Part shown: piece after piece, positions 1 to 40,763 of the stretch | Layout: each line of letters begins with the position of its first letter | Position numbering within the stretch: the stretch's first letter is position 1 | Source of the DNA: Pedosphaera parvula Ellin514 | GTDB taxonomy: Bacteria; Verrucomicrobiota; Verrucomicrobiia; Limisphaerales; Pedosphaeraceae | Assembly (NCBI RefSeq): GCF_000172555.1 | Contig: NZ_ABOX02000059.1 | Location: 1 to 40,763, forward strand | Length of the DNA: 40,763 nucleotides | Reading direction: 5' to 3' | The notes under the pieces: generated by a model | Databases searched by the model: none | The model's input: the letters and a program-made list of their open reading frames with translations, nothing else | Told to the model about the DNA's origin: nothing | Translations under genes and position numbers: made by a program

Positions 1-1
1 T

Positions 2-1027
2 GCGCAGGATAATTTCGGAAACTGCATTCGCATCAACGGTGATTACGTGATCGTGGAACATCTCTATTTTCACAATACAGCGATGTATGTGGACGGAAAT
101 TACTATTCGTCCGACGGTGGCTGGATCGTCTGGGAAATGGGCGCGATCAATATCGCGAGAGGCTCGGATTACTGCATCATCCGAAACAACGAATTCTATG
201 ACTGCGTGGCTGGAATCCGGAGCCGCGGAAAATTTGCGAACATCCAATACAATTATATCCACGACTGCAATCGTCCGATGAAGCAATGGAATTGGGGCCC
301 GCTCGGCATTTGGATGGGCCAGGATTTTCAGACGTGCACCGGAAACACGATCGTGAACATGCAGGTGGTCGATTCCGATCCTTCGCATTTTGCCAATGGT
401 GTCGGTGGAGGCGCTTTCGAAATCGATGATGGCCGTTACAACAAATACAACATCGTTCTCACGGACAATTTTACCCGCGGCAATTGCGGCTTCCTCGAGG
501 CGGTTTTTGACGATGTGACTCCTGCTCCGCTCTATAAGGATTGGAAGATCAAGTTCAATGTGAGCGACGATTACCAGGCGTTTGTGAAACTCCGCTTTGC
601 ACAGAACTGCGCGGTGGATAACAACACGGTGTTGCGCCGGAAAATTAACTCGAACGAACTCGGAGTGTTTCTTCTCAAAGGCAACGGCACGGCTAATAAA
701 TTCCGCAACAACATCATCATGACAAAATACAACGTCGAAGTTTTTAATGTCGTTGGAAGCTACACGCCAGGCAGCATCATCCAGAACAACCATTATTATG
801 CGGTCGGAACGCTGGTCATGGGTAATGAAGGACCCGGCGCCAGCCCAACGTATGGCGATGCAAAATTCGCGAATATCACAGGGACCAATGCAATCGATTT
901 TTCCATCCTAGCCACCAGTCCGGCGAAGAACACAGGATTGAACCTGGGTTACAGTTATGATTTCAGCGGCTATCCGCTTTATTACGGATCGGCTCCGGAT
1001 CGCGGGGCATTTGAGTACCATCCGTAA
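2..1027 (+). CDS. Right-handed beta-helix repeat protein, 5'-truncated by window edge
   Basis: The frame is open from the first bases of the window to the TAA at 1025-1027, so the N-terminus lies upstream. The visible ~341 residues show the short repeating pattern of right-handed parallel beta-helix proteins: many Asn-rich turns (IRNNEFYDC, IQYNYIHDC, VDNNTVLRR, FRNNIIMTK, IIQNNHYYA) spaced about one coil apart. Proteins with this fold are commonly secreted pectate-lyase-like or polysaccharide-binding proteins. The C-terminus (SPAKNTGLNLGY ... DRGAFEY) resembles the usual end of such extracellular beta-helix proteins. No catalytic residues can be assigned with confidence. The substrate is unknown, and the signal peptide expected for this class would lie outside the window. 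Confidence 0.8.
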   Translation, partial: AQDNFGNCIRINGDYVIVEHLYFHNTAMYVDGNYYSSDGGWIVWEMGAINIARGSDYCIIRNNEFYDCVAGIRSRGKFANIQYNYIHDCNRPMKQWNWGPLGIWMGQDFQTCTGNTIVNMQVVDSDPSHFANGVGGGAFEIDDGRYNKYNIVLTDNFTRGNCGFLEAVFDDVTPAPLYKDWKIKFNVSDDYQAFVKLRFAQNCAVDNNTVLRRKINSNELGVFLLKGNGTANKFRNNIIMTKYNVEVFNVVGSYTPGSIIQNNHYYAVGTLVMGNEGPGASPTYGDAKFANITGTNAIDFSILATSPAKNTGLNLGYSYDFSGYPLYYGSAPDRGAFEYHP

Positions 1028-1251
1028 AAGAGGCATCCCGGCTGGGGGGGCCCAGAGGGGGCGACTCATAACATGGTTCATTTTAGTTGCGGGATTTGGG
1101 CAGCAGCGAATGCAGCTCTACTGATCGGCAGCTAAGAGAAAATCGATTTAAATACAATTGAGGACAGAAACGTTCTGCCTTCAACAAACGAAGATCTTAC
1201 AGTGGCGGGGTGCTGCCCAGCGACCAGGGAATAAAACGAAGAGATTACTAA

Positions 1252-1740
1252 TTAGAGGTCCGCAATTCGGGCTTTACGTGCTGCTTCCAAACCGTCGGTG
1301 CATACTAGCGGCAACTCGTTCAATGTGAGCCAAAAGCTCTTTATTATTTTACAGAACTCCGTTCTTTGTGCGGTTCCTGGAGATTTGACGACAAATGCGT
1401 TGACACCAAGCCGGTAGGCTTTCTCGATGTCACCAGGATGTGTGGAGGAAGATAACATGACGGTCGGCAGGCAACGCATCACATCGTCTTTCGCAAGCCA
1501 CTCCAAAACATCAATGCCGGTTTTGCGTGGCATTTTCAAATCCAAAAGCAGCAAAGCTGGAATTGGAAAGCGCTCACGGTCAGAAAACGACCCGACTCCT
1601 GAAAGATAATCAATAGCCTCCTGTCCATTGCTAACGGTATGTAAGGGGCTGTGTATTTCAGCCTCTCGGAAGGCGAATTGCAAAAGCAACACGTCATTCG
1701 GATCATCTTCCGCCAACAACACGCATTGACCGGTTTTCAT
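1252..1740 (-). CDS. Rcp1-type single-domain response regulator
   Basis: This 162-residue protein is a lone receiver domain with no output domain. The acidic pocket is E11/D12/D13, the phospho-acceptor is D67 in LLLLDLKMP, the switch Ser is at 97-98 and the conserved Lys is K119 in FVVKS. The insertion before the acceptor aspartate and the wording VLLAEDDPNDVLLLQ are typical of the Rcp1 family, which pairs with phytochrome-like PAS kinases. Its start codon overlaps the stop of the upstream kinase gene by ATGA, so the two are probably translationally coupled partners. It most likely relays or buffers phosphate by protein contact; its downstream target is not visible here. Confidence 0.93.
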   Translation of the reverse strand: MKTGQCVLLAEDDPNDVLLLQFAFREAEIHSPLHTVSNGQEAIDYLSGVGSFSDRERFPIPALLLLDLKMPRKTGIDVLEWLAKDDVMRCLPTVMLSSSTHPGDIEKAYRLGVNAFVVKSPGTAQRTEFCKIIKSFWLTLNELPLVCTDGLEAARKARIADL

Positions 1741-3647
1741 GCTCCATCTCTTTGAAGTTGCAGCCAGAATTGGCTCCCTTTTCCCGGTTCGGATTCAACG
1801 CCGGCTTCACCGCCCATGCGTTCAACTGCTTTACGGACAATAGCCAACCCAATTCCGGTTCCCGGATAAGTATCGCTGTGGATTCTTTGAAACATTTGGA
1901 ACAACTGTTTTTTTTCATTCGCATTAATTCCAATACCGTTATCCTCAATCCAAAGACGCACGCCGTCGCCATTTGGTTCGGAATGAATGCGCACATGCGG
2001 CACAGTGCCAGTCGGCACGAATTTTACAGCATTGTCCAACAAATTTGTGAGGCACTGCGTCAAGGAGACTTCATTCCCCGTTACACGAAACAGCGGCTTT
2101 TGAATTTTGATCTCCGCCTGGGGTGGTTGAAATTCCAGCCTCCCCTGAATGATGCCGTCGATTAACTTTTCCAAGTCAATGGGTTCGAGATTGATTGGCG
2201 CTTGAGACAAGCGTGTGAGCGTGAGCAAATCCAGAATCAATTTGTCCATCCGATGCGCGGCAGTAATTGTCCTCTTGAGCAAATCGACACCTGGTGCTCC
2301 AATTGTTTCACCGTAATCTTTCAATACTATCTCCGAAAAACTCTCAATGGCGCGCAGCGGGGCACGCATGTCATGCGAGAGACTGTATGAAAATGATTCC
2401 AATTCCGTGATGGTTTTTTCGAGAGAGCGTGTCCGTTCACGCACCTGTAGTTCCAATTCATTCGCATAAGATTGAAGTTTTTCTTTCGCTTCGGCGAGGG
2501 CCTTTTCGGCTTGTTTGCGCTCTGTGATGTCCCGTGCGATTTTCGACGCGCCAATTATATGGCCGCTGGGATCTTTGATCGGAGAGATGGTCAGTGAAAT
2601 CGGAATGTGGCGTCCTTCTTTAGCCACTCGGATTGTTTCAAAATGGAACACGCGCTCCCCTCGGCGCAAGCGCCCAAGGATTTCATCTTCCTGCTCTTGC
2701 AATTCGGGAGGGACCAGCGTTTTGATAGACTTCCCGATTATTTCGTTCGCGGAATAACCAAAAATGCGCTGCGCTCCTTCGTTCCAACTGGTAATAATCC
2801 CATCCAGATTCTTGCTGATAATTGCGTCATCGGAATTCTGCACGATAGCCGCCAACCTCAAAGCTGCGACTTCGGCTTCACGGCGCTCGGTAACATCCCG
2901 GAAAACCAGGACCACGCCCCTCAAATCTGCTGCACTCCCACGTATAGGCGCTCCACTGTCGTCGATGGGCCGTTCTGTGCCATCTTTTGAAATGAGAATG
3001 GTATGATTAGCCAGCCCTACGACCTTTCCTTCCTGGATAACTTTGTTCACTGGGTTTTCTGCCGGTTGCCGGGTGAATTCGTTAACAATCTTGAATGCAT
3101 TATCCAACGGAATGCCGATTGCCTGGGGCGTATCCCAGCCGGTAAGTGTTTCGGCCACGGAATTCATGAACGTGATACGGCCATTTCGATCTGTAGCAAT
3201 TACTGCATCACCAATACTGGACAAAGTGACACGAAATTGTTCTTCACTCTGGCGGACCCGTTCCTGTGTGTTCACTTCGTGACTGATGTCTCTCGCAATT
3301 TTCGATGCTCCAATAATCCGGCCTTCCGAATTAATGAGGGGTGAAACGGTCAGGGAAATATTAAGAAGTGCGCCGTTTTTGGCCCGCCGAACCGTTTGAT
3401 AATGTTTGATTCGCTCTCCACGCTTAATTCGCTCCAGAATGACTGGTTCCTCTTCCATTCGGTCCGGGGGAATAAGCATTGTGACCGGCTGTCCAATGGC
3501 CTCCTGCGGTGTGTAACCAAAAATTCCTTCCGCTCCCTGGTTCCAACTGGTGATGATTCCGTCGAGGTTTTTAGTAATGATGGCGTCTTCAGAGGAATCC
3601 ACGATGGCCGCCAATAACGCACGGGATTGTTCGTCATTTTCCCTCAT
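1737..3647 (-). CDS. PAS-PAS-PAS sensor histidine kinase
   Basis: A cytoplasmic-looking kinase of about 636 residues with no transmembrane segment. Three PAS domains (about residues 10-125, 130-255 and 262-385) are followed by a coiled-coil linker, a HisKA dimerisation domain with phospho-acceptor H425 (SLSHDMRAP) and a HATPase with N box (NLLDNAVKF), G1 (DNGIGI) and G2 (GTGIGLAI). PAS 1 and 3 are close copies, sharing KNLDGIITSWN and IGASKIARDI, while PAS 2 is of a different type. The H-box context matches phytochrome/Rcp-type kinases, which fits the ATGA-coupled Rcp1-like regulator downstream. I chose the ATG at 3647, just before the first PAS; the frame stays open to 3719, but those extra residues look non-homologous. 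The ligand is unknown. Confidence 0.92.
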   Translation of the reverse strand: MRENDEQSRALLAAIVDSSEDAIITKNLDGIITSWNQGAEGIFGYTPQEAIGQPVTMLIPPDRMEEEPVILERIKRGERIKHYQTVRRAKNGALLNISLTVSPLINSEGRIIGASKIARDISHEVNTQERVRQSEEQFRVTLSSIGDAVIATDRNGRITFMNSVAETLTGWDTPQAIGIPLDNAFKIVNEFTRQPAENPVNKVIQEGKVVGLANHTILISKDGTERPIDDSGAPIRGSAADLRGVVLVFRDVTERREAEVAALRLAAIVQNSDDAIISKNLDGIITSWNEGAQRIFGYSANEIIGKSIKTLVPPELQEQEDEILGRLRRGERVFHFETIRVAKEGRHIPISLTISPIKDPSGHIIGASKIARDITERKQAEKALAEAKEKLQSYANELELQVRERTRSLEKTITELESFSYSLSHDMRAPLRAIESFSEIVLKDYGETIGAPGVDLLKRTITAAHRMDKLILDLLTLTRLSQAPINLEPIDLEKLIDGIIQGRLEFQPPQAEIKIQKPLFRVTGNEVSLTQCLTNLLDNAVKFVPTGTVPHVRIHSEPNGDGVRLWIEDNGIGINANEKKQLFQMFQRIHSDTYPGTGIGLAIVRKAVERMGGEAGVESEPGKGSQFWLQLQRDGA

Positions 3648-3876
3648 AATCACAATAAACTTGCCCCAAATTCTTCGATGTTCAAGTGGGTAAAATCGCC
3701 AATGCCAAGCACTTCCCAATCTTTAGTACGCAAGATCACGTTCACTTCCTACTCCCTGAAACGGACTATTTGGCGCGGCAATAAAATGGCTGTGATGGCT
3801 GTTACTTGGGAGCGGTTCTTTTCGGACTTCGGAGGTCCCAGAGGCAAAGGAGAGTCTGGGCGCATCTTCCCTCATC

Positions 3877-3911
3877 CCCCCCTTCTCCCATTGCAAGGGG
3901 GAGAAGGGGGG
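3877..3911. repeat. C/G-rich perfect inverted repeat
   Basis: The arms at 3877-3889 and 3899-3911 are perfectly complementary over 13 bp with a 9-nt loop. No T-run follows on either strand, so it does not look like a standard terminator. It lies between the kinase promoter side and repeat copy A, and resembles the palindromic intergenic repeats found dispersed in many genomes. Confidence 0.7.
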
Positions 3912-3944
3912 CTGCCTGGCGTGTTTGGATTGATTGGGCTCTGT

Positions 3945-4090
3945 CGCGCGGTTGCCGTCGTGGGTTGAAAATTGAAGGGTGAAGTTTTGGTGCGGGCTTT
4001 ACGTCGCGGTGGGGATGGTTTCATGGTCCGAAGGTGAGTGGGGTGGGAAGCAAAATGGCTGTGTGATTAATTGGGCTTGGCCCCTTTTCT
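3945..4090. repeat. Dispersed intergenic repeat, copy A
   Basis: This stretch shares most bases with 4579-4735 and, over its first ~100 bases, with 6048-6145. Shared blocks include TGGGTTGAAAAT, AGGGTGAAGTTTTGG, GGATGGTTT and GCAAAATGG. All three copies lie in the same orientation. No protein is encoded consistently across the copies, so this is probably a non-coding repeat. Confidence 0.7.
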
Positions 4091-4113
4091 ACGGGACCAA
4101 AAAAATTGCCTGA

Positions 4114-4482
4114 TTATGGGGTACCCAGTGAATCCTGTGTTGATTGGCTGGTCTTGTGAAAGCCAAAGGTCGAGTTCACACTCTTGCTCCAGCAGGCTGA
4201 ACCGCTGAACGTCCCTGTTGCGGGCGCCACATAGACGCCATGGAAAGCAATCGTCGTTCCTTGTCTGATCACTTTGATGGTAAACTCGCCGGTTTCGTTT
4301 TTGCCTGTTCCTGAAAAACTGTCCTTGCTGTTCTGTTCCAATTCGAGCGTCTGGCAGTGTAGTTGGGCTGCAAGATGGGCTTTGATTTGCTCCTGGCTGG
4401 CTGTGGCGGAGTTCTCGTTGACGTGGACGCAGCCGAACATGATTACGAGTGGCAAAAGAACGAGAAATCTCAAAACACGCAT
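4114..4482 (-). CDS. Small predicted lipoprotein
   Basis: A 122-residue protein with a basic N-terminus, a hydrophobic stretch and a lipobox ending VIMFGC, so Cys18 is the predicted lipidation site. The mature part begins with a polar segment rich in Gln and Ala, followed by a short beta-rich domain (GEFTIKVIRQGTTIAFHGVY). I recognise no family. Dispersed repeat copies lie on both sides (3945-4090 and 4499-4735), so this gene and its neighbour may have been rearranged together. The role is unknown, and the likely location is the periplasmic face of a membrane. Confidence 0.65.
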   Translation of the reverse strand: MRVLRFLVLLPLVIMFGCVHVNENSATASQEQIKAHLAAQLHCQTLELEQNSKDSFSGTGKNETGEFTIKVIRQGTTIAFHGVYVAPATGTFSGSACWSKSVNSTFGFHKTSQSTQDSLGTP

Positions 4483-4831
4483 GAAGGTTTGACTACACCG
4501 AGTCCTGAGCCTTTGGCAAGAACCAACTCACTGGCTGTCGCTTACACTCATTGGATGCTCTCTCTGAGTCGGGTATAGGCGGTTGTTGGCGTGGGTTGAA
4601 AATCGTAGGGTGAAGTTTTGGTTCGGACTTTACTTCGCGGTGGGATGGTTTGATTCTGCGAAGGTGAGCGAGGTTGGAAGCAAAATGGTTGTGTAATCAA
4701 TTAGGTATGACGCTTTTTGGACCCCTTTTGGAAACGCCCCGGTTGTATCGATTAATGGTAGAAGGGAATTTTTATCATCCAAAAGCAAATGAGATTTACG
4801 CGAAAGCGGTTCTACAGATAGACTCACGCCG
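4483..4831. other. Intergenic region between divergent genes, mostly repeat copy B
   Basis: These 349 bases separate the minus-strand lipoprotein from the plus-strand HEAT-repeat gene and should contain both promoters. Most of the length is repeat copy B. I could not pick out a convincing -35/-10 pair. Confidence 0.6.
4499..4735. repeat. Dispersed intergenic repeat, copy B
   Basis: Copy B matches copy A over 4579-4735 and copy C (5977-6145) from its left end. The left part shared with C includes TACACTCA, GATGCTCTCT and GGCGGTTGTTGGCGTGGGTT. B is the longest version and joins the parts seen separately in A and C. Confidence 0.75.
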
Positions 4832-5965
4832 GTGAAGGTACTCCGAACAACATTGATCACTCTGGCTGTCCTGGCCGTTCTAGCCGTTGGTGCGTTTGTT
4901 TTGCGCCGCAGCCCAACAGAACAGTTGAGCGACGGTTTACGCGCAAAGCCTTCCGGCATGGAAAAAGTGACGCGTGAAATTCCGCTGGTGAATATACCGA
5001 CCGCGACTGAACGCCAACATCGGGCGATGAAGGAAGTCAGACAAATGGGCACGAACGCCACCGCGCTCATCCCTGAACTGATCGAACTGCTCGACGACAA
5101 AAGACCAAACGAAGCGATTTACACCCTCAAAGGAATGGGTCTGGCGGCCGAACCAGCATTGATCGAGGCTGCGTCTCACACCAACGCCGTTCGCCGGCGC
5201 AACGCGCTGATTGCACTCTGCGTCATTCAATCGACGAACGCCGCCCGTGTCCTGAGCCAGGCCTTGCACGATCCCGATCCAACAGTGCAACAAGTCGCCG
5301 CAAGCCGTTTGGCCTCGCTGCATCAGAACCCTACGGATGCCGTTCCAACACTCATTCAAGCTCTGGAAACCGCCAATGACGAAACCGCCATTCGGGGCAG
5401 AGCACGGACGCTCGCCTCTTACGGAGAAGATGCAAAGTCGGCCGTTCCCGCCTTGCTCAAGATTGTCGATAAGGGCGAGTATAACGAGATCGTCGGCGGT
5501 GCGGGCTATGCCTTGAAAAGGATCGATCCCAAGGGTGCAACTCAGGCCTTAATCGCCCGGCTCGATGCCAAAGAACCTGAGATTCGCCGGGGAGCCGCCA
5601 CTCTGGTCTTCGAACTCAAAGAAGATGCTGAGCCCGCCATTCCAGCGTTAATCAAGCATCTGCACGACGAGGATCAACAGACGCGGATTCAGTGCGCTGT
5701 CGGATTGCGCGAAATTGCCAGGCAGGGCAACGTCGTGGTGCCTGCGTTGATCGGATGCTTGTCAGATCCTGACCCGAACTTTCGCGCCATCGCCGCGATT
5801 GCTCTGCGCAGCTTTCCGGAAGAGGCCAGGAAAGCGGTTCCAAGAATCATCGAACTTCTCCGCGAAACGGATGATCAACTGGCTGCGACCGGGTTGTTTA
5901 CCGCGCTGAGCGACATCGACCCTGAGGCGGCGCAAAAGTTCGCCCAAGAACACAACGAAAAATAA
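4832..5965 (+). CDS. HEAT-repeat protein with N-terminal membrane anchor
   Basis: A 377-residue protein starting at GTG. Residues 6-24 form one hydrophobic segment (LITLAVLAVLAVGAFVL), probably a signal anchor. The rest is an alpha-solenoid of about seven HEAT or PBS-lyase-like repeats, each built like AVPALLKIVDKGEYNEIVGGA, with the recurring pattern P-x-L-I-x-x-L. Such domains are protein-binding scaffolds with no catalytic site; membrane-anchored versions are common in verrucomicrobia and planctomycetes. The partner is unknown. The gene stands alone on the plus strand, flanked by repeat copies B and C. Confidence 0.85.
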   Translation: MKVLRTTLITLAVLAVLAVGAFVLRRSPTEQLSDGLRAKPSGMEKVTREIPLVNIPTATERQHRAMKEVRQMGTNATALIPELIELLDDKRPNEAIYTLKGMGLAAEPALIEAASHTNAVRRRNALIALCVIQSTNAARVLSQALHDPDPTVQQVAASRLASLHQNPTDAVPTLIQALETANDETAIRGRARTLASYGEDAKSAVPALLKIVDKGEYNEIVGGAGYALKRIDPKGATQALIARLDAKEPEIRRGAATLVFELKEDAEPAIPALIKHLHDEDQQTRIQCAVGLREIARQGNVVVPALIGCLSDPDPNFRAIAAIALRSFPEEARKAVPRIIELLRETDDQLAATGLFTALSDIDPEAAQKFAQEHNEK

Positions 5966-5976
5966 ACTGCAACTTA

Positions 5977-6145
5977 GAGAGTCAGTCCTCTGGCCAGCAA
6001 ACCAAATTATTTACACTCACCTGATGCTCTCTGAGTCAGGTAAAGGCGGTTGTTGGCGTGGGTTGAAAATCGAAGGGTGAAGTTTTGGTTCCGACTTTAC
6101 TTCTCGGTGGGATGGTTTTGTTGTGCGAAGGTGTGGGAGGAGTTA
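5977..6145. repeat. Dispersed intergenic repeat, copy C
   Basis: Starting just after the stop of the HEAT-repeat gene, this stretch matches copy B closely from TACACTCA through GGCGGTTGTTGGCGTGGGTT, AGTTTTGGTT and TTTACTTC to GCGAAGGTG. It lacks the right-hand GCAAAATGG block of copies A and B. Confidence 0.75.
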
Positions 6146-6164
6146 TTTGGCGGGGTGATTTGGT

Positions 6165-6475
6165 GTTGTGGGTCGCGTACGCGAGTGAGTTTTGAGGGGA
6201 TTGGTTGCCAGGGAAATTTGATCCGGCTCACGCCAGATGCTACGCGAGTGAACTTGCCTGGCGGTTGGACTGAAATCGTGGGCCGCGTACGCGAGTGGAG
6301 ACGAGAGATGGGATGGCGTCGTTGGCCTTGTTTGGGAATCGACGCAGCGAGTTCCCTACCGATTAGAATGTGCCTGACGGTTGGATTGAATCGTTGGTCG
6401 CGTACGCGGGAACGGCTGAGGGTTGGATTGGAATCCGGGCCGTGTCAGGGCTCCACAGAGTGTCTCCCTACCGAA
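6165..6475. repeat. Degenerate tandem units with CGCGTACGCG palindromes
   Basis: The perfect palindrome CGCGTACGCG occurs at 6174-6183, 6284-6293 and 6399-6408, spaced 110 and 115 bp. Between copies, other blocks recur in order: GCCTGGCGGTTGGACTGA against GCCTGACGGTTGGATTGA, and CGAGTTCCCTACCGA against GTGTCTCCCTACCGA. This is a degenerate tandem repeat of about 110 bp with no obvious coding role. Confidence 0.7.
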
Positions 6476-6517
6476 TAATTGACGGATTCCTCCAACGTCG
6501 TATCAAGGGCTATCCTC

Positions 6518-6733
6518 TCATTTCACTCCTTTTAGCAGGGCGAAGATGGCCATCGCATGACCATGGCCCAACTGAAAGTCATCTTTGAGCCATTTAACGA
6601 TCGCTCCCGCTTTTACGCCGACAGCAAGTTGCCCATTGTGTGTGAATCCCTTTTTCTCGGCGAGCGCCCGGAAGTCAGCGGGGCTTTTGCCGGTCTTTGC
6701 CTGAATGTTCGTGAGATATGCTTGAAATGACAT
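6518..6733 (-). CDS. DUF4287 domain-containing protein
   Basis: A 71-residue protein that is entirely one DUF4287 domain: it opens MSFQAYLTNIQAKTGKSP, contains VKAGAIVKWLKDDF and ends GHGHAMAIFALLKG, the family signature. The family's biochemical role is unknown to me. The ATG at 6733 was chosen because the family begins exactly there; an upstream in-frame extension to 6853 would overlap the DoxX gene. It is the last gene of a minus-strand series AraC-DoxX-DUF4287, 40 bp after the DoxX stop, so co-transcription is likely. Confidence 0.88.
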   Translation of the reverse strand: MSFQAYLTNIQAKTGKSPADFRALAEKKGFTHNGQLAVGVKAGAIVKWLKDDFQLGHGHAMAIFALLKGVK

Positions 6734-6773
6734 AGCCGTATTCTTTGGTTGGGAAGTCTGCCGATCCTGCAAA

Positions 6774-7202
6774 TTACTGCCGCAATAAAATCCACCGGAC
6801 CAACCGAGGCTCGCGCAAGATGAGTCCCACCCAGACCAGCAGGCCAAAGCCAATCGAGAAGGCGATTGGGAAAATTCCGCTTCTGGCGATCACTTGCGTG
6901 GCTGCCGCGCCGCCGAGATAGCCAGTCAATAGAATCGCCCCGAGGATGGCGGTTTTTGGGATCACGTAGAGGGCGGTGCAGGCGAGCAACAGGATGCCGA
7001 TGCGTACGGCCAAATCAGGGCCAATGCCCATCTTCTGGCACGCTTCCATCACCCGAGCCACGCGGATAACCTTGGTGATTCCGTCGAAAGCCAGAAACAA
7101 CACCACTAGTCCGGTGAGGCCTGCTCCCAGCCACGGCATCACCTTGGAAACAGAGGAGAGTTCAGCCGACGTTTGCATGATTGTGTCTTGATTCATAGTC
7201 AT
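6774..7202 (-). CDS. DoxX-like integral membrane protein
   Basis: About 142 residues with four predicted transmembrane helices, near 22-40 (PWLGAGLTGLVVLFLAFDG), 68-82, 86-103 and 112-130. The pattern of a first helix followed by FDGITKVI, then PKTAILGAILLTGYLGGA, is typical of DoxX-like proteins, thought to act in the membrane in redox or quinone-linked roles. The ATG at 7202 is preferred over a GTG at 7208; 7196 is also possible. It begins 17 bp after the stop of the AraC-type regulator, suggesting an operon in which the regulator may control this gene. Confidence 0.85.
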   Translation of the reverse strand: MTMNQDTIMQTSAELSSVSKVMPWLGAGLTGLVVLFLAFDGITKVIRVARVMEACQKMGIGPDLAVRIGILLLACTALYVIPKTAILGAILLTGYLGGAAATQVIARSGIFPIAFSIGFGLLVWVGLILREPRLVRWILLRQ

Positions 7203-7219
7203 AATCACACCGTAGCGAA

Positions 7220-7957
7220 CTATGCCGGCTCCTTATTGTATAAAAACGACAACTGTTCCTTCCCGTGCGTGATTCGCGCCGGGCTCTGTCCGATGAATCG
7301 CTGCAGCGACCGGGTGAGATGTGCCTGATCGTAATAACCCGCTTCGTGAACCACATCGAGGATCGGGGTGCCTTGCCTCAAGAGCTGAGTGGCCCGCCGG
7401 GCGCGCTCAATCTGGTGAATGGCGCCGCGGGTCAACCCCGTTACCTGGAGCACGCGTCGTTGTTCGGTCCGTGTCGTAACACTTTGCAGCTCTCCGCGAA
7501 TCGCGCCCTCCACGGTGCGATCGCTCCCAATCAACCCGCTCCGCACAAGCTTGTTCACAAACGTCTCCATGTTCTCAAAGTTGGGAAAATCCCACGCTGA
7601 ACCATTTAGCCAGAATGAATGTCCCGTCGCGTTCGGCAGGGTCACGCCGTTACGATCACGCAGATTGCCTGATCGCATCAGAGGCATGAAGGTGCCGAGT
7701 TTGAAGAGCACCCCAAACCACTCGCCCTGCGCCGGACAATCCGCCATCGTGGCCTTCGTTTCCGGCCCGCGCACGGTCAAAGAGATCTTACCCTCCAGGC
7801 GCGTGACGACCATCACCCAGTGACACGTGGCGATGGAATGAAACATTCCCGCCTGGTCGCTGTGACTGCGCCAAACCCTTTCAACGAAGGGGGAGTCGGA
7901 CGGGCGATCAGCGAAGGTGATAAGCTTGCCAGGTTCCATTATTTCGTGTGCCTCCAT
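7220..7957 (-). CDS. AraC-family transcriptional regulator
   Basis: A 245-residue regulator when started at the ATG at 7957 (MEAHEIMEPGKL). The N-terminal ~150 residues form an effector-binding domain; the C-terminus is a two-HTH AraC/XylS domain of which the second HTH is clear (ILDVVHEAGYYDQAHLTRSL, then RFIGQSPARI). The frame stays open upstream to 8377, but that Arg/Pro-rich extension resembles no AraC sequence and lies in repeat-like DNA, so I excluded it. The next genes encode DoxX and DUF4287 proteins in the same direction. AraC-DoxX pairing suggests a stress- or solute-induced membrane function; the effector is not predictable. Confidence 0.88.
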   Translation of the reverse strand: MEAHEIMEPGKLITFADRPSDSPFVERVWRSHSDQAGMFHSIATCHWVMVVTRLEGKISLTVRGPETKATMADCPAQGEWFGVLFKLGTFMPLMRSGNLRDRNGVTLPNATGHSFWLNGSAWDFPNFENMETFVNKLVRSGLIGSDRTVEGAIRGELQSVTTRTEQRRVLQVTGLTRGAIHQIERARRATQLLRQGTPILDVVHEAGYYDQAHLTRSLQRFIGQSPARITHGKEQLSFLYNKEPA

Positions 7958-9175
7958 GGTGCACGTTCTGATGCGGACAAGCAACTTATTCACTGCGCTT
8001 CGCGTTCCATCGCGCGGCAGAGCCTCAGTAAAGGAGTGACAGCGGACGAAAAAATGTTTCGACCGCTGGCGCGAGGGGTGGATCGTGACAAAGGCACCGC
8101 CTCTGAAGACGGGACTCCAAACCCGGACGGAGCAGTTCGCGGCGTGGCTATTGACGGTCGTGCCTTTGGCACTGGGGATTGGGTTGCGGATGGGCCTGAT
8201 TTCGGAAAAAGGGATGTGGTTGGTTGTCGTGGCAAGTCGCTGGGGGACTCTGAGGCAATGGACGATTACTCGCACCGCTTTCAGGGTGCGGGGATTTTTT
8301 GCGGTTCTATCCCAGGGGTGCTTGCGCACGGCTACATACCCGAAGACGGGCTGGACCTTGGGCTTCCTTACTCGCACGCTTTCAGCGAGCGCAGATTTTA
8401 GTTCTGGGGTGAGTTAGGGAACGCGCGGGAATGGAACGAGGATCGGGAGTCGGCGGGTGAAGAGGTGTCGCGTTGCAAAGACGGGACTAAAATAAGTATG
8501 AATATTACTATTGACAAAGTGTGTTTAGTATAACATAGATAGAATTTGTAAGCGTAAGAATACACTATGAGTGCGTTTATATATTTTGTGAATGGATATT
8601 GGTGCGATACTTCTTGGAATCAGTGCGTGCTTACGGGTGCCGGGCAATGGTAAAACTGAGTTCACTGGCGTTAAACTGACTTAAACTGGGATGAAAATTT
8701 TATATTATCAAACTATCAAGTTGGGAATGTCAGTCGTCGGTTGTCCATCGTTGGGAGGTCGTGGGGGTAGTGGTGCTCAGGCTATCTCGCGCTTTCTCGA
8801 GTTAACTAGTGCTAACTTGGGTTATCTCGGGTTTAAATTTTGTGGGGCGGATGGAGATTCTGGAGTTCGTGGTGGGGAGTCAGGGACTGAAGTTGGGAGT
8901 TCGGTTGGTATCGGAAGGTATCGGAAGGTATCGGAAGGTATCGGAAGGCCATGGAAATTGCGAATGTCGATTTTCGAGTTTCGAGTGGCGAGGTCTAACG
9001 CCATATCACGGTAAATAACGGTATATAACGCCAAATAACGGTTAAAAAATTTTAGGTGGATAGGCGGGGTGATGAATGATGGCGGAGGTGCTCTGGAAGT
9101 GGAAAATTAGAGGCGGCGGCCGATGGGGCGAGCCGTTGACTTAAAAAAGGGCTCTGTTAGCGTTTGCTGGTTGTC
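7958..9175. other. Long gene-poor region upstream of yihY-like gene
   Basis: I find no gene I can support in these 1.2 kb. Frames are open on both strands around 7990-8417 but none shows a known domain. From about 8480 the DNA becomes A/T-rich, and from about 8650 to 9050 it is filled with short repeats on a 10-bp pitch, listed separately. The promoter for the gene at 9176 should be in the last part. Confidence 0.55.
8655..9047. repeat. 10-bp-pitch short repeat tract
   Basis: Several different 10-mers follow each other in phase. GGTATCGGAA is present four times at 8907-8946. Five related units run at 8996-9045 (TAACGCCATA, TCACGGTAAA, TAACGGTATA, TAACGCCAAA, TAACGGTTAA). At about 8781-8840 six 10-mers each begin with G (GCTATCTCGC, GCTTTCTCGA, GTTAACTAGT and so on). 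TTAAACTGAC and TTAAACTGGG stand together near 8671-8690. The pitch is close to one DNA helical turn. Confidence 0.7.
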
Positions 9176-10822
9176 ATGGCCAAAGAATCAAAGGTTAAGA
9201 AGTTGCAGACCGGACTGCTCGAATTCCTGGAGGAGAAGGGGATCGTGCGGGCGGATGGGGCTGAGCCTTCGAGGTTGCATAAGTTCGGCCACTTCTGGCT
9301 GTTGGTGGCGAAGAGTTTTTCGAAGAATAAATGTCCGGTGCGTGCTTCGGCGTTGGCTTATGGGTCTTTGCTGGCGTTGATCCCGATGTTGGCGGTGGCG
9401 ATCAGTGTATCGACGAGCATTCTGAAGAAGGATGGCGAGGATCGGATTTTGGAGATGGTTAACAAGCTCGTGGATAGCGTGGTTCCACCGGCGATGTTGA
9501 GTTCGACGAATGGTTCGGTGGAGGTGGTGAACGCGAGGGTTAAAAAGTCGCATGGCCAACCCAATGTAGCGGCGGCAAAAGCAAATTCTGGAGAGGTCAG
9601 CAATCCAGTGGTGGCGGGGACGAATGAAATGGCTTTGACGAATGGGGTGCCTGGCGCGGAGGGGTTGGCTGGCGTTACGAATCAACCGGCCGGGGAAACG
9701 AACACTGCGGCGGCGGGAGTTCCTGGTGCCAAGCCGGTTGATGCGCGGAAGCAGGTGGCGAAGCAGATCAATGAGTTTATCCAGAATACCAGAACTGGCA
9801 CGCTGGGGTTGACGGGGTCGGTGCTGCTGGTGTTCGTGGCGATTTCGATGCTGAGCCGGATTGAGGAGGCGTTCAATGATATCTGGGGTGTGACGCGCGG
9901 GAGGAGTTGGCTGTCCAGGATTGTGCAGTATTGGGCGGTGATCACGTTGGGACCGATATTTCTCGCACTGGCGCTGGGATTATCCAGCGGGCCGCAATTG
10001 CTGGCGACAAAGAGATTTTTGGAACAGATGCCGGTGGCGAGCGGGTTGTTATTCAAGTTGCTGCCCGTCGTGGTGCTCTGTTTGAGTTTCGGTTTGTTTT
10101 ACATGTTGATGCCGAACACGAAGGTGAGTTGGAAAGCGGCGGTGGTGGGGGGAACGGTTGGAGGAATTCTGTGGCATTTCAACAACATGTTCAGCGTTTA
10201 TTATGTTTCGCGCGTGGTGACCAACAGCCGGTTTTATGGCAGCCTGGGCATGGTGCCGGTGTTCATGGTGGGATTGTATTTTTCCTGGTTGATTCTATTA
10301 TTTGGAGCGCAGGTGGCGTATGCGTATCAGAATCGGGTTTTATATCTGCAGCAGAAATTGTCGGAGACCATCTGCCAGCGTGGACGCGAGTTTCTTGCGC
10401 TGCGCCTGATCCAATGCGTGGCTGAACGGTTTCAAAAGGGACAGCTGCCGCCGACGGTGCCGGAGATGGCGGCACGTCTGATCGTGCCGACCAGAATGGT
10501 GCAGCAGATTATGCAGACTCTGGTAAGTTCCCATCTGGTGGTGGAAGTGGTGCTGGGGAAAGAGATTGGTTTTGCGGCGGCGAGACCGCTTGACTCCATG
10601 ACGTGCCACGATATTTTGCTGGCATTGCGCGTCGGCCAGGGGCAGGAGTTGGCGACGCGGGATGAGCCAGCCCGCTCGGAAATTTATGACGAATATGAGA
10701 AAATCCTGGAAGCGGAACGCAGAGCCGCTTCATCAGTGACGATCCTCGAACTGACCACGCGCGCTGAAGCGCTGAAAATTGCGGGAAATGATTTGAAAGC
10801 TGTGACTCACTCAACGACTTAA
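9176..10822 (+). CDS. YihY/BrkB-family membrane protein
   Basis: 548 residues from the ATG at 9176; a TTG four codons upstream is less likely. The family core is clear: a first helix (ASALAYGSLLALIPMLAVAISV, near 58-79), SRIEEAFNDIWGV, then helices near 250, 295, 325 and 355 with the conserved FNNMFSVYYVSR and SLGMVPVFMVGLYFSW. Members were once called RNase BN, but that activity belongs to another protein; the true role is unsettled. Two extras stand out. Residues about 108-190 are a low-complexity Ala/Asn/Gly/Thr insert in the loop after helix 1, and the last ~150 residues form a cytoplasmic winged-helix-like domain (VPEMAARLIVPTRMVQQIMQ). The alanine dehydrogenase gene follows after 16 bp. 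Confidence 0.88.
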   Translation: MAKESKVKKLQTGLLEFLEEKGIVRADGAEPSRLHKFGHFWLLVAKSFSKNKCPVRASALAYGSLLALIPMLAVAISVSTSILKKDGEDRILEMVNKLVDSVVPPAMLSSTNGSVEVVNARVKKSHGQPNVAAAKANSGEVSNPVVAGTNEMALTNGVPGAEGLAGVTNQPAGETNTAAAGVPGAKPVDARKQVAKQINEFIQNTRTGTLGLTGSVLLVFVAISMLSRIEEAFNDIWGVTRGRSWLSRIVQYWAVITLGPIFLALALGLSSGPQLLATKRFLEQMPVASGLLFKLLPVVVLCLSFGLFYMLMPNTKVSWKAAVVGGTVGGILWHFNNMFSVYYVSRVVTNSRFYGSLGMVPVFMVGLYFSWLILLFGAQVAYAYQNRVLYLQQKLSETICQRGREFLALRLIQCVAERFQKGQLPPTVPEMAARLIVPTRMVQQIMQTLVSSHLVVEVVLGKEIGFAAARPLDSMTCHDILLALRVGQGQELATRDEPARSEIYDEYEKILEAERRAASSVTILELTTRAEALKIAGNDLKAVTHSTT

Positions 10823-10838
10823 CTTAGCGATTTAAAAT

Positions 10839-11942
10839 ATGATTATAGGCGTTCCGAAAGAAATCAAGGACCATGAATATCGGGTGGCGTTGCTGCCATC
10901 AGCCGTCTATCAACTGATCAAGCGCGGGCACCAGGTGGTGGTGGAGCGAGGCGCGGGAGCCGGTGCGGGTTATCCCGATGTCGATTACCAACAGGCGGGC
11001 GCCACGTTGGTGGAGGATCATCGCAAGGTTTTTGAGAAGGCGGGATTGATTGTGAAGGTGAAGGAACCGCAGCCGTCTGAACTGCCGTTGTTGCGACAGG
11101 GCCAAATTATTTTCACGTATCTGCACCTGGCAGCGAGTCGTGCGTTGACGGAAGGGATGTTGAAGACGGGCGTCACGGGTATTGCTTATGAAACGATCGA
11201 GGTGAATCGCCGGTTGCCTTTGTTGGAGCCGATGAGCGAAATCGCCGGTCGTATGTCGGTGTTGGTGGGCGGCTTTTTTTTGGCGAAGCACAATGGCGGC
11301 AGTGGTGTGTTGCTCGGTGGCGTGCCGGGGGTATTGCCGGGTCGCGTGGTGGTGTTGGGCGGCGGAGCATCGGGCATCAATGCGGCGCGGATGGCGACGG
11401 GTTTGGGCGCGGATGTGACGATTCTCGAAGTGGATTTGGAACGGATGCGTTTTCTCGACATTACTTTGCATACCGCGCACACGCTTTACTCGAGCGAGGC
11501 GCACTTGGTGAGTTTGTTGCCGACGGTGGATTTGTTGATTGGGGCGGTGTTGGTGCCGGGAGCGAAGGCGCCGAAACTGATTAATCGCGAAATGTTGCAG
11601 CACATGCGGCCGGGTAGCGTGCTGGTGGATATCGCCATCGACCAGGGTGGTTGCGCCGAGACGTCCCGCGCGACGACGCATCAGAATCCGGTTTATGTGG
11701 AGGAAGGCGTGACGCATTATTGTGTGGCGAACATGCCTGGTGCTTATGCGCGAACGGCGACGCAGGCGTTGACGAATGTGACGTATCGCTATGTGGAATT
11801 GCTTGCGGATCTTGGCCTGGCGGAAGCTTGCCAGAAGCAGCCAGCGTTGATCGGCGGCATCAATATCATGGATGGCAACGTGACGCACAAGGCCGTGGCC
11901 GAGGCGCATGGTGTTCCATACACGGCACCGGTCTTAAGTTAA
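10839..11942 (+). CDS. ald: Alanine dehydrogenase
   Basis: A 367-residue, full-length enzyme of the family that converts L-alanine, NAD+ and water to pyruvate, ammonia and NADH in the cytoplasm. Substrate and catalytic residues are in place: R15, K75 (VKVKEPQ) and H96 (TYLHLA), plus an aspartate at 268 in VDIAIDQGG matching the usual Asp270. The NAD-binding loop is GGGASGINAARMA near 174-186. The end (NVTHKAVAEAHG) is typical. It follows the YihY-like gene by 16 bp on the same strand, so the two may share a transcript, although no functional link is obvious. Confidence 0.97.
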   Translation: MIIGVPKEIKDHEYRVALLPSAVYQLIKRGHQVVVERGAGAGAGYPDVDYQQAGATLVEDHRKVFEKAGLIVKVKEPQPSELPLLRQGQIIFTYLHLAASRALTEGMLKTGVTGIAYETIEVNRRLPLLEPMSEIAGRMSVLVGGFFLAKHNGGSGVLLGGVPGVLPGRVVVLGGGASGINAARMATGLGADVTILEVDLERMRFLDITLHTAHTLYSSEAHLVSLLPTVDLLIGAVLVPGAKAPKLINREMLQHMRPGSVLVDIAIDQGGCAETSRATTHQNPVYVEEGVTHYCVANMPGAYARTATQALTNVTYRYVELLADLGLAEACQKQPALIGGINIMDGNVTHKAVAEAHGVPYTAPVLS

Positions 11943-12022
11943 GAATTTCAGCAAATTCTCAAAGGCAGGAAAAACGGTGGGAGAGGGTTCTTCCGCCGTG
12001 GAGAGTGAAAGCGCGGACGAAA

Positions 12023-12119
12023 TTACGTCCACAACTGTCGATCGAGCGTGCGATACTTGATGGCTTCGGAGACATGCTCGCTCGCAATATGTTCGGAACC
12101 GGCGATGTCAGCGATGGCG
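12023..12119 (-). pseudogene. comM (yifB) 3'-end fragment
   Basis: On the minus strand this stretch encodes [18 protein letters not shown], then [11 protein letters not shown] and a TAA stop. It aligns without gaps to the last ~31 codons of the intact comM (21613-21709) at a constant offset of 9590 bp. About 15 of 93 bases differ, yet the protein is almost unchanged. Upstream of about 12119 the similarity stops, and no start or AAA domain is present. It is a stranded gene end, not a gene. Confidence 0.85.
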
Positions 12120-12235
12120 CGGGACAACGCTCCGAGTCGGGCATGGTGGCCTGCTCGCGATGGTTGGCTTGCGAGGTTCTAAACTTGAACCAATCCATGG
12201 AGGCTGCCTTGGGGACTGCGTGACTGTGGCAAGGT

Positions 12236-14347
12236 TTATTGAAGCTGCAAACGGTAAAATACTGGCGGTGAATTGGATGGCAATGGATTGGACATCGAAA
12301 ATGAGCCGGTTTGGTCAAATGTGTTCGTCGCTGCCACCGTCCAACTGCCCGGCGCCGCAGCCAGATTGGTTGAAGTTAGCATGTAATACATGTCTCCAGG
12401 AAAGCCATTGGTGCAGCTAAGTCGCATTGTCCCGTTCCCCAATGAAGCGATTTGGAGGATCGGTGGCTGCTGGCCAAGTCCTGGGGCCAGGGCAATTTGG
12501 CCCAACAACACTGGCGCGGTGAAGTTGTAGAAGATGGCCGTTTCCGGCGCGGATTTGTCAGTGACGGGCTTGTTGCCGACCCAATAAGTCTGGCCCAGCG
12601 CCTGATGGTTCAGATTAGGACTGTTCGCATCGCTGGTATAAATATTCACATAAGGCGTCGACGCGGTGTAATTGCCGACGATACGCAAGCGATAGACGTT
12701 CAGCACATCGCCAGGGGTGGTGTAGGTGCCGCCGCCGGTGTTGTCCACCGAGAAGGCCACTGTGCCCAGACCGGGCAGAAGCGTGAAAGTGCCGCCATTG
12801 TAAATGCCAAAGCGGCCCAGGTTGTCCACACCCAGCGAAACCTTGCTGCCGGTGATGTCGTTATGGAAGAGGTCCACCTTGAATTTTACGCCGGTGCCGG
12901 TAAAGGCCGAGCCAATGGCAAACAGGCAATCCATCGTCCAGTTCGGGCCGGGGCTGGAAATCCATTGATAAACATATTGATTATTTGCCTTGTCAAAGCG
13001 CAAGGCATTGTTGGTTCCATAGAAATTGGAAGACAAAAGGATGTCCGTGTATTTGGGACTGCAAAGCCAGTCGCGAAACAGGCATTCATAATCCTTGAGA
13101 CCTACAGAAACCGGCGTCAGCAGCAGTCCGCGCCGGTTGAAATCGGCGTTGCGCATCACTGGCGGAGGCCCCAGCGGTGTTCCGCTGGCATCGGGGACGT
13201 TGTCGAGTTTAATGGTGCCCTGCCAGCCGCCGTTTGGCTGAATACTATCCCAGGTATAGGTGTAGTCCATGTGATAGGCCACCCGTGAGTTGTAGGTGTT
13301 TCCAAACATTTTGATACCGGAGGAGATGATGCCCATATTCGTTTCCAGAAACGATCGCTGGAAGCTGGTGGTTCCGCTGCTCAACTGGCTGGCCTGCGCG
13401 GAGGTCAGGGCGCAATTATAGCTCTGGGGAGAATACCCGTTGTCGCTGAAGTGCAGGGCGGCGTAGGGTCCCGACCCGCCCGAAGCCAGGTAGGTGAACG
13501 AATTGCCGCTGACTTGGAAATAGGTCCCAAAAAATTCATCGCCCGCGGAGTCAGAGTTCGTCACATTATACAATTCCGCGCTGACGAACGGCCACGCCGA
13601 CGCGCTTTTCGTGCTGATAAACTGGCAATTTTGCACGACGCAGTATTCGGAATCATCCCGGAAGCGCACATAATCTGCCAGGCAGTCCTGAAAAACGCAG
13701 TCGGACACCACCACGTTCTCAATATCGTGCGGCGCATAAATCATGTGTTGGTGGCTGCCGGCGGTGATATTCGTGAAATTACAATTATGGACCTGGATAT
13801 CTCTCGTTCCATTGAGCAGTCCAATGGCTGCGTAATAGGCATTCGTCAAATCCAAGAACCAGCAATTGGTGATTTCAATATTTCGGCACGGCTTGGTGCC
13901 ATTCGGTATGCAATAGATTCCCCAATTCGGTGAGGGACCGGTGAAGACCAGGCCATTTACTTGAAAGTTTTGACATCCGTACAGCTCGATGATGTTGGCG
14001 GAGGGGCTGAGCACGGGCCCATGAGGATTCACTGCTGCCAGCGTCAACGGATACAATGGATTGCCCATATTCGTTAAACTCAGACTTCCGGCAGTATATG
14101 TGCCGTCTTCGAAATTAACTGTGACATTCCCGGATTGAAGCTGGCTCTGAACGGTGCTCCAGAAAGAGGTGGTGCGATAGTTAGCCGCGTTGGTGACTGA
14201 AGAGCCGTTGCCCGTCCCGGCAGCCGCCGGAGCCACCCAATAGCTGGTGCTTGCGGGCGGCGCCCGTGTAACCGAAAGCGCCCAGGAACAAAATGCACAC
14301 AACAAAAAGGCCAGGTTTCTAAACAAAGATTGGCTCATGTGATTCAT
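12236..14347 (-). CDS. Secreted right-handed beta-helix protein
   Basis: About 703 residues with a signal peptide (SLFRNLAFLLCAFCSWALS). After YWVAPAAAGTGNGSSVTNAA, a hallmark of secreted beta-helix proteins, residues ~50-330 carry coil repeats such as CRNIEITNCWFLDL, IQVHNCNFTNI and ENVVVSDCVFQDC. A LamG/beta-sandwich-like region follows. The last ~65 residues (YYMLTSTNL ... WTVAATNTFD ... FYRLQLQ) match the tail of the autotransporter-like protein at 18651. The fold suggests binding or cleavage of a polysaccharide; no catalytic residues can be assigned. It lies 34 bp downstream of the NarL-type regulator. Start: ATG at 14347, though 14338 is also plausible. Confidence 0.85.
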   Translation of the reverse strand: MNHMSQSLFRNLAFLLCAFCSWALSVTRAPPASTSYWVAPAAAGTGNGSSVTNAANYRTTSFWSTVQSQLQSGNVTVNFEDGTYTAGSLSLTNMGNPLYPLTLAAVNPHGPVLSPSANIIELYGCQNFQVNGLVFTGPSPNWGIYCIPNGTKPCRNIEITNCWFLDLTNAYYAAIGLLNGTRDIQVHNCNFTNITAGSHQHMIYAPHDIENVVVSDCVFQDCLADYVRFRDDSEYCVVQNCQFISTKSASAWPFVSAELYNVTNSDSAGDEFFGTYFQVSGNSFTYLASGGSGPYAALHFSDNGYSPQSYNCALTSAQASQLSSGTTSFQRSFLETNMGIISSGIKMFGNTYNSRVAYHMDYTYTWDSIQPNGGWQGTIKLDNVPDASGTPLGPPPVMRNADFNRRGLLLTPVSVGLKDYECLFRDWLCSPKYTDILLSSNFYGTNNALRFDKANNQYVYQWISSPGPNWTMDCLFAIGSAFTGTGVKFKVDLFHNDITGSKVSLGVDNLGRFGIYNGGTFTLLPGLGTVAFSVDNTGGGTYTTPGDVLNVYRLRIVGNYTASTPYVNIYTSDANSPNLNHQALGQTYWVGNKPVTDKSAPETAIFYNFTAPVLLGQIALAPGLGQQPPILQIASLGNGTMRLSCTNGFPGDMYYMLTSTNLAAAPGSWTVAATNTFDQTGSFSMSNPLPSNSPPVFYRLQLQ

Positions 14348-14381
14348 ATGCGACAATCCCGGAAGTGTTCAAACGGCTTTA

Positions 14382-15041
14382 TCATTTCCTTGAAATGGGA
14401 CGTCGCTCGGAACTGGCTGCATCAAGGTATTTCACAACCGCATCAGTCCGGCAGTTGACGTGAAGCTTCTCGTAAATCCGGCGGATGTAAGTACGGATTG
14501 TTCCCATGCTCAAATTCATTTCTGCAGCGATTTGTTTGTAAGCGCGACCCTTGGAAAGCAGTTCGAGCACTTGCTGCTCACGAGGTGCAAGCTTTTCGAT
14601 CAATGGAACCGCACAAACGGCCGGTTGGAAAGCCTGCACGACCTTTCTTGCGATGTGACTGGACATGGGGGAACCGCCTTTTGCGATTTCCTCAATCGCT
14701 TCAAGCAACTTTTCCGGCGGCGTATTTTTTACCAGATAGCCGTAAGCGCCGGCGGCAAGGGCTTCAAAAATCCGATCGCTGTTCTCATAGACCGTAAGCA
14801 TTATGATTTGCAGGCTCGGGAGCTTTTCCTTCAAGCGCTTTACGCATTCAATGCCGTTCATTTTCGGCAGATTTATATCCATCAAAACCACTTCCGGCGG
14901 ACGGGTCGGGACATTGGCCAAGGCTTCCTCAGCGGACGCATATGCGCCCAGGCACTCAAATCCAGGAGCGCCTTGAATAAAGCGGCAAATGCTTTCGCGC
15001 AGGCCGGCGTCATCTTCCACTATACTGACCGCAATAGTCAT
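14382..15041 (-). CDS. NarL/FixJ-family response regulator
   Basis: 219 residues from the ATG at 15041; the TTG at 15053 would add four residues. The receiver domain has acidic pocket E9/D10/D11, phospho-acceptor D55 (VVLMDINLP), the switch Thr in IIMLTVYE and the conserved Lys in YLVKNTPPEK. A C-terminal LuxR-type HTH begins at KLAPREQQVLELLSKG and includes YKQIAAEMNLSMGTIRTYIR. The gene directly follows the large HisKA_3-type sensor kinase (73 bp gap), its evident partner. Likely targets are the neighbouring secreted-protein genes, an inference from position. Confidence 0.94.
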   Translation of the reverse strand: MTIAVSIVEDDAGLRESICRFIQGAPGFECLGAYASAEEALANVPTRPPEVVLMDINLPKMNGIECVKRLKEKLPSLQIIMLTVYENSDRIFEALAAGAYGYLVKNTPPEKLLEAIEEIAKGGSPMSSHIARKVVQAFQPAVCAVPLIEKLAPREQQVLELLSKGRAYKQIAAEMNLSMGTIRTYIRRIYEKLHVNCRTDAVVKYLDAASSERRPISRK

Positions 15042-15114
15042 AAAGCGGGTCAAGAATACTCAGGAGCGGCTTCGCGTCCAATCGGATATATGGATGACAT
15101 GCTGCAGGGCATAT

Positions 15115-18100
15115 TTATTTATGAGCTGGGTTCCATTGGGGCGCGGAGTTGAGCGGTATAATCAGGCGAACACGTGTGCCTTGTCCCGGCAGGCTTTCCA
15201 CTTCACATCGGCCATTGATCGCTTTGAGCCGATCGCGAAGATTGCTCAGGCCATGACCGGTTCGGCGAGTCCTGTCACTGGATTCAGCGGGACAAGGCTG
15301 ATTAATCCCTTGTCCATTATCGGCAATGACGACTTCAAGCTCATCATCTTTTGCCTGCAGGCTGACCTGCACTTGCGTTCCACCAGAGTGTTTCAGTGCA
15401 TTATTCAGTGATTCCTTGACGGCGAGGAAAATGTTGTGGCGGACATCGGTCGGCAATTTATAGTCGGGCAGTTTGGCTGGGATTATAAGGTCGCACGACA
15501 GCGGTCCATCGGTACAAAGTTCACTCGCATAACGTGAGATGTAATTCGCCAGGCTTTCAAGCGAGTCATTTCCTGGATCAACCGCCCATACGATTTCATC
15601 GAGCGATGCGACCAAATCCCGCGCGGTTTCAGCCATGCTGCCCACCTGCCGTTCCGCTTCGGCTCGATCATTCAGGCTACGCAACGCCGTCGCACCTTGA
15701 AAAGAGATTCTGGTGAGCTTCGCGCCAAGTTCGTCGTGCATATCACGGGCGATGCGGGCGCGCTCTCGTTCAATCGCGTGCTGGTATTCCAAACGTTCCA
15801 GCCGGCGCTGCATGCGACGCCGCGTAATGTAGCGCGTGGCAATGCCAATCACTGCGATGGCCAGTAAACTGGATAAACCCAAAAACCACCACGTTTGCCA
15901 CAAATGCGGGCGAAGGACCAATGCAACCGTTGCACCCGATTCGTTCCATATTCCTTCGTTGTTGCAGGCGATGACCCGGAATACATAACTTCCCGGCGGA
16001 AGCCGCTTATACGAGACAGTCCGCCGGCCGTCTGCGTCCACCCAATCAGAATCCACTCCAGTCAGTTTATATTTGAATCGGTTTTTTTCAGGCGCCTGCA
16101 AACTTAATGCCGTGTATTGGATTTCCAATTCTCCGTGCGACGGCGGAATTTTTAATTTAATGGGAAAGGATTTTGCGGGTAATCCACCAGTCATTGCATT
16201 GGTAACATGGGTTGACGCTGACGAAAAAATGGGAATGCGGTCGGACAGTACGGTTTCAATTACCACCGGCGGGGGCAATCGATTTGGAACGATTCTGGCC
16301 GGATCAACCACAACCACTCCTTGCGTGGTATGGAACCAGAAACGGCCCTCCGAATCCTTGCAAGCCGCCGGCTGGGTGGTCTCTTGCGCCTGTCCAGTTC
16401 CCAAAACACCCTCAGCCTTGCCGTAACTGATGCAGTTCAGCCTGCTTATTTTGCCATCGACAAGTTCCGCAAATTGATTTTTTGCCACGTGGAAAATACC
16501 TTTCCCGCTGTTCATCCAGAGATTGTGCTCCCCATCTTCCATGATTGCGGAGATGGAATCGGCGGCCAGGCCGCGACGGGCGGAAAAAACGGTAAAATTG
16601 CTGCTGGATAATCGCGCCAGCCCGTCCCCGGCTGTGCCAATCCACAACACGTGTTCCATGTCCTCATAGAGCGAAAGGACACGGTTTGTAAAATCTGCGC
16701 CTGGAACGTTACCCTTTTCAACGACCGTTCCGTTCCATCGGCGCAAACCAGCCTCAGTGCCTATCCAAAGATTGCCGGTGTGGTCTTCACAGAGGGCATT
16801 GACTGCACAGTTGCTCAATTCAATCGAACCTCCATTTGCAAGCTGATCTCCTCGATCGAGCCGGGATAAACCTGTTTGTGACCCAATCCACATTGCACCT
16901 TTACGATCCTTGAGGAAACAAGTCAGCAACGAACCCAATCCCGACACTGCGATATTTTCGTTAAGAATTTTGCCCTCTTTGAAACGATTCAGGCCGGAAG
17001 AATAGGCCCCGGCGGAGCCGGATGCATAGGCAGTGCCAACCCAGAGATCGGAATCAACATCACCTGGCATGAGCGCCACGACAAAGTCCGAAGAAAGCCC
17101 ATTGCTTCGCCCATAAGTCGTGATGATGCCATCCTTGAGGCGATCCAGTCCGCCACCCCAGGTGCCGATCCAGACACTTCCATCGCGAGTCGCACAAACG
17201 GCCGTGGTGGCATTCTGTGTCAGGCCGGATTGTTTTGTGTATGCAGTAAAAGGCTTGGGAGTCAATCGCAGCAGACCAGTTTCTGACCCGACCCAAATGT
17301 CGCCTTCCTGATCTTCAAACAATGAATTAACCCGGTATGAAGTTCCTTCCGGCCCCTGATCCTCATAAAACTTTGCATCGATGAATCGGCTCAACCCACC
17401 TTGCGTGCCCACCCAAAGATTTCCCCCGTGATCGCGCAGCAGCGCCGTGACAATTCCCGGCGGCCCATTTCCCTTCGAATAGTGGGTGAAAGTCCCATCG
17501 CGAAGGCAAGTCAGCCCGCGATTGTTCCCGATCCAAACCGTTCCGTCTGGATCTTCGTACAAAGCACGGATTGCGCGCAGCGCAAAATTATTTGCGACCT
17601 TGTATGTGACAGCCTGTTCACCTTTCAAGTATTGCACGCTTCTGGTTGCGCCGATCCACAACCCCCTGTCACGGTCAGGATGGAGCGAAAGAAGGCTATT
17701 GGTTGCCGCCGCCAAACTGGGCTCGAAATGAAGTCTTCCTCCTAGTATCTGGGCGAGTTCGTCATGATATGCGACCCATATTTGGTTCGTGCCGGATTGC
17801 TTGATTTGAACGACGCTATCGTTGGTCAATGCCGTTTCATAATGCACAAGTACCTCTCCTCTATAACAATACAAACCGTGCTGTTCAGTGCCGATCCACA
17901 ACGAACCATCGTCCGAGGCGCAAAGGGCGTTAATGGTGGGTTGCGGGGAACCGCGGGTGATCATCAACGGCGTAAACTTGATCCCATCGAAACGCGCCAA
18001 TCCTTCCCGAGTGCCGACCCACAAATAGCCATCCTGTGTTTGGGCAATCGACAAAACGTTGTTATTGGGAAGCCCTTCCTCGGTTTGCCAAAGCGTGGGA

Positions 18101-18234
18101 TTAAATTCGGTAACAGGCAGGGCAATCAAGGGCTGGCACGTCGCCAAACTCAGGAGAAACAGCAATAATACCCGCAAGGTGCGCTGCTCCCAAGATGATG
18201 TAATCCATCTCGATGCTGTATTATTCAACTGCAT
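15115..18234 (-). CDS. Reg_prop/Y_Y_Y two-component sensor histidine kinase
   Basis: A 1039-residue membrane sensor. Residues ~17-40 are a signal peptide. About 13-14 Reg_prop repeats (pattern V-x-S/A-L-x-x-D-x-x-G-x-L-W-I-G-T) then run to ~690, enough for two seven-bladed beta-propellers. A Y_Y_Y domain (~700-775, ending LPPGSYVFRVIACNNEG), one transmembrane helix (~787-805), a HisKA_3 domain with H833 (RDMHDELG) and a HATPase (DNGQGI, GHGLSNLRDR) follow. In Bacteroidetes hybrid systems this periplasmic architecture senses oligosaccharides. Here the receiver and HTH are on the separate protein encoded next, so it is a split version. The surrounding beta-helix and beta-strand proteins fit a glycan-related role. 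Confidence 0.95.
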   Translation of the reverse strand: MQLNNTASRWITSSWEQRTLRVLLLFLLSLATCQPLIALPVTEFNPTLWQTEEGLPNNNVLSIAQTQDGYLWVGTREGLARFDGIKFTPLMITRGSPQPTINALCASDDGSLWIGTEQHGLYCYRGEVLVHYETALTNDSVVQIKQSGTNQIWVAYHDELAQILGGRLHFEPSLAAATNSLLSLHPDRDRGLWIGATRSVQYLKGEQAVTYKVANNFALRAIRALYEDPDGTVWIGNNRGLTCLRDGTFTHYSKGNGPPGIVTALLRDHGGNLWVGTQGGLSRFIDAKFYEDQGPEGTSYRVNSLFEDQEGDIWVGSETGLLRLTPKPFTAYTKQSGLTQNATTAVCATRDGSVWIGTWGGGLDRLKDGIITTYGRSNGLSSDFVVALMPGDVDSDLWVGTAYASGSAGAYSSGLNRFKEGKILNENIAVSGLGSLLTCFLKDRKGAMWIGSQTGLSRLDRGDQLANGGSIELSNCAVNALCEDHTGNLWIGTEAGLRRWNGTVVEKGNVPGADFTNRVLSLYEDMEHVLWIGTAGDGLARLSSSNFTVFSARRGLAADSISAIMEDGEHNLWMNSGKGIFHVAKNQFAELVDGKISRLNCISYGKAEGVLGTGQAQETTQPAACKDSEGRFWFHTTQGVVVVDPARIVPNRLPPPVVIETVLSDRIPIFSSASTHVTNAMTGGLPAKSFPIKLKIPPSHGELEIQYTALSLQAPEKNRFKYKLTGVDSDWVDADGRRTVSYKRLPPGSYVFRVIACNNEGIWNESGATVALVLRPHLWQTWWFLGLSSLLAIAVIGIATRYITRRRMQRRLERLEYQHAIERERARIARDMHDELGAKLTRISFQGATALRSLNDRAEAERQVGSMAETARDLVASLDEIVWAVDPGNDSLESLANYISRYASELCTDGPLSCDLIIPAKLPDYKLPTDVRHNIFLAVKESLNNALKHSGGTQVQVSLQAKDDELEVVIADNGQGINQPCPAESSDRTRRTGHGLSNLRDRLKAINGRCEVESLPGQGTRVRLIIPLNSAPQWNPAHK

Positions 18235-18486
18235 TCGGATAACGTAAACGGCCTGGCTGACATCATCCGTTTATACCACTTACTGTGGCTGGACAAGAAG
18301 TCTTTTAGAGCGTGTTTTAAAATTATGGAGGGTGCTGTTTTCGCGCAAAAGGCTGGATGGCAAGGCGCGACGAGGGAGAACATCCCTGGTGAATCTTCGA
18401 CTGAGGAGCAACTCAGCCAAGCGACCTTTTCCGCGAAATCCCTCCTGGCGGCGGTTCTTTTGGCCGCAGCCTGCGTTGGCTCAGCC

Positions 18487-18573
18487 CTAGGCGATGGCTA
18501 CCAGCAAGTCAATCAGTGTGAAGGCGCGGCTCGCGGTAATCTGGTGTTTTCGAGACGCATTTCTCGAAAACAC
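18487..18573 (-). pseudogene. Prepilin-type N-terminal methylation motif remnant
   Basis: The minus strand reads, from a GTG at 18573, a 28-residue peptide with several basic residues before SRAFTLIDLLVAIA, then TAG. This matches the prepilin/pseudopilin leader consensus (G/A)FTLIELL, with D in place of E. The stop comes where the hydrophobic helix should continue, so it cannot make a pilin. The start lies inside a strong hairpin. It is probably a relic or part of a dispersed repeat. Confidence 0.55.
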
Positions 18574-18574
18574 C
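18543..18574. repeat. Perfect 13-bp inverted repeat
   Basis: The arms GGTGTTTTCGAGA (18543-18555) and TCTCGAAAACACC (18562-18574) are perfectly complementary with a 6-nt loop. No U-tract follows on either strand, so a classical terminator is unlikely. It overlaps the start of the prepilin-leader remnant. Confidence 0.8.
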
Positions 18575-18600
18575 CGCTCAAACTTCGTTACAACAGCGTT

Positions 18601-18642
18601 CCCGTGAATTTCTGGGATAAATCAAGTGCGTGTATTCACGGG
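18601..18642 (-). terminator. Possible terminator hairpin after the beta-strand protein gene
   Basis: CCCGTGAAT (18601-18609) and ATTCACGGG (18634-18642) form a perfect 9-bp inverted repeat with a 24-nt loop, 8 bp past the stop of the minus-strand gene at 18651. The loop is long and there is no U-run, so termination is only a guess. Confidence 0.35.
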
Positions 18643-18650
18643 CAATCAGT

Positions 18651-21179
18651 TTATGGCAGTTGAAGCATGTAGTAGCGCTGTGAGTTGGTGGTCTGTTGGT
18701 TCGTGACTGAGAAATTGCCGGTGCCATCAAACGTGTTCGTCAATACGCGCGACCAACTGCTCAAGGGCAGGCCTACGTTCGTGGTGCTCAGCAGATAGAA
18801 TGCGCCGTTGGCATAACCATTGGTGCCGCTCATTACCAAATTCGTGCTGCTCAGGGAAAAACTATTGATCACTGGATTAGGCGCAGGTGCCACAACCACG
18901 ATGCTGCCATCAACAGCAAGATTGTTGCTCCAGGTAACGCCACTTGCGCCAGTGATTTGGAGCGTGTCTCCGCCGGAGATTGGTTGATTGAACACATAGA
19001 ATTTGTCACCGGCAACCAACACAGGGCCCAGGTTGGTGACGGTTACTTTGTTGCCGGTGCCCGTGTTGGCCAAAGCGCCCGTTACTGTTACCAGGCTGTT
19101 CGTCGGTACAGTCCTGTTGACTGAAACGGCCAGATTTCCAGCCAGTGTCAAACTATTGTTGATGGTGAGCTTGCCGAGTGGCGAGTTGGCTGTGCCTGGT
19201 GCCAACGTCCCGCCGGCATTGACTGTGACCGCTCCGCCTATTGAACCTGTGCCGCCAAGTGTCGCATTGTTTTGAACAGTCACCGTTCCCGTTCCCGTGC
19301 CGCTGCCGCTGGTATTGTTGATGAGCAGCATACCAGCGTTGACAGTGGTGTTGCCGGTGAAAGTACTTGCGCCGGTGAGGGTGACGGTGCCGGCCGCGTT
19401 TTTAGTTACTGTCCCGCTGCCGCTGATGACGCCGCCGTATGAATAGCTGCCTGTGCGATTAAATACCAGCGTGCCGTTGTCGGTGGTATTGCCTGCGCCG
19501 AGCGTTCCGGTCGAACCGCCTGAGCCGATGTTCAGCGTGGAACTGGCGCCGACAGTGGTGGTTCCGGCATAGCTGTTATTGCCGGTTAAAGTCACCGCCG
19601 TGGTACTGCCGCTCTTCCCCAAGGGAAAGTTCATGCTGCCCGGCCCGATAATCGGCGATGCGACCGTCACAGTTCCGCCGGACGTGACATCCTCGATGGT
19701 TCCGCCACCGGATCCAACGTAGATTCCGCGCATCGCGCCGATCGTGGTGGTGTGACCGACGTGCAGCTGGCCTCCATTTAGCACGATGTTGGACGCATTA
19801 AGCGTGCTGGGCACCGCTCCCAAACTAGTCACTTGGCCGCTGGTTACATCGTAGTTGAAACTGATGCTTCCCCCGTTCACCACGAGGTTGCTGTAGATTT
19901 CAAGCGAAGGATTGGCGTAACCCAAATTGCAATCGCCGCCGCCAGTCTTGATGAGGGCTCCTGTGCCCAGATTGATGGTCCCGGCCGTTATACCAGCCGC
20001 GCCGCCGGGTCTGCTGCTCCCCGCGCCACCGATTGTGAAAGAGGCATTTGATTGGCTGTAAATATTGCAACTCGTCAAGGTGCCGCTGGCGACAGTCAAG
20101 GTGCCGCCATTGGTGGTTACCGTGATACCATCGGTCGCATACATGGTATAGGTGCCAATCGAGTTAATCGTGCCGCCGTCCAAAAGCACGTTTGTCGTCA
20201 TTAGTGTGGCCGGCTGCGTTCCAAAGCCGTTGTTGTTTTCGACATAAAGCGTGCCGCCTTGAGAGATATACGTGCTTTTCCAAGCCGACGGCGTAATTGA
20301 GTTCAGATAGCTGTAACACGACCCGGGGCCTTTGAGGATCAGGCTCCCGCCAATGCTGATTTGACCCAAATGAACGTTGCCCGACCCCGACGCGTTGATA
20401 ATGAGATTATAATTGTTTCCGTTGTCGGTAAGCGGGGTTGTCCCGTTGTAAACCAAAGAGCTGCCGCTGTCCGCATAAATTACACTGTTATTCGCACCCA
20501 ATATAATCTGTCCATTAAATGTGGTTACACCCGACAGGTTCCGAAGCGCCCCGCTGTTGGTAATGCCTGAACCATAAATGGTTACATTTGGATTAAATGA
20601 AGTCAATCCGCTAGTGCCGCCGTTCAACACCAAAGCTGCGCCGTCGGCCACCGTTATCGAAGTACTCTGGCCCGCTCCGTTATTGTTCTCAACCGAAACA
20701 TCGCCTTGGTTGATCATCACAGCGCCGAAGAGGGTGGCGCCGTTGTCCACGGGTAAATGCAACCGTCCGCCACCATTCTTGTTTAAGGTGCTCGAATTGA
20801 CGATTGGCGCGCCAATGATATGTTCCCCGCCGCCGGTGTCAATTGCTCCGGCAACCGTCAAAACTTCTGCGCCCGTCGCATTGGTCAGCACATAGCTCCC
20901 GGTAGCGTTCGTAAAATAAAGGTTTCCGGCGGTGATGCTTGACGTCAGCGTGACAGTCCCGGCTGTTCCGGTAAAATAAGCATCGTCGCCATTGGCACTC
21001 GCCCAGATAATGTCTGCAGTGCCATTATACCAAAAATTACCGACCTCGTCCCAATTTCCCGTGCCACCGAGCGTGGTTCCAGTGGATGCACTGGGGTCCC
21101 AATAGAGCGGGGCGGCTTGGAGAGACGAGACGGCGGAGAATATCGTGGCGAATAGCGCGGTTGACAAAAAGTGTTTCAT
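18651..21179 (-). CDS. Autotransporter-associated beta-strand repeat protein, secreted
   Basis: 842 residues from the ATG at 21179, chosen because a signal peptide starts there (MKHFLSTALFATIFSAVSS, cleavage near LQA-AP). Almost all the rest is Gly/Thr/Asn-rich beta-strand repeats of the autotransporter-associated type, clearest near residues 530-680 (TLTGNNSYAGTTTVGASSTL, TLTGASTFTGNTTVNAGMLL, LGGTGSIGGAVTVNAGGTLA). No autotransporter beta-barrel is present. Instead the protein ends in the tail also seen in the beta-helix protein at 12236 (FYLLSTTNV ... SSWSRVLTNTFDG ... YYMLQLP). It is probably a cell-surface or matrix protein. It precedes the sensor kinase gene on the same strand. Confidence 0.88.
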   Translation of the reverse strand: MKHFLSTALFATIFSAVSSLQAAPLYWDPSASTGTTLGGTGNWDEVGNFWYNGTADIIWASANGDDAYFTGTAGTVTLTSSITAGNLYFTNATGSYVLTNATGAEVLTVAGAIDTGGGEHIIGAPIVNSSTLNKNGGGRLHLPVDNGATLFGAVMINQGDVSVENNNGAGQSTSITVADGAALVLNGGTSGLTSFNPNVTIYGSGITNSGALRNLSGVTTFNGQIILGANNSVIYADSGSSLVYNGTTPLTDNGNNYNLIINASGSGNVHLGQISIGGSLILKGPGSCYSYLNSITPSAWKSTYISQGGTLYVENNNGFGTQPATLMTTNVLLDGGTINSIGTYTMYATDGITVTTNGGTLTVASGTLTSCNIYSQSNASFTIGGAGSSRPGGAAGITAGTINLGTGALIKTGGGDCNLGYANPSLEIYSNLVVNGGSISFNYDVTSGQVTSLGAVPSTLNASNIVLNGGQLHVGHTTTIGAMRGIYVGSGGGTIEDVTSGGTVTVASPIIGPGSMNFPLGKSGSTTAVTLTGNNSYAGTTTVGASSTLNIGSGGSTGTLGAGNTTDNGTLVFNRTGSYSYGGVISGSGTVTKNAAGTVTLTGASTFTGNTTVNAGMLLINNTSGSGTGTGTVTVQNNATLGGTGSIGGAVTVNAGGTLAPGTANSPLGKLTINNSLTLAGNLAVSVNRTVPTNSLVTVTGALANTGTGNKVTVTNLGPVLVAGDKFYVFNQPISGGDTLQITGASGVTWSNNLAVDGSIVVVAPAPNPVINSFSLSSTNLVMSGTNGYANGAFYLLSTTNVGLPLSSWSRVLTNTFDGTGNFSVTNQQTTNSQRYYMLQLP

Positions 21180-21612
21180 GCTTATTGGGGATCGATTTGA
21201 CCGGAATATAAACACAATTCTCCAGAGAAAATAGTCATACGATTGGATGACATGGACGGAAGGATTGTGTTAAACGAGGGGATAAAGTTTATCCAATCTG
21301 GACACAGCAACCGGCCATTGCTGCTTATCTCGGCTACAATTCCTTCACCAATCCCGTCCCTGGAAGGCCGGAGGCAACGAAACCAAAGACGTGGCCTTTT
21401 TATCACCGACACCCTTGCAGACTTGGCGAAATGATCGTGTAATATGCCCTCAAAAACCGAAAAACTCGCCGACCAATCGCTCAGCAATTAGGACTGAGCC
21501 CAATAACCATCTGGAACCGGATTAGTGGTCGGCCGAAACCAAGTGGAACGCTTTCTAAACGCATCGCAGCAGCACTCGACCAGGATCAACACTTCTGAAA
21601 GCTGCTCAGCGC
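21180..21612. other. Intergenic region between comM and the beta-strand protein gene
   Basis: These 433 bases lie between the comM stop and the start of the beta-strand protein gene; the latter's promoter should be at the low-coordinate end. The right part holds a helix-turn-helix remnant on the plus strand. An unrelated minus-strand frame at 21182-21487 has no recognisable domain. Confidence 0.5.
21443..21598 (+). pseudogene. Small HTH DNA-binding protein remnant (frameshifted)
   Basis: The plus strand encodes a 51-codon frame with a convincing helix-turn-helix, RPIAQQLGLSPITIWNRISG then RPKPSGTLSKRIAAAL, similar to LacI/XRE-type DNA-binding heads. The frame has no start codon and begins straight after a TAA. 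An ATG lies one base in at 21444 but in another frame, which stops after 15 codons. A single-base change in the A-rich stretch at 21452-21464 would join the two. It is probably a decayed regulator, converging on the comM stop. Confidence 0.45.
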
Positions 21613-23139
21613 TCAAGTCCACAACTGCCTGTCCAACGTGCGATACTGGATGGCTTCGGAGACGTGCTCGCTGGCGATGTGTTCGGAACCGGCCAGGTCA
21701 GCAATGGTGCGAGCGACTTTAAGAATGCGATCATAGGCGCGCGCGCTGAGTTTGAGATCCGACATGGCGAACTTGAGCAATTCCAACGTGTCCGCATCGA
21801 TGGCGCAATAGGTTTTCAACTCGCGGCTGCCCATGCGGGCGTTACAGGAAATCGAGGGTTTTGCAGAAAAGCGCTTCTGCTGGCGTTCCCGGGCGGCGAC
21901 GACGCGGTCACGGATTTGAGCGGAAGCCTCCCCGGTTCGTTCCCCGGTAATTTCGCGGAATTTAACCTGCGGCACTTCGATGTGCAGATCAATGCGGTCC
22001 AACAGAGGACCGGAAATGCGACCGAGGTAATTTTGAATTTCGCGGGGAGAACTTTTTGACTCGTGCGGCATTTTTCCGTCCGGCGTCGGATTCATCGCGG
22101 CCACCAGCATGAATTCCGCGGGGAAGGTCATGGTGCCGGCAGCGCGTGAGATGGTGACGTGGCCTTCTTCCAAAGGTTGGCGCATGGTTTCCAAAACGCT
22201 GCGCTTGAATTCAGGCAGTTCATCCAGGAATAACACTCCATGATGTGCCAGGGAGATTTCGCCGGGAGTTGGATTGATATTGCCGCCCAGCAGGCCGGCA
22301 TCGGAGGCGGTGTGATGTGGAGCGCGGAAAGGGCGGCGGGTGACCAGTGCCTGACCAGGTTTGAGAAGTCCGACAATGCTATGGACTTTGGTCGTATCGA
22401 GTGCTTCCTGCAACGTGAGAGGAGGAAGAATGGTGGCGAGCCGCTTGGCGAGCATGGATTTGCCGGTACCGGGTGGGCCGATGAGCAAAACATTGTGACC
22501 ACCAGCAGCGGCAATCTCCAGGGCGCGCTTCACCGATTCCTGACCTTTCACATCCGCAAAATCATATTCCTCATCCATGGGCTGGTCGAAGATTTGTGCA
22601 ATATCGACCTTGGTGGGACTGATCTTCAGTTCGCCTCCAAGGAAGCTGGCAGCTTCACGGAGGTTGCGAACCGGGATGACAAGCAAGCCATTGACCACGG
22701 CGGCTTCGGCGGCGTTTTCAGCGGGGACAAGAATGCCAGCTTTCCCGGCGTCGCGAGCTTGAATGGCAATCGACAGAATCCCTTTGACCGACCGGATGGC
22801 ACCCGTCAGGGCGAGTTCGCCAACCATGACGAAATTGTCGAGTTGGTCGGTCTCAATCTGTTCACTGGCGGCCAGGATGCCTACGGCGATGGGCAGATCG
22901 AAACTGGGTCCTTCTTTTTTTACGTCGGCAGGCGCGAGATTGATGGTGGTTTTGCCGAAGGTAAATTTGAAGCCGGAGTTTTGTAGCGCCGTGCTCACGC
23001 GATCGATTGACTCTCTCACGGCGGCATCCGGCAGGCCGACGATAACAATTTTGCTATCGCCGTAACCATCATTAACTTCAACTTCGACCGGAAACGCCTC
23101 AATGCCATTCACGGCTGCGGAACAAACCCTTGCTAACAT
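21613..23139 (-). CDS. comM: YifB/ComM-family Mg-chelatase-like AAA+ ATPase
   Basis: A complete 508-residue protein. An N-terminal ChlI/Lon-like domain (residues 1-170, opening [20 protein letters not shown]) is followed by an AAA+ core with Walker A GPPGTGKS at 221-228 and Walker B VLFLDEL at 302-308, and a C-terminal Mg-chelatase domain ending YRTLDRQLW. In Vibrio, ComM is a hexameric branch-migration helicase that aids integration of DNA taken up by transformation. Its first 35 codons and leader are duplicated at 24392-24542 and its last ~31 codons at 12023-12119, so this gene has been a target of rearrangement. No competence genes are adjacent. Confidence 0.95.
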
Positions 23140-23185
23140 GGGAAAGTTATCTCCGAGCCGGAGAAGAACTGCAATCAGGTTTTTG
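23035..23185 (-). repeat. Direct repeat copy 1: comM codons 1-35 plus leader
   Basis: This is the left copy of a 151-bp direct repeat, matching 24392-24542 without gaps at an offset of 1357 bp and with 7 mismatches by my count. It is the 5' end of the intact comM and 46 bp of its upstream DNA. Beyond 23185 the two copies differ completely. Confidence 0.9.
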
Positions 23186-23328
23186 GAATTGCATGAACAA
23201 ACGCGGCGAACAGACCGCCAGAGGGGGGCAAGTGGACAGCTACAGCGGTAAAGCGGATTCTAGCTTGTGCAGCTTGAGACTAGGCGCGCTGTGTGTGTTT
23301 ATTTGCGCGCGCGCTATTTGCGTCTTGC

Positions 23329-23352
23329 TCGCTCAAGTTTTGGCTTGAGCGA
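23329..23352 (-). terminator. Inverted repeat overlapping the end of the 78-residue gene
   Basis: TCGCTCAAG (23329-23337) and CTTGAGCGA (23344-23352) are perfectly complementary with a 6-nt loop, and span the stop codon of the minus-strand gene at 23333. There is no clear U-run, so it is only a possible terminator or mRNA-end structure. Confidence 0.45.
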
Positions 23353-23569
23353 TCTTAGTCCGCAACTCGTTCAGATGCTCCTCAATATCTGACAATTCTT
23401 CCTCCCACTTCTCTATCACTTCTCCCGTTGCGGTGTTGTTCATCAATACGGAATTGATGAGGGTGTGAGCGACAAATAAACGTTGCTCTACTTCCTCTTT
23501 CGTTTGTGCCGCCCGCTGCTTCACAAAGAGGCTATCGAAAACTTTTTTTGCTGTTTCTTGGTCTGTCAT
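23333..23569 (-). CDS. Hypothetical 78-residue helical protein (comM-locus cargo)
   Basis: A small charged protein (MTDQETAKKVFDSLFVKQR...) predicted to be almost wholly alpha-helical, with a coiled coil over the last 30 residues (VIEKWEEELSDIEEHLNELR). It has no membrane segment or recognised domain. AGGA lies 8 bp upstream of its ATG. It follows the 229-residue gene by 38 bp in the same direction, and the pair is enclosed by the comM direct repeat. A two-gene cargo with two coiled-coil proteins would fit an interacting pair such as a toxin-antitoxin or defence unit, but nothing in the sequence proves this. Confidence 0.75.
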   Translation of the reverse strand: MTDQETAKKVFDSLFVKQRAAQTKEEVEQRLFVAHTLINSVLMNNTATGEVIEKWEEELSDIEEHLNELRTKIAQAKT

Positions 23570-23607
23570 GTTCGGTTCCTGTGATTGGTTATTGCGGCTT
23601 AATCATG

Positions 23608-24297
23608 CTACAGCTCCGGTGACTGTGGTTGCCCGCCTGTAAGAAGTTTTTCTCCCACGTTTGCAATGAGTTGTTGTCCTTGCTTCGACTGAAGAAACTT
23701 TTTGCTCAAATCCATGAGTTTGTTCCCCGCGCTCCGATACCATGTCTTTTTGGGCACCTCTTCAATTGCCCTTTGCAATGTGGCCACAGTTTCCTTCACC
23801 TTGCGCAGTTCCTCTTCATTAATGCCATTTTGCTTCTTAAGTTCCCCAAATTTTTGCAGCAATTCATCAAATCTGGAGTGAAGTTGCGCGGCCTCTTCGC
23901 TAGAAAAATGCGCAGTAGCGTCACTAAAATGATTGTTCAGTTTTTCCGCGAATTCAGCTTTCACTTTTTCAAGTTCATCGTAGAAGGGGTTTCCTGTCTT
24001 GAGTTCGCGCTGGATGTAAACACACCAATCACTAATTTTATCTATGCAACCATCCAATCCGTGTATCCTCTCAGTATGAACATTTTTTAATTCTCCGGGG
24101 GAAAATTGAACTGACATATTCCCATCTTTTTCATAAAAAAGGAAATAATAGGAATCGTTGTCGAGATAATGAATTCGAGCGAACACCTCTTTTTGCGGTG
24201 TGTCGATTCTGAAGCTAGCAGCAGAAAAAAAACTAGCGTCAAGGGAGTCGTATATTTTCCTTAACGCGGTCTTTGTTATGAGTGTTGTGGTTGCCAT
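23608..24297 (-). CDS. Hypothetical 229-residue coiled-coil protein (comM-locus cargo)
   Basis: I do not recognise this protein. Residues ~1-90 look like a mixed alpha/beta sensing or binding domain (EVFARIHYLDNDSYYFLFYE, then VQFSPGEL). Residues ~105-180 are heptad-rich coiled coil (FDELLQKFGELKKQNGINEE). The C-terminus is amphipathic with a basic segment (RSAGNKLMDLSKKFLQSKQG) and may touch a membrane. A good Shine-Dalgarno (AAAGGA) precedes the ATG. Bases across the gene look more A/T-rich than in comM or the GH31 gene. With the 78-residue gene it forms the whole coding content of the comM-bracketed insert, and it appears to be the lead gene. Confidence 0.8.
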   Translation of the reverse strand: MATTTLITKTALRKIYDSLDASFFSAASFRIDTPQKEVFARIHYLDNDSYYFLFYEKDGNMSVQFSPGELKNVHTERIHGLDGCIDKISDWCVYIQRELKTGNPFYDELEKVKAEFAEKLNNHFSDATAHFSSEEAAQLHSRFDELLQKFGELKKQNGINEEELRKVKETVATLQRAIEEVPKKTWYRSAGNKLMDLSKKFLQSKQGQQLIANVGEKLLTGGQPQSPEL

Positions 24298-24367
24298 GGA
24301 GTTCCTTTGGATTACGTATGTCAGAATACCGACTTAATATTTACATCTACAAGTCCCAAAATTATCT

Positions 24368-24496
24368 TTAAAGTTGCTTAAGGTTAATGTTGCCAACGAT
24401 AACAATTTTGCTATCGCCGTAACCATCATTGACTTCAACTTCGAACGGAAACGCCTCGATGCCGTTTACGGCTGCGGAACAAACCCTTGCTAACAT
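24368..24496 (-). pseudogene. comM 5'-end fragment
   Basis: Starting at the ATG at 24496, codons 1-35 match comM ([20 protein letters not shown] ... KIVIVG) with one amino-acid change, V19F. The frame then leaves the homology, adds NINLKQL and stops at 24368. Four of the five coding differences from comM are synonymous, so the fragment derives from a recently functional gene. The leader is also duplicated, to 24542, which lies 32 bp from the end of the GH31 gene. Confidence 0.88.
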
Positions 24497-24542
24497 GGGA
24501 AAGTTATCTCCGAGCCGGCGAAGAACTGCAATCAGGTTTTTG
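24392..24542 (-). repeat. Direct repeat copy 2: comM codons 1-35 plus leader
   Basis: This is the right copy of the 151-bp repeat described at 23035-23185, in the same orientation. It closes the insert on the GH31 side. Confidence 0.9.
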
Positions 24543-24573
24543 AAACCGGTATGAAATTTACCTTGTTGGCCGT

Positions 24574-26775
24574 TCAAAACTGTTGCCAGGCGACAATCTT
24601 GAATCGATCCGGACCGTGATAATTGCCGCTGCGCTGAACGGAATGGCTATCACCCTTGGTGTGGAGTTTGATTTTATTCTGTTCGCCCCTGGCATAAGCC
24701 GAGGTCACGCCGTCGTCCTCGTACAGTATAAAGTCGGAAGGATTGGGACCGACGATATTGACGGTGATTTTGAAACAGGTGTCCGGCTTGACGAATTCCA
24801 CGGGTTCGGCCAGCGGGAGCAGAGTGCCGGCTTTCACAAACAAGGGAATTTGATTGACTCCATTCGTGGCGGTAATTGTTTTGCCTCCGCTGCATTTCTC
24901 GCGGGTCCAATAATCATACCAATCGCCGGCGGGCAGATAGACATCCCGCTGGTTTTGGCCGGCGAACATGGGGGCCACCAAAACGGAATCGCCGAACATG
25001 AATTGATCGTCGATTTGGCGGACTTTCGGGTCTGTGGGCCAGTCCAGCACCAAGGCGCGAATGGGGGGCTTGCCGGTGGTTCGGTATTCGTTGAAGGCAG
25101 AGTAGAGGTAGGGGATGAAACTCATCCGGAGTTGCAGCAATTGCCGCACGCCGTCCGTCGCGTCCACCCGTTCGGGCATGAATTCGTTGCGATTATTTTT
25201 TTCGCGATTGATCTGGTACCAGGGCGGGTTGCGGATGAACCAGGAATTGATGAGGGCGTTGGGGGAGAAGAGGACAGTTTCGAGACGGCGGTAAAAATCC
25301 TCCAGGGAAGTGGCGTCACGTACCTCAGGGGTCCAAAGCAGGCCGTTGAACCCCTCGTTGACGAGGCCGCGGACGTAGCAATGATGATCGTAGGAATCAC
25401 TGTAAACGACGTAGGGAAGGGAACTCGCCAGTGCGTGAGAGTTGCGTACGAGGCCCCAGGTGCGCAGACCCTTTTCGCGATAGGATTCCAGCATCACCTG
25501 CTGGTAAAGCAAGCCGAAGAGCGAGTGCATTTGTTCGCCATCCAAGCCGGAAGGGAAGGCAGTATTCAGCGGGAATGACCATGGAGCGGGGGATTCCGGC
25601 TGGTAATCGCACTCGTCCAGTTTCACGCCTTCGACCTGATGGTCGAACAGAGCCACTTTCTGTTGATGGAGAAATATTTGGCGGCCCTTGGGAGAGGCGA
25701 AATCCGGGACCAGACCGCCCCATACAAAATAATTTCCTGCCCAGGGTTTGAGCTCGTTGTAAATCGGGGAGGAAGGATGGGTGAAGGCGTGTTCCCAGAA
25801 ATTCATGTGGTAATTCAGGCCGCGCATTTTCTGGAGGAAACCGTCGGGATCGGGAAAGGTGTTGGAGTTCCAGACGAAGGAGCAGGAATACGCTTTGGAT
25901 TGCCAGCCCGGTTCGATGCCCCAGACGTCACACGGGAGGTGGTCGGCGCGAAGGCGGTTGGCTAGTTCGAGTGTTTCATCGGCGCCGAGTTTGGCGTGGC
26001 CGCGATATTGAATGCCCAAACCCCATAATGGCGGGACTACGCCGCCGCCTGAGAAAAGATTGTAGCGCTTGACTGCGTCGAGCATGGTTGGACCGGCAAA
26101 CACATAAATGTCCAGACCTTTGGCCGCGGGTACGTCCACCAGCATCGTTTTCATGCCTCGCGGGCGACCGGTGGTGTTGGTTTTCACTTCCCGGCCGTGG
26201 GTTTCGACGGCGTCGAGCGTCGGCGAGTTATTCCCCGTGTAAAATGAGGCGAACCGGGCTGTGTCGATAAACACGCCGTAGCCTTCTGAGGAAACGTAAA
26301 ATGGAGCAGGCGCGTGGGATTCACCCAGTTCATTTTCTGGGGAATCGGTTGGTTTGAGGAAGACATGGCGGCCGGATTGGCCGTTTTTGCCTTGCGTCAA
26401 ATCGAACAATTTCGTGCTCAACCCCAGCCCATAGATGCTTTCACCTGACTTCATCGGCAGGAGCACGGAGCATCCGCGATCAGAGCATCGGAATGAGATT
26501 TTGTTTTGGTCCACGGGAATGGGCTTCTTGTCAGGCATCGTCTTGAGGGCCGACGAGTCCATGGGTGCGCTCTGGAAATGGATGGGAGTGAAGGGCTCTG
26601 GATTGCCGAAATGGATCCGCCAGATGCCCGGGGCCACCAGCGTCGCCTGAGGGCCGGAGCCGGCGGGTTCCGAGGCCCGGACGGCAAGGGCGGTTATCAA
26701 AAACGATAATCTGACGATGGTCCGGGCGGAATTTGAGAAGGCCTTCGGCGGCGAGAGCGGTTGGAGTGTTTTCAC
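24574..26775 (-). CDS. Glycoside hydrolase family 31 protein, secreted
   Basis: 733 residues beginning at GTG (26775), directly after an in-frame TAA. A signal peptide covers roughly residues 1-34. A beta-sandwich (~45-235) with YGLGLSTKLFDL precedes the (beta/alpha)8 barrel (~245-570), then C-terminal beta domains (YEDDGVTSAYARGE). The GH31 nucleophile is D387 in GVKLDECDY; the acid/base is probably D460 in YSDSYDHH. GH31 enzymes are mostly retaining alpha-glucosidases, alpha-xylosidases or related exo-enzymes, and the exact substrate cannot be read from the sequence. It is probably periplasmic and part of plant or microbial glycan breakdown. The comM 5' fragment lies 32 bp beyond its stop. 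Confidence 0.93.
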   Translation of the reverse strand: MKTLQPLSPPKAFSNSARTIVRLSFLITALAVRASEPAGSGPQATLVAPGIWRIHFGNPEPFTPIHFQSAPMDSSALKTMPDKKPIPVDQNKISFRCSDRGCSVLLPMKSGESIYGLGLSTKLFDLTQGKNGQSGRHVFLKPTDSPENELGESHAPAPFYVSSEGYGVFIDTARFASFYTGNNSPTLDAVETHGREVKTNTTGRPRGMKTMLVDVPAAKGLDIYVFAGPTMLDAVKRYNLFSGGGVVPPLWGLGIQYRGHAKLGADETLELANRLRADHLPCDVWGIEPGWQSKAYSCSFVWNSNTFPDPDGFLQKMRGLNYHMNFWEHAFTHPSSPIYNELKPWAGNYFVWGGLVPDFASPKGRQIFLHQQKVALFDHQVEGVKLDECDYQPESPAPWSFPLNTAFPSGLDGEQMHSLFGLLYQQVMLESYREKGLRTWGLVRNSHALASSLPYVVYSDSYDHHCYVRGLVNEGFNGLLWTPEVRDATSLEDFYRRLETVLFSPNALINSWFIRNPPWYQINREKNNRNEFMPERVDATDGVRQLLQLRMSFIPYLYSAFNEYRTTGKPPIRALVLDWPTDPKVRQIDDQFMFGDSVLVAPMFAGQNQRDVYLPAGDWYDYWTREKCSGGKTITATNGVNQIPLFVKAGTLLPLAEPVEFVKPDTCFKITVNIVGPNPSDFILYEDDGVTSAYARGEQNKIKLHTKGDSHSVQRSGNYHGPDRFKIVAWQQF

Positions 26776-26995
26776 TTAGGCTGAGTTAACATCGCTACAA
26801 AGAAGTCGTCGAGGATGATCTATCAGGCGGGCGCAATTTGACAATTCTTCCCGAAAGGCGTTGTCCTAATTCCGTGAGCATGTCCCCTTTTTCGAGAGAC
26901 TGCGGTAGCAGCCTCGGGAAAAGAGGTGGAGGGAGCGAATTGCCAGGACGGAGTTTACATGCGGGAAGGCGGAGGTCCCCACGTAGTGATCTTTG

Positions 26996-27823
26996 CTATT
27001 CTGTTTGGTTGCCTCCGGTCATTGCGCGCACACGTGCCAAAAACACCTTCTCCGGAAGTGATTTGCGCATTTCGGCCAACATCACGCTGTCAGCGCCCGC
27101 TGGATAACGAAGGCGATTGCTCTCATCGGTCGCAGCGGTATAGACGGCCTCAGCGACATCTTCGGGGCTGGTATAGGCGGTGGGATAGTCCTGCATTGAT
27201 TTGAGGTAACCTCCCGCATACTCGGCGTAAGCGGGAGGAATCAGATTGTCGCAGCGACCACCGGAATTGGCGGCGAAGCTTGTCGAGGGAGCGAGTCCGG
27301 GCTCGACGATCTTGACCCGAACGCCAAACGTTCCAAGCTCGTATGCCAGCGATTCCGAGAATCCTTCGATTGCGTATTTGCTCGCCGTGTAAACCGCCAC
27401 CATCGGCATCGGCGCGATGCCAGCGCTTGATGTCACGTTGATAATCGTTCCCGATCCGCGTTCGCGCATGTGAGGAACAATGGCGCGGTTGGCCGTCATT
27501 ACACCGAAGGTATTTGTTTCGAACACCTGACGGATGGTTTCGTCTGGTGTTACCTCGTGTGCTCCGAAGAGGCCGATCCCGGCATTGTTGACGAGAACGT
27601 CAATCTTTCCGAATCGCTCGATCCCTTTCGCTATAGCGTCGGAAATGCTCTTCGGATTGGTGACATCGAGCGAAGTGATGAGCAACCGATCGCTCACTTC
27701 GAACAACTCTGGCTTGGGCGAACGCATCGTGGCGATGACGTTCCAGCCGCGCGTGAGGAACAATGCGGCGCTCGCCTTGCCGAAACCAGAGGAGCAACCG
27801 GTGATGAGAACAGTGGAATTCAT
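26996..27823 (-). CDS. SDR-family NAD(P)-dependent oxidoreductase
   Basis: 275 residues from the ATG at 27823; an ATG four codons upstream at 27835 is equally possible. It is a classical short-chain dehydrogenase with the nucleotide-binding motif TGCSSGFG near residues 8-15, NNAG, a catalytic Ser in VTSSAG and the YTASK catalytic pair (Y-x-x-x-K). The substrate is unknown; the wording is that of cytoplasmic SDRs in gene pairs with AraC regulators. The regulator gene at 27907 is divergent, with an ~80-bp shared promoter region, so it probably controls this gene. Confidence 0.93.
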   Translation of the reverse strand: MNSTVLITGCSSGFGKASAALFLTRGWNVIATMRSPKPELFEVSDRLLITSLDVTNPKSISDAIAKGIERFGKIDVLVNNAGIGLFGAHEVTPDETIRQVFETNTFGVMTANRAIVPHMRERGSGTIINVTSSAGIAPMPMVAVYTASKYAIEGFSESLAYELGTFGVRVKIVEPGLAPSTSFAANSGGRCDNLIPPAYAEYAGGYLKSMQDYPTAYTSPEDVAEAVYTAATDESNRLRYPAGADSVMLAEMRKSLPEKVFLARVRAMTGGNQTE

Positions 27824-27906
27824 ATGTTTTTGCATGACATCGACGATAGCAGCAAATTTCGGACTTGCTATAAGAGCAAGTCCGAGATTCATTTGAGATA
27901 GTCCAA

Positions 27907-28845
27907 ATGGATGCTTTAGCCGCTGTTGTCACCCTTCTTAAGCCGCAAGCGATCGTGGCCACGCTCGTGCATGGCAGCGGGCGCTGGGGTGTGAGCTACT
28001 CCAAGTTTGGTCATCCGAGCTTCGCACTGGTTCTCAAAGGGCCGTGCTGGTTATCCCCAGATGGAATTCCAGCCAAAATTCTTGAAACGGGCGACTTCGT
28101 TTTGTTTCCGGCCACGCCGGGGTTTACCTTGGCGAGCGACTCAAAGACCAAGCCGAAGTCAATGAAGCCCATTCCGTCCGGAAAGCAGCTGGAGGAGGTT
28201 TTTCATGGCGACGCAACGACAAAACCATCTGCAAGCCTTCTGGGCGGCTATTTCACCTTTGATTCCATCAATTCCTCGATGCTACTCGACTTATTGCCGA
28301 AGATGGTCCACCTCCGCGGAAATGACCCTGGCATTGGCAGCGTGGTGCCCATTATCGAACTCATCAAGCGCGAGGCGTTGGAAAAGCGCGCGGGTCAGTC
28401 GCTCGTGTTAACGCGCCTCATCGAAATCATGCTCGTTGAAGCCTTGCGCTCCGTTCAATCCGACTTGAATGCGACCGGATTGCTGGCAGGACTTCGTGAT
28501 CCACAGTTGGCGACGGCCTTGCGTGGTATCCACACGCGAACTGAGCATCCGTGGACGCTCGCTACACTCGCGCGCGAAGCCGGCATGTCTCGGTCTTCTT
28601 TTGCAGCGCGCTTCGGCCGGGTAATCGGAATGACTCCACTGAACTATCTGTTGCATTGGCGGCTGTCGGTTGCCAAGGCCATGCTCAACTCCGGGCAAAA
28701 AACGGTCACCGAAACAGCACTCGCCGTGGGTTATGAATCCGCGAGCGGGTTCAGCACGGCCTTCAGCCGCGAAACAGGGCAGTCGCCAAAACAGTTCATC
28801 AAGACGACAACTGATGTGACGCGCGCTAAACGCCCGTCGCGCTAG
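27907..28845 (+). CDS. AraC-family regulator with cupin-type N-terminal domain
   Basis: A 312-residue regulator. Residues ~1-190 are a cupin-like ligand-binding domain (SFALVLKGPCWL ... LETGDFVLFPATPGF) of the AraC_binding_2 or cupin_6 type. The C-terminus has both HTHs: WTLATLAREAGMSRSSFAAR, and ETALAVGYESASGFSTAFSR followed by GQSPKQF. It is divergent from the SDR gene, the common arrangement in which the regulator activates or represses the oxidoreductase. A strong hairpin lies about 100 bp after its stop. Confidence 0.94.
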   Translation: MDALAAVVTLLKPQAIVATLVHGSGRWGVSYSKFGHPSFALVLKGPCWLSPDGIPAKILETGDFVLFPATPGFTLASDSKTKPKSMKPIPSGKQLEEVFHGDATTKPSASLLGGYFTFDSINSSMLLDLLPKMVHLRGNDPGIGSVVPIIELIKREALEKRAGQSLVLTRLIEIMLVEALRSVQSDLNATGLLAGLRDPQLATALRGIHTRTEHPWTLATLAREAGMSRSSFAARFGRVIGMTPLNYLLHWRLSVAKAMLNSGQKTVTETALAVGYESASGFSTAFSRETGQSPKQFIKTTTDVTRAKRPSR

Positions 28846-28948
28846 TACGGCACAAAGAATAGTTCCATCTTAATTCCCGATAAAGCAGGACTTTTTTGCA
28901 AAAGGGAGTGCCAGTAAAAGGCCACGGAAAGCCGAAATGAATGTGACG

Positions 28949-28980
28949 AATGGAAGCCGGGAATGCTCCCGGCTTCCATT
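28949..28980. terminator. Bidirectional terminator-like hairpin between convergent genes
   Basis: AATGGAAGCCGGGA (28949-28962) and TCCCGGCTTCCATT (28967-28980) form a perfect 14-bp stem with a 4-nt loop. It sits between the ends of the plus-strand AraC gene and the minus-strand LamG gene, the expected place for a shared terminator. The A/T-rich stem base would supply short U-runs in either direction. Confidence 0.75.
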
Positions 28981-29001
28981 GTGTGTAGCCCAATAGTTCG
29001 C

Positions 29002-30891
29002 TCAGTATTTGAGGCGATAGAAATGGGGACCCGCACTAAGCGTGGGCTGATACGGCGAGGTCGCGCCTGACACTGGTGCATACGGCCCGGTGACACTGGT
29101 GGAACTCACCAGGGTGCCCAGCACCCATGTCAGTGTCACCTGTCCGCCGGAGATACTTAACTTCAGGCCCTGCAAACTTTCGTTGTAATGTGCCTGGACG
29201 CGATCTGGTGTCAGGGAGTGATCGTAAATGGCCACTTCATCAATGGCACCGGTGAATTGCCGATCCAGCCCGTTGATCGGATAACCGCTGGCGTACTTCC
29301 ATCTTCCGCGCGCGCCGATGGCCCAGCTGGCATTGGGCACTGGCAAGGAGCCGACATCGGCACCCGAGGACCCGACCAGCACGCCATTGCGGTAGAGATT
29401 CCAACTGGCACCGTCGTAAGTTCCGACCAGATGGACCCAGTTGCCGTTGCCCAAGTCCTGCGCCGGGATGGGGGCTGAGGCGCCGTAGTTGTTAATACCA
29501 TCATATGATGAAATTTGATAGCTGGTGGTGTCGTTGACGCGCAACACCACTTCCGCGGTGGCGTCGTGATTGTGGCCGTGGGCGATGATATCACCCGCGG
29601 TATGCTGCGTCGCGGCGGGTTGAATCCATGCCTCCAGTGTAATTGGCCCGGTGAAATTCAAACCTGGCGGATTCAACAGCTCGACATAATCACTGGTGCC
29701 ATCAAAAAACTCGGCGAGGTTAGTGCCAGGGGATTCAAAGCCGGGGAAAAGCGGCGCAGCGGGGCCGGACACCGGGTTACCAGTGTTGGAGTCAACGCCA
29801 TTTGCCAGCGACCCAAGAGTGCCGGCATTGACCGCCACATTGACTGCGGGCGAATCCAGTCGCAGGTATTCCACCGCGCCGTCCGAAGTGATGAGCGACT
29901 TGTATGGAGTACTCCGCGAGGCATTGGTTCCATTCTGGTAATGCGCGAGGACCTGGGCCGATGACAACGCGCTGGTGTAATACGCAAATTCGTCAATGTC
30001 GCCAACAAACGGATTCTGCGATCCGTCCGAATAGCCGCCAATGGACATCGGGTAGGAAGGGTTTGGCACATATCCGCTGATGCCGGCGGATTGAGCCACC
30101 TGCGCTCCATTCACATAAAGCGTGGCGGTGGCAGCACTCGAGTTATAAACCGCTACCAAATGACACCATTGGCCCACGGTATAAGTGCCGCCCACGGCAT
30201 CTGCCACCCGCGCTCCGCTGGCATCGTTCATATAGAATTCGAAACCTTGAGGGCCGGCTCCCGCGTCGGACGCGCGCTGGTAGAAGTCCCAGCCATAGTC
30301 TTCAGTGCTGGCCTGGCAGTTAAAGAGCGGACACTGCGCGTTCCCCGCGCCTTCCTCGGTTGGTCGCAGCCATGCCTCGATGGTGAACGAACTGGAAGCA
30401 TTTAAAGCAGAATTGTAGGGAATAATCACGGGCACTCCGCCGTCGTCAGAATTGGTGTCAATGGCGCTAAACGTCATCGCCGTGTTCAGGTCGCCTGCGA
30501 TCGCCCCCGCAATCTGGTGTCCGGCGCCGGGAAAATTCGTCGCGTTTCCCGCTACTCCGAGACTGCCGCTGTTGGTGGAGATGTCCGGCAGCAGCGGGCC
30601 TTGTTCATTGAGCCGGTAATAAGCCAACGGATGGTCGGACAACACCGCTGCGGAATATCCGCCATTAATCGGTTGCGAGGGTGGTGTGGTGATGTCGCGG
30701 ACTTGCACGAGGTTGATCTGCGCGCTGGCAGTGCTATTGGCAAATGCCGTCAACAAAACCTCCTCCGAACCGGGAACTGTCCGCCGCAAAGGTGCCGACA
30801 ATATAATATCCGGCGCTGGCGTTGCCGCTAAAGAGGGGTGAAGAATAACCAACGGGGTCTGAAGTGTCGGTGCCATAAGCAGTGGCGCCAA
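29002..30891 (-). CDS. LamG-repeat protein, downstream part of a frameshifted gene
   Basis: This frame carries two concanavalin A-like LamG domains, roughly residues 110-320 (FTIEAWLRPTEEG ... SIGGYSDGSQNPFVGDIDEF) and 370-580 (ITLEAWIQPAATQ ... QFTGAIDEVAIYD). The C-terminal tail has a verrucomicrobial flavour (VSGATSPYQPTL ... HFYRLKY). LamG domains bind glycans or proteins outside the cell. Its first ~40 residues are probably not translated in nature. The true reading frame appears to enter near 30774 from the upstream frame, where SEEVLLTAFANSTASAQINL continues the upstream protein sensibly. Without that junction it has no signal peptide. Confidence 0.8.
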   Translation of the reverse strand: MAPLLMAPTLQTPLVILHPSLAATPAPDIILSAPLRRTVPGSEEVLLTAFANSTASAQINLVQVRDITTPPSQPINGGYSAAVLSDHPLAYYRLNEQGPLLPDISTNSGSLGVAGNATNFPGAGHQIAGAIAGDLNTAMTFSAIDTNSDDGGVPVIIPYNSALNASSSFTIEAWLRPTEEGAGNAQCPLFNCQASTEDYGWDFYQRASDAGAGPQGFEFYMNDASGARVADAVGGTYTVGQWCHLVAVYNSSAATATLYVNGAQVAQSAGISGYVPNPSYPMSIGGYSDGSQNPFVGDIDEFAYYTSALSSAQVLAHYQNGTNASRSTPYKSLITSDGAVEYLRLDSPAVNVAVNAGTLGSLANGVDSNTGNPVSGPAAPLFPGFESPGTNLAEFFDGTSDYVELLNPPGLNFTGPITLEAWIQPAATQHTAGDIIAHGHNHDATAEVVLRVNDTTSYQISSYDGINNYGASAPIPAQDLGNGNWVHLVGTYDGASWNLYRNGVLVGSSGADVGSLPVPNASWAIGARGRWKYASGYPINGLDRQFTGAIDEVAIYDHSLTPDRVQAHYNESLQGLKLSISGGQVTLTWVLGTLVSSTSVTGPYAPVSGATSPYQPTLSAGPHFYRLKY

Positions 30892-31342
30892 TGGCTCCTC
30901 CGCTGAAGTTCTCCCAACGCCCTCCAGTCACGCCACGGGCGTCATTCGCCCATAACTGAACTTCATAAGTGTGGCCTGGCGTCATGCCGCCCCAACTGAA
31001 GGTGAGGCTGATGCCGTTGGCGAAGGCAGCGTATTGCAGGAGATTGTTATAATTGACGTCCGGAGTGCCTGGCGATGCGAATCCATTATAGCCGTTTTGG
31101 CCGCCATCAAAGCTCGAGGCCAGACTGGGCAAATCCGAGAAACCCTGAAAGGTCACGCCGTTAACCGGCATGCCATTCGCGCCACCATCGTATGGGGCCC
31201 AGGAACCAAAATATGTTCCATTGGTGAGCACGTCAGCCGCCCCGGTAATGACCTGGGGTGATTGCCAAATAATGACACCGGCACGTGTGCTGAACATGCC
31301 AGCAACCGCAGCAATTGCGGCACCGAGAATTATTTTTCTCAT
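30734..31342 (-). CDS. Secreted protein, upstream part of the frameshifted LamG gene
   Basis: Starts at the ATG at 31342 with a signal peptide (MRKIILGAAIAAVAGMFSTRA). An extracellular beta-rich domain follows (VIIWQSPQVITGAADVLTNG ... HTYEVQLWANDARG ... AGYYIVGTFAADSS). After that Ser the frame runs into RFGGGFVDGICQ and stops, whereas the family sequence continues in the -1-related frame as GSEEVLLTAF. Removing one C from the CCC run (GGG at 30772-30774 on the plus strand) joins both frames into one protein of about 770 residues. This is either a real mutation or a sequencing error. Confidence 0.75.
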   Translation of the reverse strand: MRKIILGAAIAAVAGMFSTRAGVIIWQSPQVITGAADVLTNGTYFGSWAPYDGGANGMPVNGVTFQGFSDLPSLASSFDGGQNGYNGFASPGTPDVNYNNLLQYAAFANGISLTFSWGGMTPGHTYEVQLWANDARGVTGGRWENFSGGAIGATAYGTDTSDPVGYSSPLFSGNASAGYYIVGTFAADSSRFGGGFVDGICQ

Positions 31343-31571
31343 GGGAGATAGGGGATTGGTTTGGTTAAACTGAATGCAGGGAACAGACACAACTGTATCA
31401 CTCGCTTGTCGGAATTCAATAATAAATGGTGATTCGGTTGACCGGTTTGGAGGAGGTCGGAAATCAGGTTTTTGAAGCCTTCCAATGTCCAGCCGAGAAC
31501 TGGCGGTGCGGCACCTCGTGGAGTAAGCTCCATTTGTTAGAGGAGAGTTCTCAACCGAAGTAAATTCTGCG

Positions 31572-32024
31572 ATGAGCGACGTTGAAAAGCAATCGACCTA
31601 CGACCAGGAGACCTTTGAGCGTTACAAGGCCATCCGGAACGAGATTGCGCGTGAGGACAATGTGATGAGCAGTCGGTTGAATTGGTTTACCGGGTCCCAG
31701 GCGTTTCTCCTGACTGCCTTGACGATTGGTCACCGGGGAAATACTCCGTTTCCCACACCCGGCAACGATTTTCTGTTTCCTTTAGTGCCCATTACCGGCG
31801 CGTGCTTCTGTCTGCTGAGCTTTGTTGGCATTTTGGCGGCATGGGTGGCGATACGTCGGTGGCGGGGTTTGCTGAGGCCAATGACGAGGGAGGCGGATTA
31901 TTTGCCCACGATAGGAAAAGATCAGCTCTTGTTGTATAGCGGATGGATTGGCCCGATTTTAATGCCCATGGTCTTTTTTGGGGCCTGGGCCTACTTGCTC
32001 ATTAAGGGTTATTCTTACACTTGA
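31572..32024 (+). CDS. Hypothetical small membrane protein
   Basis: A 150-residue protein. A charged N-terminal helix (YDQETFERYKAIRNEIARED) is followed by hydrophobic segments near residues 41-54 (weak), 69-91 (FPLVPITGACFCLLSFVGIL) and 123-145 (GWIGPILMPMVFFGAWAYLL). I do not recognise a named family. The layout, with a cytosolic helix and two or three membrane helices, is seen in many small bacterial membrane proteins of unknown function. It has no operon partner; both neighbours are on the minus strand. Confidence 0.7.
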   Translation: MSDVEKQSTYDQETFERYKAIRNEIAREDNVMSSRLNWFTGSQAFLLTALTIGHRGNTPFPTPGNDFLFPLVPITGACFCLLSFVGILAAWVAIRRWRGLLRPMTREADYLPTIGKDQLLLYSGWIGPILMPMVFFGAWAYLLIKGYSYT

Positions 32025-32114
32025 GGAAACGCAGGTGGATCCGTCTCATCCACAGTGTGTGTAACGTGAAGTAGCTTCCAAGAGAAGAGCCAAAGCTTTC
32101 TTAGCGGAAAGGAA

Positions 32115-32339
32115 TCAGGGAATGTAAGCGGGCAACGATTTGATCCGCGAATAAAGGAGTTGGAATGTTTTCAACGCATCCGCGTAGCTGAGAGCGCCGT
32201 GCAGAGCGATGTTGACAAACTGAGTCTCCCACGGAAAGAGCAGTCGCAGATAATAGACGCCATCTTTTTTAAAGATCCCGTCTGCGGGAGCGGAGTCCAT
32301 GGATGTTGGGAGTTCAGGGTTCACAGTGCTTTTGACCAT
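32115..32339 (-). CDS. Hypothetical small protein
   Basis: A 74-residue frame (GIFKKDGVYYLRLLFPWETQ ... ALSYADALKTFQLLYSRIK) that reads like a small soluble domain with a beta-hairpin and a C-terminal helix. No family is recognised and no strong ribosome binding site is visible. Residue choice looks protein-like, which is why I include it, but it could be a chance frame. Confidence 0.4.
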   Translation of the reverse strand: MVKSTVNPELPTSMDSAPADGIFKKDGVYYLRLLFPWETQFVNIALHGALSYADALKTFQLLYSRIKSLPAYIP

Positions 32340-32514
32340 CTGACGCAGCTTCAGGTCAGTTATTCAAGCTAAAAACCACTTTTGCCCCGAAATTTTTTGA
32401 ATGCTGATTTAGATGGAACTGATAATGCTGGCACGTGCTGGAGGCGCACGCATCATAAGCAAAGTTAATAGCTGGCGGGCAAATCACCTGGTCAAGGCAG
32501 GCGGCCCCGTCAGC

Positions 32515-34335
32515 TTATTGAATGGCCGCTTCAGACCAGCGATCGCGATCCGTCAGGAAAAGTTGTTCCGGAAGGAAACCCGAGGGGGACTTTCGCAAGG
32601 GAAAATTCGGGGGTAATTCTTTTTTTACCATGCTTTCCAGGATGAAACTGCCCCAGCTATGTTCACCGGCACGCACCCATTGTGTCAGGAAACGGCCATC
32701 CATGGTTTGGGGAGTGAGATACACCGCGTGAACTTGTTTCAGGTAATCATTCACCTGGAAAAAATCGTCCTGAGCATTCAAGGGAAGCCACATGCATTGG
32801 CGATCACCGTACCAAGCTATCGCGGCTGGGATGTCACTCATCATGAGCTCGTCAGGCTTCATCCAGCTCGAGATTTTTTGAATAATGGGTGGATAATAAG
32901 GTGGATAAGCGATGGTATTCACTCGTGGCGAGACGAAGGTTAAAATCATGGGCAGGCAGAGAATGGCGCAGAATCCACCTATGGCCAGGCTTCGCAGTTG
33001 GGGAATCGGGAAGGATACCTGGTCCAGCAGGGTATAAAAAAGGCTGACTCCAAAAATTATGATCAAAGGAGCCAAAATCACCAGAAGGTTTTCAGAATTG
33101 ATGATGGGTGAATCTTCAGCCAACTGCGTTCGGAAAAGGGCCTGAGCGACCAGAAAAGCAAACAGTGAGAAAAGCAGGAAGAAACGCAGGCGGTTCAGGC
33201 CGGGATGCTTGAAGCTGATAAGCAGCCCGGCTAAAAAGAAAGCGCTGACCCAATTGCCGCCGATGCGGGGAAGATCTTCGGCTACTTCCGAGCGAAAGTT
33301 GCCGAGGAATTTAAACCAAATTTGATTGTAGTGAACCTGGGAAAAGTCAGGTTTGAGCGAGCGTGACAGCCGATGTTCAGTGAAGGGCGCCACGGTTTCG
33401 TAAATGGCGTATTGGGCAGTGCCGAAGGCGGTATGACTGAGGCGGTAATTGCGGAAAACCCAGGGAGCGAGGACGACAGCGAACGCCGCAATTGTTGCGA
33501 GAGAGAAGATTACCCTCCGCTGGGGCAGGAATAGAATGAAAAACAAGAGGATGGGAAGCATCAATATGCCAAATGAATAACGTGTCAATGTGCCGATGCC
33601 AACGCAGACTCCAACCGTGGCTGCGAGCGCGAGAAGTGACGACTCCTTCCATTTGCCGTCACGCGCCGCCTGCTCAAGCAAAATCAAACCCAAAACCAAA
33701 ACCAGGAAAATGACAATCAGCAGCATGGTCGAAAGGCCGGAAATGCTGAAGCGCCAGAATAAATCGGTTCCGAAGAAAACTGCTGCCGAGGTCCAGGCCA
33801 CCGCTGAATCAAAAAGACGACGGGCAATAAAGAAGACGAGAACCACACCGATAAAAAACAGGAACTGATTGAATACGCTTATGGCAAAATCAGGTTCGTA
33901 CATCCAGAACGCTCCGGCCCGGTTCCAGATGGATTTGGGTGAACTGACCGAATATTTGAACGGTACGACCTTCATCAGGCCAGCGAGTGCGAGCGGGTAC
34001 ACCGGAGGGTTGGAGATGTCCGGGTGCATGGCGTGAAGCTGGGCGCGGTCTTCGAGGTTGCCTACGGGCAAAGGACCGTACTTCTCAACAGCGGCTTTCT
34101 GCAGGAGGTAGGTGCTGAAAGGACGGACGAATTGGGTCTTATACCCTTTGTGCTCGGAAATATTGCGCGCCAGTTGGGCGGCGTCCATGGACTCCAGGTT
34201 GGACATGTTTTTGAACCCGCGATAATTGTAGCTCAGAATCATGGCCACGAAGGCGAAGATTATCAGGGCATATTTCAGATAGCGTGTGCCGCCACCTTCT
34301 TCGGCACGATGAATCCAGTCTTGAATAAACGGCAT
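32515..34335 (-). CDS. GT39/ArnT-like integral membrane glycosyltransferase
   Basis: A 606-residue protein with about ten or eleven transmembrane helices: one near 21-38, a large first periplasmic loop, then helices from ~150 onward (FNQFLFFIGVVLVFFIARRL, LLIVIFLVLVLGLILLEQAA and others). An acidic residue in the first loop (NLESMDAAQLARN) and the loop-helix layout resemble lipid-linked sugar transferases of the GT39/PMT_2 type. These use polyprenyl-phosphate sugars on the outer side of the membrane. The C-terminal ~150 residues are soluble and periplasmic. It begins 2 bp after the stop of the sigma-54 response regulator and probably shares its transcript. Confidence 0.75.
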   Translation of the reverse strand: MPFIQDWIHRAEEGGGTRYLKYALIIFAFVAMILSYNYRGFKNMSNLESMDAAQLARNISEHKGYKTQFVRPFSTYLLQKAAVEKYGPLPVGNLEDRAQLHAMHPDISNPPVYPLALAGLMKVVPFKYSVSSPKSIWNRAGAFWMYEPDFAISVFNQFLFFIGVVLVFFIARRLFDSAVAWTSAAVFFGTDLFWRFSISGLSTMLLIVIFLVLVLGLILLEQAARDGKWKESSLLALAATVGVCVGIGTLTRYSFGILMLPILLFFILFLPQRRVIFSLATIAAFAVVLAPWVFRNYRLSHTAFGTAQYAIYETVAPFTEHRLSRSLKPDFSQVHYNQIWFKFLGNFRSEVAEDLPRIGGNWVSAFFLAGLLISFKHPGLNRLRFFLLFSLFAFLVAQALFRTQLAEDSPIINSENLLVILAPLIIIFGVSLFYTLLDQVSFPIPQLRSLAIGGFCAILCLPMILTFVSPRVNTIAYPPYYPPIIQKISSWMKPDELMMSDIPAAIAWYGDRQCMWLPLNAQDDFFQVNDYLKQVHAVYLTPQTMDGRFLTQWVRAGEHSWGSFILESMVKKELPPNFPLRKSPSGFLPEQLFLTDRDRWSEAAIQ

Positions 34336-34337
34336 TA

Positions 34338-35723
34338 TTAAAATCCTTCCAGATGGTAGCTATGCAATTTGCGATGCAGTGTGCGGCGGCTCATGCCAAT
34401 TTTGGCTGCGGCCAAAGTCCGGTTCCCGTTGGCCTCCTTCAGCGCGCGGAGAATTAGTTGTTTTTCAGCTTCTTTTACAGTCATGTCATTGGTTGCCAAA
34501 TTTTTTTTGGGGTCACCGGCCAAAGCCGTGCCACCGCCTCCGGAGCGAGTTGATGGCGGCAGGTCGCGCAAGGTGATACGATCCCCTCTGCATAACACGA
34601 CCGCATGCTCAATGGCTGCCCGCAGTTCACGGACATTGCCCGGCCATGGATAATTAATCAAGGCTTCCAAAGCTTCGGCGGTATAATCTTTGACCGGTTT
34701 CCCCATTTCAGTGGCGAACTCGCTCAGGAAGCCCTGGGCCAAAAGTGGAATGTCTCCGGCACGCTCGCGGAGGGGAGGGAGACGGATGGGAACAATGCTC
34801 AGGCGGAAAAAGAGGTCTTCACGGAAGGTGCCGGCTTTGACCATCTCCTCCAGATTTTTGTTGGTGGCGGCAATCAGGCGGACATCGGCAGTCAGGGTCT
34901 TATTGGAACCGAGCCTCTCAAAAGTTCTTTCGCCCAAAAAGCGGAGCAGCTTGACCTGCGTGCTGGCATCAATTTCACCAATTTCGTCAAAAAACAAGGT
35001 GCCACCCTGAGCCTGCTCGATGCGGCCGATGCGGCGCTCGTGTGCGCCGGTAAAAGCGCCCTTCTCATGGCCGAATAGTTCGCTTTCCAACAGGGTGGGA
35101 GGCAGTCCGGCGCAATGGACGGTGACCATGGACTGTTTGCTGCGGGGACTGAGTTGATGTATGGCGCGGGCGATGAGCTCCTTGCCGGTGCCGCTCTCGC
35201 CGAGCAACAGAACGGTGGAGCGGTGGGGGGCGACTTGTCGGACGGCGTCGAAGACCTCCTGCATCGCAGGTGATTCGCCAACAATGTTCTCCATGCCAAA
35301 CCTGGTCTCAAGTTGCGCGCGCAGGCTGGCGTTTTCAACCTCAAGGTCCTGCTGGCGAACCGCGCGGGCAATCCGCATTTCAAGTTCATCAATCTGCAGG
35401 CGGCCCTTGGCAATGTAATCATCCGCGCCTCGCTTCATGGCATCCACGGCAAGTTCTTCCGAGCCGTAGGCGGTCATGAGAATGCAGATGGGAGGCTTGG
35501 AAAGCGATTTGGCGCGAGTAATCAATTTCATCCCGTCTTCGTTCGGGAGGCGAAAGTCGGTCAGCAGGATGGTGAAGTGCTCACGTTCGAGAAGTTCCAT
35601 GGCGGCCTTGGCATCTTCCGCCACGTAGACGTCGTAACGATCTTCCAAAGCAGCGCGCAAACCGTCACGCGTGGGCTTTTCATCGTCGACTATCAGCAGC
35701 ATTGGTTTCTCGGTCAATTTCAT
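34338..35723 (-). CDS. NtrC-family sigma-54-dependent response regulator
   Basis: 461 residues. The receiver domain has D13/D14 and phospho-acceptor D56 (LLTDFRLPNEDG). The AAA+ domain follows with Walker A GESGTGKE, the sigma-54 contact loop GAFTGA (EKGAFTGAHE) and Walker B GGTLFFDEIGE. A Fis-type HTH ends the protein (NRTLAAAKIGMSRRTLHRKL). With an intact GAFTGA it should activate sigma-54 promoters when phosphorylated. The sensor kinase gene lies 17 bp upstream and the membrane glycosyltransferase 2 bp downstream, suggesting control of a cell-surface glycan function. I could not find a clear sigma-54 promoter by eye. Confidence 0.95.
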   Translation of the reverse strand: MKLTEKPMLLIVDDEKPTRDGLRAALEDRYDVYVAEDAKAAMELLEREHFTILLTDFRLPNEDGMKLITRAKSLSKPPICILMTAYGSEELAVDAMKRGADDYIAKGRLQIDELEMRIARAVRQQDLEVENASLRAQLETRFGMENIVGESPAMQEVFDAVRQVAPHRSTVLLLGESGTGKELIARAIHQLSPRSKQSMVTVHCAGLPPTLLESELFGHEKGAFTGAHERRIGRIEQAQGGTLFFDEIGEIDASTQVKLLRFLGERTFERLGSNKTLTADVRLIAATNKNLEEMVKAGTFREDLFFRLSIVPIRLPPLRERAGDIPLLAQGFLSEFATEMGKPVKDYTAEALEALINYPWPGNVRELRAAIEHAVVLCRGDRITLRDLPPSTRSGGGGTALAGDPKKNLATNDMTVKEAEKQLILRALKEANGNRTLAAAKIGMSRRTLHRKLHSYHLEGF

Positions 35724-35740
35724 GTCTCACGTTTGCCGAC

Positions 35741-37009
35741 CTATTTTTTATCCGTGGACGCGTCATTGAGCAAGCGCGGTGAACGCTCGTGCAAAGGCAA
35801 CCAGATGCGGAAAGTAGTGCCTCTGCCGACGTGGCTTTCCAGTTCAATTCTGCCGTTATGGGCGCGAACGATGCGTTGCACAATCATCAATCCCAGTCCC
35901 GAACCCTTTTTTTTGGTCGTATAAAAAGGGTCGAAAATTCGATTAATCTGCTCCTGGGGTATGCCGCCTCCGGTATCCGCCACACTCACCCAGACACCAT
36001 CCAGCCCTTTGCCGGTTTGCAGGGTGAGAACCCCGCCCTTGGTCATGGCCTGCATGGCATTTTTGAAAAGGTTGACCAATACCTGCTGGAGCTGGACGGA
36101 GTCGATCGGAGCGCTTGGCAACTGGCGAAGGAGCTTTTCCTTCACTGTCAGGCCGCGGTTGTCCAGTTCCGGGCGGAGCAGGGTGACGGTTTTTTCGACG
36201 ACCTCGTTAAGCGAGGTCGGCTTTAGTTGAGGAGGAGTTGGACGCAGGGCCTGGAGGAACTGGGTAATGATATAGTCGAGCCGGTTGATTTCGCCTTTGG
36301 CAACGCCCAGATACTGTTCCATTTTGGCAGTGATTTCGCTGAGGTCATCGGAGACGGTGCTTGCCTGAGCACGAGCCGCGCGACGGGCCCGCAGTCCACC
36401 GGTGGCCACCTGCTCAGTTGGCAAAGAGCGAAGCTTCTTCAACTCGCGCTCCATGAGCTGGAGATGGATGTGCAGTGCGTTCAAGGGATTTCCGATTTCA
36501 TGAGCTACACTGGCAGCAAGCAGAGTGAGCGCCTGAACACGTTCGCTTTCGATGGCTTCGAAGGTCTTCTGACGAGCCTCCGTGGCGTCGTGCAGGATCA
36601 GGGCCAGGCCGGAAGTGCCCACGGCTTCGCCGTCCAGCGGCGCGGCGTAAAGCCGGATGAAGCGCGGGCGTGGAAAATTGACTTCAAACTCGTGCCGAAC
36701 CACGCGCTGGCCGCCGGCGGTATCCATTGCGGCAAGCTTTTTCCAATTCATTTCCGGGAGGAAGTCCGAAATGGGACGACCTTCGGCGTCATCAGATTTC
36801 AAGCCGAGGAGTTGGGTGACCGCTTGATTAAAATAAACAATCCTGCTGTTGGCATCGATCACCAGCACACCATCCTCAATGGTATTGAAGAGAGTCTCGA
36901 GGAAGCTGCGTTCGCTGGCGAGGCGTTGAACAACAGTTTGCAACCCTTCGGCGTCGAGGCGGTTGATACGGCCTAAGACTTTATCTAAAAAACTGGATTT
37001 GGGAGGCAT
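35741..37009 (-). CDS. PAS-domain sensor histidine kinase (NtrB-like)
   Basis: 422 residues with no membrane segment. An N-terminal coiled coil, a PAS domain (~35-145, FNTIEDGVLVIDANSRIVYF), a HisKA domain with H170 (SVAHEIGNPLNAL) and a HATPase (NLFKNAMQAM, DTGGGIPQ, GSGLGLMIVQRIV) are all clear. Residues ~198-220 form an Arg/Ala-rich low-complexity insert (TGGLRARRAARAQAS) in the loop between the two HisKA helices. The sigma-54 response regulator gene follows after 17 bp, making this an NtrB/NtrC-like pair. It probably senses an intracellular signal through PAS. Confidence 0.94.
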   Translation of the reverse strand: MPPKSSFLDKVLGRINRLDAEGLQTVVQRLASERSFLETLFNTIEDGVLVIDANSRIVYFNQAVTQLLGLKSDDAEGRPISDFLPEMNWKKLAAMDTAGGQRVVRHEFEVNFPRPRFIRLYAAPLDGEAVGTSGLALILHDATEARQKTFEAIESERVQALTLLAASVAHEIGNPLNALHIHLQLMERELKKLRSLPTEQVATGGLRARRAARAQASTVSDDLSEITAKMEQYLGVAKGEINRLDYIITQFLQALRPTPPQLKPTSLNEVVEKTVTLLRPELDNRGLTVKEKLLRQLPSAPIDSVQLQQVLVNLFKNAMQAMTKGGVLTLQTGKGLDGVWVSVADTGGGIPQEQINRIFDPFYTTKKKGSGLGLMIVQRIVRAHNGRIELESHVGRGTTFRIWLPLHERSPRLLNDASTDKK

Positions 37010-37058
37010 TGTGGAAATGCTGAGCTGCTTATTTTCAAATATCGTGCCGTTGTCACCA

Positions 37059-38057
37059 TTAAAACCATTTTTTCTTCTTAAAATACCAGTAAGTGGCGCC
37101 AGTTGAAAGTATCATAATGCCTCCCGCAATGGGATAGGCATGACGCCAGCTCAGTTCCGGCATGTCTTTGAAGTTCATCCCGTACCAGGTGCCAATCATC
37201 ATCAAGGGGGTGGTGATGACAGTAATTAGAGTGAGCAGTTTGACAACTTCACCGGTTTGGTTGGAAGACATGTTGAGGTAAACCTGCAGAATGCCAGTCA
37301 ATGAATCGGTGTAGCTTTGTGCCAGTTCTGAAATACGGACAAGGCCATCGTAAACATCACGATAGTACGGCACGAGATCGGCATGAATCACCTTAAACTC
37401 ACCCCGCGCGACACGGGCCATGACATCCCGTTGCGGGCCCATGATTTGTCGCAATCGATTGACCTTTTTCTTCAGGCGAAGAATTGTATTGAGAGTTTTT
37501 TTATTCGGATTCTGCAGAGCCTGGGCTTCCACATTCGCCATTTCCTCTGAAAGTTCGTTCAAGGCGGGATTATAATGGTCAACGACATAGTCCAGGAGGG
37601 TATGGGCGATGCGGTCAGGAGAGCGGGCCACATGCGTCGCGCCTTTCAGGCAAAGTTCCTCGGCCGAAGTTATGGGTTGCAGAGGAACATCGTGGTAAGT
37701 CACCAGGAATTTCTCTCCCAGGAAAAAATTAAGTTCCTTGGTGGCGAAAAAGCCATTCTTGCGACTGTAATCCACGGCATGAATGACCATGAAGAGGTAA
37801 GACGCGAATCGATCATATTCCCCGGGGTTATATTCCTCCACTTTGGGCGTGGGGCTTTCCGCTATACAATCTTCAATGGATAGGGGATGAAAGTGGAATA
37901 CCTCATCCAATATTTGCCTGGATTCCTCGCCAGTGGCTTTTTCCAGATCGACCCAAAGGAAAAGACTCGCATCCGCAAGCAGCGAGGGCATCAGGTTAAT
38001 CTGGAAGTCTTTGCTATGCAGTTTTCCCTGAGTGGTGAACGCAAATGAGCGGATCAT
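37059..38057 (-). CDS. corA: CorA-family magnesium/cobalt transporter
   Basis: 332 residues from the ATG at 38057 (MIRSFAFTTQGK), where family similarity begins; the frame stays open to 38180 but would then overlap the next gene upstream. A soluble N-terminal domain with the HPLSIEDC signature and a long coiled-coil helix precede two C-terminal transmembrane helices. The pore motif YGMNF and a basic tail (WYFKKKKWF) are those of CorA. It forms a pentameric channel for Mg2+ in the cytoplasmic membrane. It lies between unrelated genes, with 49 bp separating it from the PAS kinase downstream. Confidence 0.95.
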   Translation of the reverse strand: MIRSFAFTTQGKLHSKDFQINLMPSLLADASLFLWVDLEKATGEESRQILDEVFHFHPLSIEDCIAESPTPKVEEYNPGEYDRFASYLFMVIHAVDYSRKNGFFATKELNFFLGEKFLVTYHDVPLQPITSAEELCLKGATHVARSPDRIAHTLLDYVVDHYNPALNELSEEMANVEAQALQNPNKKTLNTILRLKKKVNRLRQIMGPQRDVMARVARGEFKVIHADLVPYYRDVYDGLVRISELAQSYTDSLTGILQVYLNMSSNQTGEVVKLLTLITVITTPLMMIGTWYGMNFKDMPELSWRHAYPIAGGIMILSTGATYWYFKKKKWF

Positions 38058-38166
38058 AGTCCCATGCCAAGATAACGAGAGCTGATGGGATTGGCCAACG
38101 AATTCTCCGTCATTGGCGCGGCGAACAAAATTAATTGTCTCGGGGCCTTGCCGGGCAGAAAACTCC

Positions 38167-38721
38167 CTAGCTGAAACCAATCATCGGAGCTGAGTTGCGC
38201 AGGGCGAGTTGGGCGCCGTCGTAAAGACCTTTCCAGACCCACTGGATCGCTGCACGATGGTCGCCATGCAGGGTGAAGCCGGAACGTTGAGTCTTTTCGG
38301 GAGCCGCTCTCATTTCCTCATAACCGGGCGGCGTTACGCCAAGATCCAAATCGGATTTTTTTTGAATGTCTTCCAGCTCGGAGATGAGTCCGGGGCAACT
38401 TCCAAGAAAGCTCCGCGAACCCAGGCTGTCGACGGTCGGTTCCGGCCGGGGATCGAACAGAAGTGGCAGCCAGATACTGGTTTCCCACCAGGGCAAATTT
38501 TTCAACCGGGTGCTTTTCAAGGCCTGGTTGGAATCCTTAAAGCCCTCAATCTTGGCGACATGATCCAGGAAGAGGCAAAGTGAGGGAAGGTTGAGCAAGT
38601 TGATGGTGGCTACCTCCTGTGTGTTCTGCCAGACAGGAGGATTTTCGACGCCCACCGATTTGGCTGCGGATGCGGTGGCAGCCTTCAATTTATCAGGCAG
38701 TTTACCTATTGATAATTCCAT
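38167..38721 (-). CDS. Hypothetical protein
   Basis: 184 residues (MELSIGKLPDKLKAATASAA...), soluble, with no signal peptide, membrane helix or known motif. A hydrophobic helix-rich stretch (TINLLNLPSLCLFLDHVAKI) and a Trp-rich segment (LPWWETSIWLPLLF) suggest a compact folded domain. It may be co-transcribed with corA, whose start is 109 bp downstream. No function can be assigned. Confidence 0.65.
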   Translation of the reverse strand: MELSIGKLPDKLKAATASAAKSVGVENPPVWQNTQEVATINLLNLPSLCLFLDHVAKIEGFKDSNQALKSTRLKNLPWWETSIWLPLLFDPRPEPTVDSLGSRSFLGSCPGLISELEDIQKKSDLDLGVTPPGYEEMRAAPEKTQRSGFTLHGDHRAAIQWVWKGLYDGAQLALRNSAPMIGFS

Positions 38722-38945
38722 TGTGTTTGTTTGGATCTAAAACTGGATGCAAGATGCTCCGTTAAGACACTGTGGTCTTGGTGGGGGGGCGTCGTCAAAT
38801 TTTGATTGAGGGTTTTGGGGGGAATTTTCCGGACGTGCCGGATGAAGGCAGGGCCAGGACGTTCCCTGCAATACAATAATTCGAACTCTCAACCTCCTGG
38901 CTTTGCACTGATCGGGCTATGCTGAGAAGAATGGCAAGCTACAGG

Positions 38946-39224
38946 CTACAACCGCTTTAAAGTGGGAGGGCTGCCAGAGGTGGTGACTCCGGACTGGCAG
39001 GCGGAGATGCCAGGATCGAGTAGTTTGAGGTGCCAACCACCCGAGCGGCGATCAGGTTGAGTGGTGTAGCCCTTGCTTTTCAAGGCGCAGGCGATGCGGA
39101 AGATGTTGCTCAGCATGATGGGCGGGCTGAACATTGAGGGGACCAGAACGCCTTGGCGTCCAGGTTGTGAATACAACTGGTGCAAGATGAGGTCCTCCAT
39201 TTTTTTATCGTCTTTGGCATCCAT
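38946..39224 (-). CDS. Hypothetical small protein
   Basis: 92 residues from the ATG at 39224 (MDAKDDKKMEDLILHQLYSQ). The middle (IMLSNIFRIACALKSKGYTT) resembles a small winged-helix or dimer domain, and the C-terminus has a low-complexity Gly/Ser/Pro tail. No family is recognised. A longer frame opens at 39308, but those residues look non-coding. Confidence 0.5.
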   Translation of the reverse strand: MDAKDDKKMEDLILHQLYSQPGRQGVLVPSMFSPPIMLSNIFRIACALKSKGYTTQPDRRSGGWHLKLLDPGISACQSGVTTSGSPPTLKRL

Positions 39225-39520
39225 AGCTTTGGGTACTCCAAATATTACGGGGTTGACGCGCGAACTTCCTGATTGAAAAAGTGAAGCAGACTTTGGCGGC
39301 GATGGCAAGGGTATTGCACTATTAAAACATCGTGATTCTCCGGTTGAACTTAACCGTATTTGTCAAGGGATGGAGCATGGATTTAGTTGGTTGTTTTAGT
39401 CATTTCGGCCAGCGATTGAGTTAGTGGGAGACGAATCAGGAGTGGAGTTATTCAACGAAAAACTAATAAAAAGATGAGTTTGGCTTAAATGAAAAATATA
39501 GGGAGTCGTCTCACCATTGT

Positions 39521-39841
39521 ATGAAGAAAATATTGTTACTGTCAGCAGTGCTGGTAGGAGCGGTTTCCGCGGCTCAAGCCGGGGTGGGTTTCCACATCGG
39601 CATCGGGCTGCCGTTGCTGCCACCGCCGCCGATTATCATCGGCCGGCCTGCACCAGTGTATGTGGCACCTGCGCCGGTTTATGTTGAACCGAGGCCAGTG
39701 TTTGCGCCTCCGCCCTTTGTGGTGGTAGCGCCTCCGTCCTATTACTATGGTCGGCCGGGATATTACGGTTATGGGCACCGAGACTATGATCACCGTGGTT
39801 GGGAGCGTGGGGGAGATCGCGGTCATGGCCACGGATGGTAG
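39521..39841 (+). CDS. Secreted Pro/Tyr/Gly-rich small protein
   Basis: 106 residues. A signal peptide (MKKILLLSAVLVGAVSAAQA) is followed by repeats such as APVYVAPAPVYVEPRPVFAP and a Tyr/Gly/His-rich end (GRPGYYGYGHRDYDHRGWER). Proteins of this style are exported structural or envelope-associated proteins; no enzyme activity is expected. A rho-independent terminator follows at 39895. Confidence 0.75.
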   Translation: MKKILLLSAVLVGAVSAAQAGVGFHIGIGLPLLPPPPIIIGRPAPVYVAPAPVYVEPRPVFAPPPFVVVAPPSYYYGRPGYYGYGHRDYDHRGWERGGDRGHGHGW

Positions 39842-39894
39842 GCAGTAGACCATCATGCTGAGCGGCAGTGATGCCGCTCAAAGCAAGCAGAAGC

Positions 39895-39931
39895 AGGAGC
39901 CGGTGCGAAAGTTCCGGCTCCTTTGTATTTT
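39895..39931 (+). terminator. Rho-independent terminator
   Basis: AGGAGCCGG (39895-39903) and CCGGCTCCT (39914-39922) form a 9-bp stem followed by a T-rich run. A smaller perfect hairpin (39861-39878) precedes it. It terminates the plus-strand gene ending at 39841. Confidence 0.8.
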
Positions 39932-39962
39932 AAGGAGGTAAATCATTCCGCACAGCTCATTG

Positions 39963-40391
39963 CTAATGGCTGTGGGTTTGCATCTGCTCGTATTGTTTGA
40001 CGGCCTGCATCGCACCGGCATCGCCCTTGGCCGCCCTGGCATATATATCAGCCATCACTGCTGCCGTGGCATCATTCACAGCCACGCGTTGTTGGGGGGA
40101 GATGGCTGGCGCAGCCCGAAGGATTTGCAGGCGCGTTACAGTGTCTTCGAGATTCCCACTTTTATACGCAGCCATGGCTTGATTCATCTGTTGCGATGGG
40201 GAGGCCACAGTGGTGGTTGCCTCTGCAGGTTGCGGTGATTGCGCCACGGGTGCGGGTGCCGTCTCGGATTTCTCTAACAGGCTGGCGGCTTTTTCAAGTT
40301 CACCCCTGGCGTTGGCGTTTTTGTTACAGCCAGTGAGAGCCAAGGTCAGACTCGCGCACAAAAGGATTATACCGGGAAAAATGTTTTTCAT
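39963..40391 (-). CDS. Predicted lipoprotein with TPR-like region
   Basis: 142 residues. A lipobox LALTGC places the lipidated Cys at residue 22. A Pro/Ala/Thr-rich linker precedes a helical part (MNQAMAAYKSGNLEDTVTRL ... ADIYARAAKGDAGAMQAVKQ) that resembles a tetratricopeptide or Sel1-like helix pair, then ends in His/Ser. It lies 28 bp downstream of the prepilin-like gene on the same strand and may be co-transcribed with it. Confidence 0.7.
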   Translation of the reverse strand: MKNIFPGIILLCASLTLALTGCNKNANARGELEKAASLLEKSETAPAPVAQSPQPAEATTTVASPSQQMNQAMAAYKSGNLEDTVTRLQILRAAPAISPQQRVAVNDATAAVMADIYARAAKGDAGAMQAVKQYEQMQTHSH

Positions 40392-40419
40392 TTTCGGATT
40401 TCTTTGATTCAGAGACTGA

Positions 40420-40763
40420 TTAGCGGCCGTCCACGGTGCCTGGGTTGCACCAAACCCGATTCTTGGTTACGATGTTTCCCTCGGCGTAAAACTTCACGGT
40501 TTGCATGTATTCAACGTGCCCATCCACGATGCCGAGTGAAGTGCCTACCGAATGCAACTTGGTGATGCCTTCGTCGGGTTTGCTGGAACCGTCGTTCCAG
40601 TCACCGGGGTTGGTTTCAAGCGGCTGCCAGAAGATGATTGCATCTTGCTGGAACTGGGTGGCCTTGTAGGAATCGGGAGCAAGCCCTCCCGGCTTGCCAT
40701 TTGGCTTGGTCGGCGGCTCTCCATATCCGTCCACAGCGCCGTTCATCAAATAGCTGGATAATT
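40420..40763 (-). CDS. Prepilin-like H-X9-DG domain protein, 5' end beyond window
   Basis: The frame is open to the edge of the window, so the prepilin leader is not visible. The 114 visible residues include SYLMNGAVDGYGEPP, typical of the middle of verrucomicrobial/planctomycetal type II pseudopilin-like proteins, and the H-X9-DG motif (HSVGTSLGIVDG) followed by HVEYMQTVKFYAEGN. The end KNRVWCNPGTVDGR is standard for the group. Such proteins are exported by pilin-type machinery; their roles are poorly known. Confidence 0.85.
   Translation of the reverse strand, partial: LSSYLMNGAVDGYGEPPTKPNGKPGGLAPDSYKATQFQQDAIIFWQPLETNPGDWNDGSSKPDEGITKLHSVGTSLGIVDGHVEYMQTVKFYAEGNIVTKNRVWCNPGTVDGR

Follow-up and report, generated by a model that had tools for sequence, protein, structure and literature searches.

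The window analysed here, a stretch of 40,763 nucleotides from Pedosphaera parvula Ellin514, carries a complete comM gene, a second copy of the comM 5′ end and a short insert between the two. Reading rightward from the comM leader, the insert consists of a recombinase remnant, a 78-aa gene and a 229-aa gene, and is closed by the comM 5′ stub. A further comM piece, derived from the 3′ end, lies beside a gene that we take to be ald, encoding alanine dehydrogenase. All assemblies compared in this study are drafts.

Table 1. Features of the comM locus in the window
Feature	Position	Strand	Basis or remark
ald (alanine dehydrogenase)	10839..11942	+	name presumed
comM 3′ stub, codons 471–508, beside ald	12026..12139	−	comM comparison
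Complete comM, 508 aa (ChlI / Mg_chelatase / Mg_chelatase_C)	21613..23139	−	
Leader of the putatively re-completed comM	23140..23188	−	
C-terminal remnant of a 219-aa-type serine recombinase, frameshifted	23187..23274	+	antiparallel to comM
Cargo gene 2, 78 aa	23333..23569	−	no family above cut-off in the libraries searched
Cargo gene 1, 229 aa	23608..24297	−	no relative found in the collections searched
comM 5′ stub	24389..24545	−	repeat and junction comparison; read as LSR attL
Stub leader	24497–24545	−	
Stub codons 1–31	24496–24404	−	
Stub core dinucleotide GT, first two bases of codon 32	24403–24402	−	
Stub element arm	24401–24389	−	

The direct repeat at the comM 5′ end, which had been reported from the sequence of the window, is real. 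Its copies at 23035–23188 and 24392–24545 align over 154 bp with 95% identity at a spacing of 1357, and the probability of one such ungapped alignment arising by chance is negligible (log10 P about −78). Both copies hold the comM start and, as claimed, a 46-bp leader, which contains one mismatch and is followed by one further mismatch and two matching bases. The claim that both also hold codons 1–35 has to be shortened: the comM-derived portion of the stub stops at codon 32, and the rest of the counted repeat is an element arm that partly resembles comM. The 5′ stub is 94.6% identical to complete comM. Within codons 1–31, five codons differ and four of these differences are synonymous, the exception being codon 18 (V in complete comM, F in the stub). 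The probability of finding one coding change or none among five in a freely decaying dead copy is 0.02–0.09; since such a copy should show more coding change, this is a weak sign that part of the stub differences arose in working genes. The original prediction had likewise derived the stub from a functional comM on account of mostly silent differences, and the count of four out of five agrees with this.

The DNA between the repeat copies was said to hold only two genes of unknown function on the same strand. Two same-strand ORFs of 78 and 229 aa are indeed present, but they are not alone, because a remnant of a small serine recombinase lies next to the comM leader. The statement that no integrase is visible was therefore wrong. 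This remnant corresponds to residues 190–218 of a serine recombinase of G001, the sole genome of the same genus among those searched, and is recognisable in two frames. No LSR match was found in the window between 23188 and 24391, where only the small-recombinase tail occurs, and no left arm remains in the window. On contig C16 of the same genome (L080), an LSR and a 219-aa-type serine recombinase lie a few kb apart, at 7113–7754 and 11611–13071, and in several genomes of the order such a pair likewise shares a contig.

The G+C content of the 229-aa and 78-aa genes is 0.43 and 0.45, respectively, compared to 0.56 in comM and the GH31 gene. Both proteins gave only weak matches in Pfam and NCBIfam, none of them over the curated cut-off, and only weak matches in PADLOC (best E 0.00026), with no clear known defence family; for the 78-aa protein, the search covered these family libraries. 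The 229-aa gene was found in 1 of 293 genomes of the order, namely its own, and is thus not part of a duplication common to relatives, which had been named as the sign of an old local event. No relative of the 229-aa protein was found in GTDB contigs (by pattern scan), plasmids or phages, and its single-sequence fold was unusable (mean pLDDT 41.7).

The 3′ stub lies 9.5 kb from complete comM, with an autotransporter-like gene, a sensor kinase, a response regulator and a 706-aa gene in between. In relatives, ald is a close neighbour of the comM 3′ end: a DnaJ-domain gene separates the two in G001, a similar stub does so in G005, and the two are also close in G021. The stub therefore marks the old comM 3′ end. 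The two stubs differ in their distance to the present comM, with 22 of 113 differences in the 3′ stub compared to 5 of 93 in the 5′ stub (Fisher p = 0.003). Because its identity to comM is only 80.5%, compared to 94.6% for the 5′ stub, the 3′ stub looks older.

In G001, the match to comM begins only at codon 32. The broken gene is adjoined by a 538-aa LSR (PF00239, PF07508, PF13408), the element also holds a 219-aa serine recombinase and a bSEFIR gene, and its far end is a comM stub of codons 1–34. G015, a member of another family, has comM broken at codon 32 as well, with the LSR beside comM on one contig and the stub on another. Alignment of the junctions placed the crossover on the first two bases of codon 32. 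In G001, this site is nearly palindromic: its element arms are inverted repeats alike at 10 of 13 positions, a value equalled by 6 of 15,574 element 13-mers. The arm of the window stub agrees with the G001 arm at 11 of 13 bases, 6 of 7 agreeing in its outer half; just 2 of 81,500 window 13-mers on both strands match this well, and one of them sits at the predicted base. Stub c of G005 also reached 11 of 13, five comM genes unbroken at codon 32 scored 4–7 of 13, and agreement was poor for the arm of G015 (7 of 13) and that of G005 stub a (5 of 13). On these alignments, the window stub is best read as the left junction (attL) of a serine-integrase element at comM codon 32. This agrees with the proposal of a foreign insertion at a hotspot near the comM start, as relatives carry other cargo at the same boundary, namely bSEFIR in G001 and AbiU and SIR2 in G005, which is an outcome that the original prediction had named as support.

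In G001 (L033, 9430–9470), the reading frame enters from the element and an in-frame ATG lies a few codons ahead of comM codon 32; this ATG may be a short replacement start provided by the element. The G001 LSR had no relative in IMG/VR in a pattern scan, which reaches close relatives only. At E ≤ 1e-55, it was matched in 1 of 286 genomes drawn from the class, and G001 itself did not appear among the matches listed.

The arrangement in G005 resembles that of the window: an antiparallel recombinase tail lies by the leader, followed by a 130-aa ORF, an AbiU-type gene and stub c (codons 1–34). Beyond it come a 118-aa ORF and stub b (codons 1–26), followed by a SIR2-type gene, further ORFs and stub a (codons 7–34). 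The G005 comM at this stub array matches only up to codon 118. The tail is antiparallel beside the leader both in the window genome (G000) and in G005, where the breaks fall at different points within the last 46 codons of the same recombinase. No LSR remains beside the stub in either genome. We rejected the reading that the tail proves the leader to be an element boundary, since the break points differ. The copy of the leader stops at about −40 to −49 in the window, in the G005 c/d comparison and at a contig edge in G197, and the leader with codons 1–32 recurs as a unit in the window, in G005 c/d and b/d, and at the G197 contig edges. In G129, the coding part is copied (91.7%) and the leader is not. 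A fixed leader boundary was not accepted as a mechanism because the likeness of G005 b/d extends about two ten-base blocks further and G129 has no copied leader. In G197 (L067, L090), one contig stops at comM codon 33 and a second starts at leader position −45, with 138 identical bases; the same repeat unit seems to have interrupted the assembly.

A comM query found matches in 57 of 58 relatives. With the first 44 comM residues as query, 276 of 320 genomes of the order gave matches, 17 of them at least two. LSRs adjoin comM pieces in 10 of 30 genomes (G001, G015, G305, G053, G040, G010, G302, G021, G208 and G268), a proportion that is not a rate because the 30 were chosen mostly for carrying comM pieces; the LSR match of G268 lacks the first 70 residues. 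A query derived from G305 held antisense comM, and its matches inside comM genes were left out. The LSR-bearing junctions fall in five codon regions, at about 32, 64–70, 118, 212–218 and 348–352. Around codon 350, an element end resembling that of G268 precedes the 3′ stubs of G285, G003 and G017, which amounts to a mirror image of the window scar; G208 has only the arm in common with this end. In G285, complete comM is followed by 589 bp with a helix-turn-helix-like frame (by eye) and then by a 3′ stub of codons 348–507, and the sequence upstream of this stub resembles the right end of the G268 element. The complete and broken comM of G285 are only 71–77% identical, so the complete gene came from afar. 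Complete comM is thus close to the neighbouring stub in G000 (94.6%) and G129 (91.7%) and far from it in G285, and more than one route may operate. Elements with both junctions on one contig (G001, G305 and G268) contain no comM.

Defence genes were found at such comM places. Among 20 hand-picked proteins, PADLOC gave seven clear defence matches (bSEFIR, SIR2, AbiU, and the MTase and REase of both type I and type II systems); three ATPases matched mads_8, and ten proteins had no match at E ≤ 1e-5. As comM elements and stub arrays of relatives hold bSEFIR, AbiU, SIR2 and restriction genes, the two orphan genes of the window are defence candidates by position only, and they may form a defence pair.

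Several other arrangements were observed around comM. A large ATPase gene with a mads_8 match lies in the codon-352 elements of three genomes (L050 10088–13153, L075 560–3679 and L069 13572–15983), and two of the three ATPases were scanned with Pfam and matched TrwB_AAD_bind. In G302 (L066, L075), comM pieces adjoin two different LSRs at codons 218 and 352, and a second comM ATG is located about 127 bp behind the codon-218 junction. In G191 (L061, 7479–7649), an antiparallel comM piece of codons 375–431 lies directly upstream of complete comM. The best named matches to the window comM were MAGs of Verrucomicrobiia, Limisphaerales and Verrucomicrobia subdivision 3 (81–82%). Outside the order, an extra comM piece from the 3′ half was present in 4 of 80 kept loci and an extra 5′ piece in none, these loci having flanks of up to 10 kb, many of them shorter. 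One of these loci, in a Phaeodactylibacter MAG (L150, 2494–3600), carries a XisH and a XisI gene that separate a complete comM from a 116-bp comM piece, an insert of two genes like that of the window.

Our favoured explanation, with a probability of about 0.55, is that an LSR element split comM at codon 32 and that comM was later re-completed by recombination with another comM copy. An element with an LSR related to that of G001 would have integrated at codon 32 and split the gene, the 5′ stub being the left junction of the integrated element. Another comM copy, from a sister strain or present as a second copy nearby, would then have recombined, so that the gene body regained a complete 5′ end and a promoter. 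The same recombination would have removed the LSR, the right junction and most of the second, small serine recombinase, of which the tail stayed behind together with the stub and both cargo genes. Integration is well supported; healing, the order of events and homologous recombination as the means of repair are what we infer. If the comM copy recombined into the gene body and ended inside the element, no LSR would be expected beside the stub, as found in G000 and G005. Some observations count against this model. No strain pair among the compared genomes shows the states before and after, and the spread of the leader ends is smaller than random repair joints suggest. This narrow boundary and the recombinase tail common to G000 and G005 speak against healing by recombination, which leaves them without explanation. 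Known islands that pair an LSR with a small serine recombinase and leave their target gene intact (PMC3146451) also argue against repair. Also counting against the model are G129, where the coding part is copied and the leader is not, the poorly matching arms of G015 and of G005 stub a, and the far-diverged complete comM of G285.

The original prediction had proposed that the element brings its own comM 5′ end and displaces the old one, as in dusA and ssrA islands, so that comM is never lost. This is a serious rival, but it is less likely than was claimed, and we consider it rather improbable, because the LSR-bearing elements seen at codon 32 leave comM broken (the element being whole in G001 and in two pieces in G015) and because the window retains neither an LSR nor a left arm. 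The recurrence of the leader and codons 1–32 as a unit speaks for it, as does the recombinase tail that adjoins the new 5′ end in two genomes. It also has precedents: dusA islands supply a 5′ end (PMC4482086), and Dehalococcoides ssrA islands combine 540-aa and 200-aa serine recombinases with tandem arrangement and direct repeats of the target gene end (PMC3146451). However, none of 50 LSR matches, inspected by eye among the matches listed, lies on a contig with a complete comM; the LSR contig G305:C59 also carries comM, but the gene is broken. Moreover, two element arms are expected at the site of a serine integrase, and here one of the two would be comM itself.

It is less probable still that a second, complete comM came in, either within the cargo or through an insertion of its own, the 5′ and 3′ stubs of the window being the old ends of a gene whose middle was lost. 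Both old ends do flank the complete gene, G285 has a far-diverged complete comM beside the 3′ end of another, and the second ATG of G302 fits this arrangement. The unequal distances of the two window stubs to the complete gene (5 of 93 and 22 of 113, p = 0.003) argue against such an origin, as do the comM-free interiors of the elements in G001, G305 and G268. An ordinary local duplication or an assembly error would be compatible with a draft assembly, but it is very unlikely given the low G+C between the copies, the recombinase remnant in the insert, the matching element arm and the similar layout in G005.

Re-completion of comM after splitting, if correct, bears on whether cells regain a competence gene after a mobile element has broken it, which is an unsettled question. 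A healed scar that retains an attachment arm, the former gene end and some of the cargo would record such salvage directly and could be dated, and by its location it draws attention to candidate defence genes, the two window orphans among them. A broader and tentative reading is that comM passes through repeated cycles: it is interrupted by serine-integrase elements, which often carry defence genes, and is then restored by the cell using the DNA of other cells, perhaps via the very transformation pathway that comM serves. Each round would then fix an islet beside a dead gene end, and rows of stubs, such as the three in G005, would be a readable record of mobile elements against host recombination.

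The LSR and the small recombinase weakly resemble CcrB (62.7 and 34.5 bits against a cut-off of 900) of the SCC elements (CcrA/CcrB), whose remnants likewise stand in arrays at one gene; their target is a different one. The integrase of dusA islands is of the tyrosine type, and AbaR and Tn7-like islands carry transposase genes, whereas the window insert contains no transposase gene, only the two orphan ORFs.

In dusA-specific islands, the original 5′ end is displaced and a new one stands on the gene (PMC4482086), as also seen for the window comM. They differ by their 21-bp att repeats, and an integrase is absent from the window insert, which holds the serine recombinase remnant instead. The Dehalococcoides ssrA islands (DsiA/DsiB) resemble the G001 pair of 538 and 219 aa in their two recombinases, and the window in their direct repeats (PMC3146451). 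However, their target is tmRNA, their repeat has 20 bp and their recombinases are present; the window has a protein gene, a 154-bp repeat and, in place of a 540-aa/200-aa-type gene pair at one insert end, only the tail of the small recombinase.

Acinetobacter comM islands, including AbaR, have the same target, defence cargo (CBASS, Zorya) and an associated idea of salvage by recombination (PMC11472951, PMC7508600), but they are in part Tn7-like, and the parallel drawn with AbaR in the original prediction holds by target gene only. Salvage of comM by recombination was raised there and was no more frequent than by chance (PMC11472951), and curing of the island with repair of comM raised transformability (PMC7508600). 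In naturally competent bacteria, joining by homology at one end and illegitimately at the other is described (PMC3240628).

Among the closest published elements are those in ‘magnesium chelatase’ genes (Durrant et al. 2022, PMC10083194; phage WO sr1WO, PMC9203015). Serine integrases favour this magnesium-chelatase-like gene, which by our reading is comM, and cross over inside it so that it is split. Unlike these, the window has no LSR, and its insert is not flanked by comM halves because the adjoining comM is complete; a comM junction with core dinucleotide and element arm is present on one side only. The available text of both papers gives no healed or stacked scars, and no published account of comM re-completion scars was found in the literature as judged from listings. 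A broken comM made whole again while leaving stubs, three in a row in G005, looks like the new part, and healed and stacked scars would add to the published LSR targeting and the defence-bearing comM islands.
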